Source of the DNA: Marinomonas lutimaris
Lineage (GTDB): Bacteria; Pseudomonadota; Gammaproteobacteria; Pseudomonadales; Marinomonadaceae
Length of the DNA stretch: 64,000 nucleotides
NCBI RefSeq assembly: GCF_019426345.1
Contig: NZ_JAHLLW010000001.1
Span: 62,001 to 126,000, forward strand
Direction of reading: 5' to 3'
The position numbers were made by a program, and so were the translations under genes. Below, in pieces: positions 1-64,000 of this stretch. Each line of letters opens with the position of its first letter. The first letter of the stretch is position 1. The notes beneath the pieces were generated by a model. It was not told where the DNA came from. It worked only from the letters and a program-made list of their open reading frames with translations, and did no database searches.

Positions 1-147
1 GCCCGTCAACTTGCTACTGGTGGTGAAGACGCAAAAGTGCCTTTAGAGGGCGACAAAGTTACTGTAGTTGCACTACGTGAAATTGCGGAAAACTTGATCA
101 ACGCAAAAAATGTTGATCAGCAAAAACGCCCATTGCACGAGTTTTAA
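1..147 (+). CDS. rpoZ: RNA polymerase omega subunit, C-terminal part (5' end outside window)
   Basis: An open frame from base 1 encodes 48 residues starting ARQLATGG and ending RPLHEF before a TAA stop. The segment resembles the C-terminal half of bacterial omega, the small subunit that helps assemble and stabilise RNA polymerase and, in proteobacteria, forms part of a ppGpp binding site. It lies directly upstream of spoT on the same strand, the usual gmk-rpoZ-spoT order of gammaproteobacteria. The start codon is beyond the window edge. The call rests on sequence resemblance plus this neighbour. Confidence 0.85.
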   Translation, partial: ARQLATGGEDAKVPLEGDKVTVVALREIAENLINAKNVDQQKRPLHEF

Positions 148-209
148 TCTCTATGGTGTCGCTCATAGCACAGCTGTCGCGCTTCCTTTTTGCCTTAGTG
201 AGGTGAGCG

Positions 210-2327
210 ATGTATACCATTGAAGATTTAGCACTGACGTTGAATCAGTATTTACCTTACGAACAAATTGCTAAGGTAAAACGCGCCTACTATTACGCCG
301 AGCAAGCCCACGATGGGCAGCGACGTAAAAGTGGCGAGCCCTATGTCACCCATCCTCTCGCTGTCGCCGAAATTCTGTCGGAACTTCGAATGGATTGTGA
401 TGGATTGACAGCGGCACTTCTGCACGACGTTATTGAAGACACAGGCATCAGCCGTGAGGCACTCACCGAACAATTTGGTGAAGGCGTTGCCGGACTTGTG
501 GATGGTGTTAGTAAACTAACGCACCTTGAGTTCAATAGCCAAATCGAAAAACAAGCCCATAACTTCCAAAAAATGGCCATGGCCATGGCCGATGATATTC
601 GCGTCATCTTGGTTAAGTTGGCTGACAGACTACATAACATGCGCACATTAGATGCCATGCCAGCCCATAAAAAACGCCGTATTGCCCGCGAAACATTAGA
701 TATTTATGCGCCTATAGCAAATCGTCTGGGTATGTACAATGTTAGAGTCGATTTAGAATCTCTCGCTTTTCAAGCTTATTACCCAATGCGTGCTCGCATG
801 CTGCAAAAAGCCATCCATAAAAAATATGGTCAGCAGCGCATTAAAGACACGCAAAAGCTTGAAGACACTATCCGCTCGGAACTCGCAGCGGATTATATTG
901 AAGCTACCATCAGTGTTCGAGAAAAACACATTTACAGCATTTATCAAAAGATGGACAAAAAGCGTCGCTCTTTAGATGAAATCATGGACGTAATGGGCGT
1001 ACGCATTGTTACTGATCGCCATGACAGCTGTTATCGAATTCTCGGCGTTATTCATGCTCTGTTCAAACCCATTGAAGGTCGTTTCAAAGATTACATCGCG
1101 GTTCCAAAATCCAATGGTTACCAATCACTCCATACTACCGTATTAGGCACCAATGGCATCCCAATGGAAGTCCAAATACGCACAGAAGAAATGGATTTGG
1201 TTGCCAATAATGGTATTGCGGCTCATTGGGCTTACAAAGTCAGCGGCACATCAAGTATGCCAAGTAACCATGACCGTGCGACCAAATGGGTGAAAAGCTT
1301 ATTGGAAATTCAGCAAAAAGCACGCAATCCCGTCGAATTCGTTGATAACGTAAAAAATGATTTGTTCCCTGACGAAGTGTATGTTTTTACGCCAAATGGC
1401 CAGATCATTGAATTACCTTCCGGCGCGACGCCAGTCGATTTTGCCTATGGCGTTCACACTGAAATCGGCAATACATGTATCTCTTGCCGAATTAATCGCC
1501 GACTTGCACCACTAAGTACACAGCTAGAAAGTGGGCAAACGGTTGAAATCATTACAGCGAAGAATGCTCAACCGAATGTTGCTTGGTTAAGTTTTGCGAT
1601 TACCGGCAAAGCACGCACCAACATTCGCCATTATTTGAAAGATAAACAACGCGAAAATGCGATATCCATCGGCCATCGTCTGTTAACTCGTTCCTTAAAC
1701 GCATTTAAAACCAATGTTGAAGAGCTAACGGCAGAACAAATCGCACAAGTATTAGCAAACCACCAGCTCGAATCTATGGATGACTTATTAGAATCCATCG
1801 GCAAAGGCCGTCATGTTGGTTATCTGGTAGCTCGCGAACTCTTCCCGAATATTGATGAAGACACCTTGGTTACACCGAAATCCTTTAAGGTGAATGGCTC
1901 AGAAGGCATGCTTATTTCTTATGCCAAATGTTGCGCACCAATTCCTGGCGATCCAATTGTGGGTTATGTTCAGGTTGATAAAGGGATCATTATTCACCAC
2001 CTCAATTGCCCTAACGTTCAAGATCATTTATCCAATCCTGAACGCTTTATTCATATGGCATGGGGCAAAGAGATCGAAGAAGAGTTACACATTAGCCTGA
2101 TCGTTACCTACATCAACGAGCGTGGCGCCGTGGCGAAGATTGCCAGTTCGATCAGTGATACCGATTTCCAAGTATCGAATCTCGATATTATTGAGCGTGG
2201 CAGAGTCAGTCGTTTACGGTTAAGCATTACTATTTCCAGTCGTGTAGGTTTAGCTGATGTAATGCGTCGTATAAAAGCGGTTCGCTGTGTAGAGAAAGTC
2301 TCACGCGAAACTATTGTTGGGCGCTAG
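210..2327 (+). CDS. spoT: Bifunctional (p)ppGpp synthetase/hydrolase SpoT
   Basis: A 705-residue RelA/SpoT homologue that makes and degrades the alarmone (p)ppGpp in the cytoplasm. The N-terminal HD hydrolase domain is intact: H48 in YVTHP and HDVIED at residues 72-77. The synthetase domain carries RFKDYIAVPKSNGYQSLH near residue 290 and EVQIRT after it, so both activities are expected, as in SpoT rather than RelA. A TGS domain begins at about residue 389 (VYVFTPNG), a conserved Cys-Cys region (YAKCCAP) follows near 570, and an ACT domain forms the C-terminus. Length matches E. coli SpoT (about 702). It lies 62 bp behind rpoZ and 54 bp ahead of ridA. Confidence 0.97.
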   Translation: MYTIEDLALTLNQYLPYEQIAKVKRAYYYAEQAHDGQRRKSGEPYVTHPLAVAEILSELRMDCDGLTAALLHDVIEDTGISREALTEQFGEGVAGLVDGVSKLTHLEFNSQIEKQAHNFQKMAMAMADDIRVILVKLADRLHNMRTLDAMPAHKKRRIARETLDIYAPIANRLGMYNVRVDLESLAFQAYYPMRARMLQKAIHKKYGQQRIKDTQKLEDTIRSELAADYIEATISVREKHIYSIYQKMDKKRRSLDEIMDVMGVRIVTDRHDSCYRILGVIHALFKPIEGRFKDYIAVPKSNGYQSLHTTVLGTNGIPMEVQIRTEEMDLVANNGIAAHWAYKVSGTSSMPSNHDRATKWVKSLLEIQQKARNPVEFVDNVKNDLFPDEVYVFTPNGQIIELPSGATPVDFAYGVHTEIGNTCISCRINRRLAPLSTQLESGQTVEIITAKNAQPNVAWLSFAITGKARTNIRHYLKDKQRENAISIGHRLLTRSLNAFKTNVEELTAEQIAQVLANHQLESMDDLLESIGKGRHVGYLVARELFPNIDEDTLVTPKSFKVNGSEGMLISYAKCCAPIPGDPIVGYVQVDKGIIIHHLNCPNVQDHLSNPERFIHMAWGKEIEEELHISLIVTYINERGAVAKIASSISDTDFQVSNLDIIERGRVSRLRLSITISSRVGLADVMRRIKAVRCVEKVSRETIVGR

Positions 2328-2381
2328 TCAATTTTCACTTACCTATGTTACTTACTACTTCCAAGATAAAGGATACTTATT

Positions 2382-2768
2382 ATGTCAAAGCAAGTGATTC
2401 ACACTGAAAACGCTCCAGCCGCTATTGGTCCATACTCACAAGCAGTACGCGCTGGCAACACGGTATATTTGTCAGGTCAAATCCCTTTGGTGCCTGAAAC
2501 TATGGAAGTGATCAGCGAAGATATCGTTGAACAGACAACTCAAGTATTCAAAAACCTACAAGCTGTTTGCGAAGCGGCTGGTGGTTCTCTAGAGAACGTA
2601 GTGAAATTCAATATTTTCATGACGGACTTAGGCAACTTTGCTACGGTAAACGAAGTAATGACACAGTTCGTTAAACAACCATACCCAGCTCGTGCTGCGA
2701 TGGGTGTTCGTGCATTACCAAAAGGCGTTCAAGTAGAAATCGAAGGTATCATGGTGTTAGAAGACTAA
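2382..2768 (+). CDS. ridA: RidA family enamine/imine deaminase
   Basis: A 128-residue YjgF/YER057c/UK114-family protein. RidA hydrolyses reactive 2-aminoacrylate and related enamines released by PLP enzymes such as threonine dehydratase, giving 2-ketoacids and ammonia. Family features are IGPYSQAV near residue 15, the SGQIP loop, and Arg104 in PARAAMGV, which corresponds to the catalytic Arg105 of E. coli RidA, followed by the terminal [10 protein letters not shown] strand. A purine-rich AAAGGA lies upstream of the ATG. It follows spoT in the same direction and is closed by a strong terminator. The same spoT-ridA order is known in Pseudomonas. Confidence 0.93.
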
Positions 2769-2795
2769 TCTCTTCACGCTAATGCGCACAATGAA

Positions 2796-2822
2796 AAAAG
2801 AGGCTGCGGCCTCTTTTTTTAT
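2796..2822 (+). terminator. Rho-independent terminator after ridA
   Basis: A six-base stem AGAGGC/GCCTCT with a TGCG loop is flanked by an A-run on the left and a seven-T run on the right. It lies 27 bp after the ridA stop and ahead of the convergent SDR gene. The A/T flanks extend the pairing. Confidence 0.85.
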
Positions 2823-2858
2823 ATCTATTTTTTATTTGGCGTTTATCGCTCTGCTGAT

Positions 2859-3701
2859 TTATCGCAAAGCATTAAACTCACGCAACAGCTCATGGTAACC
2901 CGCCACATAACTTGGATATTGCAAACGCCAACCTTGTGACAACAGGTATTGGCCTTGAATACGTTTCCCTGAAGTCGGAACAAAACCTTCACTGCTGCTC
3001 ACAGCAACTTTAGAGCCAAGGCAAGTTGCCAGCCACAACTTCACTTCCCACATAGAAACTGGCGTTTGGTCGGTCACAATAACCTGTGCAGGAATGGTTT
3101 TATCGGTTAATGCGGAGTTTGCTAATAATACCAAAGCAGAAACAACGTCGTCGCGATGAATGCGATTAGTCCAGCTGTTGGCTTCCCAATCTTTGCCACT
3201 TAAAACCGTTTCTAGTAACCGATAACGCCCCGAACCATAAATCCCAGAGCAACGCACTGCCACACTAGAGAATGCAGCCGATAAAGATTGCTCGGTTTCG
3301 AGTAAAATCTTGGCGGTTGCCGAGGTCGGTTGTGCTGGTGTGGTTTCATCAATCCACTCACCTTGGCTTTGCCCGTAGACACTGGTACTTGATACAAAAA
3401 ACACCTTCGGTTGCTTAGCCATGTCTCTGTAGCGGCGAATCAGCACCTGCGCTGTATCAAAATAAGCCGCACGATACGCCTCTTCATTGCGACCATTAGG
3501 CGTCATTATTAGAAACACCACATTCGCATCAGGCAAGGCGTCGTCGCTCATTTCAACAAGGTCACCCGTTATGCCTATTACACCATTCGGGAATTTATTT
3601 TTTGTGCGACGAATACCAGTGACAACATGGCCTTGAGCGATCAACTCAGTTGACAATCCTGAGCCTAAATCACCGCAGCCAGCGATTAAAATATTTGCCA
3701 T
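2859..3701 (-). CDS. NAD(P)-binding SDR-type epimerase/dehydratase family protein (YeeZ-like)
   Basis: A 280-residue protein with an N-terminal Rossmann signature (IAGCGDLGSGL, residues 6-16) and an SSTSVYGQ segment typical of extended short-chain dehydrogenases of the NAD-dependent epimerase family. The compact length and GDLG-type glycine loop resemble the YeeZ group of extended SDRs. The substrate is unknown. It runs convergent to ridA and divergent from oxyR. A ribosome binding site (GGAGAAAACAA) precedes the ATG. No sugar-nucleotide cluster surrounds it, so it may be a stand-alone housekeeping enzyme. Confidence 0.75.
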   Translation of the reverse strand: MANILIAGCGDLGSGLSTELIAQGHVVTGIRRTKNKFPNGVIGITGDLVEMSDDALPDANVVFLIMTPNGRNEEAYRAAYFDTAQVLIRRYRDMAKQPKVFFVSSTSVYGQSQGEWIDETTPAQPTSATAKILLETEQSLSAAFSSVAVRCSGIYGSGRYRLLETVLSGKDWEANSWTNRIHRDDVVSALVLLANSALTDKTIPAQVIVTDQTPVSMWEVKLWLATCLGSKVAVSSSEGFVPTSGKRIQGQYLLSQGWRLQYPSYVAGYHELLREFNALR

Positions 3702-3862
3702 TTGTTTTCTCCAAAATACATTAAAAACGAATGTGTGCTTTTAGTATTAATAGGTTCATCCAAGAAGAAATACTCAGCAATAAAAAAGGAACGAGTATAC
3801 TTTATCAAATTATGTATTATCATAGTTATTAACAATGAATCAGCCTAAGTAAAAGGTGTGCT

Positions 3863-4768
3863 ATGACATTAACGGAATTGAAATACATTGTAATGCTAGC
3901 CGAAGAGAAACATTTTGGCCGTGCAGCAGACCGCTGCTATGTATCGCAACCAACGCTCAGTGTCGCCGTGAAAAAGCTGGAAGAAGAGCTTGGCACGGCT
4001 ATTTTTGAACGCAGCAAAAGTTCAGTTTATATCACACCATTAGGCGAGCAAATCATCACTCAGGCCAAGCGGGTGCTGGATCAAGCCAACATGATTAAAG
4101 AGCTGGCGACCTCAGGTAAGAATCAATTAAAAGGCCCACTCAAAGTAGGTGCGATCTATACCATCGCCCCGTATTTATTCCCTTTTATGATTCCTGCATT
4201 ACACAGCTCGACATCTGGTATGCCATTGATCATTGAAGAAGATCTCACCGAGAACTTACGCCCTAAACTACGTAATGGCGAACTAGACGCCATCATTGTG
4301 GCGCTTCCGTTCCGTGAGCCAGACGTGGTGACACAGCCAATTTACGAAGAAGAATTTGTGGTTCTTATGCCAAAGAACCACCCATGGACAAAACTCACAC
4401 ACATAGAAACCGACCAGCTTTCTACCGATAATCTGTTGTTGCTTGGCAAAGGCCATTGTTTCAGTGAGCAAGTTTTAGAAGCTTGTCCTTTGGTAACAGA
4501 GGGCGAATTTGGTGATGGTCGCACTATTGTTAATGGTAGTTCGTTAGAAACCATCCGTTACATGGTAGCGTCTGGTTTAGGTGTGACCGTTTTGCCGAAA
4601 TCCGCCGTCACCAATATTAATCACGATATGTTGGAAGTGCGCCCTTTTACTGAGCCAGCACCGAAACGTACTGTTGCCTTAGCTTGGCGAGCCAGCTTTC
4701 CGCGCCCGAAAGCCATTGAAGCCGTGAGCCAGTCTATCCGTGATGCTTGCAAACATCTGAATTTATAG
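3863..4768 (+). CDS. oxyR: Hydrogen-peroxide-sensing LysR-type regulator OxyR
   Basis: A 301-residue LysR-family activator with an N-terminal winged HTH (residues 1-60, HFGRAADRCYVSQPTLS). The redox segment reads LGKGHCFSEQVLEAC, placing cysteines at 199 and 208, exactly the positions of the disulfide-forming pair in E. coli OxyR. This separates it from generic LysR proteins. OxyR induces catalase, alkyl hydroperoxide reductase and related defences on oxidation by H2O2. The gene is followed at once by recG, the arrangement known from Pseudomonas. The 161-bp region shared with the divergent SDR gene should hold its promoter. Confidence 0.95.
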   Translation: MTLTELKYIVMLAEEKHFGRAADRCYVSQPTLSVAVKKLEEELGTAIFERSKSSVYITPLGEQIITQAKRVLDQANMIKELATSGKNQLKGPLKVGAIYTIAPYLFPFMIPALHSSTSGMPLIIEEDLTENLRPKLRNGELDAIIVALPFREPDVVTQPIYEEEFVVLMPKNHPWTKLTHIETDQLSTDNLLLLGKGHCFSEQVLEACPLVTEGEFGDGRTIVNGSSLETIRYMVASGLGVTVLPKSAVTNINHDMLEVRPFTEPAPKRTVALAWRASFPRPKAIEAVSQSIRDACKHLNL

Positions 4769-4776
4769 AGAACAGC

Positions 4777-6858
4777 ATGATCGACGGATTAGACACTCAG
4801 GATGTTCGTGAGCTAAAAGGCGTTGGTGATGCCATGGCCGAAAAACTGGCCAAGCTGCATTTGAATACAGTACAAGATCTGCTGTTTCATTTACCGATTC
4901 GCTATCAAGACAGGACGCGCGTTGTGCCAATCGGCATGCTACGCTTTGGTGACGAAGCCGTTATCGAAGGCCAAGTCACAGGTGCTGAAATCAAAATGGG
5001 TAAACGTCGTAGTTTACTGTGTCGTATCAAAGATCACACAGGCACCTTGTGTTTACGCTTCTTTCATTTTTCCGCTGCGCAAAAAAAACAACTGGAATCC
5101 GGTAAACGCGTTCGCTGTTTTGGTGAAATCCGCCGTGGCAGTACAGGATTTGAAATCTATCACCCAGAATACAAAGTCATTGGTGAAGACGAAACACAGG
5201 AAGAAACAGCACAACTTACGCCCATTTATCCGCTGACGGATGGTTTAACGCAAACCAAGATTCGCCAATTGTGCGAGCAAGCTTTAGAACGTTTAACACC
5301 CTACAATCTGCAAGAATGGCTACCGGATGAAATCCGCACCCAATTCAGTTTGCCACCGCTGAGCGACGCCATTCATTTTCTGCATCATCCGTCGAGAGAA
5401 GCGAACCTCGAATTACTCAGAGCGGGAACGCATCCCGCGCAATATCGCTTGTCCTTTGAAGAACTCATGGCCCATCAGCTTTCTCTGATTGGTAAACGCA
5501 TGAAAGCCAAACAAGATGCCGCAATTAAGGTTCAAACCGCAGGTGAGTTAAGCCAACGACTGTTGCAACAATTGCCTTTTTCGCCAACCAATGCACAAAA
5601 TCGAGTATTTCAAGAAATCCTTAACGATCTCAACACAGGTCACCCTATGCTGCGTTTGGTACAAGGTGACGTAGGGTCAGGGAAAACCTTGGTGGCCGCT
5701 TTAGCTGCTGCGTCCGTCGTACAAGCTGGCTACCAAGTCGCCATCATGGCACCGACGGAAATTCTCGCCGAACAGCATTATATTAATTTCACCCAATGGT
5801 TTGAGCCGCTTGGTTTAAAAGTCGCATGGATGATCGGCAAACTTAAGGGCAAAACTCGCGAGAAAGAGCTCGCTGATATCGCTTCGGGTGCAGCACAGAT
5901 TGTTGTCGGTACTCATGCCTTATTTCAAGACACTGTCGAATTTGATCGTTTAGCGTTGGCCATTATCGACGAACAACATCGCTTTGGTGTGCATCAGCGC
6001 ATGGCCTTACGTGAAAAAGGCATGAAGCACGGTTTCCAGCCCCATCAGCTCATAATGACTGCTACACCGATTCCCCGAACTTTAGCCATGTCTGCCTATG
6101 CCGATTTGGATTGCTCCATGATCGACGAGCTACCGCCTGGTCGAACGCCGGTAAATACCATTGTTGTATCGGATCAGCGCCGACAAGAAGTGATTGATCG
6201 CGTGAAAAGCGCCTGCGAAGAAGGCAAGCAAGCCTATTGGGTCTGTACCTTGATTGAAGAATCTGAAGCCTTACAATGCCAAGCCGCTGAAGACACGGCA
6301 ATTTTGCTACAAGAGCAATTGGGCAATTTGTCCATTGGCTTAGTGCATGGTCGACTCAAAGCGCAAGAAAAAGCCGACATAATGGCTAGATTTAAAGCCG
6401 GAGAAATTCAGCTCTTGGTCGCGACAACCGTCATCGAAGTCGGTGTAGATGTGCCAAACTCTAGCCTGATGGTAATAGAAAACCCTGAACGTCTTGGCCT
6501 TGCTCAGCTTCACCAGTTACGTGGTCGTGTTGGTCGGGGGCAAACTGCCAGCCATTGTGTGCTGCTTTATAAAGCACCATTAGGACAACAAGGCAAAGAG
6601 CGACTTTCCACCATGCGAGAAACCAGCGATGGTTTTAAAATTGCAGAGAAAGACCTTGAATTACGAGGCCCAGGTGAACTGCTCGGCACCAGACAAACTG
6701 GCCTTTGGGAATTCAAAGTAGCGGATTTACAGCGCGATAAAAACTTGCTCGATGATGTGCAAAAAGCCGCTTCTCTATTGCACAGTCGTTATCCTGATCG
6801 TGTCTCACCACTTTTATCTCGATGGTTACCTAATCACGATCAATATTTAAACGTCTAA
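4777..6858 (+). CDS. recG: ATP-dependent DNA helicase RecG
   Basis: A superfamily 2 helicase that remodels stalled replication forks and Holliday junctions. An N-terminal OB-fold wedge region precedes the motor. Walker A is GDVGSGKT near residue 297, motif II is the RecG-typical DEQH near 396, and motif VI is QLRGRVGRG. The frame is open back to an ATG at 4747 inside oxyR, but the ATG at 4777 gives 693 residues, the length of E. coli RecG, and starts at MIDGLDTQ, 8 bp after the oxyR stop. I chose it for that reason. Tight spacing suggests cotranscription with oxyR. Confidence 0.96.
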   Translation: MIDGLDTQDVRELKGVGDAMAEKLAKLHLNTVQDLLFHLPIRYQDRTRVVPIGMLRFGDEAVIEGQVTGAEIKMGKRRSLLCRIKDHTGTLCLRFFHFSAAQKKQLESGKRVRCFGEIRRGSTGFEIYHPEYKVIGEDETQEETAQLTPIYPLTDGLTQTKIRQLCEQALERLTPYNLQEWLPDEIRTQFSLPPLSDAIHFLHHPSREANLELLRAGTHPAQYRLSFEELMAHQLSLIGKRMKAKQDAAIKVQTAGELSQRLLQQLPFSPTNAQNRVFQEILNDLNTGHPMLRLVQGDVGSGKTLVAALAAASVVQAGYQVAIMAPTEILAEQHYINFTQWFEPLGLKVAWMIGKLKGKTREKELADIASGAAQIVVGTHALFQDTVEFDRLALAIIDEQHRFGVHQRMALREKGMKHGFQPHQLIMTATPIPRTLAMSAYADLDCSMIDELPPGRTPVNTIVVSDQRRQEVIDRVKSACEEGKQAYWVCTLIEESEALQCQAAEDTAILLQEQLGNLSIGLVHGRLKAQEKADIMARFKAGEIQLLVATTVIEVGVDVPNSSLMVIENPERLGLAQLHQLRGRVGRGQTASHCVLLYKAPLGQQGKERLSTMRETSDGFKIAEKDLELRGPGELLGTRQTGLWEFKVADLQRDKNLLDDVQKAASLLHSRYPDRVSPLLSRWLPNHDQYLNV

Positions 6859-6963
6859 ATCCTCTTATCGTCTAAATAAAGGGAGATTTGCTTGCACATG
6901 AGCAAATTTTAATCAAAAATCCCTTAGTGATTCCACTCAATCGATTCGCAAGAAGGAACAGAT

Positions 6964-7653
6964 ATGAATGCTTTCAATCAAGCACATCTAACAATACAAG
7001 GCTGTGGCTACCGAATCGAAAATGACAGAGTCATCGTTACCATTCAACGTATCGCTAACGATAGAGTCGAAGGCAATCTCAGTGGCACACTGCAACTACA
7101 GTTATGTGCATTTCAGCAAGGCGTGGGAAACGCAGAAGCAATCGTACTCGCTTCAACCATGATTGGTGAAATGAAAGGACAACATTTTCTTTCCGATTGT
7201 CACTACGATCTACTTTTCCAACAACCACCTGCGGGCAACTGGCAACTCGTATTGCAGCTTAATGAATGGAATGGCGTGGATTACACCTTATGTGACTCAG
7301 CCTATTTCGATGCTCCTTACCAAATTGAAGCGTCTGCAGATTACTCCGCATCGGCGATGAAAATTAAAGAACTAGAGGGCGAAAAGGCAGCATCTACGCC
7401 GAAAATAGCAACAGAGAATCCTATCGTAAAAAAGTCGAAAGAAGTAAAAAAAAACGCCACTGGTTACGCCGATGGTTATCTCGCCATTAATAAATCAAAA
7501 GTGGACAAGCTTCTAAAAGTGAAAGGCGTACCGAAAAAGGTTCTTGAAAAACTCGTGGCAGAACGCCCTTTTCGCTCAGAAAAAGCCGTACTTAATGTAA
7601 AAGGAGTGGGGCCGGTAATGCTAGGTAAAATAGTCGCAGAATTATCAAGGTAA
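6964..7653 (+). CDS. Helix-hairpin-helix domain protein of unknown function
   Basis: A 229-residue protein. The first ~120 residues form a beta-rich domain I do not recognise, with no signal peptide. A lysine-rich linker follows (about 140-170, with KKSKEVKKN). The last ~55 residues resemble tandem helix-hairpin-helix motifs of the ComEA/DNA-binding type (LLKVKGVPKKVLEKL and LNVKGVGPVMLGKI). The C-terminus therefore suggests non-specific DNA binding, while the N-terminal role is unknown. A good GAAGGA ribosome site precedes the ATG. It sits between recG and a convergent lrp. Confidence 0.65.
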   Translation: MNAFNQAHLTIQGCGYRIENDRVIVTIQRIANDRVEGNLSGTLQLQLCAFQQGVGNAEAIVLASTMIGEMKGQHFLSDCHYDLLFQQPPAGNWQLVLQLNEWNGVDYTLCDSAYFDAPYQIEASADYSASAMKIKELEGEKAASTPKIATENPIVKKSKEVKKNATGYADGYLAINKSKVDKLLKVKGVPKKVLEKLVAERPFRSEKAVLNVKGVGPVMLGKIVAELSR

Positions 7654-7656
7654 TAA

Positions 7657-7696
7657 GCCTGCAAAAGCAGGCCATTCAGTAATGGTTATTTTTTAT
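7657..7696 (+). terminator. Double-hairpin terminator between HhH gene and lrp
   Basis: Two adjacent small hairpins: GCCTGC/GCAGGC around an AAAA loop (7657-7672), then CCATT/AATGG around CAGT (7672-7685), followed by a T-rich run to about 7696. It begins 4 bp after the HhH stop and touches the lrp stop, so it may serve both convergent genes. Confidence 0.55.
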
Positions 7697-8169
7697 GGGA
7701 TGTTAACCACAGTCGTATTCTTCACTTCCTCCATCGCTACATAAGTACGAGATTCTCGAACATGTGGCAGAGTCAGTAAGGTTTCACCAAGCAAAAGACG
7801 ATAAGTGTCCATGTTGGATACGCGTGCTTTCAAAAGGTATTCAAAGTCACCCGCAATCAAATGACACTCCAATATTTCTGGAATCTCAGATACTGCGGTT
7901 TTGAATTCATTAAAGCCTTCTGGAGACGTCGTCTTAAGACGAATCTCGACAAACACAAGCAATCCTGCGTCAACCTTCTTTGGGTTAACCAAAGCGCAAT
8001 AACCCGTAATGTAACCATTACGTTCCAAACGGCGCACTCGCTCTAAACAAGGAGTTGCACTTAGCCCTACACGACTAGCCAACTCTACATTCGATAAACG
8101 GCCATTAATCTGCAGCTCTCGAAGAATTTTTTTGTCTAAGCGATCAAGCGGTTTTGCTGAGTTATCCAT
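7693..8169 (-). CDS. lrp: Leucine-responsive regulatory protein Lrp
   Basis: A 158-residue Lrp/AsnC-family regulator. The N-terminal HTH spans about residues 25-54 (LSNVELASRVGLSATPCLE) and the C-terminal RAM/ligand domain includes ECHLIAGDFEYLLKARV and LLLGETLLTLPHVRESRTYV. These segments are nearly the same as E. coli Lrp, so this is Lrp itself rather than a distant AsnC paralogue. Lrp is a global regulator of amino-acid metabolism and transport. It is transcribed away from the aapJQMP amino-acid transporter across a 553-bp gap, making that operon a natural candidate target. Confidence 0.9.
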   Translation of the reverse strand: MDNSAKPLDRLDKKILRELQINGRLSNVELASRVGLSATPCLERVRRLERNGYITGYCALVNPKKVDAGLLVFVEIRLKTTSPEGFNEFKTAVSEIPEILECHLIAGDFEYLLKARVSNMDTYRLLLGETLLTLPHVRESRTYVAMEEVKNTTVVNIP

Positions 8170-8722
8170 CTGATGTGGATCTCCTTACATGGCTTCAATT
8201 GATACTTAAGTCTACCATGCAGATTACAAATTATGGAAAGTGCTTTATTCAATATATTGCGTATGGGTATTCAAATTAGATACAAGAAATCACAACCAGG
8301 CACCAAAATGATGCAAAAAATTCATCCAGCACAAAATAGATCCACTTTTTCCATATTGCGCCCTATATTTGTGCAAAAGAATCAACTGAATTCGCTCGGA
8401 GAACCTTGTTTTCTCTAGCTTTAATAGAAAAATATATTCAGCTAAGTCACTTAAAACATCTCACTCTTCTCTCCCAAAAAGTGCAAAGAACGAGTATTAC
8501 ACGCATCTTTCCTGACATTTTATCCTTGACTACTCCTCAAAAGAGTAATTCTATAGGGGTATGTGATGATCTTTTAGAGGAATCGTCTACATATACCTAA
8601 CAACAAGAATAATTAAATGTTGGCACTAACCTTGCTAAGTTTTAATGCACAGATTTTAAAATCTGAAATATAGAATCAAGCAAGATAACAACATATATAA
8701 AACGCCTGGGAGGCTCAATATA
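8170..8722. other. 553-bp divergent intergenic region between lrp and aapJ
   Basis: No convincing gene: the two short frames here (about 60 codons) lack ribosome sites and family resemblance. The region is AT-rich, with a candidate promoter at 8526-8555 and a GGGAGG ribosome site just ahead of aapJ. Its length suggests a multi-input control region for amino-acid uptake. Confidence 0.6.
8526..8555 (+). promoter_or_regulatory. Candidate sigma-70 promoter for aapJQMP
   Basis: TTGACT (8526-8531) and TCTATA (8550-8555) are separated by 18 bp. A short inverted repeat ACTC/GAGT lies in the spacer. This would give a leader of roughly 160 nt before aapJ. Based on consensus resemblance only. Confidence 0.45.
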
Positions 8723-9748
8723 ATGAAATCGAATGTTGGTAAATTACTTTCGACCGCTGCAATCGCCGCTACAATCAGTGCTGGTGCTGCTGCGTCAACA
8801 CTTGAAGATGTTAAAGCAAAAGGCTTCGTTCAATGTGGTGTCAGTACAGGTGTTCCAGGATTCTCTAATGCCGATGACAAAGGTAACTGGTCAGGTATAG
8901 ACGTTGATGCTTGCCGTGCTGTTTCTTCTGCAATTTTTGGTGATGCTCAAAAAGTAAAATTCACCCCACTTTCTGCTAAAGAGCGTTTCACCGCTCTACA
9001 ATCTGGTGAAATCGATATTCTTGCTCGTAACACAACTTGGACTTACACACGTGATGCGTCTTTGGGTCTAGACTTCACTGCAGTTAACTTCTATGACGGT
9101 CAAGGTTTCATGGTTCGTAAAGACCTAGGCGTTAAATCCGCGTTGGACCTTGATGGTGCGACGGTTTGTACAGAACAAGGCACAACGACAGAATTGAACA
9201 TGGCGGATTTCTTCCGTAAAAACAAACTATCTTATGTGCCAGTTGTTGTACAAAAAGCAGACGAAGCACTAGCAGCTTATGACTCTGGTCGTTGTGACGT
9301 ATACACGACTGATAAATCAGGTCTAGCGGCTCACCGTACTAAACTAGCAGATCCATCTGCTCACGTTATTCTTCCAGAAACTATTTCTAAAGAGCCATTA
9401 GGTCCAGTTGTTCGCCACGGCGACAACCAATGGAAAGATATCGTAACTTGGGCTATGTATGTTCAAGTTAACGCTGAAGAAATGGATATCACATCTAAAA
9501 ACGTTGCTAAGATCAAAAGCGAAACCAATGATCCAGGCATCAAACGTCTACTAGGTGTTGAAGGTGATATGGGTGCTCAACTAGAGCTTCCTGCTGATTG
9601 GGCCTACAACATCATTGCTAACGTAGGTAACTACGGTGAAGTGTTTGAGCGTAACGTTGGTCCATCTACTCCTGTAGATTTACCACGTGGCCTTAATGCT
9701 CTATGGACTGAAGCTGGCGGCATCATGTATGCGCCACCAGTTCGTTAA
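8723..9748 (+). CDS. aapJ: General L-amino acid ABC transporter, periplasmic binding protein AapJ
   Basis: A 341-residue periplasmic binding protein with an N-terminal signal peptide (about residues 1-24, ending near AGAAAS). The mature protein begins TLEDVKAKGFVQCGVSTGVPGFS, characteristic of AapJ/BztA proteins, which bind a broad set of L-amino acids. Conserved cysteines (QCGV, DACRA, ATVCTEQ, GRCDVYT) fit that subfamily. It heads an operon with two permeases and an ATPase (aapQMP). A perfect 11-bp hairpin follows the stop before aapQ, probably allowing higher expression of this gene than of the rest. Confidence 0.93.
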   Translation: MKSNVGKLLSTAAIAATISAGAAASTLEDVKAKGFVQCGVSTGVPGFSNADDKGNWSGIDVDACRAVSSAIFGDAQKVKFTPLSAKERFTALQSGEIDILARNTTWTYTRDASLGLDFTAVNFYDGQGFMVRKDLGVKSALDLDGATVCTEQGTTTELNMADFFRKNKLSYVPVVVQKADEALAAYDSGRCDVYTTDKSGLAAHRTKLADPSAHVILPETISKEPLGPVVRHGDNQWKDIVTWAMYVQVNAEEMDITSKNVAKIKSETNDPGIKRLLGVEGDMGAQLELPADWAYNIIANVGNYGEVFERNVGPSTPVDLPRGLNALWTEAGGIMYAPPVR

Positions 9749-9779
9749 TACCTAAAGCAAACAAACTGCTTGGGTATTT

Positions 9780-9805
9780 ACCCAGCGACTAGAGAGTCGC
9801 TGGGT
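9780..9805 (+). other. Intercistronic hairpin between aapJ and aapQ
   Basis: Perfect 11-bp stem, ACCCAGCGACT with AGTCGCTGGGT around an AGAG loop, followed by TTCTCCCCCC. It lies about 30 bp after the aapJ stop and 50 bp before aapQ. There is no long T-run, so partial termination or 3'-end protection of the aapJ mRNA is likelier than full termination. Confidence 0.75.
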
Positions 9806-9856
9806 TTCTCCCCCCTTTCTTACACATCTGACGAGCATTTCATTGCCTGAACCAAG

Positions 9857-11032
9857 ATGAGCGATAAAACAACTCCGAGCAATAACAGCTTTTTGAACGA
9901 CGCGGGTAATCGTGCCTTAATTTTTCAAATTTTGCTGCTAGCGATGGTGGTCTTTGCGGGTTATTACTTATTTAGTAACCTTCAAGCCAACCTCGATAAC
10001 CGAGGGATTTCCACTGGTTTCTCATTTTTTAATGAGCCTGCTGGTTTTCCAATTCTTATTCACCTTATTGAATACACCGAAGCTAATACTTACGGACGAG
10101 CGTTTGTTGTTGCTTTAATCAACACCTTCGTAATCTCTCTATTAGGTATAATATTAGCCACCATTATTGGTGTAATAATGGGCCTAGCCCGTTTATCAAA
10201 AAACTGGTTAGTGGCACGTTTAGCAACTGTCTATATTGAGACATTGCGTAACATTCCATTATTGTTGCAGATGTTCTTCTGGTATTTTGCCGTGCTTGCA
10301 GCACTACCAGCACCACGTGATAGTTATGAATTTGCTGACTTCCTACTAAACAAACGTGGTATCTATTCGCCTAATCCAATGATCCAAGATGGTTTTGGGT
10401 TGGTGATATTCGGTTTCATTCTGTCGATAGTCGCTTCTATTGGCTTAATTATGTGGGCTAAAAAGCGCCAAACTAAAACAGGATTATGGTTTCCAGCTTA
10501 TTGGTCTTCTTTGGGTCTGATTGTTGGTATTACCTTCATTTTCCTTGCTATTGCAGGATTCCCAATAGAGTTTGATCTACCACAAAAAAGTCGCTTTAAC
10601 GTAACAGGCGGCATGGTACTTCCACCTGAATTTGTTGCGGTATTAGTTGCTTTATCCACTTACACTGGCGCTTTTATTGCCGAGATCGTTCGTGCTGGTA
10701 TTTTGTCCGTAAACTGGGGGCAAACCGAGGCTGCTCGCTCTTTAGGCTTACGTGATAGCATGACACAGCGTCTAATTGTCTTGCCTCAAGCGTTGCGCGT
10801 TATTATTCCGCCACTCACCAGCCAATACCTTAACTTAGCGAAAAACTCTTCTTTAGGGGCTGCTATTGCATATCCTGAATTGGTAGCTGTCGTGATGGGT
10901 ACAACGCTGAACCAAACTGGTCAAGCAATTGAAACCATTGGCCTTTGTATGTTGGTTTACGGTTCATTGAGTCTATCGATTTCGGTATTCATGAACTGGT
11001 ACAACAATAAAATGTCATTAATTGAGCGCTAG
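9857..11032 (+). CDS. aapQ: General L-amino acid ABC transporter, permease AapQ
   Basis: A 391-residue inner-membrane permease of the His/Glu/Gln/Arg (HAAT) family. An N-terminal membrane segment lies around residues 22-45, and several more follow. The cytoplasmic EAA loop, which contacts the ATPase, is visible as QTEAARSLGLRDSMTQRLIVLPQALR. The long region between the first helix and the core is typical of AapQ/BztB. With AapM it should form the heterodimeric channel. It is separated from aapJ by a hairpin-containing gap, and aapM starts 10 bp after its stop. Confidence 0.93.
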   Translation: MSDKTTPSNNSFLNDAGNRALIFQILLLAMVVFAGYYLFSNLQANLDNRGISTGFSFFNEPAGFPILIHLIEYTEANTYGRAFVVALINTFVISLLGIILATIIGVIMGLARLSKNWLVARLATVYIETLRNIPLLLQMFFWYFAVLAALPAPRDSYEFADFLLNKRGIYSPNPMIQDGFGLVIFGFILSIVASIGLIMWAKKRQTKTGLWFPAYWSSLGLIVGITFIFLAIAGFPIEFDLPQKSRFNVTGGMVLPPEFVAVLVALSTYTGAFIAEIVRAGILSVNWGQTEAARSLGLRDSMTQRLIVLPQALRVIIPPLTSQYLNLAKNSSLGAAIAYPELVAVVMGTTLNQTGQAIETIGLCMLVYGSLSLSISVFMNWYNNKMSLIER

Positions 11033-11042
11033 GAGGCAGATC

Positions 11043-12143
11043 ATGGCTATTATCTTTAAACCATCACCAAGCCTCCCACCACCGGTTACATCGGTTGGTG
11101 CTGTGGCATGGGTACGTCAGAATTTATTTTCGTCCCCGCTTAATATTTTTCTAACATTATTTAGCATTTATATACTGTATTTACTGCTTCCACCCGTTAT
11201 TGAGTGGGCGTTAATTAACGCTACTTGGGAAGGTTCCTCTAAAGCGGCCTGTACTGCTGGCGGTGCTTGCTGGGCTTTTATCGGTGTGTACTTTGATCAG
11301 TTCATGTACGGTTTGTATCCAGAAGCAGAAACATGGCGTATTAATTTAGCCGTGATTCTATTAGTGGTTATGGTTGGTGCTTTTGCCATTAAGACGATTA
11401 ACAAGCTGTATCTTTCTATCGCTATTATCGTCGCTTATCCCATTGTGGCTTACTTCTTGTTTGCCGGTGGTGTATTTGGTCTAGAAGTAGTGGAAACCTC
11501 TTTGTGGGGCGGCCTTTTCCTTACTGTACTATTGGGTGTTATCGGTATTGTGGCATCTTTCCCATTGGGAATCGTGCTAGCTCTCGGTAGACGCTCAGAA
11601 ATGCCAATTGCGAAATCAGTTTGTGTGGTCTTCATCGAAACCATTCGAGCTGTACCATTAATCACTATCTTGTTCATGGCATCCGTAATGATTCCATTGT
11701 TTTTGCCGGAAGGTTTAAACTTCAACAAGTTATTACGTGTTCTCATTGGTATTACTTTATTCTCTGCTGCTTATATGGCTGAGGTTGTTCGTGGCGGTCT
11801 ACAGGCAATTCCTAAAGGCCAATATGAAGCTGCTGATGCAATGGGGTTAACCTACTGGCAGTCGATGATTCTGGTTATTTTGCCACAGGCACTAAAACTG
11901 GTTATTCCGGGCATAGTGAACTCCTTTATTGCTTTGTTTAAAGACACGACCTTGGTGTACATCGTTGGCATGTTTGACTTCTTAGGTCGAATTCAAGCCG
12001 CTAACCATGATTCAAACTGGTTAGGTACCACGGTTGAAGGTTATGCCTTCGCAGCCTTGATTTATTGGGTTATCTGCTTTGGTATGTCACGTTATAGTAT
12101 GGCTCTAGAGCGTAAGTTAGAAACTGGGCACAAGCGAAATTAG
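11043..12143 (+). CDS. aapM: General L-amino acid ABC transporter, permease AapM
   Basis: A 366-residue HAAT-family permease, partner of AapQ. The frame is open further upstream, but the ATG at 11043 has a strong GGAGG ribosome site (about 11032-11036) and begins MAIIFKPSPSLPPP, as AapM proteins do, so I used it. Multiple membrane helices are evident. The EAA motif reads YEAADAMGLTYWQSMILVILPQALK. A segment rich in Cys, Ala and Gly (KAACTAGGACWAF) lies in the N-terminal periplasmic stretch, a feature of this subfamily. Same operon as aapQ and aapP. Confidence 0.93.
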   Translation: MAIIFKPSPSLPPPVTSVGAVAWVRQNLFSSPLNIFLTLFSIYILYLLLPPVIEWALINATWEGSSKAACTAGGACWAFIGVYFDQFMYGLYPEAETWRINLAVILLVVMVGAFAIKTINKLYLSIAIIVAYPIVAYFLFAGGVFGLEVVETSLWGGLFLTVLLGVIGIVASFPLGIVLALGRRSEMPIAKSVCVVFIETIRAVPLITILFMASVMIPLFLPEGLNFNKLLRVLIGITLFSAAYMAEVVRGGLQAIPKGQYEAADAMGLTYWQSMILVILPQALKLVIPGIVNSFIALFKDTTLVYIVGMFDFLGRIQAANHDSNWLGTTVEGYAFAALIYWVICFGMSRYSMALERKLETGHKRN

Positions 12144-12165
12144 TTAGGAATTTGAGGTCTTTATC

Positions 12166-12945
12166 ATGACAGATACAAATATGGCTCGTGCCCAACTTGC
12201 GCAGGGCGAAGAAGCAATCATCGAATTTAACGATGTAAACAAGTGGTACGGTGATTTTCACGTACTAAAAAACATCAATTTCAGTATCAAGAAAGGCGAA
12301 CGCATCGTTGTGTGTGGTCCTTCTGGTTCTGGTAAGTCAACGATGACGCGTTGTATCAACCGTCTAGAAGAACACCAGAAAGGAACGATTCTAGTTGATG
12401 GTGTTGAGATGAACAATAACTTGAAGAACATCGAAGCGATCCGTAAAGACGTGGGCATGGTGTTTCAACACTTTAACTTGTTCCCTCACTTAACCATTTT
12501 GGAAAACCTGACATTGGCGCCAATCTGGGTGCGTAAAACACCTAAGAAAGAAGCGGAAGAAATGGCAATGCATTATTTGGAACGCGTAAAAATCGCTAAC
12601 CAAGCATTGAAATATCCAGGTCAGCTATCTGGTGGCCAGCAACAGCGTGTAGCGATTGCTCGTGGTTTATGTATGCAGCCTCGTATCATGCTATTTGATG
12701 AACCGACATCAGCGCTTGACCCTGAAATGATCAAAGAAGTATTGGACGTAATGGTTCAGTTAGCAGAAGAAGGCATGACCATGGTGTGTGTAACGCACGA
12801 AATGGGCTTCGCTAAAACTGTTGCTGACCGTGTTGTTTTCATGGATGCCGGCGAAATCGTTGAAGCCAACGAGCCTCACGAGTTCTTCGACAACCCTCAA
12901 CACGACCGTACCCAGATGTTCCTAAGTCAAATTTTGAATCACTAA
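12166..12945 (+). CDS. aapP: General L-amino acid ABC transporter, ATP-binding protein AapP
   Basis: A 259-residue ABC ATPase of the polar amino-acid importer family (GlnQ/HisP-like). Walker A is GPSGSGKST at residues 51-59, the Q-loop lies in [10 protein letters not shown], the signature is LSGGQQQR, and Walker B is [13 protein letters not shown], with the H-loop in VTHEMGFA. It energises AapQM. Start: ATG at 12166, with a second ATG five codons later. The gene ends the operon and is followed by a strong terminator. Confidence 0.94.
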
Positions 12946-12990
12946 TCGTTTAGTATTCAGAACTAGAACTTAAAATCTGTTATATTGACA

Positions 12991-13013
12991 AAGCCCCGTA
13001 TCGGGGCTTTTTT
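12991..13013 (+). terminator. Rho-independent terminator of the aap operon
   Basis: An 8-bp perfect GC-rich stem (AAGCCCCG / CGGGGCTT) with a TAT loop, followed by a T-run. It lies 45 bp after aapP. The T-run runs into the earliest possible start of the next frame, which argues for the later start of the HDOD gene. Confidence 0.92.
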
Positions 13014-13040
13014 ATGTCCGTCTTTTTAACAGGAAAATGT

Positions 13041-14309
13041 ATGGAATCTTCCGTAGACCTTCAAACAAGTCAAAGATTACGCGTGGTACATTTAGCCGAC
13101 CACACAGGTCGTTTGCAGGTTATTTTCCCTGAAAGCAACATGCTGGATATTTCTGCGGTTTCCCGTATTACTAAGCGTCGTTTTGAACCTATCAGTAATT
13201 TTCAAAGCACAGGCGACCCGCTTATTAAGCCAAACAGTATCACAACCATATTAGAAGCCAGCATGCTAAAGAATGCGGTGTTTTCGATTAGAACTAAGGC
13301 GGATGGACAATATCACGATATTAGCTCTACAGAATTAGCTGAGATGTTCTCCGGTCCATTGAACCGTTTTGAGAGTATTTCAATCCACACTCAGCTCATA
13401 CCACACCCTGTAGATAACCACGAAGACGATGAAGAGCAAATTCTTAAAGCGCTTGGACGCTTTCAATCTATTCGGCTCAAACAGCGTATTGAAGAAACAT
13501 TAGAGATTCCACCTTTACCAGCTTCCTCTCATCGTATTATTCGTCTTTCGACAGACAAAACTGCGGGTACAGATGAGCTGTGCGAGGTTATTGCGTTAGA
13601 CCCGAGTCTGGCAGCTCAGGTCATCAGCTGGGCATCATCCGCCTATTACGGCGCACCTGGCTCTATAGAGTCAGTAGAGGATGCAATCATTCGCGTATTA
13701 GGCTTCGATATGGTGATGAATTTAGCCCTTGGTCTATCTATGGGGAATGCATTTCAAACACCTGAAGACGGTCCGCGTCACTATGAAGATTTTTGGCTCG
13801 ACTCCGTATCAAATGCCGTCTTGATGGAAGCCTTAGTAAAAGCCATGCCTATTCCTAACCGTCCAAAGTTAGGCCATGCTTACCTTGCTGGATTGCTGCA
13901 TAATTTTGGTTATTTGGCGATTAGCACTATTTTACCACCGCATTTTTCGATTCTTTCCCGCTATCAAGAAGCCAATGCCCACTTGTCTTCTGAATTAGTC
14001 GAAATGCAAATACTACACTTTACCAAGGAGCAATTAGGCTCTTGGTTGTTACGCTACTGGAGTTTGCCTGACAACATTTGGACTGCCATTCGTTATAGCA
14101 AAAAGCCGCATTATTATGGCGAACATGTGACTTTGGCAAGGCTGCTGTATGTCTCCTATCAACTGCGAAATAACGCAGCCATTGAGCCATCCGTGTTGTT
14201 AGAAATTGGTTTAACCCTAGAGGAAGCCGAAACCTGTAGAGATACGATTTACCAAAAGTCTACCGAGCTCCATAAGATGGTTGATTTAATTAATAAGATG
14301 AATACCTAG
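13041..14309 (+). CDS. HDOD domain signalling protein with N-terminal YbaK-like region
   Basis: About 422 residues. The C-terminal two-thirds is an HDOD domain (LPPLPASSHRIIRLS-like start near residue 155, AAQVISWASSAYYG, and VMNLALGLSMG), a degenerate HD-type fold found in bacterial signalling proteins. The first ~130 residues resemble the aminoacyl-tRNA deacylase (YbaK) fold seen joined to HDOD in pseudomonads; this part is weaker. An earlier in-frame ATG at 13014 lies inside the terminator T-run, so I chose 13041, which follows an AGGAAA ribosome site. Function in the cell is unknown. ubiC follows 6 bp later. Confidence 0.75.
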   Translation: MESSVDLQTSQRLRVVHLADHTGRLQVIFPESNMLDISAVSRITKRRFEPISNFQSTGDPLIKPNSITTILEASMLKNAVFSIRTKADGQYHDISSTELAEMFSGPLNRFESISIHTQLIPHPVDNHEDDEEQILKALGRFQSIRLKQRIEETLEIPPLPASSHRIIRLSTDKTAGTDELCEVIALDPSLAAQVISWASSAYYGAPGSIESVEDAIIRVLGFDMVMNLALGLSMGNAFQTPEDGPRHYEDFWLDSVSNAVLMEALVKAMPIPNRPKLGHAYLAGLLHNFGYLAISTILPPHFSILSRYQEANAHLSSELVEMQILHFTKEQLGSWLLRYWSLPDNIWTAIRYSKKPHYYGEHVTLARLLYVSYQLRNNAAIEPSVLLEIGLTLEEAETCRDTIYQKSTELHKMVDLINKMNT

Positions 14310-14315
14310 TTAATT

Positions 14316-14876
14316 ATGACGTTAATGAATTCCTCTGCTGCTCAACAATTTGACTACCGATGGTCGCCCGTAGATCAAATTAATAAGGTAAAAGTACCTA
14401 AAAACCTATGGCCTTGGCTCGTCACTCAAGAGTCCTTGACGGCAAAACTTAAAAGCATGGGAACATTGACGGTTGAAGTACTTGAAGATACTTGGAGAAC
14501 CCCAACAACAAGGGAGCGAAAACGCCTAAAGTTACGACCCCGAGAAGCCGCGCGTATTCGTACAGTGTTGCTAAAAGTCGATGGTGTTGCCGTCATTTAT
14601 GCTCGCTCAATTATTCCGGCTAGGTCATTGAAAGGCCATTGGCGACAAGTAAAACATTTAAAAGACAAACCATTGGGCGGCTACTTATTTCAACATAAAG
14701 GGCTTTCTCGAAGCCGTATTGAAGTCACTCAGCTGCCCAAACGCATGTTTCCAAACCAACCTAATGCGCTGTGGGCAAGGCGCTCTGTGTTCCACCATTT
14801 TGGCCCTGGAATATTGGTCAATGAAGCTTTCTTTGATGAGATTAACCAACTAAAAACGCCGTTTGGATTGTTATGA
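14316..14876 (+). CDS. ubiC: Chorismate lyase UbiC
   Basis: A 186-residue cytoplasmic enzyme that converts chorismate to 4-hydroxybenzoate and pyruvate, the first committed step of ubiquinone synthesis. Family features: WLVTQESLTAKLKS near the N-terminus, RTVLLKVDGVAVIYARSIIP in the core, the LGGYLF segment and the C-terminal WARRSVFHH block. It overlaps ubiA by 4 bp (ATGA), indicating translational coupling with the next enzyme of the pathway. Confidence 0.9.
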   Translation: MTLMNSSAAQQFDYRWSPVDQINKVKVPKNLWPWLVTQESLTAKLKSMGTLTVEVLEDTWRTPTTRERKRLKLRPREAARIRTVLLKVDGVAVIYARSIIPARSLKGHWRQVKHLKDKPLGGYLFQHKGLSRSRIEVTQLPKRMFPNQPNALWARRSVFHHFGPGILVNEAFFDEINQLKTPFGLL

Positions 14877-15727
14877 ACAAACTTAAAGACTACACAGAAC
14901 TCACTCGATTCAACCGCCCTATCGGCTCATTCTTACTTATGTGGCCAACATTATGGGCACTATGGCTTGCCGCCGATGGCATGCCTCAATGGCATTTAGT
15001 GGTTATCTTTATCTTAGGCGTTTTCAGCATGCGTTCAGCGGGTTGTGTCATTAATGACTACGCGGATAGAAAAGTCGATGGCTTTGTTGATCGCACCAAA
15101 AATCGACCTTTGCCTTCTGGCCGCGTATCCGAAAAAGAAGCGCTGATGCTGTTTGGTGCCTTATCGATTTTAAGTTTCATCCTAGTGCTGTTTACCGATC
15201 TGAAGACTATTTTACTGTCATTCGCAGGCTTAGGTCTTGCTGCGCTGTATCCCTTTATGAAGCGGTACACACACCTGCCCCAGCTGTTTCTTGGCTTGGC
15301 TTTTTCTTGGGCGATCCCTATGGCCTACAGCGCACAAGGTGGGGATTTAATGGATCCTGAGCTATGGATGTTGTTTGTCGCAAATTGCTTTTGGACGATT
15401 GCTTATGACACGTATTATGCGATGACAGACCGTCCAGACGATCTTAAAATAGGCATCAAATCCACTGCAATTTTATTTGGCCGATACGATTTATTCGTCA
15501 TTGTTTGCCTGCAAGGACTAACCTTATCTTTATTGACTTGGATTGGCTTACTAGCAGGACTGCATTGGCCGTACTTTGTGTCATTAGTCGTTTGTGTTGG
15601 GCTCTTTTATCAGCAATTTAAACAAGCCAAAGAGCGTGATCGACAAGCATGCTTTCGCTCATTTTTAGACAATAACCGCGTTGGCTACTGTGTTTTCATC
15701 GGTCTAGTTGCAAGCTATTTTATCTAA
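14873..15727 (+). CDS. ubiA: 4-hydroxybenzoate octaprenyltransferase UbiA
   Basis: A 284-residue integral membrane prenyltransferase that joins 4-hydroxybenzoate to the polyprenyl tail of ubiquinone. Both aspartate-rich Mg-diphosphate motifs are present: NDYADRKVDGFVDRTKNRP from residue 61 and DTYYAMTDRPDD from about residue 179. Seven to nine hydrophobic helices are visible. It follows ubiC with a 4-bp overlap and precedes phoB, a gene order shared with Pseudomonas. Confidence 0.96.
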   Translation: MNKLKDYTELTRFNRPIGSFLLMWPTLWALWLAADGMPQWHLVVIFILGVFSMRSAGCVINDYADRKVDGFVDRTKNRPLPSGRVSEKEALMLFGALSILSFILVLFTDLKTILLSFAGLGLAALYPFMKRYTHLPQLFLGLAFSWAIPMAYSAQGGDLMDPELWMLFVANCFWTIAYDTYYAMTDRPDDLKIGIKSTAILFGRYDLFVIVCLQGLTLSLLTWIGLLAGLHWPYFVSLVVCVGLFYQQFKQAKERDRQACFRSFLDNNRVGYCVFIGLVASYFI

Positions 15728-15740
15728 TATATGGCAAAGT

Positions 15741-15766
15741 TGTGACAATGTAACCGAATTGTCACA
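15741..15766. promoter_or_regulatory. Perfect 9-bp inverted repeat upstream of phoB
   Basis: TGTGACAAT and ATTGTCACA, separated by 8 bp, 46 bp ahead of the phoB GTG. The right arm contains TTGTCAC, which matches one half of a Pho box, so it could be a PhoB autoregulatory site. A rho-independent terminator for ubiA is less likely because no T-run follows. Confidence 0.5.
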
Positions 15767-15811
15767 TTAGATCGCTTTAATGAAACCGTTCCTGAGATGA
15801 GGATAAATCCT

Positions 15812-16507
15812 GTGACCGGTAAAAAAGTATTAATTATTGACGACGAATCTTCCATACGCGAAATGATCGCCATTGCACTTGAAATGGCAGGCTACGAGTA
15901 TTTGGAAGCAGAAAACATTCAGCAAGCCCATGAAATCATTGTGGACCACCGTCCAGATCTGATTCTTGTAGATTGGATGATGCCTGGTGGTAGCGGTATT
16001 GAGCTGACTCGTAGATTGAAAAAAGACACTACGACGGCTGAAATTCCGGTCATCATGCTGACGGCGAAAAGTGAAGAAGACAACAAAATCCAAGGTTTAG
16101 AAGTGGGTGCGGATGATTACATCACCAAGCCTTTTTCACCACGCGAGTTAGTTGCACGACTCAAAGCCGTATTACGTCGCGCGACGCCTCAAGGGGTTGA
16201 TGAACCAATTGAAATCGAAGGCCTGACCCTTGATCCAATTAGCCAACGAGTTACTATAGGCAGTCGTCCTTTAGACATGGGGCCGACAGAATACCGTCTA
16301 CTAAAATTCCTTATGACCCATCAAGAGCGTGCCTATTCAAGAGCGCAATTGTTGGATCAAGTATGGGGTGGAAATGTCTACGTTGAAGAACGTACCGTTG
16401 ATGTTCATATACGTCGTTTACGCAAAGCCATTGGTAGCACTCATGATTTCTTAATACAAACCGTACGAGGAACAGGCTACCGCTTCTCAGCAAAAAGGTC
16501 CGTATGA
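15812..16507 (+). CDS. phoB: Phosphate regulon response regulator PhoB
   Basis: An OmpR-family response regulator of 231 residues activated by PhoR under phosphate limitation. The receiver has the acidic pair D10/D11 and phospho-acceptor D54 in LVDWMMPG, and a conserved Lys in TKPFSPREL. The C-terminal winged helix binds Pho boxes (RAYSRAQLLDQVWG, ERTVDVHIRRLRKAI). I chose the GTG at 15812: it has GAGGA 8 bp upstream and matches the short VxGxxxLIxDDE start of pseudomonad PhoB. An ATG at 15797 would add five residues. It overlaps phoR by 4 bp. Confidence 0.96.
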   Translation: MTGKKVLIIDDESSIREMIAIALEMAGYEYLEAENIQQAHEIIVDHRPDLILVDWMMPGGSGIELTRRLKKDTTTAEIPVIMLTAKSEEDNKIQGLEVGADDYITKPFSPRELVARLKAVLRRATPQGVDEPIEIEGLTLDPISQRVTIGSRPLDMGPTEYRLLKFLMTHQERAYSRAQLLDQVWGGNVYVEERTVDVHIRRLRKAIGSTHDFLIQTVRGTGYRFSAKRSV

Positions 16508-17850
16508 AAACAGTTTGGCGAAACACCATTATTACTTGGCTCGCGGGGCTAGCAGCCTGCATTGTAATAGGTCTAATAATTGGTCAATTATTGGGTGTTT
16601 TGCTGCTGTACACTTTAGGTTCTTTATACTGGCAGCTTTATCAGCTATACCAATTTCATAATTGGCTGCGTCATTCTGGTCGTGCAGCCCCGCCGGAAGC
16701 CAGCGGTATTTGGGGCGAAGTGTTCGATGCTGTTTATCGTCTGCATAAGAAGCAACGTAAATCTAAACGCCGCATGCGCCAAGCCCTAACAAGAATTGAA
16801 AGCTCCACAACCGCCTTAAAAGAAGGCGTTATCATGGCAGATAACCAAGGTAACTTGGAATGGTGGAACAACTCGGCTGCCCACTTTCTCGGCTTGATGC
16901 GACCTGTCGATCGTGGTCAAATCATCACCAATATTGTTCGTAGTCCAGAATTTTTCCGTTACTTTAGTCAAAAGCGCTTTGGTGAACCTTTGGTCATCAA
17001 GTCTCCAGCCAAAGACGGTGTGTATTTAGAAATTCAAACCACACTATACGATAAAAATGATCATCTCATTTTTGTTCGTGATGTCACGCGTTTACACTTG
17101 CTAGAGCAGATGCGAAAAGACTTTGTCGCCAACGCTTCCCATGAATTAAAAACACCACTTACCGTTATTAAAGGCTACTTAGAAACTCTCGACATGTTCA
17201 AGGACAGTCTGCCTAAAAGCATGCAAAAAGGCATTGTAAATATGTCTGAGCAATCTGAGCGAATGGAACAACTCATCGAAGATCTGCTACTGCTATCTCG
17301 TCTAGAAAGCAATGATAAGCGCGAAGAAAACCAGTGGCATAAAGTCTCAGATCTAGTTAAAACCATCACCAATACGACCACGCCTATCTTGACGGACAAG
17401 CACACCATTGCTTTACAAGTTCCCGAAGAAGCTCGTCTATACGGTTCTTACAAAGAACTATACAGTGCGTTTTCAAACCTGATTTTTAACGCCATAAAAT
17501 ATTCACCGGATGGTGGTGAGATTGAGATAAAATGGGAATCCAGTGAGTTTAACGGTGTTTTCTCAGTAAAAGATTCAGGACTAGGCATAGAGCCAAGATA
17601 CATCCCTCGCCTCACAGAACGTTTTTTCCGTGTCGATAAAGGAAGAGGCTCCAAAACAGGCGGTACAGGACTTGGCTTAGCTATCGTAAAGCATGTGTTA
17701 TTGCATCACGACGCCAAACTGCAAATACGCAGTCAACCAGGTTTCGGCAGTACCTTCTCTTGCCACTTCCCCGCGAATCGAACCAGAAACGATACGATTC
17801 CGGCGCTACCTATTCCTACAGACGATAACCAAGATTCACCAAGTCATTAA
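16504..17850 (+). CDS. phoR: Phosphate regulon sensor histidine kinase PhoR
   Basis: A 448-residue inner-membrane kinase. Two close membrane helices lie in residues ~8-45 with almost no periplasmic loop, as expected for PhoR, which senses through PstSCAB-PhoU. A PAS region follows (about 95-190). The H-box FVANASHELKTPLTVIKGYLE has phospho-acceptor H213. N-box (FNAIKYSPDGGEI), G1 (DSGLGIEP) and G2 (GGTGLGLAIVKH) are intact. The start codon overlaps the phoB stop (ATGA), so the two are translationally coupled. Its partners pstSCAB-phoU lie 11 kb downstream on the other strand. Confidence 0.96.
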   Translation: MKTVWRNTIITWLAGLAACIVIGLIIGQLLGVLLLYTLGSLYWQLYQLYQFHNWLRHSGRAAPPEASGIWGEVFDAVYRLHKKQRKSKRRMRQALTRIESSTTALKEGVIMADNQGNLEWWNNSAAHFLGLMRPVDRGQIITNIVRSPEFFRYFSQKRFGEPLVIKSPAKDGVYLEIQTTLYDKNDHLIFVRDVTRLHLLEQMRKDFVANASHELKTPLTVIKGYLETLDMFKDSLPKSMQKGIVNMSEQSERMEQLIEDLLLLSRLESNDKREENQWHKVSDLVKTITNTTTPILTDKHTIALQVPEEARLYGSYKELYSAFSNLIFNAIKYSPDGGEIEIKWESSEFNGVFSVKDSGLGIEPRYIPRLTERFFRVDKGRGSKTGGTGLGLAIVKHVLLHHDAKLQIRSQPGFGSTFSCHFPANRTRNDTIPALPIPTDDNQDSPSH

Positions 17851-17857
17851 ATCCCAT

Positions 17858-17890
17858 CCCCTTATCTTCAAGGGGAGGGTTAGGGAGGGG
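17858..17890 (+). other. GC-rich hairpin plus G-quadruplex-type motif after phoR
   Basis: CCCCTT/AAGGGG forms a small stem with a six-base loop (17858-17875). It runs into four G-tracts, GGGG-A-GGG-TTA-GGG-A-GGGG, at 17872-17890, which fits the canonical intramolecular quadruplex pattern. It lies in the 53-bp gap between convergent phoR and the response-regulator gene and probably marks their shared 3' ends. Confidence 0.6.
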
Positions 17891-17903
17891 TTGGTAACGA
17901 GAT

Positions 17904-18746
17904 TTATAAACTATCAAACAACTGGCTAATAAACGCCTCTTTCTCGCTATCCTGATCGATCAAACTCAAGATAACCGTCAAAAAGGTCGAGTCGTGTTTT
18001 TTCTCTGTGGTAGCAACGGATTGGACATAATAATTCAAACGATTCACTGCGCCTTTGTGTTCAAGATCCAATACCGCCTGCCCCAAGACTTGTGGCACAA
18101 CATCATCACTCTTAATAAACATAGTCGCTTCCGTTTTACTAAACTGAATAATCATGCAACGAAATTGCTTGTTTTCGAAGCGTACCATGGTCGGGATTTT
18201 AACATCCTTTACTAGCACAGCAGGCGCATCGGGGTTGGTGAACTTGGTAGCCTTCACAGGAGTGCTTTTGCCTGCGCCCATTAAGACATCTAACGATGCA
18301 GAGCTTACGCCACCAGGAGAGACAGATTCACGGGCTTTTTGAGACGTCAGCTTCTTATCAAGGCCATGCTTTTTCGCAGCCGATATGACTTTGTTAGCGA
18401 GCTGTTCACTAGAAAATGGTTTGCCTAGATAATCCGTCACACCTGATTGAACAGCTTCCACCACATGGCTTTTATCACCACGGCTAGTAATCATCAAAAA
18501 TGGCACGTCTTCTTTTTTGTATTTCGGTTGTTCTCGGCACCACTTAAGCAGCTCGACGCCTGTCATTTCAGGCATTTCCCAATCGCACAACACCATATCA
18601 AACTGAATTTTATTTAACATTTGTTGTGCTTTACGTCCATTCACCGCCTCTTCAATTTCAACCGCAGGAAACTGCTTACGCAATGTGCGCCGAATCAAGT
18701 CACGTGTAAAAGAGGCATCATCTACTACCAAAATTTTTAACGACAT
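17904..18746 (-). CDS. Response regulator with C-terminal PilZ-like domain
   Basis: 280 residues from the ATG at 18746. A GTG one codon earlier is possible but less likely. The receiver domain (1-125) has D9/D10, phospho-acceptor D55 in VLCDWEMPEMTG and Lys in GKPFSSEQ. After a Ser/Lys-rich linker comes a beta-rich C-terminal region (~185-280, VRFENKQFRCMIIQFSKTEA) that could be PilZ-like, but the RxxxR/DxSxxG c-di-GMP motif is not evident. Output is unknown. The start overlaps the cysZ-like stop by one base (TGATG), so the two are coupled. Pseudomonas has a response regulator at the same place between phoR and phoU. Confidence 0.78.
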   Translation of the reverse strand: MSLKILVVDDASFTRDLIRRTLRKQFPAVEIEEAVNGRKAQQMLNKIQFDMVLCDWEMPEMTGVELLKWCREQPKYKKEDVPFLMITSRGDKSHVVEAVQSGVTDYLGKPFSSEQLANKVISAAKKHGLDKKLTSQKARESVSPGGVSSASLDVLMGAGKSTPVKATKFTNPDAPAVLVKDVKIPTMVRFENKQFRCMIIQFSKTEATMFIKSDDVVPQVLGQAVLDLEHKGAVNRLNYYVQSVATTEKKHDSTFLTVILSLIDQDSEKEAFISQLFDSL

Positions 18747-19525
18747 CACAAAGTTCCATTAGTACGATCTAACAAGGCAGAAAAATCCCCATGTTGTGAT
18801 CTGAAAACCGAAATCCACAATAATGTGGCAGCTACAACAGCAATCGGCATAACGAATAGGTTAAAGAAAGGAATCGTCAAACCAACCATTACTATGCCGC
18901 CAAATGTCCAACATAACAAAGGTTTGGAGCGTAATGCCATTCTCATGTCATGAAATTTAACCTTATTATTATCAAAAGCATAATCCATATATTGCAGGGA
19001 TAACATCCAAGCCGAAAACAATAGTAATAATACTGGAGCAATAACATTAACAAGAGGGATAAAAGACAATAACAGTAACAAAATAAAACGAGGTAAAAAA
19101 TACAATATTTTCTGGCATTCTCGCTGTAAACTGCGACCAACTATCGCGATAAGAACGCCAGCCGTCAGCGTTTCATCAAAAACCTTCCCTGTTTCCTTTT
19201 CTTCTACTTTTTCTGCTAGAAACGCCATAAAAGGCGCCGCCAAAATATTCACACCTACTGAAAAACTATAGAACAAAAGTACACTAATAATAGCGGCAAA
19301 TATCAAATAAAAAAGCCAATTCAAAAAGGATACCCATTCAGGTAAATACCCCATTGCTGAATCCATTAAGGTCTGAAAATAGCTAAAGGCGACCATATAC
19401 AATAGGCCCACCAAAACAAAATTCGCCAACAAAGGCGCTAATATAAACAGCCTTAAATCTTTCGAAAAAACCAAAGGAAACGCTTTTAAAAAAGCCCCGG
19501 CGGCTTTAAATGGGTGAGTGATCAC
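18746..19525 (-). CDS. cysZ: CysZ/EI24-family membrane protein, putative sulfate transporter
   Basis: A 259-residue membrane protein of the CysZ (EI24/DUF540) family, in which E. coli CysZ mediates sulfate entry for cysteine synthesis. Hydrophobic helices cover about residues 25-50, 65-100, 135-180 and 205-240. Conserved family pieces are GxxYLxxG-like packing near SFSVGVNILAAPFMAFLAEKVE and PLVNVIAPV. It is the promoter-proximal gene of a two-gene unit with the response regulator. No other cysteine-synthesis gene is nearby, so the sulfate role is assumed from the family. Confidence 0.75.
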   Translation of the reverse strand: MITHPFKAAGAFLKAFPLVFSKDLRLFILAPLLANFVLVGLLYMVAFSYFQTLMDSAMGYLPEWVSFLNWLFYLIFAAIISVLLFYSFSVGVNILAAPFMAFLAEKVEEKETGKVFDETLTAGVLIAIVGRSLQRECQKILYFLPRFILLLLLSFIPLVNVIAPVLLLLFSAWMLSLQYMDYAFDNNKVKFHDMRMALRSKPLLCWTFGGIVMVGLTIPFFNLFVMPIAVVAATLLWISVFRSQHGDFSALLDRTNGTL

Positions 19526-19867
19526 GATGCTGCATTACTCCTAAAGTTAGACCCTTCGATCAAATTTATCTAAGAGCTACAGAATATCATGACGACTTTC
19601 TCGGCTCCACATAGCCTTTCAAATTGAAGACTCATAAACGTAATGAACAACAGCTTCAAGCCTTGTAGACACTAAACATGCAATTTTCACTGCTCTTTTA
19701 TAAAGCTTACATTTATTAGACGCATGACCTGATACGCAATTTCGATTGTGACCTTTAGCGAATTGGTGAACTATGAAACCGTAAGACGAATACGAACCAG
19801 TGCAGGTATCGCGTCTGAATATAAAAAGCACATTCACAAAAGTTAACTCACAAGGGACACTATAAAG
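19526..19867. other. 342-bp divergent intergenic region before oppA
   Basis: Lies between the cysZ-like gene (-) and oppA (+) and should hold both promoters. I see no open frame with a ribosome site. A small palindrome TTCAA-A-TTGAA sits at 19618-19628. No clear -35/-10 pair stands out. The oppA ribosome site is AAGGGACAC at about 19851-19859. Confidence 0.5.
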
Positions 19868-21478
19868 ATGAAAATGACATTACTCGCCAGTGCCATCATG
19901 GCAACTTCTTTCTTCGCTCTGCAAGCTCAGGCGGCAGACGTACCAGCTGGCGTAGAACTAGCGGCTAAACAAGAACTTATCCGTGGCGGCGGCTCAGAGC
20001 CTGCAACTATGGACCCACAGAAAATGGAAGGCACACCCGCTTCCATTCGTTCTAAAGATCTCTTCGAAGGTTTGTATAACCAAGATGGTGATGGTAACCA
20101 AGTTCCAGGTGTCGCCAAAAGCTACGATGTAAACGACGACAACACACAATACACCTTCCACCTTCGTAAAGATGCGAAATGGTCTAATGGCGATCCTGTC
20201 ACCGCAGAAGATTTTGTTTTCGCTTTCACACGTGCTGTCGATCCTGCACTCGCTTCACCATACGCATGGTTCATGGAAATCCCATCTATTGTTAACGCAA
20301 CTAAAATCATTGCGGGTGAAGCAAAGCCTTCAACACTGGGTGTAAAAGCCCTAGATGCTTATACATTCCAAGTCACGCTTGAACGTCCAGTACCTTACTT
20401 TGTAAAAATGACCTCTCATCAAACTATGTTCCCAGTGCCTAAAAAAGTGGTCGAAAAATGGGGCGATGATTGGACTAAACCAGAACACATGGTGTCTAAC
20501 GGCGCATATAAAATGGACGAATGGGTTGTTAACGAAAAAATGGTTTTCACCCGCAATAAAAACTATTGGAATGATGCAAAAACAATCATCAATAAGGTTA
20601 CCTATTTACCTATTGAATCCCCTAATGCTGAGCTAAAACGCTTCCAAGCAGGTCAAATGGATCTTAGCTATGAAATCCCCAATGACCACTTCAAACAGCT
20701 TATGCGAGACATTCCTGATGAAGTTGTCGTAACACCAAAACTAGGTACCTATTACTACGATTTCAATAAAACCAAAGCGCCATATAACGATGTTCGAGTT
20801 CGTAAGGCCTTGTCTTACGCTATCGACCGCAACGTGATTACTCAGTTTGTGACGGGCACAGGTGAACTACCTGCGTATTCTTTCACACCAGAAGTAGTAA
20901 ACGACTTTTCACCGGCAACACCTGAATACGCAACTTGGTCACAAAAAGAACGTGACGATAAAGCCAGAGCCCTATTAGAAGAGGCCGGTTATGGGAAAAG
21001 CAATCCACTGTCTTTCAGCTTGCTTTACAACACCAACGAAAACCATAAGAAAATAGCCATTGCGATCGCTTCAATGTGGAAAAAAACCTTGGGCGTTAAC
21101 GTTACTCTAGAAAACCAAGAGTGGAAAACCTACCTAGAAACGAAAAAGCATCAACAATTTGATGTAGCGCGTGCAGGTTGGATTGGTGACTACAACGAAG
21201 CCTCGACTATGTTAGATCTTTTAACCACTACTCACGGTAATAACGACGGTAAATACAGCAACGCAGAATACGACAAGCTATTGCACGATGCGCGTACCAT
21301 GCAGCACCCTGCCGAGAACTACAACAAGGCAGAAGAAATCGCCATTGAACAAGATATGGCCGTTGCGCCTATTTATCAATATACCGAAAAGCGTTTAGTA
21401 AAAAGCTATTTAGGCGGTTACATGCCTAACCCAGAAGACAACGTTTACGTGCGTGACATGTACATCATCAAGCACTAA
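19868..21478 (+). CDS. oppA: Oligopeptide ABC transporter, periplasmic binding protein OppA
   Basis: A 536-residue SBP family 5 protein with a signal peptide cleaved near AQA-ADVPAG (residues 20-23). Features shared with E. coli OppA are ELIRGGGSEPATMDPQKMEGTPAS at the start, the WSNGDPVTAEDFVFAFTRAVDP block and PVPYFVKMTSHQTMFPVPK. OppA proteins bind peptides of two to five residues with little sequence preference. It heads oppABCDF. A 173-bp gap with three tandem repeats and a perfect hairpin separates it from oppB. Confidence 0.94.
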   Translation: MKMTLLASAIMATSFFALQAQAADVPAGVELAAKQELIRGGGSEPATMDPQKMEGTPASIRSKDLFEGLYNQDGDGNQVPGVAKSYDVNDDNTQYTFHLRKDAKWSNGDPVTAEDFVFAFTRAVDPALASPYAWFMEIPSIVNATKIIAGEAKPSTLGVKALDAYTFQVTLERPVPYFVKMTSHQTMFPVPKKVVEKWGDDWTKPEHMVSNGAYKMDEWVVNEKMVFTRNKNYWNDAKTIINKVTYLPIESPNAELKRFQAGQMDLSYEIPNDHFKQLMRDIPDEVVVTPKLGTYYYDFNKTKAPYNDVRVRKALSYAIDRNVITQFVTGTGELPAYSFTPEVVNDFSPATPEYATWSQKERDDKARALLEEAGYGKSNPLSFSLLYNTNENHKKIAIAIASMWKKTLGVNVTLENQEWKTYLETKKHQQFDVARAGWIGDYNEASTMLDLLTTTHGNNDGKYSNAEYDKLLHDARTMQHPAENYNKAEEIAIEQDMAVAPIYQYTEKRLVKSYLGGYMPNPEDNVYVRDMYIIKH

Positions 21479-21485
21479 GCCACTG

Positions 21486-21551
21486 TTTTATATATTGAGT
21501 AGTACGTTTTTATATATTGAGTAGTACGTTTTTATATATTGAATAGTACGT
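21486..21551 (+). repeat. Three tandem copies of a 22-bp repeat after oppA
   Basis: The unit TTTTATATATTGAGTAGTACGT occurs at 21486-21507, 21508-21529 and 21530-21551 without gaps. The third copy differs at one base (GAATAG instead of GAGTAG). The array starts 8 bp after the oppA stop and precedes the intercistronic hairpin. Two turns of helix per unit would place a bound protein on one face. Confidence 0.95.
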
Positions 21552-21559
21552 TGTAAACC

Positions 21560-21585
21560 ATGCCCAGCGCAAAAGCGCTGGGCAT
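21560..21585 (+). other. Intercistronic hairpin between oppA and oppB
   Basis: A perfect 11-bp stem ATGCCCAGCGC / GCGCTGGGCAT around an AAAA loop, followed by CTCTTG rather than a T-run. Likely a partial terminator or an mRNA-stabilising 3' end for oppA, separating its dosage from that of oppBCDF. Confidence 0.8.
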
Positions 21586-21650
21586 CTCTTGAACTCCCTA
21601 CAGGTTCCTAGTATTAGCCGCCCTTTATAGCGCCTAATCCGGTAATTTTT

Positions 21651-22571
21651 ATGCTGACATTTATTTCAAAACGCATTTTAGAAGCCATTCCAACATTGTT
21701 GATTTTAATTACGGTTTCTTTTTTCTTAATGCACTCTGCCCCCGGCAGCCCATTTACCAGCGAACGCGCTTTACCACCCGAGGTGTTGGCAAACATTAAC
21801 GCTAAATACCATTTGGATGAGCCAGTCATTAACCAATATTTTTACTATCTTGGTGGCTTGCTTCAAGGTGATCTAGGACCTTCTTTTCGCTACAAAGATT
21901 TCACTATTAATGAACTGATTGCACAGAGTTTCCCTGTCTCTGCTGAGATTGGTATCTGGTCTTTTCTTGTCGCTCTACTTATTGGCGTGGGTTGCGGAAT
22001 AATCGCGGCACTGCGCCAGAACTCGTGGTTAGATTACAGTGTTATGGGCTTTGCAAACCTTGGGATCGTGCTGCCGAATTTTGTTTTGGCTCCGTTGTGT
22101 ATCCTGTTTTTCTCTATTTATAATCATTGGTTACCGCCCGGTGGCTGGAATGGAGGGGCTTGGCCTTATTTGGTGATGCCTGTTATTGCCATGTCCACTA
22201 GCTATATTGCGCAGATCGCACGTATTACTCGCGGTAGCATGATAGAAACCATGCACTCCAACTTTATCCGTACCGCACGAGCAAAAGGCCTACCGAAGTA
22301 TCGCATAATCTTTCAGCATGCTTTGCGCCCCGCCATGCTGCCTGTTGTTTCCTATCTTGGGCCTGCATTCGTCGGCATAGTGACAGGTTCTGTTATTGTC
22401 GATGTGTATTTTGGTACAGGCGGTATTGGTCAGCACTTTATCAATGGCGCATTGAATCGCGACTATTCCATGGTCATGGGTGTCACCATTTTGGTCGGTA
22501 CATTGACGATTCTATTCAATGCTATCGTCGATATTTTATACGCTGTTATTGATCCGAAAATTCGCTACTAA
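21651..22571 (+). CDS. oppB: Oligopeptide ABC transporter, permease OppB
   Basis: A 306-residue DppB/OppB-family permease with six membrane helices. The first is at residues 9-31. GSPFTSERALPPEV after it and the long periplasmic loop to about residue 95 are typical. The EAA loop reads RTARAKGLPKYRIIFQHALRPAMLPVV. It pairs with OppC to form the peptide channel. oppC starts 12 bp downstream. Confidence 0.95.
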   Translation: MLTFISKRILEAIPTLLILITVSFFLMHSAPGSPFTSERALPPEVLANINAKYHLDEPVINQYFYYLGGLLQGDLGPSFRYKDFTINELIAQSFPVSAEIGIWSFLVALLIGVGCGIIAALRQNSWLDYSVMGFANLGIVLPNFVLAPLCILFFSIYNHWLPPGGWNGGAWPYLVMPVIAMSTSYIAQIARITRGSMIETMHSNFIRTARAKGLPKYRIIFQHALRPAMLPVVSYLGPAFVGIVTGSVIVDVYFGTGGIGQHFINGALNRDYSMVMGVTILVGTLTILFNAIVDILYAVIDPKIRY

Positions 22572-22583
22572 GGCCTCGCTATT

Positions 22584-23510
22584 ATGATTACTACGAAAGA
22601 CAAAATTCAGGCCGTCGAACAGTTCGCCGAAAAAGTGGTGGAAGTCGAAGGTCGCAGTTTATGGCAAGACGCCCGTCGTCGATTTTTTTCTAACCATGCC
22701 GCAGTGACTAGCTTAATTATTCTGCTGCTTATTACCGCCATTGCTTTGCTTGGCCCGTTTTTCAGCCAATGGAATTACGACGATATCGACTGGGAAGCAC
22801 TGTCTGACATTTCCACTTTAGGTCGTCCAAACATTGAAAACAGTCATTACTTTGGTACTGACACCCTAGGCCGCGATATTTTTGTTCGTACCATGCAAGG
22901 CGGACAAATCTCGTTATTGGTTGGCATCATGGGCAGCGTAGTGGCTATCGTTATTGGTACGCTTTACGGCGCGGCATCAGGTTACATTGGTGGACGCGTT
23001 GACAGTGTGATGATGCGTTTCTTGGAGATTCTGAACTCTTTCCCTTTCATGTTCTTTGTGATCATCCTGATGACCTTATTTGGTCGCCATATCTTCTTGA
23101 TCTTTGTCGCCATTGGCGCGATTTCATGGCTCGATATGGCGCGGATAGTTCGCGGTCAGACCTTGAGCCTGAAAAACAAAGAATACATCGAAGCAGCTTA
23201 CGCTTGCGGCGTGTCGACACCAAAAATCATCTTGCGCCACATTGTGCCAAACGTACTCGGCATCGTGGTTGTTTATGCCACGTTGTTGGTACCGAATATG
23301 ATTTTGCTTGAGTCTTTTATCAGCTTCTTGGGACTCGGCGTTCAAGAGCCTATGACCAGCTGGGGCGCATTGATTTCTGAAGGCGCTCAAAATATGGAAA
23401 TTGCTATTTGGCAATTGGCTTGGCCGCTTGGTTTCCTAGTCGTGACTCTGTTTTGTTTTAACTTCCTCGGCGATGGCTTACGCGATGCGCTTGATCCAAA
23501 AGACCGCTAA
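22584..23510 (+). CDS. oppC: Oligopeptide ABC transporter, permease OppC
   Basis: A 308-residue DppC/OppC-family permease. An N-terminal cytoplasmic tail with WQDARRRFFSNHAA precedes helix 1 (about 40-62). HYFGTDTLGRDIFVRTMQGGQIS is the family hallmark before helix 2. The EAA loop reads EAAYACGVSTPKIILRHIVPNVL. It lies 12 bp after oppB and 9 bp before oppD in one operon. Confidence 0.95.
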   Translation: MITTKDKIQAVEQFAEKVVEVEGRSLWQDARRRFFSNHAAVTSLIILLLITAIALLGPFFSQWNYDDIDWEALSDISTLGRPNIENSHYFGTDTLGRDIFVRTMQGGQISLLVGIMGSVVAIVIGTLYGAASGYIGGRVDSVMMRFLEILNSFPFMFFVIILMTLFGRHIFLIFVAIGAISWLDMARIVRGQTLSLKNKEYIEAAYACGVSTPKIILRHIVPNVLGIVVVYATLLVPNMILLESFISFLGLGVQEPMTSWGALISEGAQNMEIAIWQLAWPLGFLVVTLFCFNFLGDGLRDALDPKDR

Positions 23511-23519
23511 GGAGGCTTT

Positions 23520-24509
23520 ATGAGCTTATCAAGTCAAAAGAATTTATTAGAAGTAAATAACTTACGAGTGAATTTCAGAACGCCCGATGGTTTTGTAACC
23601 GCGGTGAATGATCTGAACTTCACCTTAGCCCAAGGTGAAACCCTAGGCATCGTTGGCGAGTCTGGTTCTGGTAAAAGCCAAACCGCATTTGCTCTCATGG
23701 GCTTATTGGCTGGCAATGGCATTATTGAAGGGGAAGCACGCTTTAACGAGCAAAACATTCTGACCCTGAATGAAAAAGCCATGAACCGCATCCGCTCCAA
23801 AGAAATTGCCATGATCTTCCAAGATCCAATGACCTCATTGAATCCTTATATGAAGGTCGGCAAGCAGTTGATGGAAGTCTTGATGCTGCACAAAGGCATG
23901 AGCAAAGCCGAAGCGTTTGAAGCATCAGTCAAAATGCTCGACGCAGTGAAGATGCCAGAAGCGCGTAAGCGCATGAACATGTATCCGCATGAATTTTCTG
24001 GCGGCATGAGACAGCGTGTGATGATCGCTATGGCGTTATTATGCCAACCTAAGCTGTTGATCGCCGATGAGCCAACCACCGCCCTAGACGTCACCGTACA
24101 GGCTCAAATTCTGACCTTGCTGAACGAATTAAAAGACGACTTCAACACCTCCATCATCATGATCACTCATGATTTGGGCGTGGTCGCTGGCTTATGCGAC
24201 AAAGTGTTGGTGATGTACGCCGGACAAACCATGGAATATGGCACCGCAGAAGATGTGTTTTATCGCCCTACGCATCCGTATACGCAAGGTTTATTAAAAG
24301 CCATTCCTCGCCTTGATGGCAATGACGAAAAACTCTCCACCATTCCAGGCAACCCACCTAACTTGCTGCATATGCCATCAGGCTGTCCATTCCAAGCCCG
24401 TTGTGAGTTTGCCAGAGAACGCTGTGGAGAAAGCATGCCTGAGCTAAAAGAGTTTGCACCGGGTCAACTACGAGCTTGTCATAAATCCGTTGATGGATGG
24501 GTCGCCTAA
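23520..24509 (+). CDS. oppD: Oligopeptide ABC transporter, ATP-binding protein OppD
   Basis: A 329-residue peptide-importer ATPase. Walker A is GESGSGKSQ (about residue 46), the signature is FSGGMRQRV, and Walker B is [14 protein letters not shown], followed by the H-loop ITHDLGVV. The C-terminal extension has the four-cysteine cluster (CPFQARCEFARERC and RAC) that coordinates an iron-sulfur cluster in related OppD/DppD proteins. GGAGG precedes the ATG. The stop overlaps the oppF start by one base (TAATG). Confidence 0.95.
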   Translation: MSLSSQKNLLEVNNLRVNFRTPDGFVTAVNDLNFTLAQGETLGIVGESGSGKSQTAFALMGLLAGNGIIEGEARFNEQNILTLNEKAMNRIRSKEIAMIFQDPMTSLNPYMKVGKQLMEVLMLHKGMSKAEAFEASVKMLDAVKMPEARKRMNMYPHEFSGGMRQRVMIAMALLCQPKLLIADEPTTALDVTVQAQILTLLNELKDDFNTSIIMITHDLGVVAGLCDKVLVMYAGQTMEYGTAEDVFYRPTHPYTQGLLKAIPRLDGNDEKLSTIPGNPPNLLHMPSGCPFQARCEFARERCGESMPELKEFAPGQLRACHKSVDGWVA

Positions 24510-25510
24510 TGAACACTTCAAATAACGTATTAATGGAAGTGAACAACTTAAAAGTACACTTCAACATCAAGTCAGACAATGCATGGCCATGGGAAAAAGG
24601 CCAAGCACTAAAAGCCGTAGATGGCGTTAATTTGACCATTTACGCTGGCGAGACACTTGGCGTGGTGGGTGAATCTGGCTGTGGTAAATCTACGCTTGCC
24701 CGCGCTTTACTTCGCCTTGTGCCAATTACCGAAGGCAATGTGGTTTGGCTTGGACAAGATCTAACGGACTTAGACAAAAAACAAATGCGCAGCAAGCGTC
24801 AAGAGCTGCAGATGATCTTTCAAGACCCCTTGGCGTCGCTTGATCCGCGTATGACGGTGGGCGATATCATTGCAGAACCACTTAGAACCTTTCGTCCAGA
24901 ATTATCAAAAGAAGCGGTAAAAGCCGAGGTTCGCGCCATCATGGATCGCGTGGGGTTATTGCCTAACGTGATTAACCGTTATCCTCATGAATTTTCAGGT
25001 GGCCAATGCCAGCGCATCGGCATTGCTCGCGCTTTGATTCTCAAGCCTAAGTTAGTTGTATGTGACGAGCCAGTTTCTGCGTTGGACGTTTCTATCCAAG
25101 CGCAAGTGGTTAATCTATTGAAAGAGTTACAAGCGGAAATGGGCTTGTCTTTGGTATTTATCGCCCACGACTTAAGTGTGGTAAAACACATTTCAGACCG
25201 GGTTTTGGTTATGTACTTAGGCAATGCGGTTGAATTAGCCAGCAAACGCGCACTGTACGAAAATCCTCAGCACCCATACACCAAAGCCTTGTTGTCAGCG
25301 GTACCTGTTCCTGATCCGAGAGTAGAGCGTGGTAAAAAGATCCAGTTATTGACTGGCGATTTACCATCACCAATCAACCCACCGTCAGGTTGTGTTTTTC
25401 GTACTCGCTGCCCTCATGCCAATGAAGGCTGTGCGCAACAAAAACCGACTTTGCAAGTGTTATCGAATGAGCACCAAGCCGCTTGCTCGCGACTTGCAGA
25501 CATAGCTTGA
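24509..25510 (+). CDS. oppF: Oligopeptide ABC transporter, ATP-binding protein OppF
   Basis: A 333-residue ATPase, partner of OppD. Walker A is GESGCGKST, the signature FSGGQCQRI and Walker [17 protein letters not shown]-terminal cysteine set ([17 protein letters not shown] and AAC) again fits the Fe-S-bearing extension. An ATG four codons upstream is open, but the ATG at 24509 overlaps the oppD stop as TAATG and is preferred. It is the last gene of oppABCDF. Confidence 0.94.
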
Positions 25511-25549
25511 TACATCCTATTTAAGTACGAAGTAGATACAGGTAAAAAC

Positions 25550-25599
25550 ATTAAGCCGTTTTGTGATTTCTCAATTAAGAAAGCCCAAAACGGCTTAAT
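25550..25599 (+). terminator. Long-stem hairpin terminating the opp operon
   Basis: A 14-bp stem, ATTAAGCCGTTTTG pairing with CAAAACGGCTTAAT, encloses a 22-nt loop that can itself fold weakly. It lies 40 bp after oppF. The trailing sequence TGTTAC is only modestly T-rich. Confidence 0.7.
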
Positions 25600-25711
25600 T
25601 GTTACTAAACCTTCAGTTCTTTCATTTCAAAGCGAGTATTCATCACACAAGCCCGCTATTTTTGTCTATCATATAGATCTGTTAAATTAGGCAGCATTAA
25701 GGCTTTTATTT

Positions 25712-26239
25712 ATGCGTTTATACTCTTCTTATACAAATCTAAATCCTCTTGTATTACTGTTTTTATGTGTTATGTCTATCGCGTCCTACGCGGCAGATAA
25801 ACCAAAAGGAAGAGTTTTACTCACTGTATCGGGTGCAATCGATACTGCAAATCTACAACCAGAATCAACGTTTGATTTAGCGATGCTAAACAGCTTGCCT
25901 CAATACACCATCACTACGCATAATCCATGGACAAAAGGTATTCACACTTACCAAGGTTTTTCTGCCGCTGACCTACTAAAGCAGTTAGGTAGTACTGCTA
26001 CATTTTTACAAGTCACAGCTCTTAATGAATACATGACGGAGATTCCTCTCAGTGACTTTACGGAAAACGGCGCGATTTTGGCAACTCATCTAGACGGAAA
26101 GCCTATGAGTGTTAGAAACCTCGGTCCTATCATGATGATTTATCCATTTGACGAACACGAAGAGCTTAAATCTGAAATGTTTTATGGCCGTTCTATTTGG
26201 CAAATTGATCGCATCAAAGCGATTGTAGGAACCGAGTAA
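25712..26239 (+). CDS. Periplasmic protein with molybdopterin-dependent oxidoreductase-like fold
   Basis: A 175-residue protein with a signal peptide (residues 1-28, ending SYAADKP). The mature part resembles the small 'oxidoreductase molybdopterin-binding' fold of sulfite-oxidase relatives: LLTVSGAID, FDLAMLNSLPQYTI, HTYQGFSAADLL, VRNLGPIMMIYPFDE, then a C-terminal YGRSIWQIDRIKA strand. The conserved cofactor-binding cysteine of true sulfite oxidases is not present; the protein has no cysteine beyond the signal peptide. A sensory role with the kinase-like protein encoded 2 bp downstream is likelier than catalysis. That role is inferred from the operon. Confidence 0.7.
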   Translation: MRLYSSYTNLNPLVLLFLCVMSIASYAADKPKGRVLLTVSGAIDTANLQPESTFDLAMLNSLPQYTITTHNPWTKGIHTYQGFSAADLLKQLGSTATFLQVTALNEYMTEIPLSDFTENGAILATHLDGKPMSVRNLGPIMMIYPFDEHEELKSEMFYGRSIWQIDRIKAIVGTE

Positions 26240-26241
26240 AC

Positions 26242-28080
26242 ATGGAACGCTTGTTTAAAGGAAACACTTGGCTATCCAAATTCAAGCTATGGGTTCTGTA
26301 TGGCTTTATTGCTTTCATTATTGCCATCACCATCGCTGTATTTGGCATTATTACTTACACCAGTGATAGCTCAAAAAACAACAGTCGGCGCGTATTTGAA
26401 AGCTCTTTGTGGAATACCCTACAGCTACAAATACAGTCATATCGTTTTCTCAATTACTTGATAGAATTGGACGAAGCCGATTACCCCCTTAACGGTAATG
26501 CTTTTTTTGAGTATGACCTGTTAATGAGTCGAGTAGACTTACTTAGACAAGGAGACGTAGGCTCTCTGATCCGCACCTTTGAAAGCGGCCGCACTACCAG
26601 ACTGTTGAATATTATTAACGGTGAATTAGAACTACTCAGTTTCAATTTATCTAAAATAGAAAGCGGCGATACTTCCTACCTACCAGATTTAATTGAACGC
26701 ATTCAGCGCATCGAAGAGCAAATCAATGAGTTTGTCACCTTAGTGAACAAAGGCAGCAATGAATTCATCAGCAACCAGCATAAAACATTGCAGAAGAATT
26801 TAGATGATATTCAACTACTCTCAATGGCGCTTCTAGCATGCCTATTATGCTTGTGCTTTTTTACTGTAAAAGGATTAACCGAGCTTAGAAACGTCATTAA
26901 GCGCAATGATGAACTTAAACTAGGAATTCAAACTGTCCATGAAGACAAAGCCAATCTGCTGTCTTTTATTAGCCAAGAAATACGTTCTCCGATTAATGCC
27001 ATTTTGGGAACCGCTAAAACACTGAATTGCACAGAGTCAAAAAATGACACAGGGGTGCTATCAAAGCATATTGAAGAATCAGGTCATCAGTTACTACAAA
27101 CTATCGAAATGCTTTCTGACCTAGCGCTCATTGATGCCAAGCAGCTAACACTTAACCCAACGACCGAGTGCTTACAAAAGAGCATAGAAGATTACCTGGC
27201 TATTTTTGAGCCGCAGATGACGCGCAAAAATTTGCAGAGCATCCTCTATATTGATCCTCTTCTACCTAAAGATATCAGTCTAGACTTTATCCGAACCAAA
27301 GAGATCATCGTTGCTCTGCTACAAAATGCGATTACCTATACCTCATCAGGTAGCATAAGTTTACAAATTAGGCCTTCAGCGCTAAACGCACCTCAACTAC
27401 CACTTGTTCCAGACACAAAAGAAATCAGAGTGATGCAAATAGCCCTTAGAGACACTGGGCTAGGTATGCCAAATGAATTACAACAAAATTTAAGAATCAA
27501 CCCATCTTTGCCAATGCAACAAGAAGGTCCTTTGCCCAGTAAAGTGGGCTTGAGTCTGGCTTTGTGTCACAAATTGGTTTATCTCATGCAAGGCGAGATG
27601 CATTTTTCCTGTGCGCCACAAAAAGGCTGTGAGTTTTGGGTCGATATTCCATATTACGTTCCGAGTACCAACTTACCGACATCGTCTGCTTTTCACTGTA
27701 CTGAGCAAACACAAGCATTGGTCATTGAAACGGACACGCATCTAGCCAAAATTATTGGCTTACAACTTGCCACGTTCAATATTGATGCTATCTTTTCAAA
27801 GGATGGCAGCCTGCAAGAATACAAAGATTACGATCTAGTGATTCTAGGGAATACACCGCGATTTGAACGAGATGGCAATGATGCACTGCAGCAATGGAAA
27901 GCAAAATCTTGCCCTATTCTTGGCTATAACCCCCAAGCGATTAGCCACCCAGAGCACTCAATCATACCATTACATTTTCCGCTCACGCAGACCCAACTAG
28001 AGCCACTTATAGCGGGACTCTTTTCACCGAAAAAAACAACATACAAAGACATATCGTCAAAGGCTCATAAAAATGATTGA
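26242..28080 (+). CDS. Degenerate hybrid histidine-kinase-like protein lacking phospho-acceptor His and Asp
   Basis: 612 residues. Membrane helices at about 12-36 and 190-213 bracket a ~150-residue periplasmic helical sensor. The HisKA-like box reads FISQEIRSPINAILG, with Gln245 where the phospho-acceptor His should be. The ATPase domain keeps an N-box Asn (LLQNAITYTSSG), DTGLGMP and a changed G2 (VGLSLALC). The C-terminal receiver-like region (about 490-600) reads YDLVILGNTP with Gly536 in place of the acceptor Asp. It overlaps the HPt gene by 8 bp and follows the molybdopterin-fold gene by 2 bp. I read both substitutions directly from the codons (CAA and GGG). Likely a pseudo-kinase or a phosphatase/scaffold. 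Confidence 0.8.
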   Translation: MERLFKGNTWLSKFKLWVLYGFIAFIIAITIAVFGIITYTSDSSKNNSRRVFESSLWNTLQLQIQSYRFLNYLIELDEADYPLNGNAFFEYDLLMSRVDLLRQGDVGSLIRTFESGRTTRLLNIINGELELLSFNLSKIESGDTSYLPDLIERIQRIEEQINEFVTLVNKGSNEFISNQHKTLQKNLDDIQLLSMALLACLLCLCFFTVKGLTELRNVIKRNDELKLGIQTVHEDKANLLSFISQEIRSPINAILGTAKTLNCTESKNDTGVLSKHIEESGHQLLQTIEMLSDLALIDAKQLTLNPTTECLQKSIEDYLAIFEPQMTRKNLQSILYIDPLLPKDISLDFIRTKEIIVALLQNAITYTSSGSISLQIRPSALNAPQLPLVPDTKEIRVMQIALRDTGLGMPNELQQNLRINPSLPMQQEGPLPSKVGLSLALCHKLVYLMQGEMHFSCAPQKGCEFWVDIPYYVPSTNLPTSSAFHCTEQTQALVIETDTHLAKIIGLQLATFNIDAIFSKDGSLQEYKDYDLVILGNTPRFERDGNDALQQWKAKSCPILGYNPQAISHPEHSIIPLHFPLTQTQLEPLIAGLFSPKKTTYKDISSKAHKND

Positions 28081-28405
28081 TCACGCCCATCTAGACTCTC
28101 TAATTCAACTGCTAGGGAAAGACACAATTAACGCTATACGCTTGGAGTTTGTTGACGACAGCACCGAAAAAATGGTGCAGCTTAAGCAAGCTTGGGAAAA
28201 GAGAGACTATCAAGAATTAAGGCATGTGAGCCATTCACTCAAGTCCGCCAGTTTAAACATGGCAATGCAGCTATTTGCCAAACAATGTCAGTTGATTGAA
28301 GAAGCGGCAACACAACAAAGTGATCAAGACATGCAAGCCATCATCGATGGCCTACCTGCCGTTCATCAAACGTCATTAGACGAACTTGAAGTGCACTTTT
28401 TATAA
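28073..28405 (+). CDS. Histidine phosphotransfer (HPt) domain protein
   Basis: A 110-residue all-helical protein comprising a single HPt domain. The phospho-acceptor region reads HVSHSLKSASLNMA, with His54 as the predicted acceptor in the H-S-L-K-S motif. HPt proteins relay phosphate between receiver domains. The gene overlaps the kinase-like gene by 8 bp, so they are coupled. The neighbouring receiver lacks its Asp and no response regulator is adjacent, so its phosphate donor and acceptor must be encoded elsewhere. A short hairpin (CTCAAC..GTTGAG, about 28411-28427) follows. Confidence 0.85.
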   Translation: MIDHAHLDSLIQLLGKDTINAIRLEFVDDSTEKMVQLKQAWEKRDYQELRHVSHSLKSASLNMAMQLFAKQCQLIEEAATQQSDQDMQAIIDGLPAVHQTSLDELEVHFL

Positions 28406-28427
28406 CAAAAGACTCAACAAGGTTGAG

Positions 28428-28928
28428 TTAGATTGACCAACTGAAATCTGTGGCTTCAATAAAAGTTGCCACAAAAGACTCCAATCCAGCTTGATCAATC
28501 TCAGAGAAACGGCCAACCTTCGGGCTGTCCATATCAAACACTGCCATTAATTTACCACCAACGACAACAGGAATAACCACCTCGCTCGCCGACGCGGCAT
28601 CACAAGCAATATGACCATCAAAGGCGTGAACGTCTTCAATACGTTGCGTCTGTAAAGTAATCGCCGCCTTACCGCATACACCGCGACCGAACGGAATGCG
28701 AGTGCAAGCAACCTTGCCAACATAAGGTCCAAGCACTAACTCTTCGCCACGAGAAAAATAGAAACCCGACCAATTCAGATCCGTCACCGTTTGCATAACA
28801 AACGCCGAAAACTGCGCGGCATTACAGATAAAATCGCGCTCTCCACTTAGCAAAGCCGCTAACTGAGCATTAAGCTCTTGATAAGACTCTTCAAGCGAGC
28901 CAGTAGAATGAGTTTCTAAGTTAAACAT
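28428..28928 (-). CDS. msrC: Free methionine-(R)-sulfoxide reductase (GAF domain)
   Basis: A 166-residue single GAF-domain enzyme that reduces free Met-(R)-sulfoxide. The three functional cysteines are C75, C85 and C109, with the same 10- and 24-residue spacing as C84/C94/C118 of E. coli fRMsr (YebR), in ACTRIPFGRGVCG and HIACDAAS. The remaining blocks WSGFYF, LVLGPYVGK and GVFDMDSP-like AVFDMDSPKVGRFSE also fit. It converges on the HPt gene with a 22-bp gap. Contributes to oxidative-stress repair. Confidence 0.94.
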   Translation of the reverse strand: MFNLETHSTGSLEESYQELNAQLAALLSGERDFICNAAQFSAFVMQTVTDLNWSGFYFSRGEELVLGPYVGKVACTRIPFGRGVCGKAAITLQTQRIEDVHAFDGHIACDAASASEVVIPVVVGGKLMAVFDMDSPKVGRFSEIDQAGLESFVATFIEATDFSWSI

Positions 28929-29021
28929 CGTATTTCACACCCGTTAAAACGAAAAGCAGATGATAACAAAGTCAATGAAAAGAAGAAGGTAGGAAGCGTA
29001 ATAATAGAAAGAGAGAATCGG

Positions 29022-29065
29022 CAAAAATCAACCTCTTGGCTCATCAAGAGAACCAAGAGGTTGAT
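29022..29065 (-). terminator. Rho-independent terminator of the pst-phoU operon
   Basis: A 13-bp perfect stem (29027-29039 with 29053-29065, ATCAACCTCTTGG / CCAAGAGGTTGAT), followed on the minus strand by a five-T run. It begins 9 bp after the phoU stop. Confidence 0.92.
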
Positions 29066-29073
29066 AACAACAC

Positions 29074-29787
29074 TTATTTTTTATTCAAATCAGCAGAAAG
29101 ATCATTCACATTGACGTGGCGAACATCAACGCCTTTCACCATGAAGATTAAATGCTGGCAAGTATGACGAGCGTGATCGCCAATACGCTCTAAAGAACGT
29201 AATACCCAAATAACGTTGATCACACGAGAAATACTGCGAGGATCTTCCATCATGTAAGTCACCAATGAGCGCATTGCCGTATTATATTCCTGGTCTACCG
29301 CACGGTCTTGTTTCGCCACCTTGATAGCCGCTTCAATATCCAAACGAGCATAAGCGTCTAAAGAGTCATGAATCATACGAGACACCATTTGACCGATACG
29401 GTTGATCTCAACGTAACCACGAGGAGATTCACCTTCATTGATCAGATTCAATGTCAGGTTGGCGATTTTTTTCGCTTCGTCACCAATACGTTCAAGCTCA
29501 CTGACTGCTTTGCTGATCGACAAAATCATGCGCAAATCAGACGCTGCAGGTTGGCGCTTAGCCAAGATACGACGACACTCTTCGTCAATTAAACCATCTA
29601 GCTGATTCACCGTTGCGTCTTGGTTTTTCACGTCTTCCGCCAAAGAACCGTTTGCATCTAATAAAGCTTGTACCGCGTCTTGCACTTGGTTTTCAACAAC
29701 ACCACCCATGGTTAAAAAGTGTTGGCGAAGCAGTTCCAGCTCGTTGTTAAACTGCTGAGAAATATGATCCGTTGTTAATTCTTTCAT
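29074..29787 (-). CDS. phoU: Phosphate-signalling complex protein PhoU
   Basis: A 237-residue helical protein that links the Pst transporter to PhoR and represses the Pho regulon when phosphate is ample. It contains the two repeated three-helix PhoU units. Metal-binding patterns are visible: DEECRRILAKRQPAASDLR in the first repeat, ELERIGDEAKKIANL, and SLERIGDHARHTCQHL in the second. Last gene of pstCAB-phoU, 14 bp after pstB, with a strong terminator behind it. Confidence 0.95.
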   Translation of the reverse strand: MKELTTDHISQQFNNELELLRQHFLTMGGVVENQVQDAVQALLDANGSLAEDVKNQDATVNQLDGLIDEECRRILAKRQPAASDLRMILSISKAVSELERIGDEAKKIANLTLNLINEGESPRGYVEINRIGQMVSRMIHDSLDAYARLDIEAAIKVAKQDRAVDQEYNTAMRSLVTYMMEDPRSISRVINVIWVLRSLERIGDHARHTCQHLIFMVKGVDVRHVNVNDLSADLNKK

Positions 29788-29801
29788 AATGCGTCCTCCG
29801 C

Positions 29802-30632
29802 CTAGCCGTAGCGGCCCGTGATGTAGTCTTCTGTTTGTTGTTTGCTTGGGTTAGTGAACAAAGTGTTCGTGTCGCCAAACTCAATCAAATCACCCATGTA
29901 CATAAACGCTGTGTAATCAGATACGCGCGCTGCTTGCTGCATGTTGTGTGTCACAATCGCGATGGTGAACTCGCTTTTCAACTCATGGATCAATTCTTCA
30001 ATCTTCAAGGTTGAAATAGGGTCCAACGCCGATGCAGGCTCATCAAGCAATAGCACTTCTGGTTTTACCGCAACGGTACGAGCAATAACCAAACGTTGCT
30101 GCTGACCACCAGACATTCCCAAAGCGCTTTCGTGTAGACGGTCTTTTACTTCGTCCCACAAAGCCGCAGAGCGAAGTGCCCATTCAACCGTTTCATCAAG
30201 TAAACGTTTTTTGTTAATGCCCTGAATACGAAGGCCATAAGCGACGTTTTCATAAATGCTTTTTGGAAACGGGTTTGGCTTCTGGAACACCATACCAACA
30301 CGACGACGTAGCTCAGCAACGTCTGTGCCTTTCGCGTAGATGTTCTGATCACGTAAGTTGAGTTCACCCGTAATACGGCAACCATCAACCAAATCATTCA
30401 TGCGGTTGAAACAACGCAATAACGTCGATTTACCACAACCAGAAGGCCCGATAAACGCTGTTACCTTTTTCTCTGGAATGACCATGTTTACGCCTTTCAG
30501 CGCTTCTTTTTCACCGTAATACAGGTGCAAATCGTTTACAGATAGGCAAACGGTTTCATCTTCAATGCGCAATGCCTGTTGGCTACGCTGCATTGCTGAA
30601 ATATCAATTGAGTGTGTTTTAACGTCGCTCAT
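29802..30632 (-). CDS. pstB: Phosphate ABC transporter, ATP-binding protein PstB
   Basis: A 276-residue ABC ATPase. Walker A is GPSGCGKST, the Q-loop is in [19 protein letters not shown] (a PstB hallmark), the signature is MSGGQQQRL and Walker B is [13 protein letters not shown]. The C-terminus ends [10 protein letters not shown], as in PstB generally. It lies 20 bp after pstA. An N-terminal extension of about 25 residues precedes the conserved core. Confidence 0.96.
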
Positions 30633-30652
30633 AATAATCTCTTCTCCGCCGC

Positions 30653-32365
30653 TTACATTTCCAGCGATTTGTATTTTTCACGTAAATGATTTCGGATAGT
30701 TACTGCTGACAAGTTTAACAAAGCAATAACTATCACCAGCAATAAGGCTGTTGCATACACCAATGGTCGTGCGGCTTCTACGTTCGGACTTTGGAAACCC
30801 ACATCATAAATATGGAAACCTAAGTGCATGAATTTTTGATCCAAATGGATGTAAGGATAGTTACCATCCAATGGCAACGATGGCGCTAATTTCACCACAC
30901 CCACCAACATCAACGGTGCTACTTCACCCGCCGCTCGCGCTACCGCCAAAATAACCCCAGTCATAATAGCTGGACTCGCCATAGGCAGAACAACACGCCA
31001 TAAGGTTTCAAATTTCGTTGCGCCTAATGCTAAGCTGCCCTCACGGACGTTGCGAGGAATACGCGATAAACCTTCTTCGGTTGCCACAATCACCACAGGC
31101 ACAGTCAATAGCGCTAGTGTGATAGACGCCCACATCAAACCGCCCGTACCAAAGGTTGGCGATGGCAAGGCTTCTGGGAAGAACGCTTGGTCAATACCGG
31201 AACCTAGGAAGTAAATAAAGAAACCTAAACCAAATACACCGTAAACGATGGAAGGTACACCAGCTAAGTTGTTTACCGCGATACGAATAATACGAGTTAC
31301 CCAACCTTGAGACGCATATTCACGTAGATAAACCGCCGCAACCACACCAAATGGCGTTACCAGAACTGTCATCAGCAGAACCATCATGACAGTACCGAAA
31401 ATGGCGGGGAATACACCACCTTCTGTATTGGCTTCACGTGGCTCGTCTGACAAGAACTCCCACAATTTAGTGAAATAGAAACCCATCTTCTGAGGCACAC
31501 TCATCGCATTAGCACGGTAAGCATGAACGATTTTCGCCACAGGCATTTCATGCTCAGAGCCGTCCATCACTTGCACAACAAAGGTATCGCGATTGATTTT
31601 GGCGTAAAGATCAATCAGGCTTTGCTGAAGACCTTTGTACTCTTCATCGTATTGACCACGCTCTGCGGCAAGATCTGCCGCTGCCGCAGGTGTTAGCTTG
31701 TTTTCTAGCTCTAAACGACGTTGCTCAAGACGAATACGCTCAAGTGCGTAGTTGATCTTACCAATGTCTTTTTTCTCAATTTCATGGATCTCATCGAAAA
31801 TAACCGCTGCACGTTCGATGCTTTTTTCGAAAGTATTCCAAGTCGCCATAGCAGAATCAGTTGGCGTCAGATCCGTGGTTTCAGAAACAATCTTGCCATC
31901 TTCTTTCACCGCTTTCAGATAACCGTATAAGTTACCCCACTCACGACGTTCCGCCGTGAATAGCATCTCTGGACGCTTAGAGTCTGTTAGATATTCATCA
32001 ATGACCCAACGGAAATCCGAACCATATACATCACGGTTACCGGTTTTCATCAGAGTACGTTGCATCAACTGATGCTCATCAGGAATATTAATCCCCGCTT
32101 CACGTAGCTGAGCCGCTGGCACTTCAACACTTTCCACACGTTCTGCAACAAGGTTGTATTCAGAGTCACCAGGCAAAGCATAATGCGTTTCCACTACATC
32201 CGCAGGCCAAAAATGCCCTAGACCACGAACGGCAATCAGTAATAACAAACCCACAACCATGATGACAGAAATAGCCACAGCGCCCGCATTTAACCACACC
32301 CATGGATCACCAGATTTAACCCATTCGGATACGGATTTTTTCTTCATTTTCATTTCAGTACTCAT
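30653..32365 (-). CDS. pstA: Phosphate ABC transporter, permease PstA (long form)
   Basis: A 570-residue permease, nearly twice the ~296 residues of E. coli PstA. The C-terminal ~270 residues hold the usual permease core ([35 protein letters not shown] loop [16 protein letters not shown]). The extra length is a large periplasmic insert between helix 1 (about 30-50) and helix 2, with helical, charged sequence around residues 180-260. Long PstA/PstC forms are known in Pseudomonas and relatives. The start overlaps the pstC stop (TAATG). Confidence 0.94.
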
Positions 32366-34632
32366 TATAGCGACCCGTATTTTTTGCGTAGGTGCTGACG
32401 CACGGTTTCAGCGATTGTGTTCACCACAAAGGTGAAGATAAAGAGCACAAACGCCGCTAAGAACAAGATGCGATAGTGAGAGCTACCCACTTCAGATTCA
32501 GGTACTTCTACTGCCAAGTTGGCCGCTAGCGTCCGCATACCTTCGAAGATATTGAAGTCCATAATCGGAGTATTACCCGTAGCCATCAGTACGATCATGG
32601 TTTCACCAACGGCACGACCCATACCAATCATTATCGCCGAGAAAATCCCAGGGCTCGCTGTTGGTAAGACGACACGAGTCATGGTTTGCCAGTAGGTCGC
32701 ACCCAATGCCAATGAACCTTGAGTTAACGCTTTTGGTACACTAAAAATGGCATCTTCGGTAATCGAGAAGATAGTCGGGATAACCGCAAAGCCCATAGCA
32801 AAACCCACCACCAGCGCATTACGTTGGTCAAAGGTGATACCAAGGTCGTGAGTAATCCAGCCGCGAATGTTGCCACCAAAGAAGTTCAATTCAATAATTG
32901 GACTCATTGCCAAACAGAACCAAGCTAAGAAGACGATGACAGGAATAAGCAGCAATGGCTGCCAGCCATCAGGTACCAACCAGCGGATTTGCTGAGGTAA
33001 ACGTGACCAAATATAAGCAAACAATAGAATTCCAACCGGCAGGACGACGAAAATACTGAACGTCGCCGCTAGGTTTTCTTCTAAGAAAGGCGCAAAGAAC
33101 AAACCCGCTAAGAAGCCCAAAATTACAGTCGGCAAGGCTTCCATCAACTCGATCACAGGTTTAATCTTACGACGTAGCGCTGGCGCCATGAAGTAAGCCG
33201 TGTAAATCGCACCACAAATTGCCAATGGTACCGCCATCAACATCGCGTAAAACGCCGCTTTCAAGGTACCGAATGCTAATGGCATCAAGCTGTATTTAGG
33301 CTCGAAGTCATTATTTGCCGCAGAAGACTGCCAAGTGTAAGTCGGCTCTTGATAACCTTCGTACCACACCTTGCCCCACAAAGAAGACCAAGAAACTTCT
33401 GGATGTTCATTATCTACATTGAAGAAATGTAAACCTTTGCTGTCTTCCAACAACAAACCATTCGCACGCGGTGCAAAGCTAATCAGACGAGCCGTGTTAT
33501 CGCTCAATTTTTCATTAATCACTTGGCGAGTCGATGTTGCGTTATAGATAGCAACCAAACCGCGCTCATCAAGCGTTGCAAAGCCTTTACGACGTTGCTC
33601 CATTGCCAAATCAACTAAGGCAACAGGTTGTTTAACATCACGAATGAAGGTCAGTTTTTCTTCGTTTGTGTCATTGTTACGAACGTTAAACCACTGGCTC
33701 ACTCGACCAGAAGAATCTGCCACCATGATAGACGATTTACCTAATAGGTAACTCATTGAAATAAGTTTGGTGTTGGCGTCTTTGAACAGCGACATTTCAT
33801 CTTTGAGTGCAATGTTATCGAAGTCACGTAGATCAAATTCACTCATAGCACCAGAGCGTGTCGCAACGTATAAGTAACGCTGATCACCACTAAGTAACAT
33901 GCTGGCCACATCAGGAACGAAAGGTAATGGCTCGCTTTGCTCGCTCAATTCCACTTCTTCGGTGATGAAGTTCACTTCTTTCGATACTTTAGTGATGGCG
34001 CTGCTTGAATCGCCAATCGCCGCCATGGTTAGGCTGTCGCTGCCATCACGAAGGGTTAACTTCTTGATGGCAAAATCTGCCACATCGACTGGCTCTTCGC
34101 CATAAGGGTATTCAACCACTGGGGTGATTTTACGTTTGCCATCAGGGTAAGACGTTTTGTAATCATGCTTCACGATTAATGCTTTACCATCTTCATAACC
34201 AAATGCCATCAAATGACTGGTATCAGATTCAACAGCAAAGGCAGTGACTTTTTCAGTACGAAGATTTTTAACGGTGTCGATCACACTGCCATCAGCAACA
34301 GAGAAGAAGACGATACTGCCATTACTCGCTACTCGCATACCGATTTCAGTTTGTTCTTCGGTCGTTAAGTAGAGGCTTTCACCTTGGTCCTGTGCAGGCA
34401 AGGTGTAGCTTGCCTTAGGATCAATACTGGCGCTTGAAAACAATGGCGCCACTTCATAAAGTAAATAGAAGCAAATAAGCAGTACAGCCAAAATAACACT
34501 GCTACCGCCTACCGCAATACCCATTCCAGCCATACGGTCTTTCAGGGCGCGAATTTTACGATGACGCTTTAAAGCTGGCGTATTGAAATCCAGTTCAGGC
34601 ATCTGATGGTCAGTTAATTTAGTCATCCGCAT
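32365..34632 (-). CDS. pstC: Phosphate ABC transporter, permease PstC (long form)
   Basis: A 755-residue permease, against ~319 in E. coli. Helix 1 (about 33-58) is followed by a ~390-residue periplasmic insert with beta-propeller-like short repeats (VADSSGRVSQWF, VAIYNATSTRQV). The permease core then includes EALPTVILGFLAGLFFAPFLE and the EAA loop ALGATYWQTMTRVVLP. The start is ATG at 34632, with a second ATG two codons later. An exact Pho box lies 28 bp upstream. It pairs with PstA. Confidence 0.94.
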   Translation of the reverse strand: MRMTKLTDHQMPELDFNTPALKRHRKIRALKDRMAGMGIAVGGSSVILAVLLICFYLLYEVAPLFSSASIDPKASYTLPAQDQGESLYLTTEEQTEIGMRVASNGSIVFFSVADGSVIDTVKNLRTEKVTAFAVESDTSHLMAFGYEDGKALIVKHDYKTSYPDGKRKITPVVEYPYGEEPVDVADFAIKKLTLRDGSDSLTMAAIGDSSSAITKVSKEVNFITEEVELSEQSEPLPFVPDVASMLLSGDQRYLYVATRSGAMSEFDLRDFDNIALKDEMSLFKDANTKLISMSYLLGKSSIMVADSSGRVSQWFNVRNNDTNEEKLTFIRDVKQPVALVDLAMEQRRKGFATLDERGLVAIYNATSTRQVINEKLSDNTARLISFAPRANGLLLEDSKGLHFFNVDNEHPEVSWSSLWGKVWYEGYQEPTYTWQSSAANNDFEPKYSLMPLAFGTLKAAFYAMLMAVPLAICGAIYTAYFMAPALRRKIKPVIELMEALPTVILGFLAGLFFAPFLEENLAATFSIFVVLPVGILLFAYIWSRLPQQIRWLVPDGWQPLLLIPVIVFLAWFCLAMSPIIELNFFGGNIRGWITHDLGITFDQRNALVVGFAMGFAVIPTIFSITEDAIFSVPKALTQGSLALGATYWQTMTRVVLPTASPGIFSAIMIGMGRAVGETMIVLMATGNTPIMDFNIFEGMRTLAANLAVEVPESEVGSSHYRILFLAAFVLFIFTFVVNTIAETVRQHLRKKYGSL

Positions 34633-34659
34633 TCATCTTTGTTGTGTGACATTTTTTAT

Positions 34660-34677
34660 GTGACAGTAGTGTGACAG
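34660..34677 (-). promoter_or_regulatory. Pho box upstream of pstC
   Basis: On the minus strand CTGTCAC-ACTA-CTGTCAC: two identical 7-bp direct repeats with a 4-bp spacer, matching the PhoB consensus (CTGTCAT repeats, 11-bp period). A further ATGTCAC occurs at 34646-34652. It suggests pstCAB-phoU has its own PhoB-activated promoter. Confidence 0.8.
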
Positions 34678-34691
34678 CCGTGGAACAGAGA

Positions 34692-34723
34692 AAAGTAGGA
34701 GAGCGTTTCGGCCCTCCTACTTT
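34692..34723 (-). other. Hairpin between pstS and pstC
   Basis: A 10-bp perfect stem (AAAGTAGGAG with CTCCTACTTT) and 12-nt loop, 33 bp after the pstS stop, followed on the minus strand by TTCTCTG (four Ts counting the stem end). It is probably a full or partial terminator for pstS ahead of the pstC promoter. Confidence 0.75.
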
Positions 34724-34756
34724 AAGCATCTCGTCCGTAGCTCGCTACAAGACTAC

Positions 34757-35725
34757 TTAGTTAATACCTAGATCTTTCAAGTACTTGCTCGCTACTTTCG
34801 CTGGAAGAGGAACATAACCGTCTTTTACGACAACCTCTTGACCCATTTTAGAAAGTACCATTTTAACGAATTCACGTTGTAGTGGTTCAAGCGGCTTATT
34901 AGGCGCTTTGTTTACGTAAACGTAAAGGAAACGAGACAGTGGGTATTTACCAGTCGCTGCGTTTTCAATCGTTGCATCAATAAACTCGCCACCTTCTTTC
35001 TTAGTCAAAGGAACAGCACGTACAGAAGACGTTTTGTAACCGATACCAGAGTAACCAATACCGTTAAGAGAAGTAGAGACAGACTGAACAACAGACGCAG
35101 AACCAGGTTGCTCGTTTACACTGTTTTTGTAGTCACCTTTGAAAAGGGCGTGCTCTTTAAAGTAGCCGTAAGTACCAGATACTGAGTTACGACCAAACAA
35201 TTGAATGTCACGTTTCGCCCAAGCGCCGTCTAGGCCTGCTTTCCCCCAGTTAGTGATGTCTTCTTTGTGACCACCTTTACGGGTAGAAGAGAAAATCGCA
35301 TCTACTTCAGGAAGAGACAAACCTTTGATTGGGTTATCTTTATGAACAAATACTGCTAGCGCATCGATAGCCACTGGAATAGCAGTTGGCTTGTAGCCGT
35401 ATTTTTTCTCAAACGCTGCGATTTCTTTGTCTTTCATTGTACGAGACATAGGACCGAAGTTTGATGTACCTTCAGTTAGTGCTGGTGGCGCAGTAGAAGA
35501 GCCAGCCGCTTGAATTTGAATGTTTACATTTGGGTATAGACGCTTGAAGTCTTCTGCCCACATGGTCATCAAGTTTGCTAGGGTGTCAGAGCCAACACTT
35601 GAAATATTGCCAGAAACGCCACTTGCTTTGCTGTAAGACATCAAATTTGAATCAACATCTGCAAAAGCGTTAACAGAAACGCCTACTGCCGCTGTCATCG
35701 CTAAACCTGCAACTAGTTTTTTCAT
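34757..35725 (-). CDS. pstS: Phosphate ABC transporter, periplasmic binding protein PstS
   Basis: A 322-residue phosphate-binding protein. The frame extends nine codons upstream, but the ATG at 35725 has GAGG 8 bp ahead and starts a normal signal peptide ([22 protein letters not shown]), so I used it. Mature features: [38 protein letters not shown] (phosphate-binding Ser/Arg), [13 protein letters not shown], and [10 protein letters not shown]. It is separated from pstCAB-phoU by a hairpin and a Pho box. A second candidate Pho box lies upstream. Confidence 0.95.
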
Positions 35726-36105
35726 CACATAAACCTCAGTGGTTGTAGTCAAATATTTATGAGCGACTGCCCATAGCTCGTTCGATGGTTTGTACTATAG
35801 GAGAGTTATGTGACAGAAATGTTAAACAATGAAATATTTCAAAAATAAATTATGAGTCCTTACAAAAAGAATAGAAAAACGACATAGCATTAAAAACAAC
35901 AACCCGCTCTTTTTTATTGCGTTTCTTATCAATTTTGTATCAAAGAACCACCTAATTTCCGTTAAATGTCTTCTAACTTACCATTCACGACGTCTGTAAT
36001 ATTCCCAAGAGTGATGTTATCCAATAGACTAACCGTCCGGATTTTATAGGCACTGTGGCCTCGCTAAACTTCCGATAAAAATGATTAAAAACTGTGGGTA
36101 TTTTA
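35726..36105. other. 380-bp divergent intergenic region between pstS and dctQ
   Basis: Contains the candidate pstS promoter (see 35794-35827), then AT-rich sequence with no gene-like frame. The dctQ side shows no clear sigma-70 pair or hairpin to me. Confidence 0.55.
35794..35827 (-). promoter_or_regulatory. Candidate Pho box and -10 of pstS
   Basis: On the minus strand GTTTAAC-ATTT-CTGTCAC (35827-35810) has one good and one weak Pho half-site at the right 4-bp spacing. TATAGT (35799-35794) lies 10 bp downstream, the normal distance from a Pho box to the -10. It is about 70 bp ahead of the pstS ATG. Confidence 0.6.
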
Positions 36106-36642
36106 ATGTTAAACAAACTGGTCAGTTCAGCTGAGGCGATTTCCCATTACATGGGACGATGCGTTGCTTGGCTTACGTTAGCGATGATGCTGCTTACCTG
36201 CCTCATCGTGCTGCTGCGTTATGGCTTTGATATTGGTGCAATCGCGCTGCAAGAGTCTGTGCTTTATATGCATGCCATGGTCTTTATGTTGGGGGCGGCG
36301 TACACCTTTAAAGACGACGAACATGTTCGCGTTGATGTTTTTTATCGTGATTTTTCTGTCACTAAAAAAGCCTGGGTGAATATCATTGGCGGTCTTTTCT
36401 TCCTTTTGCCATTCACGCTTTACACCGCGTATTTGAGCTTTGATTACGTGAGCGCTTCGTGGCGAGTATTAGAAACCTCTCCTGAACCTGGCGGCTTGCC
36501 TTTTGTGTATCTGCTAAAAACGCTTATTCCCATCATGATGATTAGCCTGATCATTCAAGGTGCAGCCGATATTTTGAAAAATATTGGCGTTGTGACTGCG
36601 GCTCGCTCCCTCATTAATAGACAGGCTAAAGGACAAAACTAA
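36106..36642 (+). CDS. dctQ: TRAP transporter small permease subunit (DctQ family)
   Basis: About 178 residues from the ATG at 36106; a GTG four codons earlier is also open. Four hydrophobic helices (about 18-40, 53-72, 92-115, 135-160) and the motif DDEHVRVDVFYRDFS after helix 2 are typical of DctQ subunits of the mannitol/chloroaromatic-type TRAP family. The stop overlaps the large-subunit start (TAATG). No binding-protein gene is attached. Three candidate partners lie 8-12 kb downstream. Confidence 0.85.
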   Translation: MLNKLVSSAEAISHYMGRCVAWLTLAMMLLTCLIVLLRYGFDIGAIALQESVLYMHAMVFMLGAAYTFKDDEHVRVDVFYRDFSVTKKAWVNIIGGLFFLLPFTLYTAYLSFDYVSASWRVLETSPEPGGLPFVYLLKTLIPIMMISLIIQGAADILKNIGVVTAARSLINRQAKGQN

Positions 36643-38030
36643 TGGCTGAATTTATTCCTTTATGGCTGTTTGCCGGTGTTTGTGTCTGCTTACTGTTTGG
36701 TTACCCTGTGGCGTTTTCTTTGGGCGGCACCGCGCTGATTTTCGCAGCGGTTGGCTCTATGTTCGGCACCTTTGATAGTGTTTTCTTAGAAGCCTTACCA
36801 AACCGTTTATTCGGTATTGTCGGCAATGAAACACTAATCGCGGTGCCACTATTTGTCTTAATGGGCGTTTTGCTCGAAAAATCCAAGCTGGCTGAAAAGC
36901 TACTCGACTCCATGGCCATGCTGTTTGGCACCCTGCGTGGTGGTTTAGGCATTTCGGTTATTTTGGTAGGTATGTTGTTAGCAGCAAGTACCGGTATCGT
37001 TGGTGCCACCGTGGTGACCATGGGCATGATTTCGTTACCAACCATGTTGCGTCGTGGCTACGATCCCGCATTGGCCGCCGGTACTATTTGTGCGACAGGT
37101 ACCTTGGGACAAATCATTCCACCCTCTATCGCTTTGGTTCTATTGGGCGATGTGATGTCCAATGCTTATCAAAAAGCACAATTAGAAATGGGAATTTTTT
37201 CACCTAAAACCATCTCTGTGGGAGATTTGTTTGTTGGTGCGTTGATTCCTGGCTTAATCTTGGTTGGGCTTTATATCCTTTACGTCATCATGGTGGCTTG
37301 GTTACAGCCGCACAAAGCACCAGCTGTGCCTCGTGAAGAATTACGTAATGGCTCAAACGAATCCTTAGCCGTTCAGCTTTTTAAAGGATTGGTTCCGCCT
37401 TTAGTGCTTATCTTCGCGGTATTGGGATCGATTCTTAGTGGGGTTGCAACACCAACTGAAGCAGCTGGTGTCGGGGCCCTTGGCGCAGCACTGCTAGCGC
37501 TAGGAAGTGGTAAGTTGAGCCTTCCAACCTTAAAAGACGCTGTGTATTCGACGACTAAAGTCACCTGCATGGTGTTCATGATCCTGATCGGCGCCTCTTT
37601 GTTTTCTTTGGTGTTCCGTGGTTTTGGTGGCGAAGAATTGATTCAAGACTTCTTCTCGCAACTTCCTGGCGGCGTTGTTGGCGCAATGATCGTCGTGATG
37701 CTGCTAATGTTCTTCCTTGGCTTTATTCTAGACTTCATTGAAATCACCTTTGTAGTTGTACCAATTGTTGCGCCTGTATTGTTAGCAATGGGGTTAGATC
37801 CTGTGTGGTTGGGCATTATGATGGCAATCAATTTGCAAACATCATTCCTAACACCACCATTCGGATTCGCGCTGTTTTACCTGCGTGGCGTAGCGCCTCC
37901 AGAACTGAAAACTCAGTCTATTTATAAAGGCGTAATACCTTTTATTCTTATTCAGGTTTCTGTGTTAATCATGTTATCTATCTGGCCAGATCTAGCCACT
38001 TGGCTACCTGAACAAGTCTATGCAGACTAA
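36642..38030 (+). CDS. dctM: TRAP transporter large permease subunit (DctM family)
   Basis: A 462-residue DctM protein with about 12-13 membrane helices that carries out Na+-coupled solute import with DctQ and a periplasmic binding protein. Characteristic pieces are FGYPVAFSLGGTAL, VPLFVLMGVLLEKS, AASTGIVGATVVTMGMISLP, CATGTLGQIIPPSIALVLLGD, and LQTSFLTPPFGFALFYLRGV near the C-terminus. The 440+ length and internal insert (KTISVGDLF) fit the alpha-keto-acid/mannitol-type subgroup. It is coupled to dctQ by a 1-bp overlap. Confidence 0.92.
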   Translation: MAEFIPLWLFAGVCVCLLFGYPVAFSLGGTALIFAAVGSMFGTFDSVFLEALPNRLFGIVGNETLIAVPLFVLMGVLLEKSKLAEKLLDSMAMLFGTLRGGLGISVILVGMLLAASTGIVGATVVTMGMISLPTMLRRGYDPALAAGTICATGTLGQIIPPSIALVLLGDVMSNAYQKAQLEMGIFSPKTISVGDLFVGALIPGLILVGLYILYVIMVAWLQPHKAPAVPREELRNGSNESLAVQLFKGLVPPLVLIFAVLGSILSGVATPTEAAGVGALGAALLALGSGKLSLPTLKDAVYSTTKVTCMVFMILIGASLFSLVFRGFGGEELIQDFFSQLPGGVVGAMIVVMLLMFFLGFILDFIEITFVVVPIVAPVLLAMGLDPVWLGIMMAINLQTSFLTPPFGFALFYLRGVAPPELKTQSIYKGVIPFILIQVSVLIMLSIWPDLATWLPEQVYAD

Positions 38031-38040
38031 GGACCTCAAT

Positions 38041-39000
38041 ATGAAAGCAATGCAAATGAGAGACTACGGTCCAGCCAGCGATTTGTCGCTGGTTGAGGCT
38101 CAAAAGCCAAGTATTACTGCAGACCAGATTTTGGTTCAAGTAGGTGCTGCTGGCGTGAACCCAGTGGACACTTACATTCGTTCAGGCACCAATAATTATT
38201 CAGCCACTTTCCCGCACACTCCAGGTTCTGATGGAGCAGGTACGATTGTGGAACTGGGTGCTAATGTAACTGGCTTCGAGATTGGTCAAAGGGTTTATTT
38301 TAGTCGTAATCTAAGCGGATCTTCTGCTGAGTTCGCCGCTTGTGCAGCGACTCACACGTATCCGCTAGCGGATGCTTTGTCTTTCGAAGAAGGTGCTTGT
38401 GTTGGTATTCCTTACACAACCGCTCACCGAGCTTTATTTGGCCGAGCCAATGGCAAAGCTGGCGACAAGGTATTGGTACATGGTGCAACGGGCGCAGTCG
38501 GCATTGCCACGGTGCAATTAGCATTAGCAGCAGGAATGGAAGTAGTTGCCAGCTCTGGCACCGCAGCTGGCGCCGATTTATTACGCCAGCAAGGTGTGAC
38601 TAACATTATTATGCACAATGAAGCAGACCATCTTGCACCTTATCAGTCGTTAGAGACGGGTTTTGGTATCGTTATCGAGATGCTTGCCAATCACAACTTG
38701 GATCAAGACTTAAAAGCCTTAGCCTTTGGTGGTTGCGTTGCAGTCGTGGGGAACCGCGGCACGATAGAAATTAATCCTCGTGACTTAATGGCTCGAGATG
38801 CTTCTGTAGTCGGTGTAGCATTAGCCAATACCAAACCAAACGAGCTTGCATTGATTGCAAAAGCCTTACGTCCCTTGTTTGAAAAAGGCGTACTCAAGCC
38901 AGTCATTCGTCATAGCTACCCGCTTATCGAATTAGCTCAAGCGCACGAAGATGTCTTAAAATCTGGAGCTCTGGGTAACCTTGTTATTCGTATAAACTAG
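38041..39000 (+). CDS. Quinone oxidoreductase-like MDR family protein
   Basis: A 319-residue zinc-independent medium-chain reductase of the quinone oxidoreductase type. N-terminal GroES-like part: AAGVNPVDTYIRSG and TPGSDGAGTIVELG. The NADPH-binding loop is VLVHGATGAVGIATVQLA (about residues 144-161). No structural or catalytic zinc cysteines are seen. The ATG at 38041 has AAGGAC 5-11 bp upstream and lies 10 bp after dctM. An ATG inside dctM is also open but lacks such a site. The likely role is reduction of quinones or enones; the substrate is unknown. Confidence 0.85.
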   Translation: MKAMQMRDYGPASDLSLVEAQKPSITADQILVQVGAAGVNPVDTYIRSGTNNYSATFPHTPGSDGAGTIVELGANVTGFEIGQRVYFSRNLSGSSAEFAACAATHTYPLADALSFEEGACVGIPYTTAHRALFGRANGKAGDKVLVHGATGAVGIATVQLALAAGMEVVASSGTAAGADLLRQQGVTNIIMHNEADHLAPYQSLETGFGIVIEMLANHNLDQDLKALAFGGCVAVVGNRGTIEINPRDLMARDASVVGVALANTKPNELALIAKALRPLFEKGVLKPVIRHSYPLIELAQAHEDVLKSGALGNLVIRIN

Positions 39001-39018
39001 AAATCAAAAATTCAGCTC

Positions 39019-39080
39019 AAACACGGTGCTTTAAAAGCTTTTTAGAAGCTCTTTTAAAAGTAAAGCACCATGTTTCTTTT
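39019..39080 (+). terminator. Hairpin after the quinone oxidoreductase gene
   Basis: A ~15-bp stem with one mismatch (AAACACGGTGCTTTA with TAAAGCACCATGTTT) encloses a second small AAAGC/GCTTT fold and ends in TTTCTTTT. It begins about 18 bp after the stop and closes the dctQM operon. Confidence 0.75.
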
Positions 39081-39215
39081 CCCTTCAATCTGCCTCTATA
39101 TGCACTCCAAGCTCCCATTTATGCCGTAAAATCCTATATCTTCAAAAAAATACGCTACTAAAGCCGCCTTAAGGTCGCTATACTTTCTCACTTATGTTTA
39201 TTCAAAAGGCACATT

Positions 39216-39989
39216 TTGACTCAGTCTGATTCCGATGTTTTCAGCCTACCTACCGAAGCGGACGCCCACGACCATGATTACCATCAACTGGTGGTTGTGC
39301 TAGATGGCAATACCGATTTCGATATAGAAGGCAAAGGCAAGCAATTGCATACTGGCGAAGGTTGTATTCTTCCGTCAGAAAATAGCCATGCATTTGCGGG
39401 TCTGGGTGAAAATCGCATCATGGTGGTCAACCTGCCCATTCCGCCGCAAAAAGGCATTACCGACGAAGAATACGAAGTCGTATCGCGTTTGTTTGATCAA
39501 GCGGCGTATTTTCAGCTTAACCCTCGTTTACAGATACTGGCTTCGGCTCTATCTGGTGAATTACAGCAATACCCAAATGATATGATTCTTGCTCGCGCTT
39601 GCGGCAACACCTTGTTAAGCGCTATTCGCCATCAGATCAACAATAAAGATGTCCGTTCCCGTGGCAACCATCTTGATATCGATAAACTCGACCAATTTAT
39701 CGAACTGAATTTATCTCGCCGTGTTCATATCGATCAGTTGGCAAACTTCTGCTTTTTAAGTGTCAGCCAGTTTCACGAGCGCTTTAAAGATCGTACTGGC
39801 ATGACACCACATCAATATCTAATGCGTAAACGTTTAGAACGCGCGCAAAGCTTACTCGCAGAAGGTTTCCCGCCTATTCAAGTGGCCGAAATGTGTGGCT
39901 TCTCCAGCCAAAGCGCCATGACCAACGTCTTCTCCCAAACCCTCGGTATTACACCGCTTAAATACCAAAAGCAATTTGGTAATCGCTAA
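39216..39989 (+). CDS. AraC-family regulator with N-terminal cupin, possible proline-catabolism regulator
   Basis: 257 residues. An N-terminal cupin-like effector domain (AHDHDYHQLVVVLDGNTDFDIEGK, GCILPSENSHAF) precedes a C-terminal double HTH (LANFCFLSVSQFHERFKDRTGMTPHQYLMRKRLERA and VAEMCGFSSQSAMTNVFSQTLGITP). Translation appears to begin at TTG 39216, with AAAGG 6-7 bp upstream. No ATG or GTG fits as well. It is 312 bp ahead of putA on the same strand. PutA here lacks its own DNA-binding domain, and Pseudomonas uses an AraC-type activator (PruR) for putA, so a similar role is plausible but not shown. Confidence 0.82.
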   Translation: MTQSDSDVFSLPTEADAHDHDYHQLVVVLDGNTDFDIEGKGKQLHTGEGCILPSENSHAFAGLGENRIMVVNLPIPPQKGITDEEYEVVSRLFDQAAYFQLNPRLQILASALSGELQQYPNDMILARACGNTLLSAIRHQINNKDVRSRGNHLDIDKLDQFIELNLSRRVHIDQLANFCFLSVSQFHERFKDRTGMTPHQYLMRKRLERAQSLLAEGFPPIQVAEMCGFSSQSAMTNVFSQTLGITPLKYQKQFGNR

Positions 39990-40301
39990 TTCTATTTGTT
40001 CATAAAACACCAAAAATCGCCCCATTTGTAAGCATTTCAATCTATTACTCAAAACTTCTGCACAATAATAAATCAGCGCCAAATTTATTATTGTGGAGTC
40101 GGACTTTCTTATAAAAAAAAACGATTTTTTCGAAAGACAATTTATCCCTTCTGTCACTAAAGTGTCAGCATTATCCAGACATGCATTTTTTTGATTAAGC
40201 AGAGTGAAAAGTAGTCAAAATAGTGTTAACTGCTCTATAACAATATGCGGCCTTAATAAAAAACCATTTGGTTTTTTATGTTAACGCGGGAGAATCCAAC
40301 C
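39990..40301. other. 312-bp intergenic region before putA
   Basis: AT-rich. TATAAC at 40236-40241 could be a -10 for putA, though no good -35 stands 17 bp upstream. No open frame of interest. GGGAG at 40286-40290 is the putA ribosome site. Confidence 0.45.
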
Positions 40302-43300
40302 ATGTTTAAAGCGATTGAGGTGTTACAGCCTAACTTCATTCAGCGTCCACTCAATGAATTGTGGCAGCTTATTTCCCCTCTTTATAATATGGATGAAGAG
40401 AAGTGGTTAAATGAGTTATTGCCTTTGGCCAAACCTACCGAAGGTGAGCTAGAAACCCAAACCAATGCCGCTGCAAACTTGATTGCCGAAGTCCGCAAAG
40501 ACGACGATAGCATGTCAATGATTGACGCTTTGCTATTGGAATACAGCCTAGACACTAAAGAAGGCATTTTGCTGATGTGTTTGGCAGAAGCGCTAATGCG
40601 TGTGCCAGATAAAGAAACTGCCGACGCCTTCATCAAAGACCGTTTGAGCGTTGCCGATTGGGCATCTCACGCTAAAAACTCTGACTCTTTCTTCGTTAAC
40701 GCTTCTACTTGGGGCTTATTATTGACGGGTAAAATCGTCACCATGGACGAGAAAAAAGACGGAACGCCAGCTAACTTGGTAAACCGCATGGTAAACCGTG
40801 TTTCGGAGCCTGTGATTCGTAAAGCGATGAACCAAGCCATGAAAATCATGGGACATCAATTCGTTCTAGGCCGCAGCATTGAAGAGGCCTTGTCTCGTGG
40901 TAAAGGCTACCGTGACAAAGGTTACACTTACTCTTTCGACATGTTGGGTGAAGCGGCACTAACGGCTGCCGATGCTGACAAATACCTAAAGTCTTACCTG
41001 CAAGCGGTTGAGTCTGTCGGCAAAGACACCTACAGTCAAAAACATCGCCCAACCATTTCTATCAAGTTATCTGCGCTACACCCGCGTTATGAAGTGGGTT
41101 GTGAAGAACGCGTAATGACAGAACTTTTTGAAAGCGTTAAAGGTCTGATTACCAAAGCTCGCTCGTTGAACGTCGGTATCACCATTGATGCGGAAGAAGC
41201 AGATCGTCTAGAACTGTCTTTGCATTTGTTTGAAAAATTGTTCCGCGACGAATGCACCAAAGGCTGGGGCTTATTTGGCCTTGTGGTTCAGGCTTACTCA
41301 AAACGCGCTCTACCGGTTTTAGTTTGGTTGGCAGCACTATCTAAAGAACAAGGCGATCGCATTCCTGTGCGTCTTGTGAAAGGCGCTTACTGGGATTCTG
41401 AAATCAAAATGTGCCAACAGCGTGGCATCAATGGCTACCCAGTTTACACTCGCAAAGAATCTACCGACGTTTCTTACTTGGCTTGCGCTCACTTCTTATT
41501 AAGCGAACATACTCGTGCAAATATCTTCCCGCAGTTTGCGAGCCATAACGCACACACTATCGCGACGATTAGCTGCATTGCTAAGCAGTTAGGTGCAACG
41601 ACAGAAGAATTTGAATTCCAACGTCTACACGGTATGGGCGATGCACTTTACAACCGCTTGATCAAAGACAGCGACATCTGCGTGCGTATTTACGCACCTG
41701 TCGGTAGCCATAAAGACTTGCTTCCATACTTGGTTCGTCGTCTGCTAGAAAACGGCGCAAACAGCTCATTCGTTCACCGTTTAATCGACGCTAGCTACCC
41801 GATTTCTGAGTTGATTGGTCACCCCGTTACTACGCTCGAAAGTCGTAAAACACTAGCAAACCCACACATCAGCTTGCCTTCTGGTTTATTTGACGACCGT
41901 AAAAACTCATTCGGTCCGAACATCGAGATTGATTCTGAGTGGACGCCTTTCAAAGCGAAAATCGATGCTTTCATGGGGCAAGACACCCAATGGCGCGCCT
42001 TTCCTATCGTTGGTGGCGAGAAAGTAGCAACAGGTCAAACGCATTCTATTGAAAGCCCTTACGACCACAGCCAAACTGCAGGTCAAATTGACTGGGCAGA
42101 CACAGCGACCGTTACCAAGGCAATTGACCTTGCTGAAGCCGCTTTCCCTGCATGGTCTGCGCGTCCAGCAACAGAACGTGCTGATTGCCTAGATAAAATG
42201 GCCGACTTGATGGAAGAAAACTACGCAGAATTGATGGCACTTTGCCACCGTGAAGCTGGTAAAACCATTCAAGACAGCATCGACGAAGTACGTGAAGCCG
42301 TTGATTTCTGTCGCTACTATGCTCAACAAGCTCGTAGCCACTTTGCCAATCCAACCAGCTACACAGATTTCTTAGGTCAAGAAAAACAAGCCAAGCTAAA
42401 CGGCCGCGGTGTGTTCACTTGTATCAGCCCGTGGAACTTCCCATTGGCAATCTTTACAGGCCAAGTGGTTGCCGCTCTTGTAGTAGGTAACACTGTGGTT
42501 GCGAAGCCGGCTGAACAAACCAGCTTAATCGCTTTCCGTGCCATTGAAATGCTACATCAAGCAGGCGTTCCGACTGACGTACTTCACCTATTACCAGGTG
42601 ACGGCGCAACGGTTGGTGCCCCACTTACTAGCGACAAACGCATTGCGGGTCTTGCCTTTACAGGTTCCACTGGAACAGCCCAATTGATCAACCGTACTCT
42701 AGCGGCTCGTGGCGTTGCACCAGTACCAGTGATTGCGGAAACTGGTGGTCAAAATGCCATGCTGGTTGATTCCACCTCTTTGCCTGAGCAAGTAGTACGT
42801 GATGCGGTGCGTTCCGCCTTCGCTTCTGCAGGACAACGTTGTTCAGCATTACGCGTATTGTTTGTTCAAGCGGATATTGCAGACCGTGTTATTCCGATGA
42901 TCAAAGGTGCTATGCAAGAACAAACAGTTGGTTTGCCTTATCTACACAGTACAGACGTAGGTCCGGTTATCGACAAGAAAGCCCAAGACATGTTGCTTGA
43001 GCACATCGAACGCATGACAAAAGAAAGCAAACTGATTGCCCAAGCAGAGCTTCCAGACTTCGCTAAAAACGGCACGTTCGTTGCACCAACGGCATTCGAA
43101 ATCAGCAGCATTGACCAGCTAACAGATGAGAAATTTGGCCCTATCCTTCACGTTGTACGCTACAAAGCACGTGATTTGGATAAGATCATCGACACCATCA
43201 ATAACTCAGGCTTTGGTTTGACTATGGGCGTTCACAGCCGCAACGAAACCACCTGTGCACGCATAGCTAGCCGCGCTCGTGTTGGTAACCTTTACATCAA

Positions 43301-43424
43301 CCGCGACCAAGTCGGTGCGGTAGTTGGTGTTCAGCCTTTCGGCGGACAAGGTTTATCAGGCACAGGACCAAAAGCTGGCGGCCCACATTACCTTCAACGC
43401 TTCGCCATTGAGCAAGACCTTTAA
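40302..43424 (+). CDS. putA: Bifunctional proline dehydrogenase / P5C dehydrogenase PutA, without C-terminal domain
   Basis: 1040 residues from the ATG at 40302, which follows GGGAG; an ATG eight codons earlier is open. It oxidises proline to P5C with FAD and then to glutamate with NAD+. PRODH barrel motifs: RLVKGAYWDSEIK, FASHNAHTIAT, YAPVGSHKDLLPYLVRRLLENGAN. The ALDH domain has the folding motif SPWNFPLAIFTGQ and catalytic Cys847 in AGQRCSALRV. There is no N-terminal ribbon-helix-helix, so it should not repress its own gene. The chain stops soon after LSGTGPKAGGPHYLQR, where long PutAs continue into a C-terminal domain; that domain is encoded by the next gene. Confidence 0.95.
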   Translation: MFKAIEVLQPNFIQRPLNELWQLISPLYNMDEEKWLNELLPLAKPTEGELETQTNAAANLIAEVRKDDDSMSMIDALLLEYSLDTKEGILLMCLAEALMRVPDKETADAFIKDRLSVADWASHAKNSDSFFVNASTWGLLLTGKIVTMDEKKDGTPANLVNRMVNRVSEPVIRKAMNQAMKIMGHQFVLGRSIEEALSRGKGYRDKGYTYSFDMLGEAALTAADADKYLKSYLQAVESVGKDTYSQKHRPTISIKLSALHPRYEVGCEERVMTELFESVKGLITKARSLNVGITIDAEEADRLELSLHLFEKLFRDECTKGWGLFGLVVQAYSKRALPVLVWLAALSKEQGDRIPVRLVKGAYWDSEIKMCQQRGINGYPVYTRKESTDVSYLACAHFLLSEHTRANIFPQFASHNAHTIATISCIAKQLGATTEEFEFQRLHGMGDALYNRLIKDSDICVRIYAPVGSHKDLLPYLVRRLLENGANSSFVHRLIDASYPISELIGHPVTTLESRKTLANPHISLPSGLFDDRKNSFGPNIEIDSEWTPFKAKIDAFMGQDTQWRAFPIVGGEKVATGQTHSIESPYDHSQTAGQIDWADTATVTKAIDLAEAAFPAWSARPATERADCLDKMADLMEENYAELMALCHREAGKTIQDSIDEVREAVDFCRYYAQQARSHFANPTSYTDFLGQEKQAKLNGRGVFTCISPWNFPLAIFTGQVVAALVVGNTVVAKPAEQTSLIAFRAIEMLHQAGVPTDVLHLLPGDGATVGAPLTSDKRIAGLAFTGSTGTAQLINRTLAARGVAPVPVIAETGGQNAMLVDSTSLPEQVVRDAVRSAFASAGQRCSALRVLFVQADIADRVIPMIKGAMQEQTVGLPYLHSTDVGPVIDKKAQDMLLEHIERMTKESKLIAQAELPDFAKNGTFVAPTAFEISSIDQLTDEKFGPILHVVRYKARDLDKIIDTINNSGFGLTMGVHSRNETTCARIASRARVGNLYINRDQVGAVVGVQPFGGQGLSGTGPKAGGPHYLQRFAIEQDL

Positions 43425-43438
43425 GGGGAGACATTACT

Positions 43439-44122
43439 ATGACAATCGTACAACCTATCCAAATTCAGGTCTCTCAAAAAGTCTTCGAAGCATGGGACAA
43501 GCTTGGCGTAAACGCTCGTGCAGAAAAACTGCAGAAAGCCCTTAACGCTTTTCCTAACGAACAAAGAAAAATGGCCGCTTGGCAGATCGATAACGCCAAG
43601 CAATCTATTGCAGAAACACGTGTAATGCCTGGGCCAACAGGCGAACGTAACGAACTATCTAACCAAGGCCGTGGCGTGTTTCTTTGCATGTCTTTTATCG
43701 AAGGCGATAAAGCAAAAATAGGTTTAGTCGGTCAAGTATTTGCTGCACTTATTGCGGGTAACCCTGTCATTACTGTTGGCCCAACGGGTCAAGAAATCAT
43801 GGATATGATTTCTCCATTCGTGACTGAAGGTGTCGTGCAGAACATTGCAGAATCGGCTCAAGATTCTTTGATCGAAGCCAACCACCTTGCTGGTATTGCA
43901 ACACTTTGCGACCCTATGCAAGCGCAACTGCTAAGCCAACGTCTTGCAGCGAAAAGCGGCCTAATCTGCCAATTGGTTGAAGAAACTGATGCAGAAAACC
44001 TAAGTGTCATTGCAAAGCCGCATTACGTTCTGCGCTTTGTCACTGAACGCACTGTGTCTAACAACACAACAGCGATCGGTGGCAACGCAACACTGCTTGA
44101 ATTAGGCAGCATGAACGACTAA
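43439..44122 (+). CDS. Stand-alone PutA C-terminal (ALDH-superfamily-like) domain protein
   Basis: A 227-residue protein starting 14 bp after putA behind a strong GGGGAG ribosome site. It has no catalytic ALDH motifs but matches the C-terminal domain of long PutA proteins: MPGPTGERN (residues 63-71; E. coli PutA has LPGPTGERN), a Rossmann-like middle with VGQVFAALIAGNPVI, and the terminal ERTVSNNTTAIGGNATLLELG, corresponding to the conserved NTAAAGGNASL tail of E. coli PutA. In long PutAs this domain and tail help close the tunnel between the two active sites. Here it presumably binds PutA in trans. The E. coli comparison is from memory. Confidence 0.8.
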   Translation: MTIVQPIQIQVSQKVFEAWDKLGVNARAEKLQKALNAFPNEQRKMAAWQIDNAKQSIAETRVMPGPTGERNELSNQGRGVFLCMSFIEGDKAKIGLVGQVFAALIAGNPVITVGPTGQEIMDMISPFVTEGVVQNIAESAQDSLIEANHLAGIATLCDPMQAQLLSQRLAAKSGLICQLVEETDAENLSVIAKPHYVLRFVTERTVSNNTTAIGGNATLLELGSMND

Positions 44123-44157
44123 TACTCGTTCATCATAGATACGCTGTAAAAAAACAA

Positions 44158-44189
44158 AAGGGCCCTTCTTGGTAGCAAGAAGGGCCCTT
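44158..44189. terminator. Bidirectional terminator between the put operon and TRAP binding-protein gene 1
   Basis: A 14-bp perfect stem (AAGGGCCCTTCTTG / CAAGAAGGGCCCTT) around a GTAG loop. Plus-strand exit is ACTTTTATT; minus-strand exit is TTTGTTTTTTT, a better T-run. It serves both convergent units. Confidence 0.92.
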
Positions 44190-44218
44190 ACTTTTATTCA
44201 TTGCTCAAAAACGCTCTG

Positions 44219-45328
44219 TTACTCAAGCTCACGAGCATTAATAAAAGCCCGCTCAGACACTTCGTGCCATGCTCTGACTTTACTGTTGAACTCTTTGAAT
44301 GAGTTGTAGACTTTTTGGCTCATAGGATCCGCAGCTGCGACTTCATCTAGTGTCTCAGCCGAGGCTTTTTTCAATGCCACTAACACTTCTTTTGGAAATG
44401 GTTTCAAAACCACATGATGCTCATTCACTAACGTTTCTAACGCGGCGTTGTTACGCGCGGTAAACTCATCCAGCATATCGGCATTCACTTGGCGAGTCGC
44501 CGCTCGAACAATCAGTTGAAGATCGTTTGGTAAGGCTTCAAACGCTTCTTTATTGTAGATCGCTTCCATGGTTGAACCTGGCTCATGCCAACCTGGGTAG
44601 TAGTAGAATTTGGCCGCTTTGTACAAACCAAACGCTAGGTCATTGTATGGGCCAACCCATTCTGTCGCATCAATGGTGCCGGTTTGCAGTGCGGTGAAGA
44701 TCTCACTCCCTGGCAAGTTAACTGGTGTGCCACCTACCTTTTTTAATACTTCGCCACCTAAGCCAGGAAGACGCATTTTCAAGCCTTGGAAGTCAGCAAG
44801 AGAATTGATCTCTTTGTTGAACCAACCCCCCATTTGTACTCCAGTATTGCCTGCTGCCATCGGGATAAGGTTAAAAGGTGCATAGGTTTCTTCCCACAAT
44901 TTCAGGCCGCCACCATAGTGGAGCCATGAGTTCATTTCTTGTGCAGTAAAGCCAAACGGTACGGCAGAGAAAAACTGAGCCGCTGGAGCTTTGCCTTTCC
45001 AGTAGAAAGCACCACCATGACCCACTTGAGCAGTGCCACGTGATACCGCATCAAACACTTCCAACGCAGGTACTAGCTCGCCTGCAGCGTATACTTTTAC
45101 CACTAAGCGCCCATTCGACATTGCGGTAATATTTTCCGCTAAATGTTCTGCCGCTGTGCCTAAACCAGGGAAATTTTTCGGCCAAGTAGTGACCATTTTC
45201 CAATGAATGACATCCGCCGCTTTTTCCGCCTTGGCTGTTTCTTTTTCTTCTGATCCACCACAAGCCACCAAGCTTGCCGCTGTCAAACCAACCAACGCCA
45301 GTTTTCCCCACATTTTTATTATTTTCAT
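44219..45328 (-). CDS. TRAP transporter binding lipoprotein, paralogue 1 (TakP/DctP-like)
   Basis: A 369-residue solute-binding protein of the TRAP DctP superfamily, closest in pattern to the alpha-keto-acid/mannitol-type TakP group (VTTWPKNFPGLGTAAEHL, AGELVPALEVFDAVSRGTAQ, MRLPGLGGEVLKKVGG with the conserved Arg, ATEWVGPYNDLAFGL). The signal peptide ends in a lipobox SLVAC with Cys23, so the protein is probably lipid-anchored. First of three tandem paralogues on this strand. No permease genes adjoin. The nearest dctQM pair is 6 kb away on the other strand. The ligand is not known. Confidence 0.88.
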   Translation of the reverse strand: MKIIKMWGKLALVGLTAASLVACGGSEEKETAKAEKAADVIHWKMVTTWPKNFPGLGTAAEHLAENITAMSNGRLVVKVYAAGELVPALEVFDAVSRGTAQVGHGGAFYWKGKAPAAQFFSAVPFGFTAQEMNSWLHYGGGLKLWEETYAPFNLIPMAAGNTGVQMGGWFNKEINSLADFQGLKMRLPGLGGEVLKKVGGTPVNLPGSEIFTALQTGTIDATEWVGPYNDLAFGLYKAAKFYYYPGWHEPGSTMEAIYNKEAFEALPNDLQLIVRAATRQVNADMLDEFTARNNAALETLVNEHHVVLKPFPKEVLVALKKASAETLDEVAAADPMSQKVYNSFKEFNSKVRAWHEVSERAFINARELE

Positions 45329-45542
45329 TAATTATCCCTAAGAGACTAAATTACTTTATTTTTATAAAAGCTTTGCTTGATACTACGAACAAAGCAAAGG
45401 CGAGTCGACCAACCAACTCTATAGTCATAGCTTATTTGCTAAGTATTTTTAATAGTATGAATTGTAATATTAAGGCTCAAGGTTTTTTTGGTTTTATTTT
45501 TAGACAGTATTTATCAGTCGAATAAGTAAGTCCTATAAATAA

Positions 45543-45575
45543 AAAAGCTCCGTTATCATAGATAACGAAGCTTTT
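45543..45575 (-). terminator. Terminator after TRAP binding-protein gene 2
   Basis: A 15-position stem with one mismatch (AAAAGCT-C-CGTTATC with GATAACG-A-AGCTTTT, 3-nt loop), ending in a six-T run on the minus strand, 41 bp after the stop. Shows that paralogues 1 and 2 are separate transcripts. Confidence 0.88.
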
Positions 45576-45615
45576 ACTGATATTAACCAGCAATCAACAA
45601 CAGGCTTTTAAAAAA

Positions 45616-46725
45616 TTAATCGTCTGCTCGCGCATTAATATAAGCACGTTCAGAAACATCATGCCATTCACTTACTGGAGCTAAAAAGTTCTTGAACGAC
45701 TCATAGACTTTTTTACTCTCAGGGTCACCCGCAGCCACTTCGTCTAATGTCTCGTGAGAGGCTTTCTTAAGTGCCTCCAACAAGTCGCGAGGGAAAGGTT
45801 TAAGAATTACATTATGCTCATTTACCAAGGTGTGAAGCGCGGCGTTATTACGCGCGGTAAACTCATTAATCATGTCTAAATTGGCTTGTTTTACCGCAGC
45901 TCGGGCAATCGCTTGTAGGTCTTTAGGTAGAGCTTCAAAAGCCTCTTTGTTAAAGATAACTTCAACCGCAGAACCTGGCTCATGCCAGCCTGGGTAATAA
46001 TAATATTTCGCGGCTTTATATAAACCAAATGCCAGATCGTTATAAGGCCCAACCCATTCCGTCGCATCAATCGTGCCTGTTTGAAGAGCATTGAACACTT
46101 CACTACCCGGCAAATTAATTGGTGATGCACCGACTTTTTTCAGTACTTCTCCACCTAATCCAGGCATGCGCATTTTCAAGCCTTGGAAGTCAGCTAATGA
46201 ATTGATCTCTTTATTGAACCAACCGCCCATTTGTACGCCAGCGTTACCAGCTACCATTGGGATTAAGTTAAATGGCGCATAGATCTCTTCCCATAACTGT
46301 AAGCCACCGCCGTAGGCAATCCACGCGTTGAATTCTTGTGCAGTAAAGCCAAAAGGAACCGTAGAGAAAAACTGCGCTGCCGGCACTTTTCCTTTCCAGT
46401 AATAAGCAGTGCCATGGCCCATTTGCGCGGTACCACGAGATACAGCATCAAATACTTCTAATGCTGGAACAAGTTCGCCTGCAGCATAGACTTTAATATC
46501 CAAACGACCGTTGGACATCTCTTTAATATTATTCGCAAGTGCTTCTGCACCCGTTCCCATTCCTGGGGCGTTTTTTGGCCAAGTTGTCACCATTTTCCAA
46601 TGAATAACATCGATTTTTTGCTCAGTCTTTGTGGTTTCTTTTTCTTCAGACCCACCACAGGCTACTAAAGCCGTAGTAATTAAACCGACAAAAGCCACTT
46701 TTGCCCATATTTTTATTTTGTTCAT
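45616..46725 (-). CDS. TRAP transporter binding lipoprotein, paralogue 2 (TakP/DctP-like)
   Basis: A 369-residue paralogue of the genes on either side, the same length as paralogue 1. The lipobox is ALVAC with Cys23. Conserved blocks: VTTWPKNAPGMGTGAEALA, YAAGELVPALEVFDAVSRGT, MRMPGLGGEVLKKVGASPI, ATEWVGPYNDLAFGLYKAAK. Differences cluster at the first domain (NAPGM for NFPGL) and C-terminus (FLAPVSEWHDVSERAYINA). It has its own terminator and a 164-bp upstream gap that can hold a promoter. It likely serves a TRAP permease encoded elsewhere. Confidence 0.88.
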   Translation of the reverse strand: MNKIKIWAKVAFVGLITTALVACGGSEEKETTKTEQKIDVIHWKMVTTWPKNAPGMGTGAEALANNIKEMSNGRLDIKVYAAGELVPALEVFDAVSRGTAQMGHGTAYYWKGKVPAAQFFSTVPFGFTAQEFNAWIAYGGGLQLWEEIYAPFNLIPMVAGNAGVQMGGWFNKEINSLADFQGLKMRMPGLGGEVLKKVGASPINLPGSEVFNALQTGTIDATEWVGPYNDLAFGLYKAAKYYYYPGWHEPGSAVEVIFNKEAFEALPKDLQAIARAAVKQANLDMINEFTARNNAALHTLVNEHNVILKPFPRDLLEALKKASHETLDEVAAGDPESKKVYESFKNFLAPVSEWHDVSERAYINARADD

Positions 46726-46815
46726 TCACTTTATCCATTAAGAAACGAATTGCATTGATAATCATCGCTTTACCTAACACTCTGTCAATAATAGTGAGTG
46801 AAGCCAAAACGATAA

Positions 46816-46851
46816 AATAAGCCCTGTTATCAATCGACAGCAGGGCTTATT
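46816..46851 (-). terminator. Terminator after TRAP binding-protein gene 3
   Basis: An 11-bp stem (AATAAGCCCTG / CAGGGCTTATT) with a 14-nt loop, followed by TTATCG on the minus strand, 39 bp after the stop. The T-run is weak but the position matches the terminators of the other paralogues. Confidence 0.75.
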
Positions 46852-46889
46852 CGTATAGCTAGTTTTTTATGCCATAAAAAAATGACGTA

Positions 46890-48005
46890 TTAATCTGTCG
46901 CACGAGCGTTAATAAACGCACGCTCAGAAATATCATGCCACTGACTAACAGAGCTCAAGAAGCTAGTGAAAGAGTCATAGACTTTTTGGCTCATTGGATC
47001 ATTAGCAGCCACTTCTTTTAGTGTTTCATCAGACGCAACACGCAAGGCTTCCAAAAGATCTTTAGGGAATTTTTTCAAAATGACATTGTGATCGTTAACT
47101 AAAGTGGTTAACGCCGCGTCATTTCGAGCAGTGAACTCACTTAACATACCCAAATTGGCTTGTTGTGCAGCAGAACGAACAATCTCTTGTAGATCTTCAG
47201 GTAGCTTATTAAACGCATCTTTATTAATCAGCGCTTCGACAGCAGAGCCTGGCTCTTGCCAACCTGGGTAATAGTAGTATTTCGCCGCTTTGTACAAACC
47301 AAACGCTAGGTCATTGTAAGGACCTACCCATTCCGTTGCATCAATGGTTCCAGTTTGTAATGCCGTAAATATTTCGCTACCGGGAAGGTTAATAGTAACA
47401 GCACCTACTTTTTTCAGTACCTCACCACCTAAACCAGGCATACGCATTTTTAGGCCTTGGAAATCCGCTAGAGAATTGATTTCTTTATTAAACCAACCGC
47501 CCATTTGCGCACCAGTATTACCCACGGCCATTGGAATAATATTAAAGGGTGCGTAGACTTCTTCCCACAGTTTTAAGCCACCACCGTATTCAAGCCAAGC
47601 ATTGAATTCTTGTGCCGTCATACCAAAAGGCACTGATGAGAAAAACTGTACCGCAGGAGCCTTACCTTTCCAATAATAGGCCGTGCTATGACCCATTTCT
47701 GCCGTACCACGAGACACAGCATCAAACACTTCTAGTGCAGGAACCAACTCGCCAGCGGCGTAGACTTTTACATCCAAACGACCGTTAGACATTTTAGTAA
47801 TATTCTTCGCTAACTCTTCAGCACTTGTGCCCAAGCCAGGAAAGTTTTTTGGCCAAGTCGTGACCATTTTCCAGTGAATTGCTTCTACTTTCTTTTCTAC
47901 TTTTGCCGTTTCTTCCGCTTTATCTGATCCGCCACAAGCGACCAAAGACAAAGCAAACAAACTGGCAAACGCCAATTTGCCTAATACCATTAAATTACGC
48001 ATCAT
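46890..48005 (-). CDS. TRAP transporter binding lipoprotein, paralogue 3 (TakP/DctP-like)
   Basis: A 371-residue paralogue of the two genes that follow it on this strand. The lipobox is SLVAC with Cys24, then GGSDKAEETAKVEKK, a charged linker. Conserved blocks are the same: WKMVTTWPKNFPGLGTSAEEL, MRMPGLGGEVLKKVGAVTI, ATEWVGPYNDLAFGLYKAAK. Tryptophan/glutamate changes (GWQEPGS for GWHEPGS) near the ligand pocket suggest some divergence in ligand. The start could be either of two consecutive ATGs; GAGGG precedes. Confidence 0.88.
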   Translation of the reverse strand: MMRNLMVLGKLAFASLFALSLVACGGSDKAEETAKVEKKVEAIHWKMVTTWPKNFPGLGTSAEELAKNITKMSNGRLDVKVYAAGELVPALEVFDAVSRGTAEMGHSTAYYWKGKAPAVQFFSSVPFGMTAQEFNAWLEYGGGLKLWEEVYAPFNIIPMAVGNTGAQMGGWFNKEINSLADFQGLKMRMPGLGGEVLKKVGAVTINLPGSEIFTALQTGTIDATEWVGPYNDLAFGLYKAAKYYYYPGWQEPGSAVEALINKDAFNKLPEDLQEIVRSAAQQANLGMLSEFTARNDAALTTLVNDHNVILKKFPKDLLEALRVASDETLKEVAANDPMSQKVYDSFTSFLSSVSQWHDISERAFINARATD

Positions 48006-48244
48006 TTTCCCTCAGAGAGCCAGTTACTTGATTACTATCAAAACCCGTGAGTCTCAATAGAATCTATCTGTGATATGAAAATAGGCGCCATTAAAACATC
48101 CGCTAAATGTCGCCAATTTCTGTATTTTTATAATAAATCAGACAGAAAATTGCCCTTAATATGCAAGAAACATGAAAAGGGCAAAAGATGATAAGAATTG
48201 TAGGAATCTTGCTCAACTCTTTTTTACGATTTCTTACGACTAAT

Positions 48245-49312
48245 TCACTTCACGGATAAGTTTGGCGTATATCCCCAAGACATACGCTGACCACTTTCTG
48301 CCGATTGTTCCGCCAAACAGATCAAATAAATCAACTGACAAGCCTGCTCCATCGCAACCGGAGCCTCACCTTTACCCAGAATCGCATCGCGTAATTGCGC
48401 ATAAAACGCCGCATAATCGCCTTGTGTTGCAGCCTCTTGAATGCTTTCAATATCATCTTGAGAATGCGCGACAAAACGAGTGTTTTTTTGCTGGGCGGCT
48501 TTCGAAGGAAACTCATCCTGCCATGGCATTTGCCCAGCTCGCAGCGCTTCTTCTTGAGGATCTAAACCCACACACTGCCAGCTACCTTTAGTAAATCTTG
48601 CATTAAAGCGGCGCATTTCACCGGCTTCAAACGGCGTCGATGCTAAACGCACGCGTTTATCGTCGTAACCAAACTCCACTTCAAACCAGTCATGGGTTTG
48701 ACTACCGTCGCGTAACTTATCGATACTCGCATGCAACCATTTAGGCGGCCCAAATAAACTCAATGCCTGATCCAGAATATGCGGCCCTAAATCCCAAAAA
48801 ATCCCCGTACCAACACCCGGCTCTTCGCGCCAACGGGCTTGTGCCGTCGGACGAAAACGATCAAAGCGAGAATCAAAATGCTTCAACTCACCCAACTCAC
48901 CACTTTCAATTAATGTTTTAAGACGCAAAAAATCGCCATCAAAACGACGATTCTGATAAACACAAAACACCAAACCTTTTTGCTTCGCCAAGGCACACAA
49001 CGCCTCTATCTGAGATAAACGGGTGACAGAAGGTTTTTCCAACAACACATGTTTACCGTTTTCCAACGCCAGCTTTGCCTGATCAAAATGCAACATATTC
49101 GGCGTCGTAATCACCACCAAATCCACATCCGGCGCCGCAAACACAGATTCAGCAGACGACACCACCGACACATCAGGCAGAACCGCCCTAACCTCATCTG
49201 CTTTCGAGCTGCAAACATACGCCATTTCCATGCCAGGATCATTCATCACAAAAGGCGCATGAAACACCCGCCCAGACAAACCAAAACCAATCAAACCAAC
49301 ACGAATCGCCAT
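48245..49312 (-). CDS. Gfo/Idh/MocA-family NAD(P)-dependent oxidoreductase
   Basis: A 355-residue oxidoreductase. The N-terminal Rossmann motif is GLIGFGLSGRVFHAPF (residues 6-21). The catalytic-type EKP motif is in HVLLEKPSVT, and FDSRFDRFRP plus GTGIFWDLGPHILDQAL match the YdgJ/YhhX subgroup. That group acts on scyllo-inositol or related polyols, though the true substrate is unclear. It stands alone: a 239-bp gap separates it from the TRAP genes, and the toxin-antitoxin pair diverges upstream. Confidence 0.85.
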   Translation of the reverse strand: MAIRVGLIGFGLSGRVFHAPFVMNDPGMEMAYVCSSKADEVRAVLPDVSVVSSAESVFAAPDVDLVVITTPNMLHFDQAKLALENGKHVLLEKPSVTRLSQIEALCALAKQKGLVFCVYQNRRFDGDFLRLKTLIESGELGELKHFDSRFDRFRPTAQARWREEPGVGTGIFWDLGPHILDQALSLFGPPKWLHASIDKLRDGSQTHDWFEVEFGYDDKRVRLASTPFEAGEMRRFNARFTKGSWQCVGLDPQEEALRAGQMPWQDEFPSKAAQQKNTRFVAHSQDDIESIQEAATQGDYAAFYAQLRDAILGKGEAPVAMEQACQLIYLICLAEQSAESGQRMSWGYTPNLSVK

Positions 49313-49390
49313 GCCCCACTCCTTTTCAACTAAATCATTACAACTCTAAATAGTTTACAACCAATTGAAAAAATTTGCTGCAATTAAAAA

Positions 49391-49434
49391 AATACAAACT
49401 AAACTATGATGTATTACAGTGTATTTTTTGTATT
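49391..49434 (+). promoter_or_regulatory. Phased TGTATT repeats, candidate antitoxin operator
   Basis: TGTATT occurs at 49410, 49420 and 49429, about one helical turn apart, with an inverted copy AATACA(A) at 49391-49397. It lies 30-70 bp ahead of the antitoxin ATG. Ribbon-helix-helix proteins bind such short phased repeats. Confidence 0.6.
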
Positions 49435-49462
49435 ATAGATTATAAATGAGAGTATAAATGAT

Positions 49463-49732
49463 ATGAGCGTCACAACAGTAAGACTACAAGATGATACTGA
49501 GCAGCGCTTAGAGATAATTGCTAACAAACTACAACGCAGCAAAGGCTGGATAATCAATCAAGCTTTAATTGAGTATCTTGAGAAGCAGCAGCTAGAACAA
49601 GAACGTTGGCAACAAACTCTAGAAGCGATGGAATCCGCTGCACAAGGAAAAGTGGTCGCGGGCGAAGAAGTTCACGAATGGCTAAACAGCTGGGGAACAG
49701 ATAACGAACAGGACGCACCGAGGGTAAAATAA
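49463..49732 (+). CDS. Ribbon-helix-helix antitoxin (CopG/RelB-like)
   Basis: 89 residues. The N-terminal TTVRLQDDTEQRLEIIANKLQRSKGWIINQALIEYL (split here for reading: beta strand TTVRL, then two helices) is a typical ribbon-helix-helix DNA-binding fold. The C-terminal half (about 50-89) is acidic and probably wraps the toxin. It overlaps the toxin gene by one base (TAATG). Expected to neutralise the toxin and repress the operon through the phased TGTATT sites upstream. Confidence 0.88.
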   Translation: MSVTTVRLQDDTEQRLEIIANKLQRSKGWIINQALIEYLEKQQLEQERWQQTLEAMESAAQGKVVAGEEVHEWLNSWGTDNEQDAPRVK

Positions 49733-50016
49733 TGAAACTGGTTTACACGGAAGAAGCCATTAACGACTTAAAACGGTTGCGTGATTTTATAGCCAAACAT
49801 AACCCAAATGCAGCGTTACGAATAGCACAAGAACTCATTAGTAAAATAAACCTACTCGTGGATTTCCCTCATGTCGGCACTACCGTTAAATTAGCACCGT
49901 CACCAGAAACAGTTAGGGACATGATTTTTGGCAATTACATTGTGCGTTACTCAATCCACAAAGAAACAATCATAGTACTTCGTATCTGGCATGGACTTGA
50001 GGGTGAACGTAAGTGA
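49732..50016 (+). CDS. RelE/ParE-family toxin
   Basis: A 94-residue RelE/ParE-superfamily toxin: MKLVYTEEAINDLKRLRDFIAKHNPNAA at the start, FPHVGTTVKLAPSPETVRDMIFGNYIVRYSIHKETIIVLRIWHG at the end (both in pieces typical of the fold). Whether it acts on ribosome-bound mRNA (RelE) or gyrase (ParE) cannot be told from the sequence; the GNYIVRY and VLRIWHG strands fit either. Its TGA stop and the opposite-strand stop of the next gene form one TGATCA hexamer. Confidence 0.88.
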   Translation: MKLVYTEEAINDLKRLRDFIAKHNPNAALRIAQELISKINLLVDFPHVGTTVKLAPSPETVRDMIFGNYIVRYSIHKETIIVLRIWHGLEGERK

Positions 50017-50748
50017 TCACAATTCCAAACCTATAAATTGGGCATTAAGCAAATCCACTTCTTTAATTATTTTGGGAAGTAATTCAGATTGACGGTCATA
50101 TTCTCGTTCTATGAATTTCATAACTTCCATCTTTGGATAAGAGTTTCCAGAATAGACAAAAGGCTCAAAGTCCCAGCTGTAAATACCACTATCAACTTCT
50201 TTCAAGTTGTACGTTAGCTGACATGTAATATTTGACCAATGTTTCGTGTGATTTCCCCAAGCAAAAAAATATTTATAATCTTCGCTATCAGTATACTTAA
50301 TTAGCAAGTTTTTTAGAGAACTATACTTCTTACTGTCGACGAGCTTTTTTACTAAAGTTGATAAGGAAATACTACGTTGATTAAGTTTGAGTTCATTATC
50401 ATGATCAAAATCGAGGCAAAAATACACTACATGGGCTAACAAATCAGTGCCACTATGCAGGTTTCTCAAAAAGGCATTGATGTGGGCTTCACAAGCGACT
50501 TTAAAAAACTGCTCTTTCTCATCAGGGATTAGCACTCTATTGACTAATCCTCTTGCCCCAAGCCCTTCATTTTTGAATGCTTCTAAATGTTCTTGGTTAA
50601 GGCGCTTGTACTCTTTGTAGTGATAACGGCAATACATTTGATTCTGTTGAATCGAATTTAAAGGGGATATCGCTTTTCTATAGTCAGCAGTTTCGCATCG
50701 TGCTTTGATTCTTTTATCTAACGCCGACCAGTCCCAATAAGCAGCCAT
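50017..50748 (-). CDS. Conserved-looking protein with HEPN-like NxxKH motif, function unknown
   Basis: 243 residues, mostly helical, with no signal peptide or membrane segment. Near residue 166 it reads WGNHTKHW, resembling the N-x-x-K-H-type motif of Cthe_2314-like HEPN proteins, some of which are RNases in defence systems. Other helices carry EAHINAFLRNLHSGTDLLAHV. This resemblance is suggestive only. It abuts the RelE/ParE toxin gene tail to tail with zero intergenic bases. Upstream lies the attC-like palindrome. AT-rich codon use compared with uvrD hints at transfer. Confidence 0.6.
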   Translation of the reverse strand: MAAYWDWSALDKRIKARCETADYRKAISPLNSIQQNQMYCRYHYKEYKRLNQEHLEAFKNEGLGARGLVNRVLIPDEKEQFFKVACEAHINAFLRNLHSGTDLLAHVVYFCLDFDHDNELKLNQRSISLSTLVKKLVDSKKYSSLKNLLIKYTDSEDYKYFFAWGNHTKHWSNITCQLTYNLKEVDSGIYSWDFEPFVYSGNSYPKMEVMKFIEREYDRQSELLPKIIKEVDLLNAQFIGLEL

Positions 50749-50835
50749 GATATTCCTTATAAACGTTAAAATTTATCAAACAATGACATATACAAATTTC
50801 GTAATCGAAAACTCTAGCATCAAGTAAATACACAA

Positions 50836-50928
50836 TTAACGGAACAAAGGTAAGCTGAGTCTAATTCCTGCCGACGCGCTGAGCTTGCGAAGCAGGCGCA
50901 AAGGAATAAGACTCAGCGTCCTTGTTAG
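50836..50928. repeat. Long imperfect palindrome, attC-like
   Basis: Nested pairing over ~93 nt: AACAAAGG (50843-50850) with CCTTGTT (50920-50926), GCTGAGTCT (50854-50862) with AGACTCAGC (50909-50917), ATTCCT (50864-50869) with AGGAAT (50902-50907), and an inner CCTGC/GCAGG and GCTT/AAGC fold. The ends are TTAAC and GTTAG, like integron attC core ends. It lies 19 bp after the uvrD stop, so it could also act as its terminator. Confidence 0.65.
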
Positions 50929-50946
50929 CAAATATCCACACAAAAA

Positions 50947-53160
50947 CTACAAAACTTCCAGTTTAGCAAACGACAACACCAGCCATTTAGTGCCTTCGTC
51001 GTCAAAGTTCACCTGTACACGTGCTTGTGGGCCTTGGCCTTCGTAATTGATGACTAAACCTTGTCCGAACACAGGGTGATTCACCCGGTCCCCCATGTTC
51101 ACGGTAACTTCTGGCGCTTTGTAATTATTCAACACACTGCTGTTTTGCAGTTTGTTCTTTTCAAAGTTGTAATCAGGGCGCTGCAAAGACACAGGACGGC
51201 TTACTTGTGAGCGAAGACGTACTTCTTCCAAGCATTCCGGTGGCAACTCTTTGATAAAGCGAGATGGACTGTTAAACGATTCGCTACCAAACAAACGACG
51301 AGATTCAGCGTATGTGATGTAAAGCTTTTCCATTGCTCGAGTAATACCCACGTAGCAAAGGCGACGCTCTTCAGCGAGTCGACCCGGCTCTTCGAAAGAC
51401 ATTTTGCTTGGAAAGATGTTTTCTTCCACGCCGGTTAAGAACACCAATGGGAATTCTAGGCCTTTCGCCGAGTGCAATGTCATCAATTGCACCGCGTCTT
51501 GGTATTCATCCGCTTGCGCATCGCCAGCGTCTAATACAGCCTTGTCCAAGAACGCCATCAGCGGAGAGCTAAACTCTTCGTCCTCATCGCTCCAGCTGAA
51601 TCCACCTGCCGCACCAACCAACTCTTTTAAGTTTTCGATACGCGCTTCGCCCTTCTCACCTTTCTCTTTTTCATGGAAAGGAATCAAGCCCGCTTCTTCG
51701 ATGATCTGTTCGAAAATATCGTTCAAGTTCAAATCAGGTTGTTGAACAGTGGTACTTAAACCTTCAATTAGATGCAAAAACGCCTTGATAGCATTGGTTG
51801 CTCGCCCCGCCATCAATGACTGTCGTACTACTTCTTGCGCGGCTTGCCACATAGAGCACCCATTATCACGAGCAATTTCACGTAGCGTTCCGATGCTACG
51901 TTCGCCAATACCACGAGGCGGTACGTTGATAACTCGCTCCATCGCGCCATCATCATTCGGATCGAGAGCCAAACGGGCGTAAGCCAAGGCATTTTTGATT
52001 TCTAGGCGGTCGTAAAATCTGTGTCCACCATAAATTCGATAAGCTATCTGTTCCCTAACTAGGCATTCCTCAATAACACGAGACTGAGCATTGGAGCGAT
52101 ACAAAATCGCCATGTCCGTCAGAGAAGTTCCTTTATCACGCCATTGTTTGATGATGCCAATGATAAAACGCGCTTCGTCTTGTTCGTTAAAGCCTGCATA
52201 CAGCGAGATTGGATCGCCTTCGCCGCTGTCGGTCCAAAGCTCTTTGCCCAAACGATCATCGTTGTGTTTGATCAAGCCATTGGCCGCATTCAGGATATGA
52301 CCGGTTGAACGGTAGTTTTGCTCCAAACGAATAGTGCCAACATCTTTAAAATCTTTGGTAAAGTTTTGGATGTTTTCAATTTTCGCGCCACGCCAACCGT
52401 AAATCGATTGATCATCATCACCGACAGCGGTAATTGTGCCTTCGCTGCCCACCATAATTCGTAACCAAGCATATTGAATAGTGTTGGTATCTTGAAACTC
52501 GTCCACCAGCACATGGCGGAATCGATCTTGATAATGACGCAACAAAGCTGGCGTACTCAGCATCAGTTCATGAGCGCGCAATAGCAATTCGCCGAAATCA
52601 AGTAAACCTCCGCGTTCGCAGGCTTCTTCATAGTGGTAATACAGCTCACGCATGCCTTTGGAGAAAGGATCGTGACTGTCTGGTACATGGGCCGCACGGC
52701 GACCTTCGTCTTTTTGCGCGTTGATAAACCAAGACACTTGTTTTGGCGGCCAGCGAGTGTCGTCAATATTCAGCTCGCGCATAATACGTTTGATTAATCG
52801 TAGCTGATCATCGCTGTCCATAATCTGGAAGTTTTCTTTTAGTCCCGCATCACGCCAATGAGCACGTAAAAGCCTATGCGCTAAACCGTGGAAGGTACCA
52901 ACCCACATGCCTTGTGGAGGAACGCCCACTAACTGTTCAATACGGCCTTGCATCTCGCGTGCCGCTTTATTGGTAAAGGTTACCGCCATCAGGCTGTAAG
53001 GCGACAATTCGTAAGCGTGCATCAACCATGCGATACGGTGCACTAGGACTCGGGTTTTTCCTGACCCAGCGCCAGCCAAAACAAGGCTATTCTGCAAAGG
53101 CGCTGCGACGGCTTCACGCTGCTTGTCATTCAGTGAGTCGAGGATAAAAGAAACGTCCAT
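50947..53160 (-). CDS. uvrD: DNA helicase II UvrD
   Basis: A 737-residue superfamily 1A helicase acting in nucleotide-excision and mismatch repair. Motif I is AGAGSGKT (residues 29-36), motif II is VDEFQDTN, motif III GDDDQSIYGWRGA, motif IV region LEQNYRS, and motif VI VGITRAMEKLYI. The C-terminal Tudor-like tail (GDRVNHPVFGQGLVINYEG) is typical of UvrD/PcrA. Rep-type features are absent, and the start MDVSFILDSLNDKQREAV matches UvrD. Stand-alone gene, divergent from a small conserved gene. Confidence 0.96.
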   Translation of the reverse strand: MDVSFILDSLNDKQREAVAAPLQNSLVLAGAGSGKTRVLVHRIAWLMHAYELSPYSLMAVTFTNKAAREMQGRIEQLVGVPPQGMWVGTFHGLAHRLLRAHWRDAGLKENFQIMDSDDQLRLIKRIMRELNIDDTRWPPKQVSWFINAQKDEGRRAAHVPDSHDPFSKGMRELYYHYEEACERGGLLDFGELLLRAHELMLSTPALLRHYQDRFRHVLVDEFQDTNTIQYAWLRIMVGSEGTITAVGDDDQSIYGWRGAKIENIQNFTKDFKDVGTIRLEQNYRSTGHILNAANGLIKHNDDRLGKELWTDSGEGDPISLYAGFNEQDEARFIIGIIKQWRDKGTSLTDMAILYRSNAQSRVIEECLVREQIAYRIYGGHRFYDRLEIKNALAYARLALDPNDDGAMERVINVPPRGIGERSIGTLREIARDNGCSMWQAAQEVVRQSLMAGRATNAIKAFLHLIEGLSTTVQQPDLNLNDIFEQIIEEAGLIPFHEKEKGEKGEARIENLKELVGAAGGFSWSDEDEEFSSPLMAFLDKAVLDAGDAQADEYQDAVQLMTLHSAKGLEFPLVFLTGVEENIFPSKMSFEEPGRLAEERRLCYVGITRAMEKLYITYAESRRLFGSESFNSPSRFIKELPPECLEEVRLRSQVSRPVSLQRPDYNFEKNKLQNSSVLNNYKAPEVTVNMGDRVNHPVFGQGLVINYEGQGPQARVQVNFDDEGTKWLVLSFAKLEVL

Positions 53161-53343
53161 TACATTCCGCCATAATAATTAATAAATTTGTAACAAAAAA
53201 CGCGTAAAAATAGGTTGATTTTCAATCTATTTGGGTTTTTTATTAGCTTGAAATAAGTTGTCTGTCTATTTTGACTTTTTTTAACTGTCGATGACAGTGA
53301 TCTATGCACTTGAATGTCGTCGAACGTCCAAAAGGGTATAACG

Positions 53344-53538
53344 ATGAGTGATTTTGCTGAAACACTAACTGAAGTAAAAACCGACATAATGCACGCTTCC
53401 ATAAGCTTGGATAATGAAACAAAGGATCGGAATCAAAAGGAAGACGCGGCACGTATGTTAAAAGCCAGACGTGCAATTGAACAGCATTTAGAAGAAAAAC
53501 GTTTAAACCATGATATCTCAAATGGTTGGGACGATTAA
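53344..53538 (+). CDS. Small conserved protein, PA3496-like
   Basis: A 64-residue soluble charged protein. The C-terminal half (ARMLKARRAIEQHLEEKRLNHDISNGWDD) resembles the small PA3496-type proteins of pseudomonads, described as putative envelope-integrity factors; exact function is unknown to me. The frame opens ten codons earlier, but the ATG at 53344 has AAAGGG about 8 bp upstream and is the better start. It is divergent from uvrD and followed by a terminator. Confidence 0.65.
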   Translation: MSDFAETLTEVKTDIMHASISLDNETKDRNQKEDAARMLKARRAIEQHLEEKRLNHDISNGWDD

Positions 53539-53838
53539 TTCCTTCTAATTAGCTGATCCTCAAAGTAACCTAAATACGACCTAGCTATCTAGTTAGGTCG
53601 GAATATTTTTTTAACTCAAAAATTCTCTTCCCATCAACCCAAGTGTTGTTACTTTTTTCCTATCGGCTTCAAAAAGCGGCTTTATTTGGCGTAAGCAGCT
53701 ACATTTTTATACAGTTAATTCTTGCCCTTTTCCGTCAACTTATAGCGGTTACTCACGTGTTGGAGTACCATACGGTCTGATTTTTATATCTTCTAATCCA
53801 TAATAAAAAAAGAAAATAACCCTCTTGGGGGAGTTACC
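53539..53838. other. 300-bp intergenic region before the aminotransferase gene
   Basis: Holds the terminator at 53577-53613 and then an AT-rich stretch that should contain the aminotransferase promoter. No open frame with a ribosome site. GGGGGAG at 53826-53832 is the ribosome site of the next gene. Confidence 0.5.
53577..53613 (+). terminator. Terminator after the PA3496-like gene
   Basis: A 7-bp stem CGACCTA/TAGGTCG with a 10-nt loop, followed after GAATA by a run of seven Ts, about 40 bp after the stop. Confidence 0.8.
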
Positions 53839-55035
53839 ATGTTTGAACATATCCAAGCTGCTCCAGCAGACCCAATTCTTGGCCTGAATGACGCTTACAA
53901 AAATGATCCAAATCCCAATAAAATTAACTTGGGCGTTGGTGTATACAAAGATGAACAAGGCAATACACCGATTTTAAAATCGGTGAAACAAGCAGAAGAA
54001 CGTTTGTTAGCCCAAGAAAAAACCAAAAGCTACCTAAGCATCGAAGGCGCACCCGCTTATCGATCTGCCGTGCAAACGCTTTTATTTGGTAAAGAACACA
54101 ATATTATTGCCAAACAGCTTGCTCAAACAGCCCATACCCCTGGCGGCACAGGCGCATTGCGCGTCGCAGCAGAATTCATTAAAAAACACTTACCAGAAGC
54201 GACTATTTGGGTAAGTAACCCAACATGGGCAAACCATCAGTCTGTTTTTCAATCCGTTGGCTTAGAAGTTGGCAGTTATGCTTACTACAATGCCGATAAC
54301 AAATCGCTAGACTTTGAAGCCATGCTGGCCAGCTTGTCTCAAGTTCCTGAAGGAGATGTAGTCTTGTTTCATGGCTGCTGCCACAACCCAACTGGCATAG
54401 ATCCAACGCCAGAGCAGTGGTATCAATTGGCTAAGCTATGCAGTAAACAAGGTTTCTTGCCATTGTTTGACTTTGCTTACCAAGGCTTTGGCCAAGGTTT
54501 GCAAGAAGATGCTCAAGGCTTACGTACTTTCTTAGAGCACGTTCCAGAGATGCTGATTGCCAGCTCGTTTTCCAAAAATTTCGGTCTCTACAATGAACGA
54601 GTTGGTGCACTGACGATTTTGTGTGAAACAGCTGAACAAGCTGAAACAGCGTTCACGCAGATTAAACGCTGCATTCGCACAAATTATTCAAACCCGCCTT
54701 CTCATGGTTCTGCGGTTGTTGCCGAAATTCTGAATGATCCTGAGCTATTTGCTCTATGGGAAAGTGAAGTCAAAGCAATGCGTACTCGCATTCATGAAAT
54801 GCGTAGCTTGTTTGTGAATACACTACGAATCAAAGGCGTCAGCCAAGATTTTTCGTTTATTTCACATCAGCAAGGCATGTTCTCTTTTTCTGGCCTGACA
54901 CCAGATCAAGTGGCACAGTTGCGTAAAGAGTACGGCATCTACATTGTTGGCTCAGGGCGTATTAGTGTTGCTGGTATGACTCATGAGAATATGGATCCGC
55001 TTTGTGATGCTATTGCCGCTATTTTAAAGGGCTAA
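53839..55035 (+). CDS. Aromatic/aspartate aminotransferase (class I, AspC/TyrB type)
   Basis: A 398-residue PLP-dependent aminotransferase of subgroup I-alpha, transferring amino groups between aspartate or aromatic amino acids and 2-oxoglutarate. The PLP Lys is K246 in [15 protein letters not shown]. Other family blocks: [58 protein letters not shown], and [13 protein letters not shown] with the substrate-binding Arg. AspC and TyrB cannot be separated by eye. A very strong ribosome site (TTGGGGGAG) precedes the ATG, suggesting high expression. Closed by a strong terminator. Confidence 0.93.
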
Positions 55036-55063
55036 GCTAACATTTAGTCGCTACAGCACAATT

Positions 55064-55105
55064 CAAAAAAACGGCTTCAATTTTCATATTGAAGCCGTTT
55101 TTTTA
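55064..55105 (+). terminator. Strong rho-independent terminator after the aminotransferase gene
   Basis: A long stem AAAAAACGGCTTCAAT with ATTGAAGCCGTTTTTT around a TTTCAT-type loop, with a seven-T exit, about 30 bp after the stop. Confidence 0.93.
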
Positions 55106-55191
55106 TATCGGTTGTTTTTGTTTGTTGTTTTATAGCTAAAGAGGCTGTTACCTTATGGCCTCGCTTTTTTCTATATTTACAGGAGCTATCC

Positions 55192-55818
55192 ATGACCGCC
55201 ACACTGATTTACTGCTACGACCCTATGTGCAGCTGGTGTTGGGGATTCCGCCCTACTTGGACCAAGCTACAAAAAGCCTTACAAGACTTGGTCGATGCGG
55301 ATCAATTAACCATTCAGCCCATGTTGGGTGGTCTTGCTATTGATTCTGATGTTGCCATGTCAGATGAGATGAAAGGCAAGCTAGAAGCCACATGGAAAAA
55401 TATTCAAAGCACTCTAGGCACAGAATTTAACTTCGATTTCTGGAAAACCGCGTTGCCACGCCGTTCGACTTACCCAGCATGCAGAGCCTGTTATGTCGCA
55501 AGAGACACAGGATTGGAAGAAGAAATGTATCACGCCATCCAAGAGGCGTATTACCTGAATGCTAAAAACCCATCAGACTTAGACACTCTCATTGAATGCG
55601 CTGAGCAAATAGGCATGAATGCAGACGGTTTTCAAAAAACCATGCAACACGTTAAAAATAAGCGTTTATTGGAAGAAGAAATAGAGCAAGCTCGACATCT
55701 TGGCTTGAATTCTTTTCCCTCTTTAGCCTTGCTAGTAGGCGATAAACTTACGCCAATTCCACTAGATTACAAAGATCATTCAAGCATGCTAAATGCGATA
55801 AAAAAGGCGCTGTCGTAG
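55192..55818 (+). CDS. DsbA-family thioredoxin-fold oxidoreductase (FrnE/cytosolic type)
   Basis: A 208-residue DsbA-like protein without a signal peptide, so probably cytosolic. The active site is C13-S-W-C16 in YDPMCSWCWGF. The cis-proline loop is SFPSLALL (about residue 173). A helical insert lies between these (about 60-160) with KTALPRRSTYPACRACYVAR. The subgroup includes FrnE and HCCA-isomerase relatives and may handle small thiols or stress-damaged proteins. AGGAG precedes the ATG. It converges on the MocR gene with a 25-bp gap. Confidence 0.85.
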   Translation: MTATLIYCYDPMCSWCWGFRPTWTKLQKALQDLVDADQLTIQPMLGGLAIDSDVAMSDEMKGKLEATWKNIQSTLGTEFNFDFWKTALPRRSTYPACRACYVARDTGLEEEMYHAIQEAYYLNAKNPSDLDTLIECAEQIGMNADGFQKTMQHVKNKRLLEEEIEQARHLGLNSFPSLALLVGDKLTPIPLDYKDHSSMLNAIKKALS

Positions 55819-55843
55819 CGCCTTAAATCACTTTTCACTCAGT

Positions 55844-57409
55844 TTAACCAAAATCGTGATTGATGAGATCCAACATCGGGTTATAAAGCGGTTCAGTTGT
55901 GGCATTACGAGACTTTTTAGTTTCCTTCTCAGGCTGCGTTAAATCACTTTCTATCGCTTCGACAAGCTCTTCAGCTTGCTCGTTTTCTTCCACTGGCTCA
56001 AGAGTCTCTACAGCTTGCTCATCGGCCTTTTCAATGCTTGGTTCTTCCGGCTCAATAATCGGCTTAACTTCATCAACAACCAAATGCTCAGCCAAGGCTT
56101 TTGCTAGAGGCTCCACATCATCCAAGGTTACATTCACTGCCAACCAATGATTGGCATCTGCTTCATGGCTAACCAAGGCGCCGGGCACAATCGCGTGGCG
56201 AAAACTGGCTAACAAGGCGGTCATGCTAGCGACTTCTAATGGCTTGGACAGATGCATCCAAAGCGACATTCCGCCTTTGCTGGCAGCAAAACTAACATGC
56301 TCGCCAAGACGTGTTTCAAGATGCGCTTTAACACGCTCCGAATTCGCCCAAACCTCTCGAGCACGTTTCGTTAATGAGCGCTTACTATTAGGCTGTAATG
56401 CATCGCTCAAGGCCATTTGTTGAGCATCACTCAACGCCATATCTGCGCCTAAGAAAGCGCCTTCCAACAAGGCTTGATGCTTACCAGGCAAACACCAGCT
56501 TGCAGAGCGATCTACGCCTTTTGATTCCACTCCGCCGATATAAACAATCTGATCAGACGAATCCAGTGACTTGTAGGTCATCATGGATCCCGCTCGATAT
56601 GCCAAATGCGAACATAAGTCCCACTCGATCACTGGCAATTTGGTTTCTTCGATAATCGCCAACCAACGACGCAAACTTAAATTACTCACCAACTGGCCAG
56701 CAGGAAACGAGAACTGCCCCGGCAAGACAACCAGACGAATGGATTTATCACGTAAACAACGAATTGCTAAGTCTAAGTCAACACCACGCTCGCCAGCCGT
56801 CAGGGCAATCACTTGTCGCCCTAAGCTCTGCAAGGTGGTGGTAATTCTAGGATCGCAAGGCGTTAACACCAATACACTGTCGCCACGTTGAGTCAGTGTT
56901 TGTACGGTTTGGGTGAAGATTGCTAAAGGAGAGCGCCCTAACCAAAGATGTGATGCATGAGCTTTAATACCAAGCCCTTTTAAATGCACACTAACAGCTT
57001 CACGGGCTGCCAAATGACCTTTACCTAAGACAGGAAGGCTTACTTCTTCCTGACGTGTTGCTGGGCTTAAAAAAGCGTCGCTTTGATCAACCAAGGCCGC
57101 TCGATGTGCAAGACATGCCCAAGCCGGTTTAGTACCGTCTTTGGCGAGTTCACGTAATTCGTCGCCAGCCAATAACAGCGCAGGTTTTGTCTCACTACGG
57201 TGACAAACAAAGTAGCCAGATTTGGGGCGAGACTCGATCCAACCATCTTCGCTTAACAACTCATAACCATGTATGACCGTATTTAAGCTCAGGTCCAATT
57301 GTTTCGATAAAGCTCGTAAAGACGGCATTTTATCACCAGGCACAATGGCCTCTTGTGACATCTGATCCAAAAACCAATCCACCACACCTTTATATAAAAA
57401 ATCCGCCAC
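55844..57409 (-). CDS. MocR-type (GntR + aminotransferase fold) transcriptional regulator with acidic tail
   Basis: 521 residues. The N-terminal GntR winged HTH (1-75, MPSLRALSKQLDLSLNTVIHGYELL) is followed by a class-I aminotransferase-like domain (about 110-440). The usual SK of the PLP Lys is retained as ESKGVDRS, but the surrounding glycine/proline pattern and the ED-Y-S region (EWDLCSHLAYRAG) are altered, so PLP binding is uncertain. The last ~75 residues are an unusual Glu-rich, low-complexity tail (EPEEPSIEKADEQAVETLE). Its targets are unknown. It diverges from the cysteine desulfurase gene by 237 bp. Confidence 0.85.
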   Translation of the reverse strand: MADFLYKGVVDWFLDQMSQEAIVPGDKMPSLRALSKQLDLSLNTVIHGYELLSEDGWIESRPKSGYFVCHRSETKPALLLAGDELRELAKDGTKPAWACLAHRAALVDQSDAFLSPATRQEEVSLPVLGKGHLAAREAVSVHLKGLGIKAHASHLWLGRSPLAIFTQTVQTLTQRGDSVLVLTPCDPRITTTLQSLGRQVIALTAGERGVDLDLAIRCLRDKSIRLVVLPGQFSFPAGQLVSNLSLRRWLAIIEETKLPVIEWDLCSHLAYRAGSMMTYKSLDSSDQIVYIGGVESKGVDRSASWCLPGKHQALLEGAFLGADMALSDAQQMALSDALQPNSKRSLTKRAREVWANSERVKAHLETRLGEHVSFAASKGGMSLWMHLSKPLEVASMTALLASFRHAIVPGALVSHEADANHWLAVNVTLDDVEPLAKALAEHLVVDEVKPIIEPEEPSIEKADEQAVETLEPVEENEQAEELVEAIESDLTQPEKETKKSRNATTEPLYNPMLDLINHDFG

Positions 57410-57646
57410 CGTTTTGTACCTTTTCTAGTTTGTCATCTAGTATCTGTTATCAATCATTATAGTTGTCTTAAAAAAACGCAAGTAAAAGCCCAATAATTCA
57501 CGATTTTGATGGAAGTTAAGGTACAATTTCACCAATTTAGCGCAGATTTCATGACTTTTGGTTCAGACTTTTAAGCCACTAGCATCACCAATTAAAATCC
57601 GCCCATTGTTCAAAACCAAAGTAGACAACCCCAAAGTAGAGTATCC

Positions 57647-58864
57647 ATGGCTTTTGACCCCTCCTCGCTTCGTCACCTATTCCCAATTTTGGCGCAGTCA
57701 GCCTATGATCATCCGCTAACCTATTTAGATAATGCGGCGACGACGCAAAAGCCGTTGCCAGTATTGGATGCAATTCAGGACTATTACCGAAGCTTTAACG
57801 CCAATGTTCATCGTGGCGCGCACTTCCTTAGCGACCGAGCAACCAACCGTTTTGAGCAAGCCCGAGACACGATCGCAAGCTTTATTAATGCGCCAGAACA
57901 AAGCCATGTGATTTGGACAAAAGGCGCGACAGAAGCCATCAATACGGTCGCTTTTGGTTTAGAGCATCTGCTCGAAAAAGGCGATGAGATACTCATCACT
58001 AGTTTAGAACATCACGCCAACCTAGTGCCTTGGCAGCAATTAGCCTTTCGCACTGGCGCTCGATTACGCATTCTGCCATTAACATCCAATGGCAAATGGG
58101 AGCCGGAATTCAGCCACTACTTCACGGATCGCACGCGTATTTTTGCGGCGACGCAGATTTCCAATGCCATCGGCGTAAGCACACCGCTGCAAACAATGCT
58201 CGATCATGCCAAGCAACAAGGCGCTTTTACCCTTGTCGATGGCGCTCAAGCCGTGGCGCACTATCCTATTGATGTGCAAATATTAGACTGTGACTTTTAT
58301 GTCTTCTCTGGCCACAAGATGTATGGTCCAACAGGTATTGGCGTGTTATATGGTAAAAGCCACGCTTTGGAAGTTCTGCTGCCCTACCAAACGGGCGGCG
58401 AAATGGTGCGTCATGTTTCGTATCAAGCCACAGAGTTCAATGTGCTTCCTTATCGCTTGGAAGCAGGAACGCCACACATCGAAGGCGTTATTGGCTTGGC
58501 GGCGGCCTGTGATTTTCTTAACGCTCAGGATCGTCTTTCATTATTAGCTTGGGAACAATCCCTCGCTACACATGTGTATTCTCGTCTTCATAAAGAAGGT
58601 GGCATCGAAATTTATTCGCCCGAGAAAAACACTACTTTGGTTTCACTAAGTGTACCCAATATTCATATCTTGGATTTGAACGCTTACCTAGATAGCCAAG
58701 GTGTCGCGGTTCGAGCTGGCAGTCACTGTGCCCATCCGTTAATGGCACAACTTGGTGTTGCTGGTACCTTGCGCGCTTCTTTTGCTTGTTACAACACCAT
58801 GGAAGAAGCTAACCGCTTCTGCGATGTTCTTCTAGAAGCCATAGACCTATTAAACGATGAGTAA
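57647..58864 (+). CDS. csdA: Cysteine desulfurase, SufS/CsdA family
   Basis: A 405-residue group II cysteine desulfurase that moves sulfur from cysteine to a persulfide on its catalytic Cys. PLP Lys is K224 in FSGHKMYGPTGIG, and catalytic Cys361 is in RAGSHCAHPLM. The GVAGTLRASFACYNT block resembles CsdA more than SufS, and no sufBCD genes are present, so I favour the Csd name. It overlaps the SufE/CsdE-type partner gene by 8 bp. Confidence 0.9.
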   Translation: MAFDPSSLRHLFPILAQSAYDHPLTYLDNAATTQKPLPVLDAIQDYYRSFNANVHRGAHFLSDRATNRFEQARDTIASFINAPEQSHVIWTKGATEAINTVAFGLEHLLEKGDEILITSLEHHANLVPWQQLAFRTGARLRILPLTSNGKWEPEFSHYFTDRTRIFAATQISNAIGVSTPLQTMLDHAKQQGAFTLVDGAQAVAHYPIDVQILDCDFYVFSGHKMYGPTGIGVLYGKSHALEVLLPYQTGGEMVRHVSYQATEFNVLPYRLEAGTPHIEGVIGLAAACDFLNAQDRLSLLAWEQSLATHVYSRLHKEGGIEIYSPEKNTTLVSLSVPNIHILDLNAYLDSQGVAVRAGSHCAHPLMAQLGVAGTLRASFACYNTMEEANRFCDVLLEAIDLLNDE

Positions 58865-59276
58865 CACTATGACGGACTCTTTAGGACAACAAAAGCCAGT
58901 AAACATAAAAGCCCAGCTACAAGCTTGCCGAAGCAAAGAAGAAACCTTTAAGGCTTTAGTGACGTTAAGCAAAACCTTACCGCGACTGTCCGTTGAAGAA
59001 AAAACCGAAGACAACAAGGTAAAAGGTTGTGAAAGCGCCGTTTGGCTCATCATGGAAGAAAACGATGGACTACGTCACTTCAAAGCCGACAGCGACGCCA
59101 AGCTCATGCGCGGCGTACTTGTCGCCCTACTCAGCTTGGTAGAAGGAAAAACACTAGCGGATATTCAACAAATGGACCTAAAAGCAGAGCTGGCGGAACT
59201 TAACTTATCAAGTTATCTAACCAGCTCTAGAACCAATGGTGTGTTGGCGATTTTGAATAAAATCAACACCATATAA
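58857..59276 (+). CDS. csdE: Sulfur-acceptor protein, SufE/CsdE family
   Basis: A 139-residue SufE-fold protein that accepts sulfur from the desulfurase encoded just upstream. The acceptor cysteine is C58 in VKGCESAVWL, the family signature, and the C-terminal helix reads SSYLTSSRTNGVLAIL (LxxSRxNG). The 8-bp overlap with the desulfurase gene implies coupled production of the pair. It converges with the LysR gene 8 bp away. Confidence 0.92.
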   Translation: MSNTMTDSLGQQKPVNIKAQLQACRSKEETFKALVTLSKTLPRLSVEEKTEDNKVKGCESAVWLIMEENDGLRHFKADSDAKLMRGVLVALLSLVEGKTLADIQQMDLKAELAELNLSSYLTSSRTNGVLAILNKINTI

Positions 59277-59284
59277 CATTGAGT

Positions 59285-60211
59285 TTATTTCTTCTGCATA
59301 ACAACACAATCGTTATTAAACTCTCGCATTGTTTTAGCGACTTTTTGAATGCTCTGAGTAAAACTATATAAGGACTTATGTTGTCGCGCGTTTGTTGGGT
59401 ACGCAAGTCCATAGGGGTAATAAATAGCAGGCTCAAAAGGACGAATAACCACACCATTTCCTTCCCATACCCTCGCAGCAAAAGGCTCCAATACCGCCAC
59501 AGCTAAACCCGCAGCAATCATGGCATAGCCAGTATGTGATGTATCGATCATGATGCGCTGTTTGATCTGTGATTTTACAGAGTTTAATACTCCGCCTAAC
59601 TCGCTCCAATAGACAGGCGAACTGTCAACCACGGTCAGTACCGTTTCGCCGATTAAATCTTGCGCGCAAATCACTGCTTTTTTAGCTAACGGATGATCAG
59701 ACCTTGCAGCAAAGACAAATCGAGCATTACCGATAAATTCTCGCTCAATACCGATTAATTGAGGCAATTCCAACCCTATTGCTAAATCAATCGAGTTAGT
59801 CTGTAGCTTCATCACCAGCTCAGCCATGCTATCAGTATGAATAGTAACGTGTTCTTCAGGAAAGAATCTTTTATGTTCCTGCAAGGCAAGAGGTAATAAG
59901 GAAGTCGCAATCGCTGATGTACTGGCTATTTTTAACTCGCTTGGTGTTCTTGTTCGGATTTTTGACGCTACCGACTCGAGCTTCTCGAGCCCTAAAAAAC
60001 TTTCTTCTACGGAACGAAAAAATTCTGCGGCTTCATGAGTCGGATGCAGTCGCCCTTTACGACGGTCAAACAAAGAAAAACCTAACGAATGCTCAAGATC
60101 ACTGAGTAAACGACTCACTGCAGGCTGAGAAACATGCATTTCAGCTGCGGCTGCCGCTGTTGTTCCGCGCAACATGATGTAACGAAACGCCTCTACTTGC
60201 CTGAATTTCAT
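59285..60211 (-). CDS. LysR-family transcriptional regulator
   Basis: 308 residues. The N-terminal HTH (MKFRQVEAFRYIMLRGTTAAAAAEMHVSQPAVSRLL, in the usual LysR position 1-60) is followed by a periplasmic-binding-protein-like effector domain. The EAFRYIMLRGTTAAAAEM-type start resembles regulators of opine/amino-acid uptake (OccR/NocR group). It diverges across 196 bp from the GsiABC-like ABC operon, the usual arrangement for a LysR activator of its neighbour. The ligand is unknown. Confidence 0.88.
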   Translation of the reverse strand: MKFRQVEAFRYIMLRGTTAAAAAEMHVSQPAVSRLLSDLEHSLGFSLFDRRKGRLHPTHEAAEFFRSVEESFLGLEKLESVASKIRTRTPSELKIASTSAIATSLLPLALQEHKRFFPEEHVTIHTDSMAELVMKLQTNSIDLAIGLELPQLIGIEREFIGNARFVFAARSDHPLAKKAVICAQDLIGETVLTVVDSSPVYWSELGGVLNSVKSQIKQRIMIDTSHTGYAMIAAGLAVAVLEPFAARVWEGNGVVIRPFEPAIYYPYGLAYPTNARQHKSLYSFTQSIQKVAKTMREFNNDCVVMQKK

Positions 60212-60407
60212 ACAGTAAGTTCCTTATTCAATAACATTTGATTATCAAGCATACGATAATATAAGTGGAAGTCATCGTATTAAATAAACATTATGAAAGT
60301 AGGTAAAGAATAAGAATTTTGAAAACAACTTAGGTATTTTATCGAACACTCACTTAAGCAGGTTGCTACTTAACTAAAGAGCCTGTGCCAAACGTAAGGA
60401 TTATTTA

Positions 60408-62240
60408 GTGACAGACATCTCATCCGCCCCAATACTGACCGTCGAGAATTTATCGGTGGAATTCGGTCAATCTCGCGTTATTGATGATCTTAATTTTTCT
60501 GTCATGGCCGGCCGAACACTCGCCATCGTTGGCGAGTCTGGGTCTGGGAAATCTGTTACATCTCAATCTATTATGCGCTTAGCTGAAAGTACCGGCGCTA
60601 GCTACCCAACTGGACGCATACTCTTCTCCACTGAAAAGGGCGAAGTGGATCTACTCTCTCTTTCGCAACAACAAATGCGCTCTATCCGCGGCAAAGACAT
60701 TGCGATGATCTTTCAAGAGCCAATGACTTCGTTGAACCCAGTTTTCACCATTGGCGATCAAATTTCAGAATCCCTGTCTTTACACAAAAAAGTGACCAAA
60801 GCCGAAGCGCTTGAAGAAAGCGTCAGATTATTAAAAATGGTTCGTCTTCCGGATGCTGAAGATATGCTCAAGCGTTATCCTCACCAGCTATCCGGCGGCA
60901 TGAGGCAGCGAGTGATGATTGCGATGGCACTAGCGTGTCGACCAAAGATTTTAATTGCCGACGAGCCTACAACCGCTCTCGATGTCACGATCCAAGCACA
61001 AATTTTAACCATCCTTCACGATCTCCAAAAGGAACTCGACATGGCGGTGATTTTTATCACCCATGATATGGGTGTCGTTGCCGAAATAGCGGACGACGTT
61101 GTAGTGATGTGGAAAGGTAAAAAAGTTGAGCAAGGCGCAGTAAAAGAGCTGTTTGCCAACCCTCAACATCCTTATACCAAAGCCTTATTATCCGCAGTTC
61201 CAAAGCTAGGCAGCATGACAGGAGAAGCCTTTCCAAAACGCTTCCCTATTACCGTGATGGATGGCGAAAACCCACGCTTAATAGGTGAAGAAAAAACACA
61301 GGATACCGCTCGATATAATGACGGACCTCTGTTATCTGTACGAGATCTAGTCACTCGCTTTGATAGCAAGAAAGGCTTTTTTGGCGGCGTTACTCATCGT
61401 GTACATGCCGTAGAAAAAGTCAGCTTTGATATTTTTCGTGGCGAGACACTCGCTCTTGTTGGGGAATCAGGCTCTGGTAAATCAACCATAGGTCGAACCA
61501 TTCAACAACTGCAAAAAGCCACCAGCGGCGACATTAGCTTTGAAGGCAACCCATTTGCCACAATGAGTAAAGCCGATAAACAGCGCTTACGTCAGGAAAT
61601 TCAATACATTTTCCAAGACCCGTTAGCCTCTCTTGATCCACGAAAAACCATTGGCTTCTCTATTGCTGAACCTATTAAAACTCACGACTTAATTCGCGGT
61701 GAAAAGAACATTCAGAAAAGAGTCCATGAGCTATTAGAGCGAGTTGGATTAACCGCTGAGCATGCTAAACGTTATCCTCATCAGTTTTCAGGTGGTCAGC
61801 GTCAGCGTATCTGTATTGCCCGAGCTCTTGCCTCAAACCCTAAATTAATCATCGCTGATGAGGCTTTGTCAGCGCTTGATGTGTCCATTCAAGCACAGAT
61901 CATTAATCTTTTTATGGAACTGCAAGAAGAACACGGCATCGCGTATTTGTTTATTAGCCACGATATGGCTGTGGTCGAAAAAATGAGCCACCGAGTGGCG
62001 GTACTGTATCTTGGGCAAGTGGCCGAACTTGGCTCTCGCCAACAAATTCTGGAAACACCATCTCACCCTTACACACAACGTTTGCTTAGCGCAGTGCCTA
62101 TTGCCGACCCAACTATTAAACGTGATTTAGGTCGCCTAAGTGGTGAGATTCCAAGTCCTGTTAGACGAGTAGGAGACGAGCCCCGCATCCTGCCCCACAA
62201 AGAAATCGCGCCGGGACATTTTGTTGCTGACGCATCATAA
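60408..62240 (+). CDS. Peptide/glutathione-type ABC transporter, fused dual ATP-binding protein (GsiA-like)
   Basis: A 610-residue protein with two complete ABC modules in one chain, as in E. coli GsiA. Module 1: Walker [10 protein letters not shown] (near 44), signature LSGGMRQRV, Walker [13 protein letters not shown]. Module 2: Walker [10 protein letters not shown] (near 353), signature FSGGQRQRI, Walker [13 protein letters not shown]. Module 2's Walker B has EA instead of EP, a tolerated variant. The start is GTG at 60408 behind AAGGA. It precedes the binding-protein and permease genes. GsiA imports glutathione in E. coli; here the ligand could be another peptide. Confidence 0.9.
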
Positions 62241-62286
62241 AAATAACAATTTACCCAACTATCACAAAAGAACGGAGAGTTGAAAA

Positions 62287-63816
62287 ATGAACAGTAAAAA
62301 ATCATTAGGGATGGTATTAAAAACCCTCGCTATTACCGGCAGCTTAACCGCTGCAAGCTTAAGCTTTGCCAGCACATTAACCGTATCTTCACCACAAGAT
62401 CCGGGAAGTTGGGACCCAATCGATACCTTTTTGGTGAATTGGGCTTCCGTCGCGACCAATATCTATGATGGCTTGACCTATCGTGGCCCAGACCTAAAAC
62501 TGCAGCCAGGTCTTGCTACCTCTTGGGAGCAATTGGATGACGGCAAGCGCATTCGTTTTATTTTACGCCAAGGGGTTAAATTTCACGATGGTGAAGACTT
62601 TAATGCCGCGGCAGTGAAATTTACCTTTGATCGTTTAATGGGCGATGAAGGTAAAAAAGGCCCACAGCGTTCCAATTATTCCGCCATAGATTCAGTCGAA
62701 GTCATTAATGACTACACTGTCGACTTCCATCTAAAAGCGGCTGATCCTGTACTACTTACCAAGTTGGCAGGTTATGGCGCCATGATAGTGCCGCCAAAAT
62801 ACATTCAAGAAAAAGGCGAAGACTTTTTCAATACCCATCCAGTTGGCACTGGGCCATTTAAATTTGCCTCTTACGAGCCAAAGGTAGGTATTAAATTAGA
62901 AGCCTATGCAAACCATTGGGGTGGCGCGCCGAAGTTAACTAACCTCAACTATCGTTTTATCAGCGAGCCTTCGACTGCGGTTGCTGAGCTACAATCTGGA
63001 CGCGTTGATTTGGTTATTCCGCCAACTATCCCGATAGGCATGATTACCACCATCGAAAAAGATCCGAATCTTAAAGTGGTCACCACTATCAGCCCTACGG
63101 TATACGCATTACGTTTCAATACTAAAAATGGCATTACCAAAGACGAAAAAGTCCGTAAAGCATTGATTTATGGTGTAGATCGTCAGGCAATCATTGATTC
63201 CATTCTAGGTGGCCAAGCGGCTCAAATTACCAGTTTCCAAAGTGCTATTTCATTTGGTGACGATCCATCCATGACGCCACTTCCTTATGATCCAAACAAA
63301 GCCATGCAGCTTCTTAAAGAAGCAGGTATTAAACCTGGCACCAAGATTCAAATCGATATCCGTGGCAATGACGCCACGTTTAACGAAGTCTCTCAGGCCG
63401 TTGCCAGTTATCTACAAATTGTCGGTCTAAATGCCACGATTAAACCTTATGAAACCAATGTGCTACTCAATGACATTATTCCTGCAGGTAAGACTGGCGA
63501 AATGTTCCAACAATCTTGGGGTGGTTGGACACTGGATTACGACAATACGGCGTATTTCATGTATCACACAGGCGAAAAGTGGAACCCATACGACAGTGAT
63601 CCAGCACTAGACAAACAATTAGAGTCTCAACGTTCGATTACTGATCGTGCCAAGCGTGAAGAAATTTTGCAGTCCATCGCTCACTACACAGCAAACCGAG
63701 CCCTGGAAATGCCATTGTATAGCCTAAATGCTATTTTCGGTGTATCTAAAAGAGTAAAAAACTTTACACCTGTACCTGATAGTCGTTTGCGCTTAACCGA
63801 TGTCACTGTCGAATAA
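62287..63816 (+). CDS. Peptide/glutathione-type ABC transporter, periplasmic binding protein (SBP family 5)
   Basis: A 509-residue SBP family 5 protein with a signal peptide (residues 1-30, ending SLSFAS). DppA/GsiB-like blocks: SPQDPGSWDPIDTFLVNWASVATNIYDGL, GRVDLVIPPTIP and VRKALIYGVDRQAIIDSILGGQA. Length and pattern fit dipeptide, glutathione or opine binding proteins. GGAGAG precedes the ATG. It lies 46 bp after the ATPase gene, and an 11-bp hairpin separates it from the permease gene. Confidence 0.9.
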   Translation: MNSKKSLGMVLKTLAITGSLTAASLSFASTLTVSSPQDPGSWDPIDTFLVNWASVATNIYDGLTYRGPDLKLQPGLATSWEQLDDGKRIRFILRQGVKFHDGEDFNAAAVKFTFDRLMGDEGKKGPQRSNYSAIDSVEVINDYTVDFHLKAADPVLLTKLAGYGAMIVPPKYIQEKGEDFFNTHPVGTGPFKFASYEPKVGIKLEAYANHWGGAPKLTNLNYRFISEPSTAVAELQSGRVDLVIPPTIPIGMITTIEKDPNLKVVTTISPTVYALRFNTKNGITKDEKVRKALIYGVDRQAIIDSILGGQAAQITSFQSAISFGDDPSMTPLPYDPNKAMQLLKEAGIKPGTKIQIDIRGNDATFNEVSQAVASYLQIVGLNATIKPYETNVLLNDIIPAGKTGEMFQQSWGGWTLDYDNTAYFMYHTGEKWNPYDSDPALDKQLESQRSITDRAKREEILQSIAHYTANRALEMPLYSLNAIFGVSKRVKNFTPVPDSRLRLTDVTVE

Positions 63817-63851
63817 GCCACTCTACTGATCTTAACTCACTAAGGTAAACA

Positions 63852-63884
63852 GCATTGCTCAGTCTATTACTAGCTGAGCAATGC
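63852..63884 (+). other. Intercistronic hairpin between binding-protein and permease genes
   Basis: A perfect 11-bp stem GCATTGCTCAG / CTGAGCAATGC with an 11-nt loop, 35 bp after the binding-protein stop and 24 bp before the permease ATG. CCCATTGTTTTT follows, so it may terminate some transcripts. Confidence 0.75.
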
Positions 63885-63908
63885 CCATTGTTTTTAAAAG
63901 GAAAAGTC

Positions 63909-64000
63909 ATGGCGAACTTTTTAATGAAACGATTTCTGCAAGCAGTATTTGTGCTGCTAGCCGTTACCCTAATCGTTGCTTTTGCTATACGTCTAACAGG
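63909..64000 (+). CDS. Peptide/glutathione-type ABC transporter permease (GsiC/DppB-like), truncated by window end
   Basis: The first 30 complete codons are visible: MANFLMKRFLQAVFVLLAV, followed by TLIVAFAIRLTG, a first membrane helix preceded by a short basic tail, as in DppB/GsiC permeases (compare OppB earlier in this window). AGGAAAAG precedes the ATG. Operon position after the ATPase and binding-protein genes supports the call. The rest lies outside the window. Confidence 0.8.
   Translation, partial: MANFLMKRFLQAVFVLLAVTLIVAFAIRLT

Follow-up and report, generated by a model that had tools for sequence, protein, structure and literature searches.

Two adjoining genes of Marinomonas lutimaris probably encode the two subunits of one proline-to-glutamate enzyme, to judge from their sequences: a PutA with both catalytic domains and a 227-residue protein bearing both PutA tunnel lid elements, a PGPTGE flap and an NTTAIGGNATL tail. 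The best explanation overall, which we put at roughly 78%, is a two-subunit PutA whose non-catalytic half-ALDH lid subunit probably evolved in parallel with the domain fused to other PutAs. PutA is a model for substrate channeling. For the PutAs described in those portions of the literature that we examined, the lid belongs to the chain itself, and a search of the open literature (titles and beginnings of abstracts, with most subscription papers outside it) found no split PutA lid. With the lid apparently on a separate protein, its sealing role could be probed by including or omitting one subunit.

putA ends before its lid and a small gene follows

The genes lie in the window, the whole 64,000-nt stretch of DNA analyzed, together with these features:

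39216..39989, plus strand: gene for an AraC-family regulator with a cupin domain, upstream of putA (Pfam HTH_18, HTH_AraC, Cupin_2)
40302..43424, plus strand: putA, catalytic chain of 1,040 residues (1,048 if the start is ATG 40278), PRODH and P5CDH domains
42342..42401, plus strand: decayed flap segment in the P5CDH domain of putA, type A length kept, PGPTGE lost (coordinates counted by hand)
43422..43424, plus strand: putA stop TAA, 13 residues past GPKAGG
43423..43430, plus strand: Shine-Dalgarno-like AAGGGGAG of the lid gene, ending 8 nt before ATG 43439
43439..44122, plus strand: stand-alone gene for the putative lid subunit, 227 residues, with helices, flap, Rossmann-like half-domain and tail, without the ALDH catalytic domain
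43619..43684, plus strand: flap element of the putative lid subunit, residues 61-82, RVMPGPTGERNELSNQGRGVFL
44033..44107, plus strand: conserved C-terminal tail of the putative lid subunit, residues 199-223, RFVTERTVSNNTTAIGGNATLLELG
44158..44189, plus strand: terminator-like hairpin 3' of the lid gene, 14-bp stem, from a consensus scan

The initial annotation had putA ending directly after the ALDH domain, and the two ORFs and the TAA stop bear this out: 13 residues past GPKAGG, where type A PutAs continue into the tail, the window putA ends. The small ORF begins after a spacing of 14 nt, behind the ribosome site that the annotation had proposed, and purine-rich sites like AAGGGGAG occur in most of the relatives' loci read. 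The reading frames differ (43439 - 40302 = 3137, remainder 2), so a single nonsense change would not join the two ORFs; since the pair is also conserved in relatives, we rejected a sequencing error or recent nonsense mutation, against which the annotation had also argued. A random downstream ORF is rejected by the profile matches of the small ORF to PutA, and a second PutA elsewhere in the window's genome by the single Pro_dh gene found there in a Pfam search. A consensus scan found no plus-strand promoter-like site between putA and the lid gene; the scan for terminators returned 12 sites against 6.1 expected. In Salinivibrio, an AraC gene likewise lies 5' of putA.

The large chain is a bifunctional PRODH/P5CDH PutA, matching Pfam Pro_dh, Pro_dh-DNA_bdg and Aldedh and scoring 1616.9 bits against NF008869 (cut-off 747). 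It lacks the N-terminal RHH of type C (trifunctional) PutAs, with none among Pfam matches up to E 1, and the C-terminal domain that type B carries in the same chain, a stop and a frame change separating the two ORFs. Its length fits type A (about 1,000 residues), but its own flap and tail are absent.

The small protein is a lid-bearing half-domain of PutA

No Pfam family reached its cut-off for the small ORF. Its residues 30-223 match the C-terminal end of NF008772 (trifunctional PutA, 1138-1318 of 1318) at E 9e-15 and it matches the P5CDH part of NF008869 at E 1.9e-21, with scores far below both cut-offs, as expected for a fragment. Searched as a single sequence, it aligns with SmPutA 1084-1235 (E about 1e-4) and more strongly with BjPutA 629-791 plus 970-997 (E 1e-14); a profile of 16 small proteins strengthens both matches, to SmPutA 1076-1235 (E 1e-25) and BjPutA 622-762 plus 970-997 (E 4e-38). 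The proposal that the product is the PutA C-terminal domain, flap and tail included, depended on similarity to PutA beyond the ALDH domain, which SmPutA 1076-1235 supplies. The small protein thus has the sequence hallmarks of that domain: non-catalytic ALDH-like sequence, a PGPTGE flap and an NTTA.GGN tail. Because the BjPutA match joins 622-762 to 970-997, the ALDH catalytic domain is missing from it. Modeled by itself, the small protein gives a structure of low confidence (mean pLDDT 60; below 50 in the lid elements); its best fold match, BjPutA 546-974 (Z 13.8, rmsd 4.0, 189 aligned), is tied with ALDHs generally, and the SmPutA range aligned to it is the P5CDH domain, not the C-terminal domain.

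A different assignment comes from Vibrio campbellii, where the gene table of one paper, in the part available (PMC3858670), lists "putBCP", which from their order seem to be putA, the small gene and putP and are down-regulated together in a mutant. There PutC is a P5C dehydrogenase and PutB a proline dehydrogenase, which would make the small protein a separate P5C dehydrogenase and PutA merely a proline dehydrogenase; we equate PutC with the small gene from the gene order in another V. campbellii strain. The names are unsupported by sequence, and we give this assignment next to no chance. Besides the missing ALDH catalytic domain, SPWNFP and FTG[ST] occur in 65/65 split cores and 0/65 small proteins, and loose patterns for the catalytic Cys, general base and NAD Lys, found in 65/65 cores, appear in 1, 2 and 1 of 65 small proteins, respectively. 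TIGR01238 scores 13.8 bits against the window's small protein (cut-off 485.2) and matches 13 of 16 small-protein members at E <= 0.01 (best 6.2e-11); the catalytic Cys, general base and NAD motifs that mark P5C dehydrogenases (TIGR01238/TIGR01237) are lacking from the small protein. If our two-subunit reading is true, it would correct the annotation of a gene that marine bacteria including Vibrio carry; V. cholerae presumably has it as VCA1072.

Every lid-less core examined has a lid gene beside it

We read the gene pair in 65 loci from Marinomonas, other families of its order and Vibrionaceae, among which two pairs of contigs (L041/L092 and L042/L106) are apparently duplicates. Flap and tail are both present in 65/65 small proteins, both are missing from 65/65 of the accompanying cores, and the two genes adjoin in every locus, overlapping in 6/65 and lying within 16 bp in 54/65 (range -4 to +27 bp in 64, 73 bp in one). 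L090 and L108-L112 were left out of the locus analysis; L140, L141 and L146 (short with tail) and L122 (split), which the patterns had missed, were assigned manually, and L039, whose PutA stands in two frames in the record, was counted as split from its 3' part.

The survey of relatives that had been suggested was made on 99 genomes of the order with a listed PutA at least 55% identical. Among the matches listed, the 40 whose cores lack both lid elements are the same 40 with a stand-alone gene adjacent, and the other 59 carry both lid elements in cis, one of them with PGVTGE in place of the PGPTGE flap. In the 59 lid-in-cis genomes of the order no small gene was found; in one of these (L174) the contig ends soon after putA, placing the neighbor beyond view. 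All 40 split genomes trace back to a single event, and the correlation therefore represents one change with no loss seen rather than 40 events. Because the small gene stands beside every lid-less core examined, a natural two-subunit enzyme is favored, the first of the two options that the initial annotation had offered; its description of the architecture as unusual does not hold, as the split occurs in every sampled member of whole groups.

More widely, a search of a sample of 369 genomes of the class (E limit 1e-15) showed an ORF of stand-alone size (<400 aa) in the window's genome only, among the matches listed, and a search of 398 genomes of the phylum at the same limit, likewise a sample, showed at least 16 genomes with one, of which, among the matches listed, 5 belong to the window's order and 11 to three other families of the class. 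We discounted a 364-aa ORF at a contig end in the order listing (G352:C72 572-1087), which is probably a fragment of a fused PutA.

Purifying selection acts on the small gene: dN/dS is 0.013-0.110 across 14 pairs from Marinomonas. The Rossmann part of its product varies, and the NAD-binding patterns are lost, as would suit a decaying relic without function, a reading that we consider very improbable given the low dN/dS, the frame, start and invariant lid residues kept across families, and the presence of the gene, among the matches listed, in each of the order's 40 split genomes. Conservation is concentrated in the lid: the mean frequency of the commonest residue in the small proteins is 0.71 in the flap and 0.88 in the tail versus 0.46 in the Rossmann part, and none of 226 circular shifts gave lid-column conservation as high. 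This distribution also bears on the proposal, which we hold quite unlikely, that the small protein binds PutA chiefly to serve some other function (membrane association or redox sensing, for example) and seals the tunnel only secondarily. In its favor, the accessible part of one study (PMC5293562) connects lipid binding triggered by proline with the C-terminal domain, whose beta-flap its model places close to PRODH helices a8 and a5a. Against it, the conserved columns are the lid columns, and type A BjPutA has the same lid motifs, yet its membrane binding is proline-insensitive in that same part of the study (PMC5293562).

The lid gene and the fused domain probably arose separately

To trace the origin of the pair, we compared core trees, lid sequences and half-domain trees. 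In unrooted trees of 73 and 50 cores, subsets from 122 loci, the split cores form one clade (support 99 and 100, both starred), and the clade holding them otherwise contains lid-bearing type A PutAs only, with fused rows in 0/22 rows (50-core tree) and 0/36 rows (73-core tree). Identity between the window core and the order's short PutAs is about 54-65%. At position x of NTTA-x-GGN, V or I stands in 65/65 split lids, 6/6 of the nearest type A, 5/14 of the other type A and 0/37 fused lids. The lid closest to each of the 65 split lids, outside the split set, comes from the nearest type A PutAs in 56 cases, from a tie between the two type A sets in 8, from another type A in 1 and from a fused PutA in 0 (L143 and L151 left out as pattern misses). 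The flap segment of the core has a median of 34 aa in both split (n = 65) and type A (n = 20) PutAs versus 22 aa in fused ones (n = 36; L082 left out as a pattern miss).

These results weigh on the second option of the initial annotation, a relic of fission, in which a long PutA (type B or C) was cut at its domain boundary by a stop and a new start, leaving the fused C-terminal domain as a gene of its own. Domain content and order are as in type B/C, and a tree of the whole half-domain (42 rows) places split and fused C-terminal domains on one side (support 93, not starred), as a 70-row tree does for most of these domains; the branches of the half-domain trees are long, and the trees give no decision on origin. 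Constraining the 42-row tree to an independent origin makes it 0.53 log units worse (p-AU 0.51), and for 47 lid columns (102 distinct lids of 120) the shared-domain tree lies 29 log units below a free tree whose search was itself not optimal (p-AU 0.158); both values are compatible with shared or separate origin. By contrast, the core trees disfavor fission, since the split cores group there as a single clade with short type A PutAs that carry the lid, apart from the fused types B and C. The flap segment of the split cores, of type A length where fused cores are mostly shortened, and the type A lid closest to the split lid in 65/65 also speak against it. We therefore regard fission as unlikely, and the small lid gene and the fused C-terminal domain probably have separate, parallel origins, as far as these sequence comparisons indicate. 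On that course, the 3' half of a short type A putA would have been partially duplicated; the duplicate would have kept the lid and lost catalysis, while the original would have kept catalysis and lost the lid. The lid gene would then parallel the C-terminal domain of long PutAs and suggest why that domain exists, namely as a dedicated carrier of the lid in place of the second protomer.

A lid probably supplied in trans

In the two-subunit enzyme, the small protein would bind the P5CDH side of PutA and set its flap and tail over the channel mouth, so that P5C/GSA would reach the aldehyde site without leaking. A lid role of this kind falls to the second protomer in type A PutA and, in types B and C, to the fused C-terminal domain. 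As far as the parts of two studies available to us describe, the swapped oligomerization domain of BjPutA covers the tunnel (PMC5786444), and the C-terminal domain of RcPutA contributes to P5CDH activity and channeling (PMC5293562). As a long shot, the lid may be detachable, with the cell setting the lid:PutA ratio, or the lid dissociating, to switch between sealed channeling and deliberate P5C release, for instance under osmotic or redox stress, in an arrangement independent of the fused C-terminal domain; if so, the same lid has been transferred to a degenerate ALDH partner two or more times.

Compared with known PutAs, the small protein resembles the C-terminal domain of types B and C (S. 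meliloti PutA, 5kf6; E. coli PutA) in being a non-catalytic half-ALDH with flap and C-terminal tail; it differs in being encoded by a separate gene and in its lid sequence, which is nearer type A. The split core, which retains a full-length decayed flap segment, resembles type A PutAs (B. japonicum, 3haz; the short PutAs of the order) in tree position, and these share their lid motifs with the small protein. Type A PutAs have the lid in their own chain, swapped in BjPutA between identical protomers according to the part of that report available (PMC5786444), whereas here it is on another protein. The arrangement also has a likeness to systems in which more than one polypeptide serves proline oxidation. 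In Gram-positive bacteria and eukaryotes, PRODH and P5CDH are separate enzymes; here, by contrast, both catalytic units stay in one chain and the lid alone is separate.

putA and its neighbour in the window

The large ORF encodes PutA (Pfam Pro_dh, Pro_dh-DNA_bdg and Aldedh; NF008869, 1616.9 bits), and a Pfam scan of the small ORF that follows it gave no match at cut-off. The region is laid out as follows.

40302-43424, + strand: putA, 1040 aa (1048 aa if the upstream in-frame ATG at 40278 is used)
43439-44122, + strand: small gene, a 227-aa ORF 14 bp 3' of putA, in another frame than putA
44158-44189, + strand: terminator-like hairpin 3' of the small gene, from a consensus scan

The small ORF is preceded by AAGGGGAG, and the interval between the genes held no + strand promoter-like site in a scan of consensus matches only; judged from sequence, the two look like a two-gene operon. 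The initial annotation had likened the small protein to the C-terminal region of PutA, and this was borne out. A single-sequence search aligned it with residues 1084-1235 of S. meliloti PutA (SmPutA, type B/C) and with residues 629-791 and 970-997 of B. japonicum PutA (BjPutA, type A), and a profile of 16 homologues matched BjPutA 622-762 and 970-997 (E 4e-38) and SmPutA 1076-1235 (E 1e-25). These split match ranges indicate that the small protein links the beginning of an ALDH-like sequence directly to the last ~30 residues of PutA and lacks the catalytic domain that would lie between them. On the opposite strand, downstream of the put genes (44219-48005), lies a local triplication of TRAP solute-binding (DctP) lipoprotein-like genes in tandem, with mutual identities of 76-79%, and 49463-50016 (+) holds RHH antitoxin-like and ParE toxin-like genes with a one-base overlap.

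PutA lid elements in cis and in trans

The initial annotation had also suggested surveying Marinomonas and its relatives for fused and split forms, and both occur: the 122 loci read comprise 65 split pairs (including two apparent duplicates), 37 fused PutAs and 20 short PutAs that carry a tail themselves, three of the 122 being classified by hand. All 18 short type A PutAs examined have the lid in cis: the P5CDH domain contains a PGPTGE-like flap, and the chain ends in an NxxA-x-GGN-type tail. Both elements are absent from 65/65 split cores and present in 65/65 small proteins. Fused PutAs carry the tail in their C-terminal part (37/37; flap and tail by pattern in 36/37), and their core flap segment is mostly shortened.

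To this we added a census of all 99 listed genomes of the order of Marinomonas whose PutA shares 55% identity or more with that of the window. Forty are split, and the other 59 have flap and tail in cis, one with PGVTGE in place of PGPTGE; no small gene was found next to putA in any of these 59, one of whose contigs ends soon after putA. The pattern had zero exceptions in either direction across the 99 listed genomes, and five short PutAs below census similarity likewise have the lid in cis. Since all split cores belong to a single clade, this match represents one evolutionary change with no loss seen, not 40 independent events.

Constraint and proposed role of the small protein

Conservation across 29 diverse small proteins, taken as the average share of the most common residue per column, is 0.71 in the flap and 0.88 in the tail, with 0.46 in the Rossmann part, and none of 226 circular label shifts matched the flap and tail conservation. 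The ALDH signatures SPWNFP (oxyanion Asn) and FTG[ST] are found in 65/65 cores and 0/65 small proteins; loose patterns for the catalytic Cys, general base and NAD Lys occur in 65/65 cores and in 1, 2 and 1 of the 65 small proteins, respectively. Across 14 Marinomonas pairs, dN/dS was 0.013-0.110 for the small gene and 0.022-0.040 for putA.

Modelled on its own with AlphaFold2, the small protein gave a weak structure (mean pLDDT 60, pTM 0.67; flap and tail below 50). Such low confidence would be consistent with a lid that depends on its partner, or may reflect a shallow alignment of 12 close relatives. The best fold matches of this weak model were BjPutA chains, whose residues 546-974 align with model residues 4-222 (Z 13.8, rmsd 4.0, 189 aligned). 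General ALDHs trailed by less than 1 Z unit and the SmPutA alignment ran via the P5CDH domain, not the fused C-terminal domain (CTD), so the fold comparison says only that the protein is ALDH-like.

The SmPutA C terminus is described as a lid over part of the tunnel (PMC12398946), and in type B RcPutA the CTD is reported to play a part in both P5CDH activity and channelling (PMC5293562). Homology predicts that the small protein binds the P5CDH module of PutA and covers the tunnel with its flap and tail, in the role of a second protomer that is dedicated to this task and non-catalytic; its binding, its stoichiometry and its sealing of the tunnel are all predictions from this analogy. The close coupling of the genes suggests linked expression: the small gene overlaps putA in 6/65 split loci and starts within 16 bp in 54/65. 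Stop-to-start distances range from -4 to +27 bp, with a single exception of 73 bp.

Distribution of the split pair

With the small protein as query, 243 of 390 genomes of the order showed some match. Among the matches listed, the majority are P5CDH domains or fused long PutAs, and at least 40 genomes have stand-alone ORFs, defined as open frames of 230-350 aa. The 40 listed are all 18 genomes of the window's genus, 10 of family f37, 11 of genus g57 (family f35) and one outlier, G118 (family f16). The split putA of G118 (L043) falls inside the Marinomonas clade of the core trees, and PutAs of genus g16, in the same family, share just 50-52% identity with the window's; the pair may have been transferred horizontally. 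Another genome, G331, has a split pair (L046) plus a separate fused PutA of 1269 aa (L065). The named genome-collection loci are 11 Marinomonas records, and the window PutA is 97.8% identical to that of M. polaris (L032). In the public record of Marinomonas rhodophyticola (L039), PutA lies in two frames (2865-3320 and 3251-5983), apparently through a frameshift or sequencing error.

In wider samples (369 genomes of the class, 398 of the phylum), the matches listed outside the order include stand-alone ORFs in at least 11 genomes from three other families of the class, 9 of the 11 in one genus; ten of these loci were read (L119-L128). The plasmid collection, which includes second chromosomes, also holds the pair in Salinivibrio, Photobacterium and Vibrio, the order in Salinivibrio proteolyticus being araC, putA, 'aldehyde dehydrogenase family protein' (236 aa), putP.

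The genes of the split pair are already in databases and were used in at least one Vibrio campbellii paper, which names a 'PutC' (PMC3858670); we infer that PutC is the lid gene because of the gene order in a Vibrio locus (L114). PMC9201469 describes the V. cholerae VCA1072-1073 operon, similar to PutA and PutP, as having an 'authentic point mutation, causing a premature stop'. In the openly accessible literature we found no PutA with its lid in trans; an earlier mention is possible, and a PutA lid as a separate protein appears to be new, the genes themselves being known.

Evolutionary origin

In unrooted core trees (73 rows, FastTree; 50 rows, IQ-TREE), the split cores form one clade (starred support 99 and 100, respectively), nested in a clade (starred 100) of otherwise only short, lid-bearing type A PutAs, with fused PutAs elsewhere. 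The core flap segment has a median length of 34 in split, 34 in type A and 22 in fused PutAs, and a mean identity of 0.26 in split cores (54 distinct) versus 0.55 in type A (20); by sequence, the split cores have kept the type A length and lost its sequence.

Small-protein lids have a mean identity of 0.69 to the six nearest type A lids, 0.70 among themselves and 0.53 to fused lids. For 56 of the 65 small proteins, the nearest lid outside the split set was one of the nearest type A lids; in 8 the type A sets tied, in 1 it was another type A lid, and in none was it a fused lid. GGN follows V or I in every split lid (65/65) and every nearest type A lid (6/6), in 5/14 of the other type A lids and in 0/37 fused lids. 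On 47 lid columns, constraining split lids to group with nearest type A lids gave a likelihood 25.5 above that of the free tree (p-AU 0.979); grouping them with fused lids instead lowered it by 29.2, which is not rejected (p-AU 0.158). Whole half-domain trees, in which long branches are rife, speak against this in that they group the split proteins with the fused CTDs (support 93), but they do not separate the two origins, which differ there by 0.53 log units (p-AU 0.51). We favour, with a probability of about 0.65, an origin in which a type A putA underwent partial duplication of its P5CDH part, probably followed by division of labour, in parallel to the fused domain.

Fused PutAs (among L065-L084, L117, L118, L129-L139, L142, L156, L157) are dispersed among short ones in the core trees. 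The fused/short label requires 8 changes on the 73-row tree and 6 on the 50-row tree, at least three changes being forced by starred branches, and there may have been several gains or losses of the C-terminal domain in the history of PutA.
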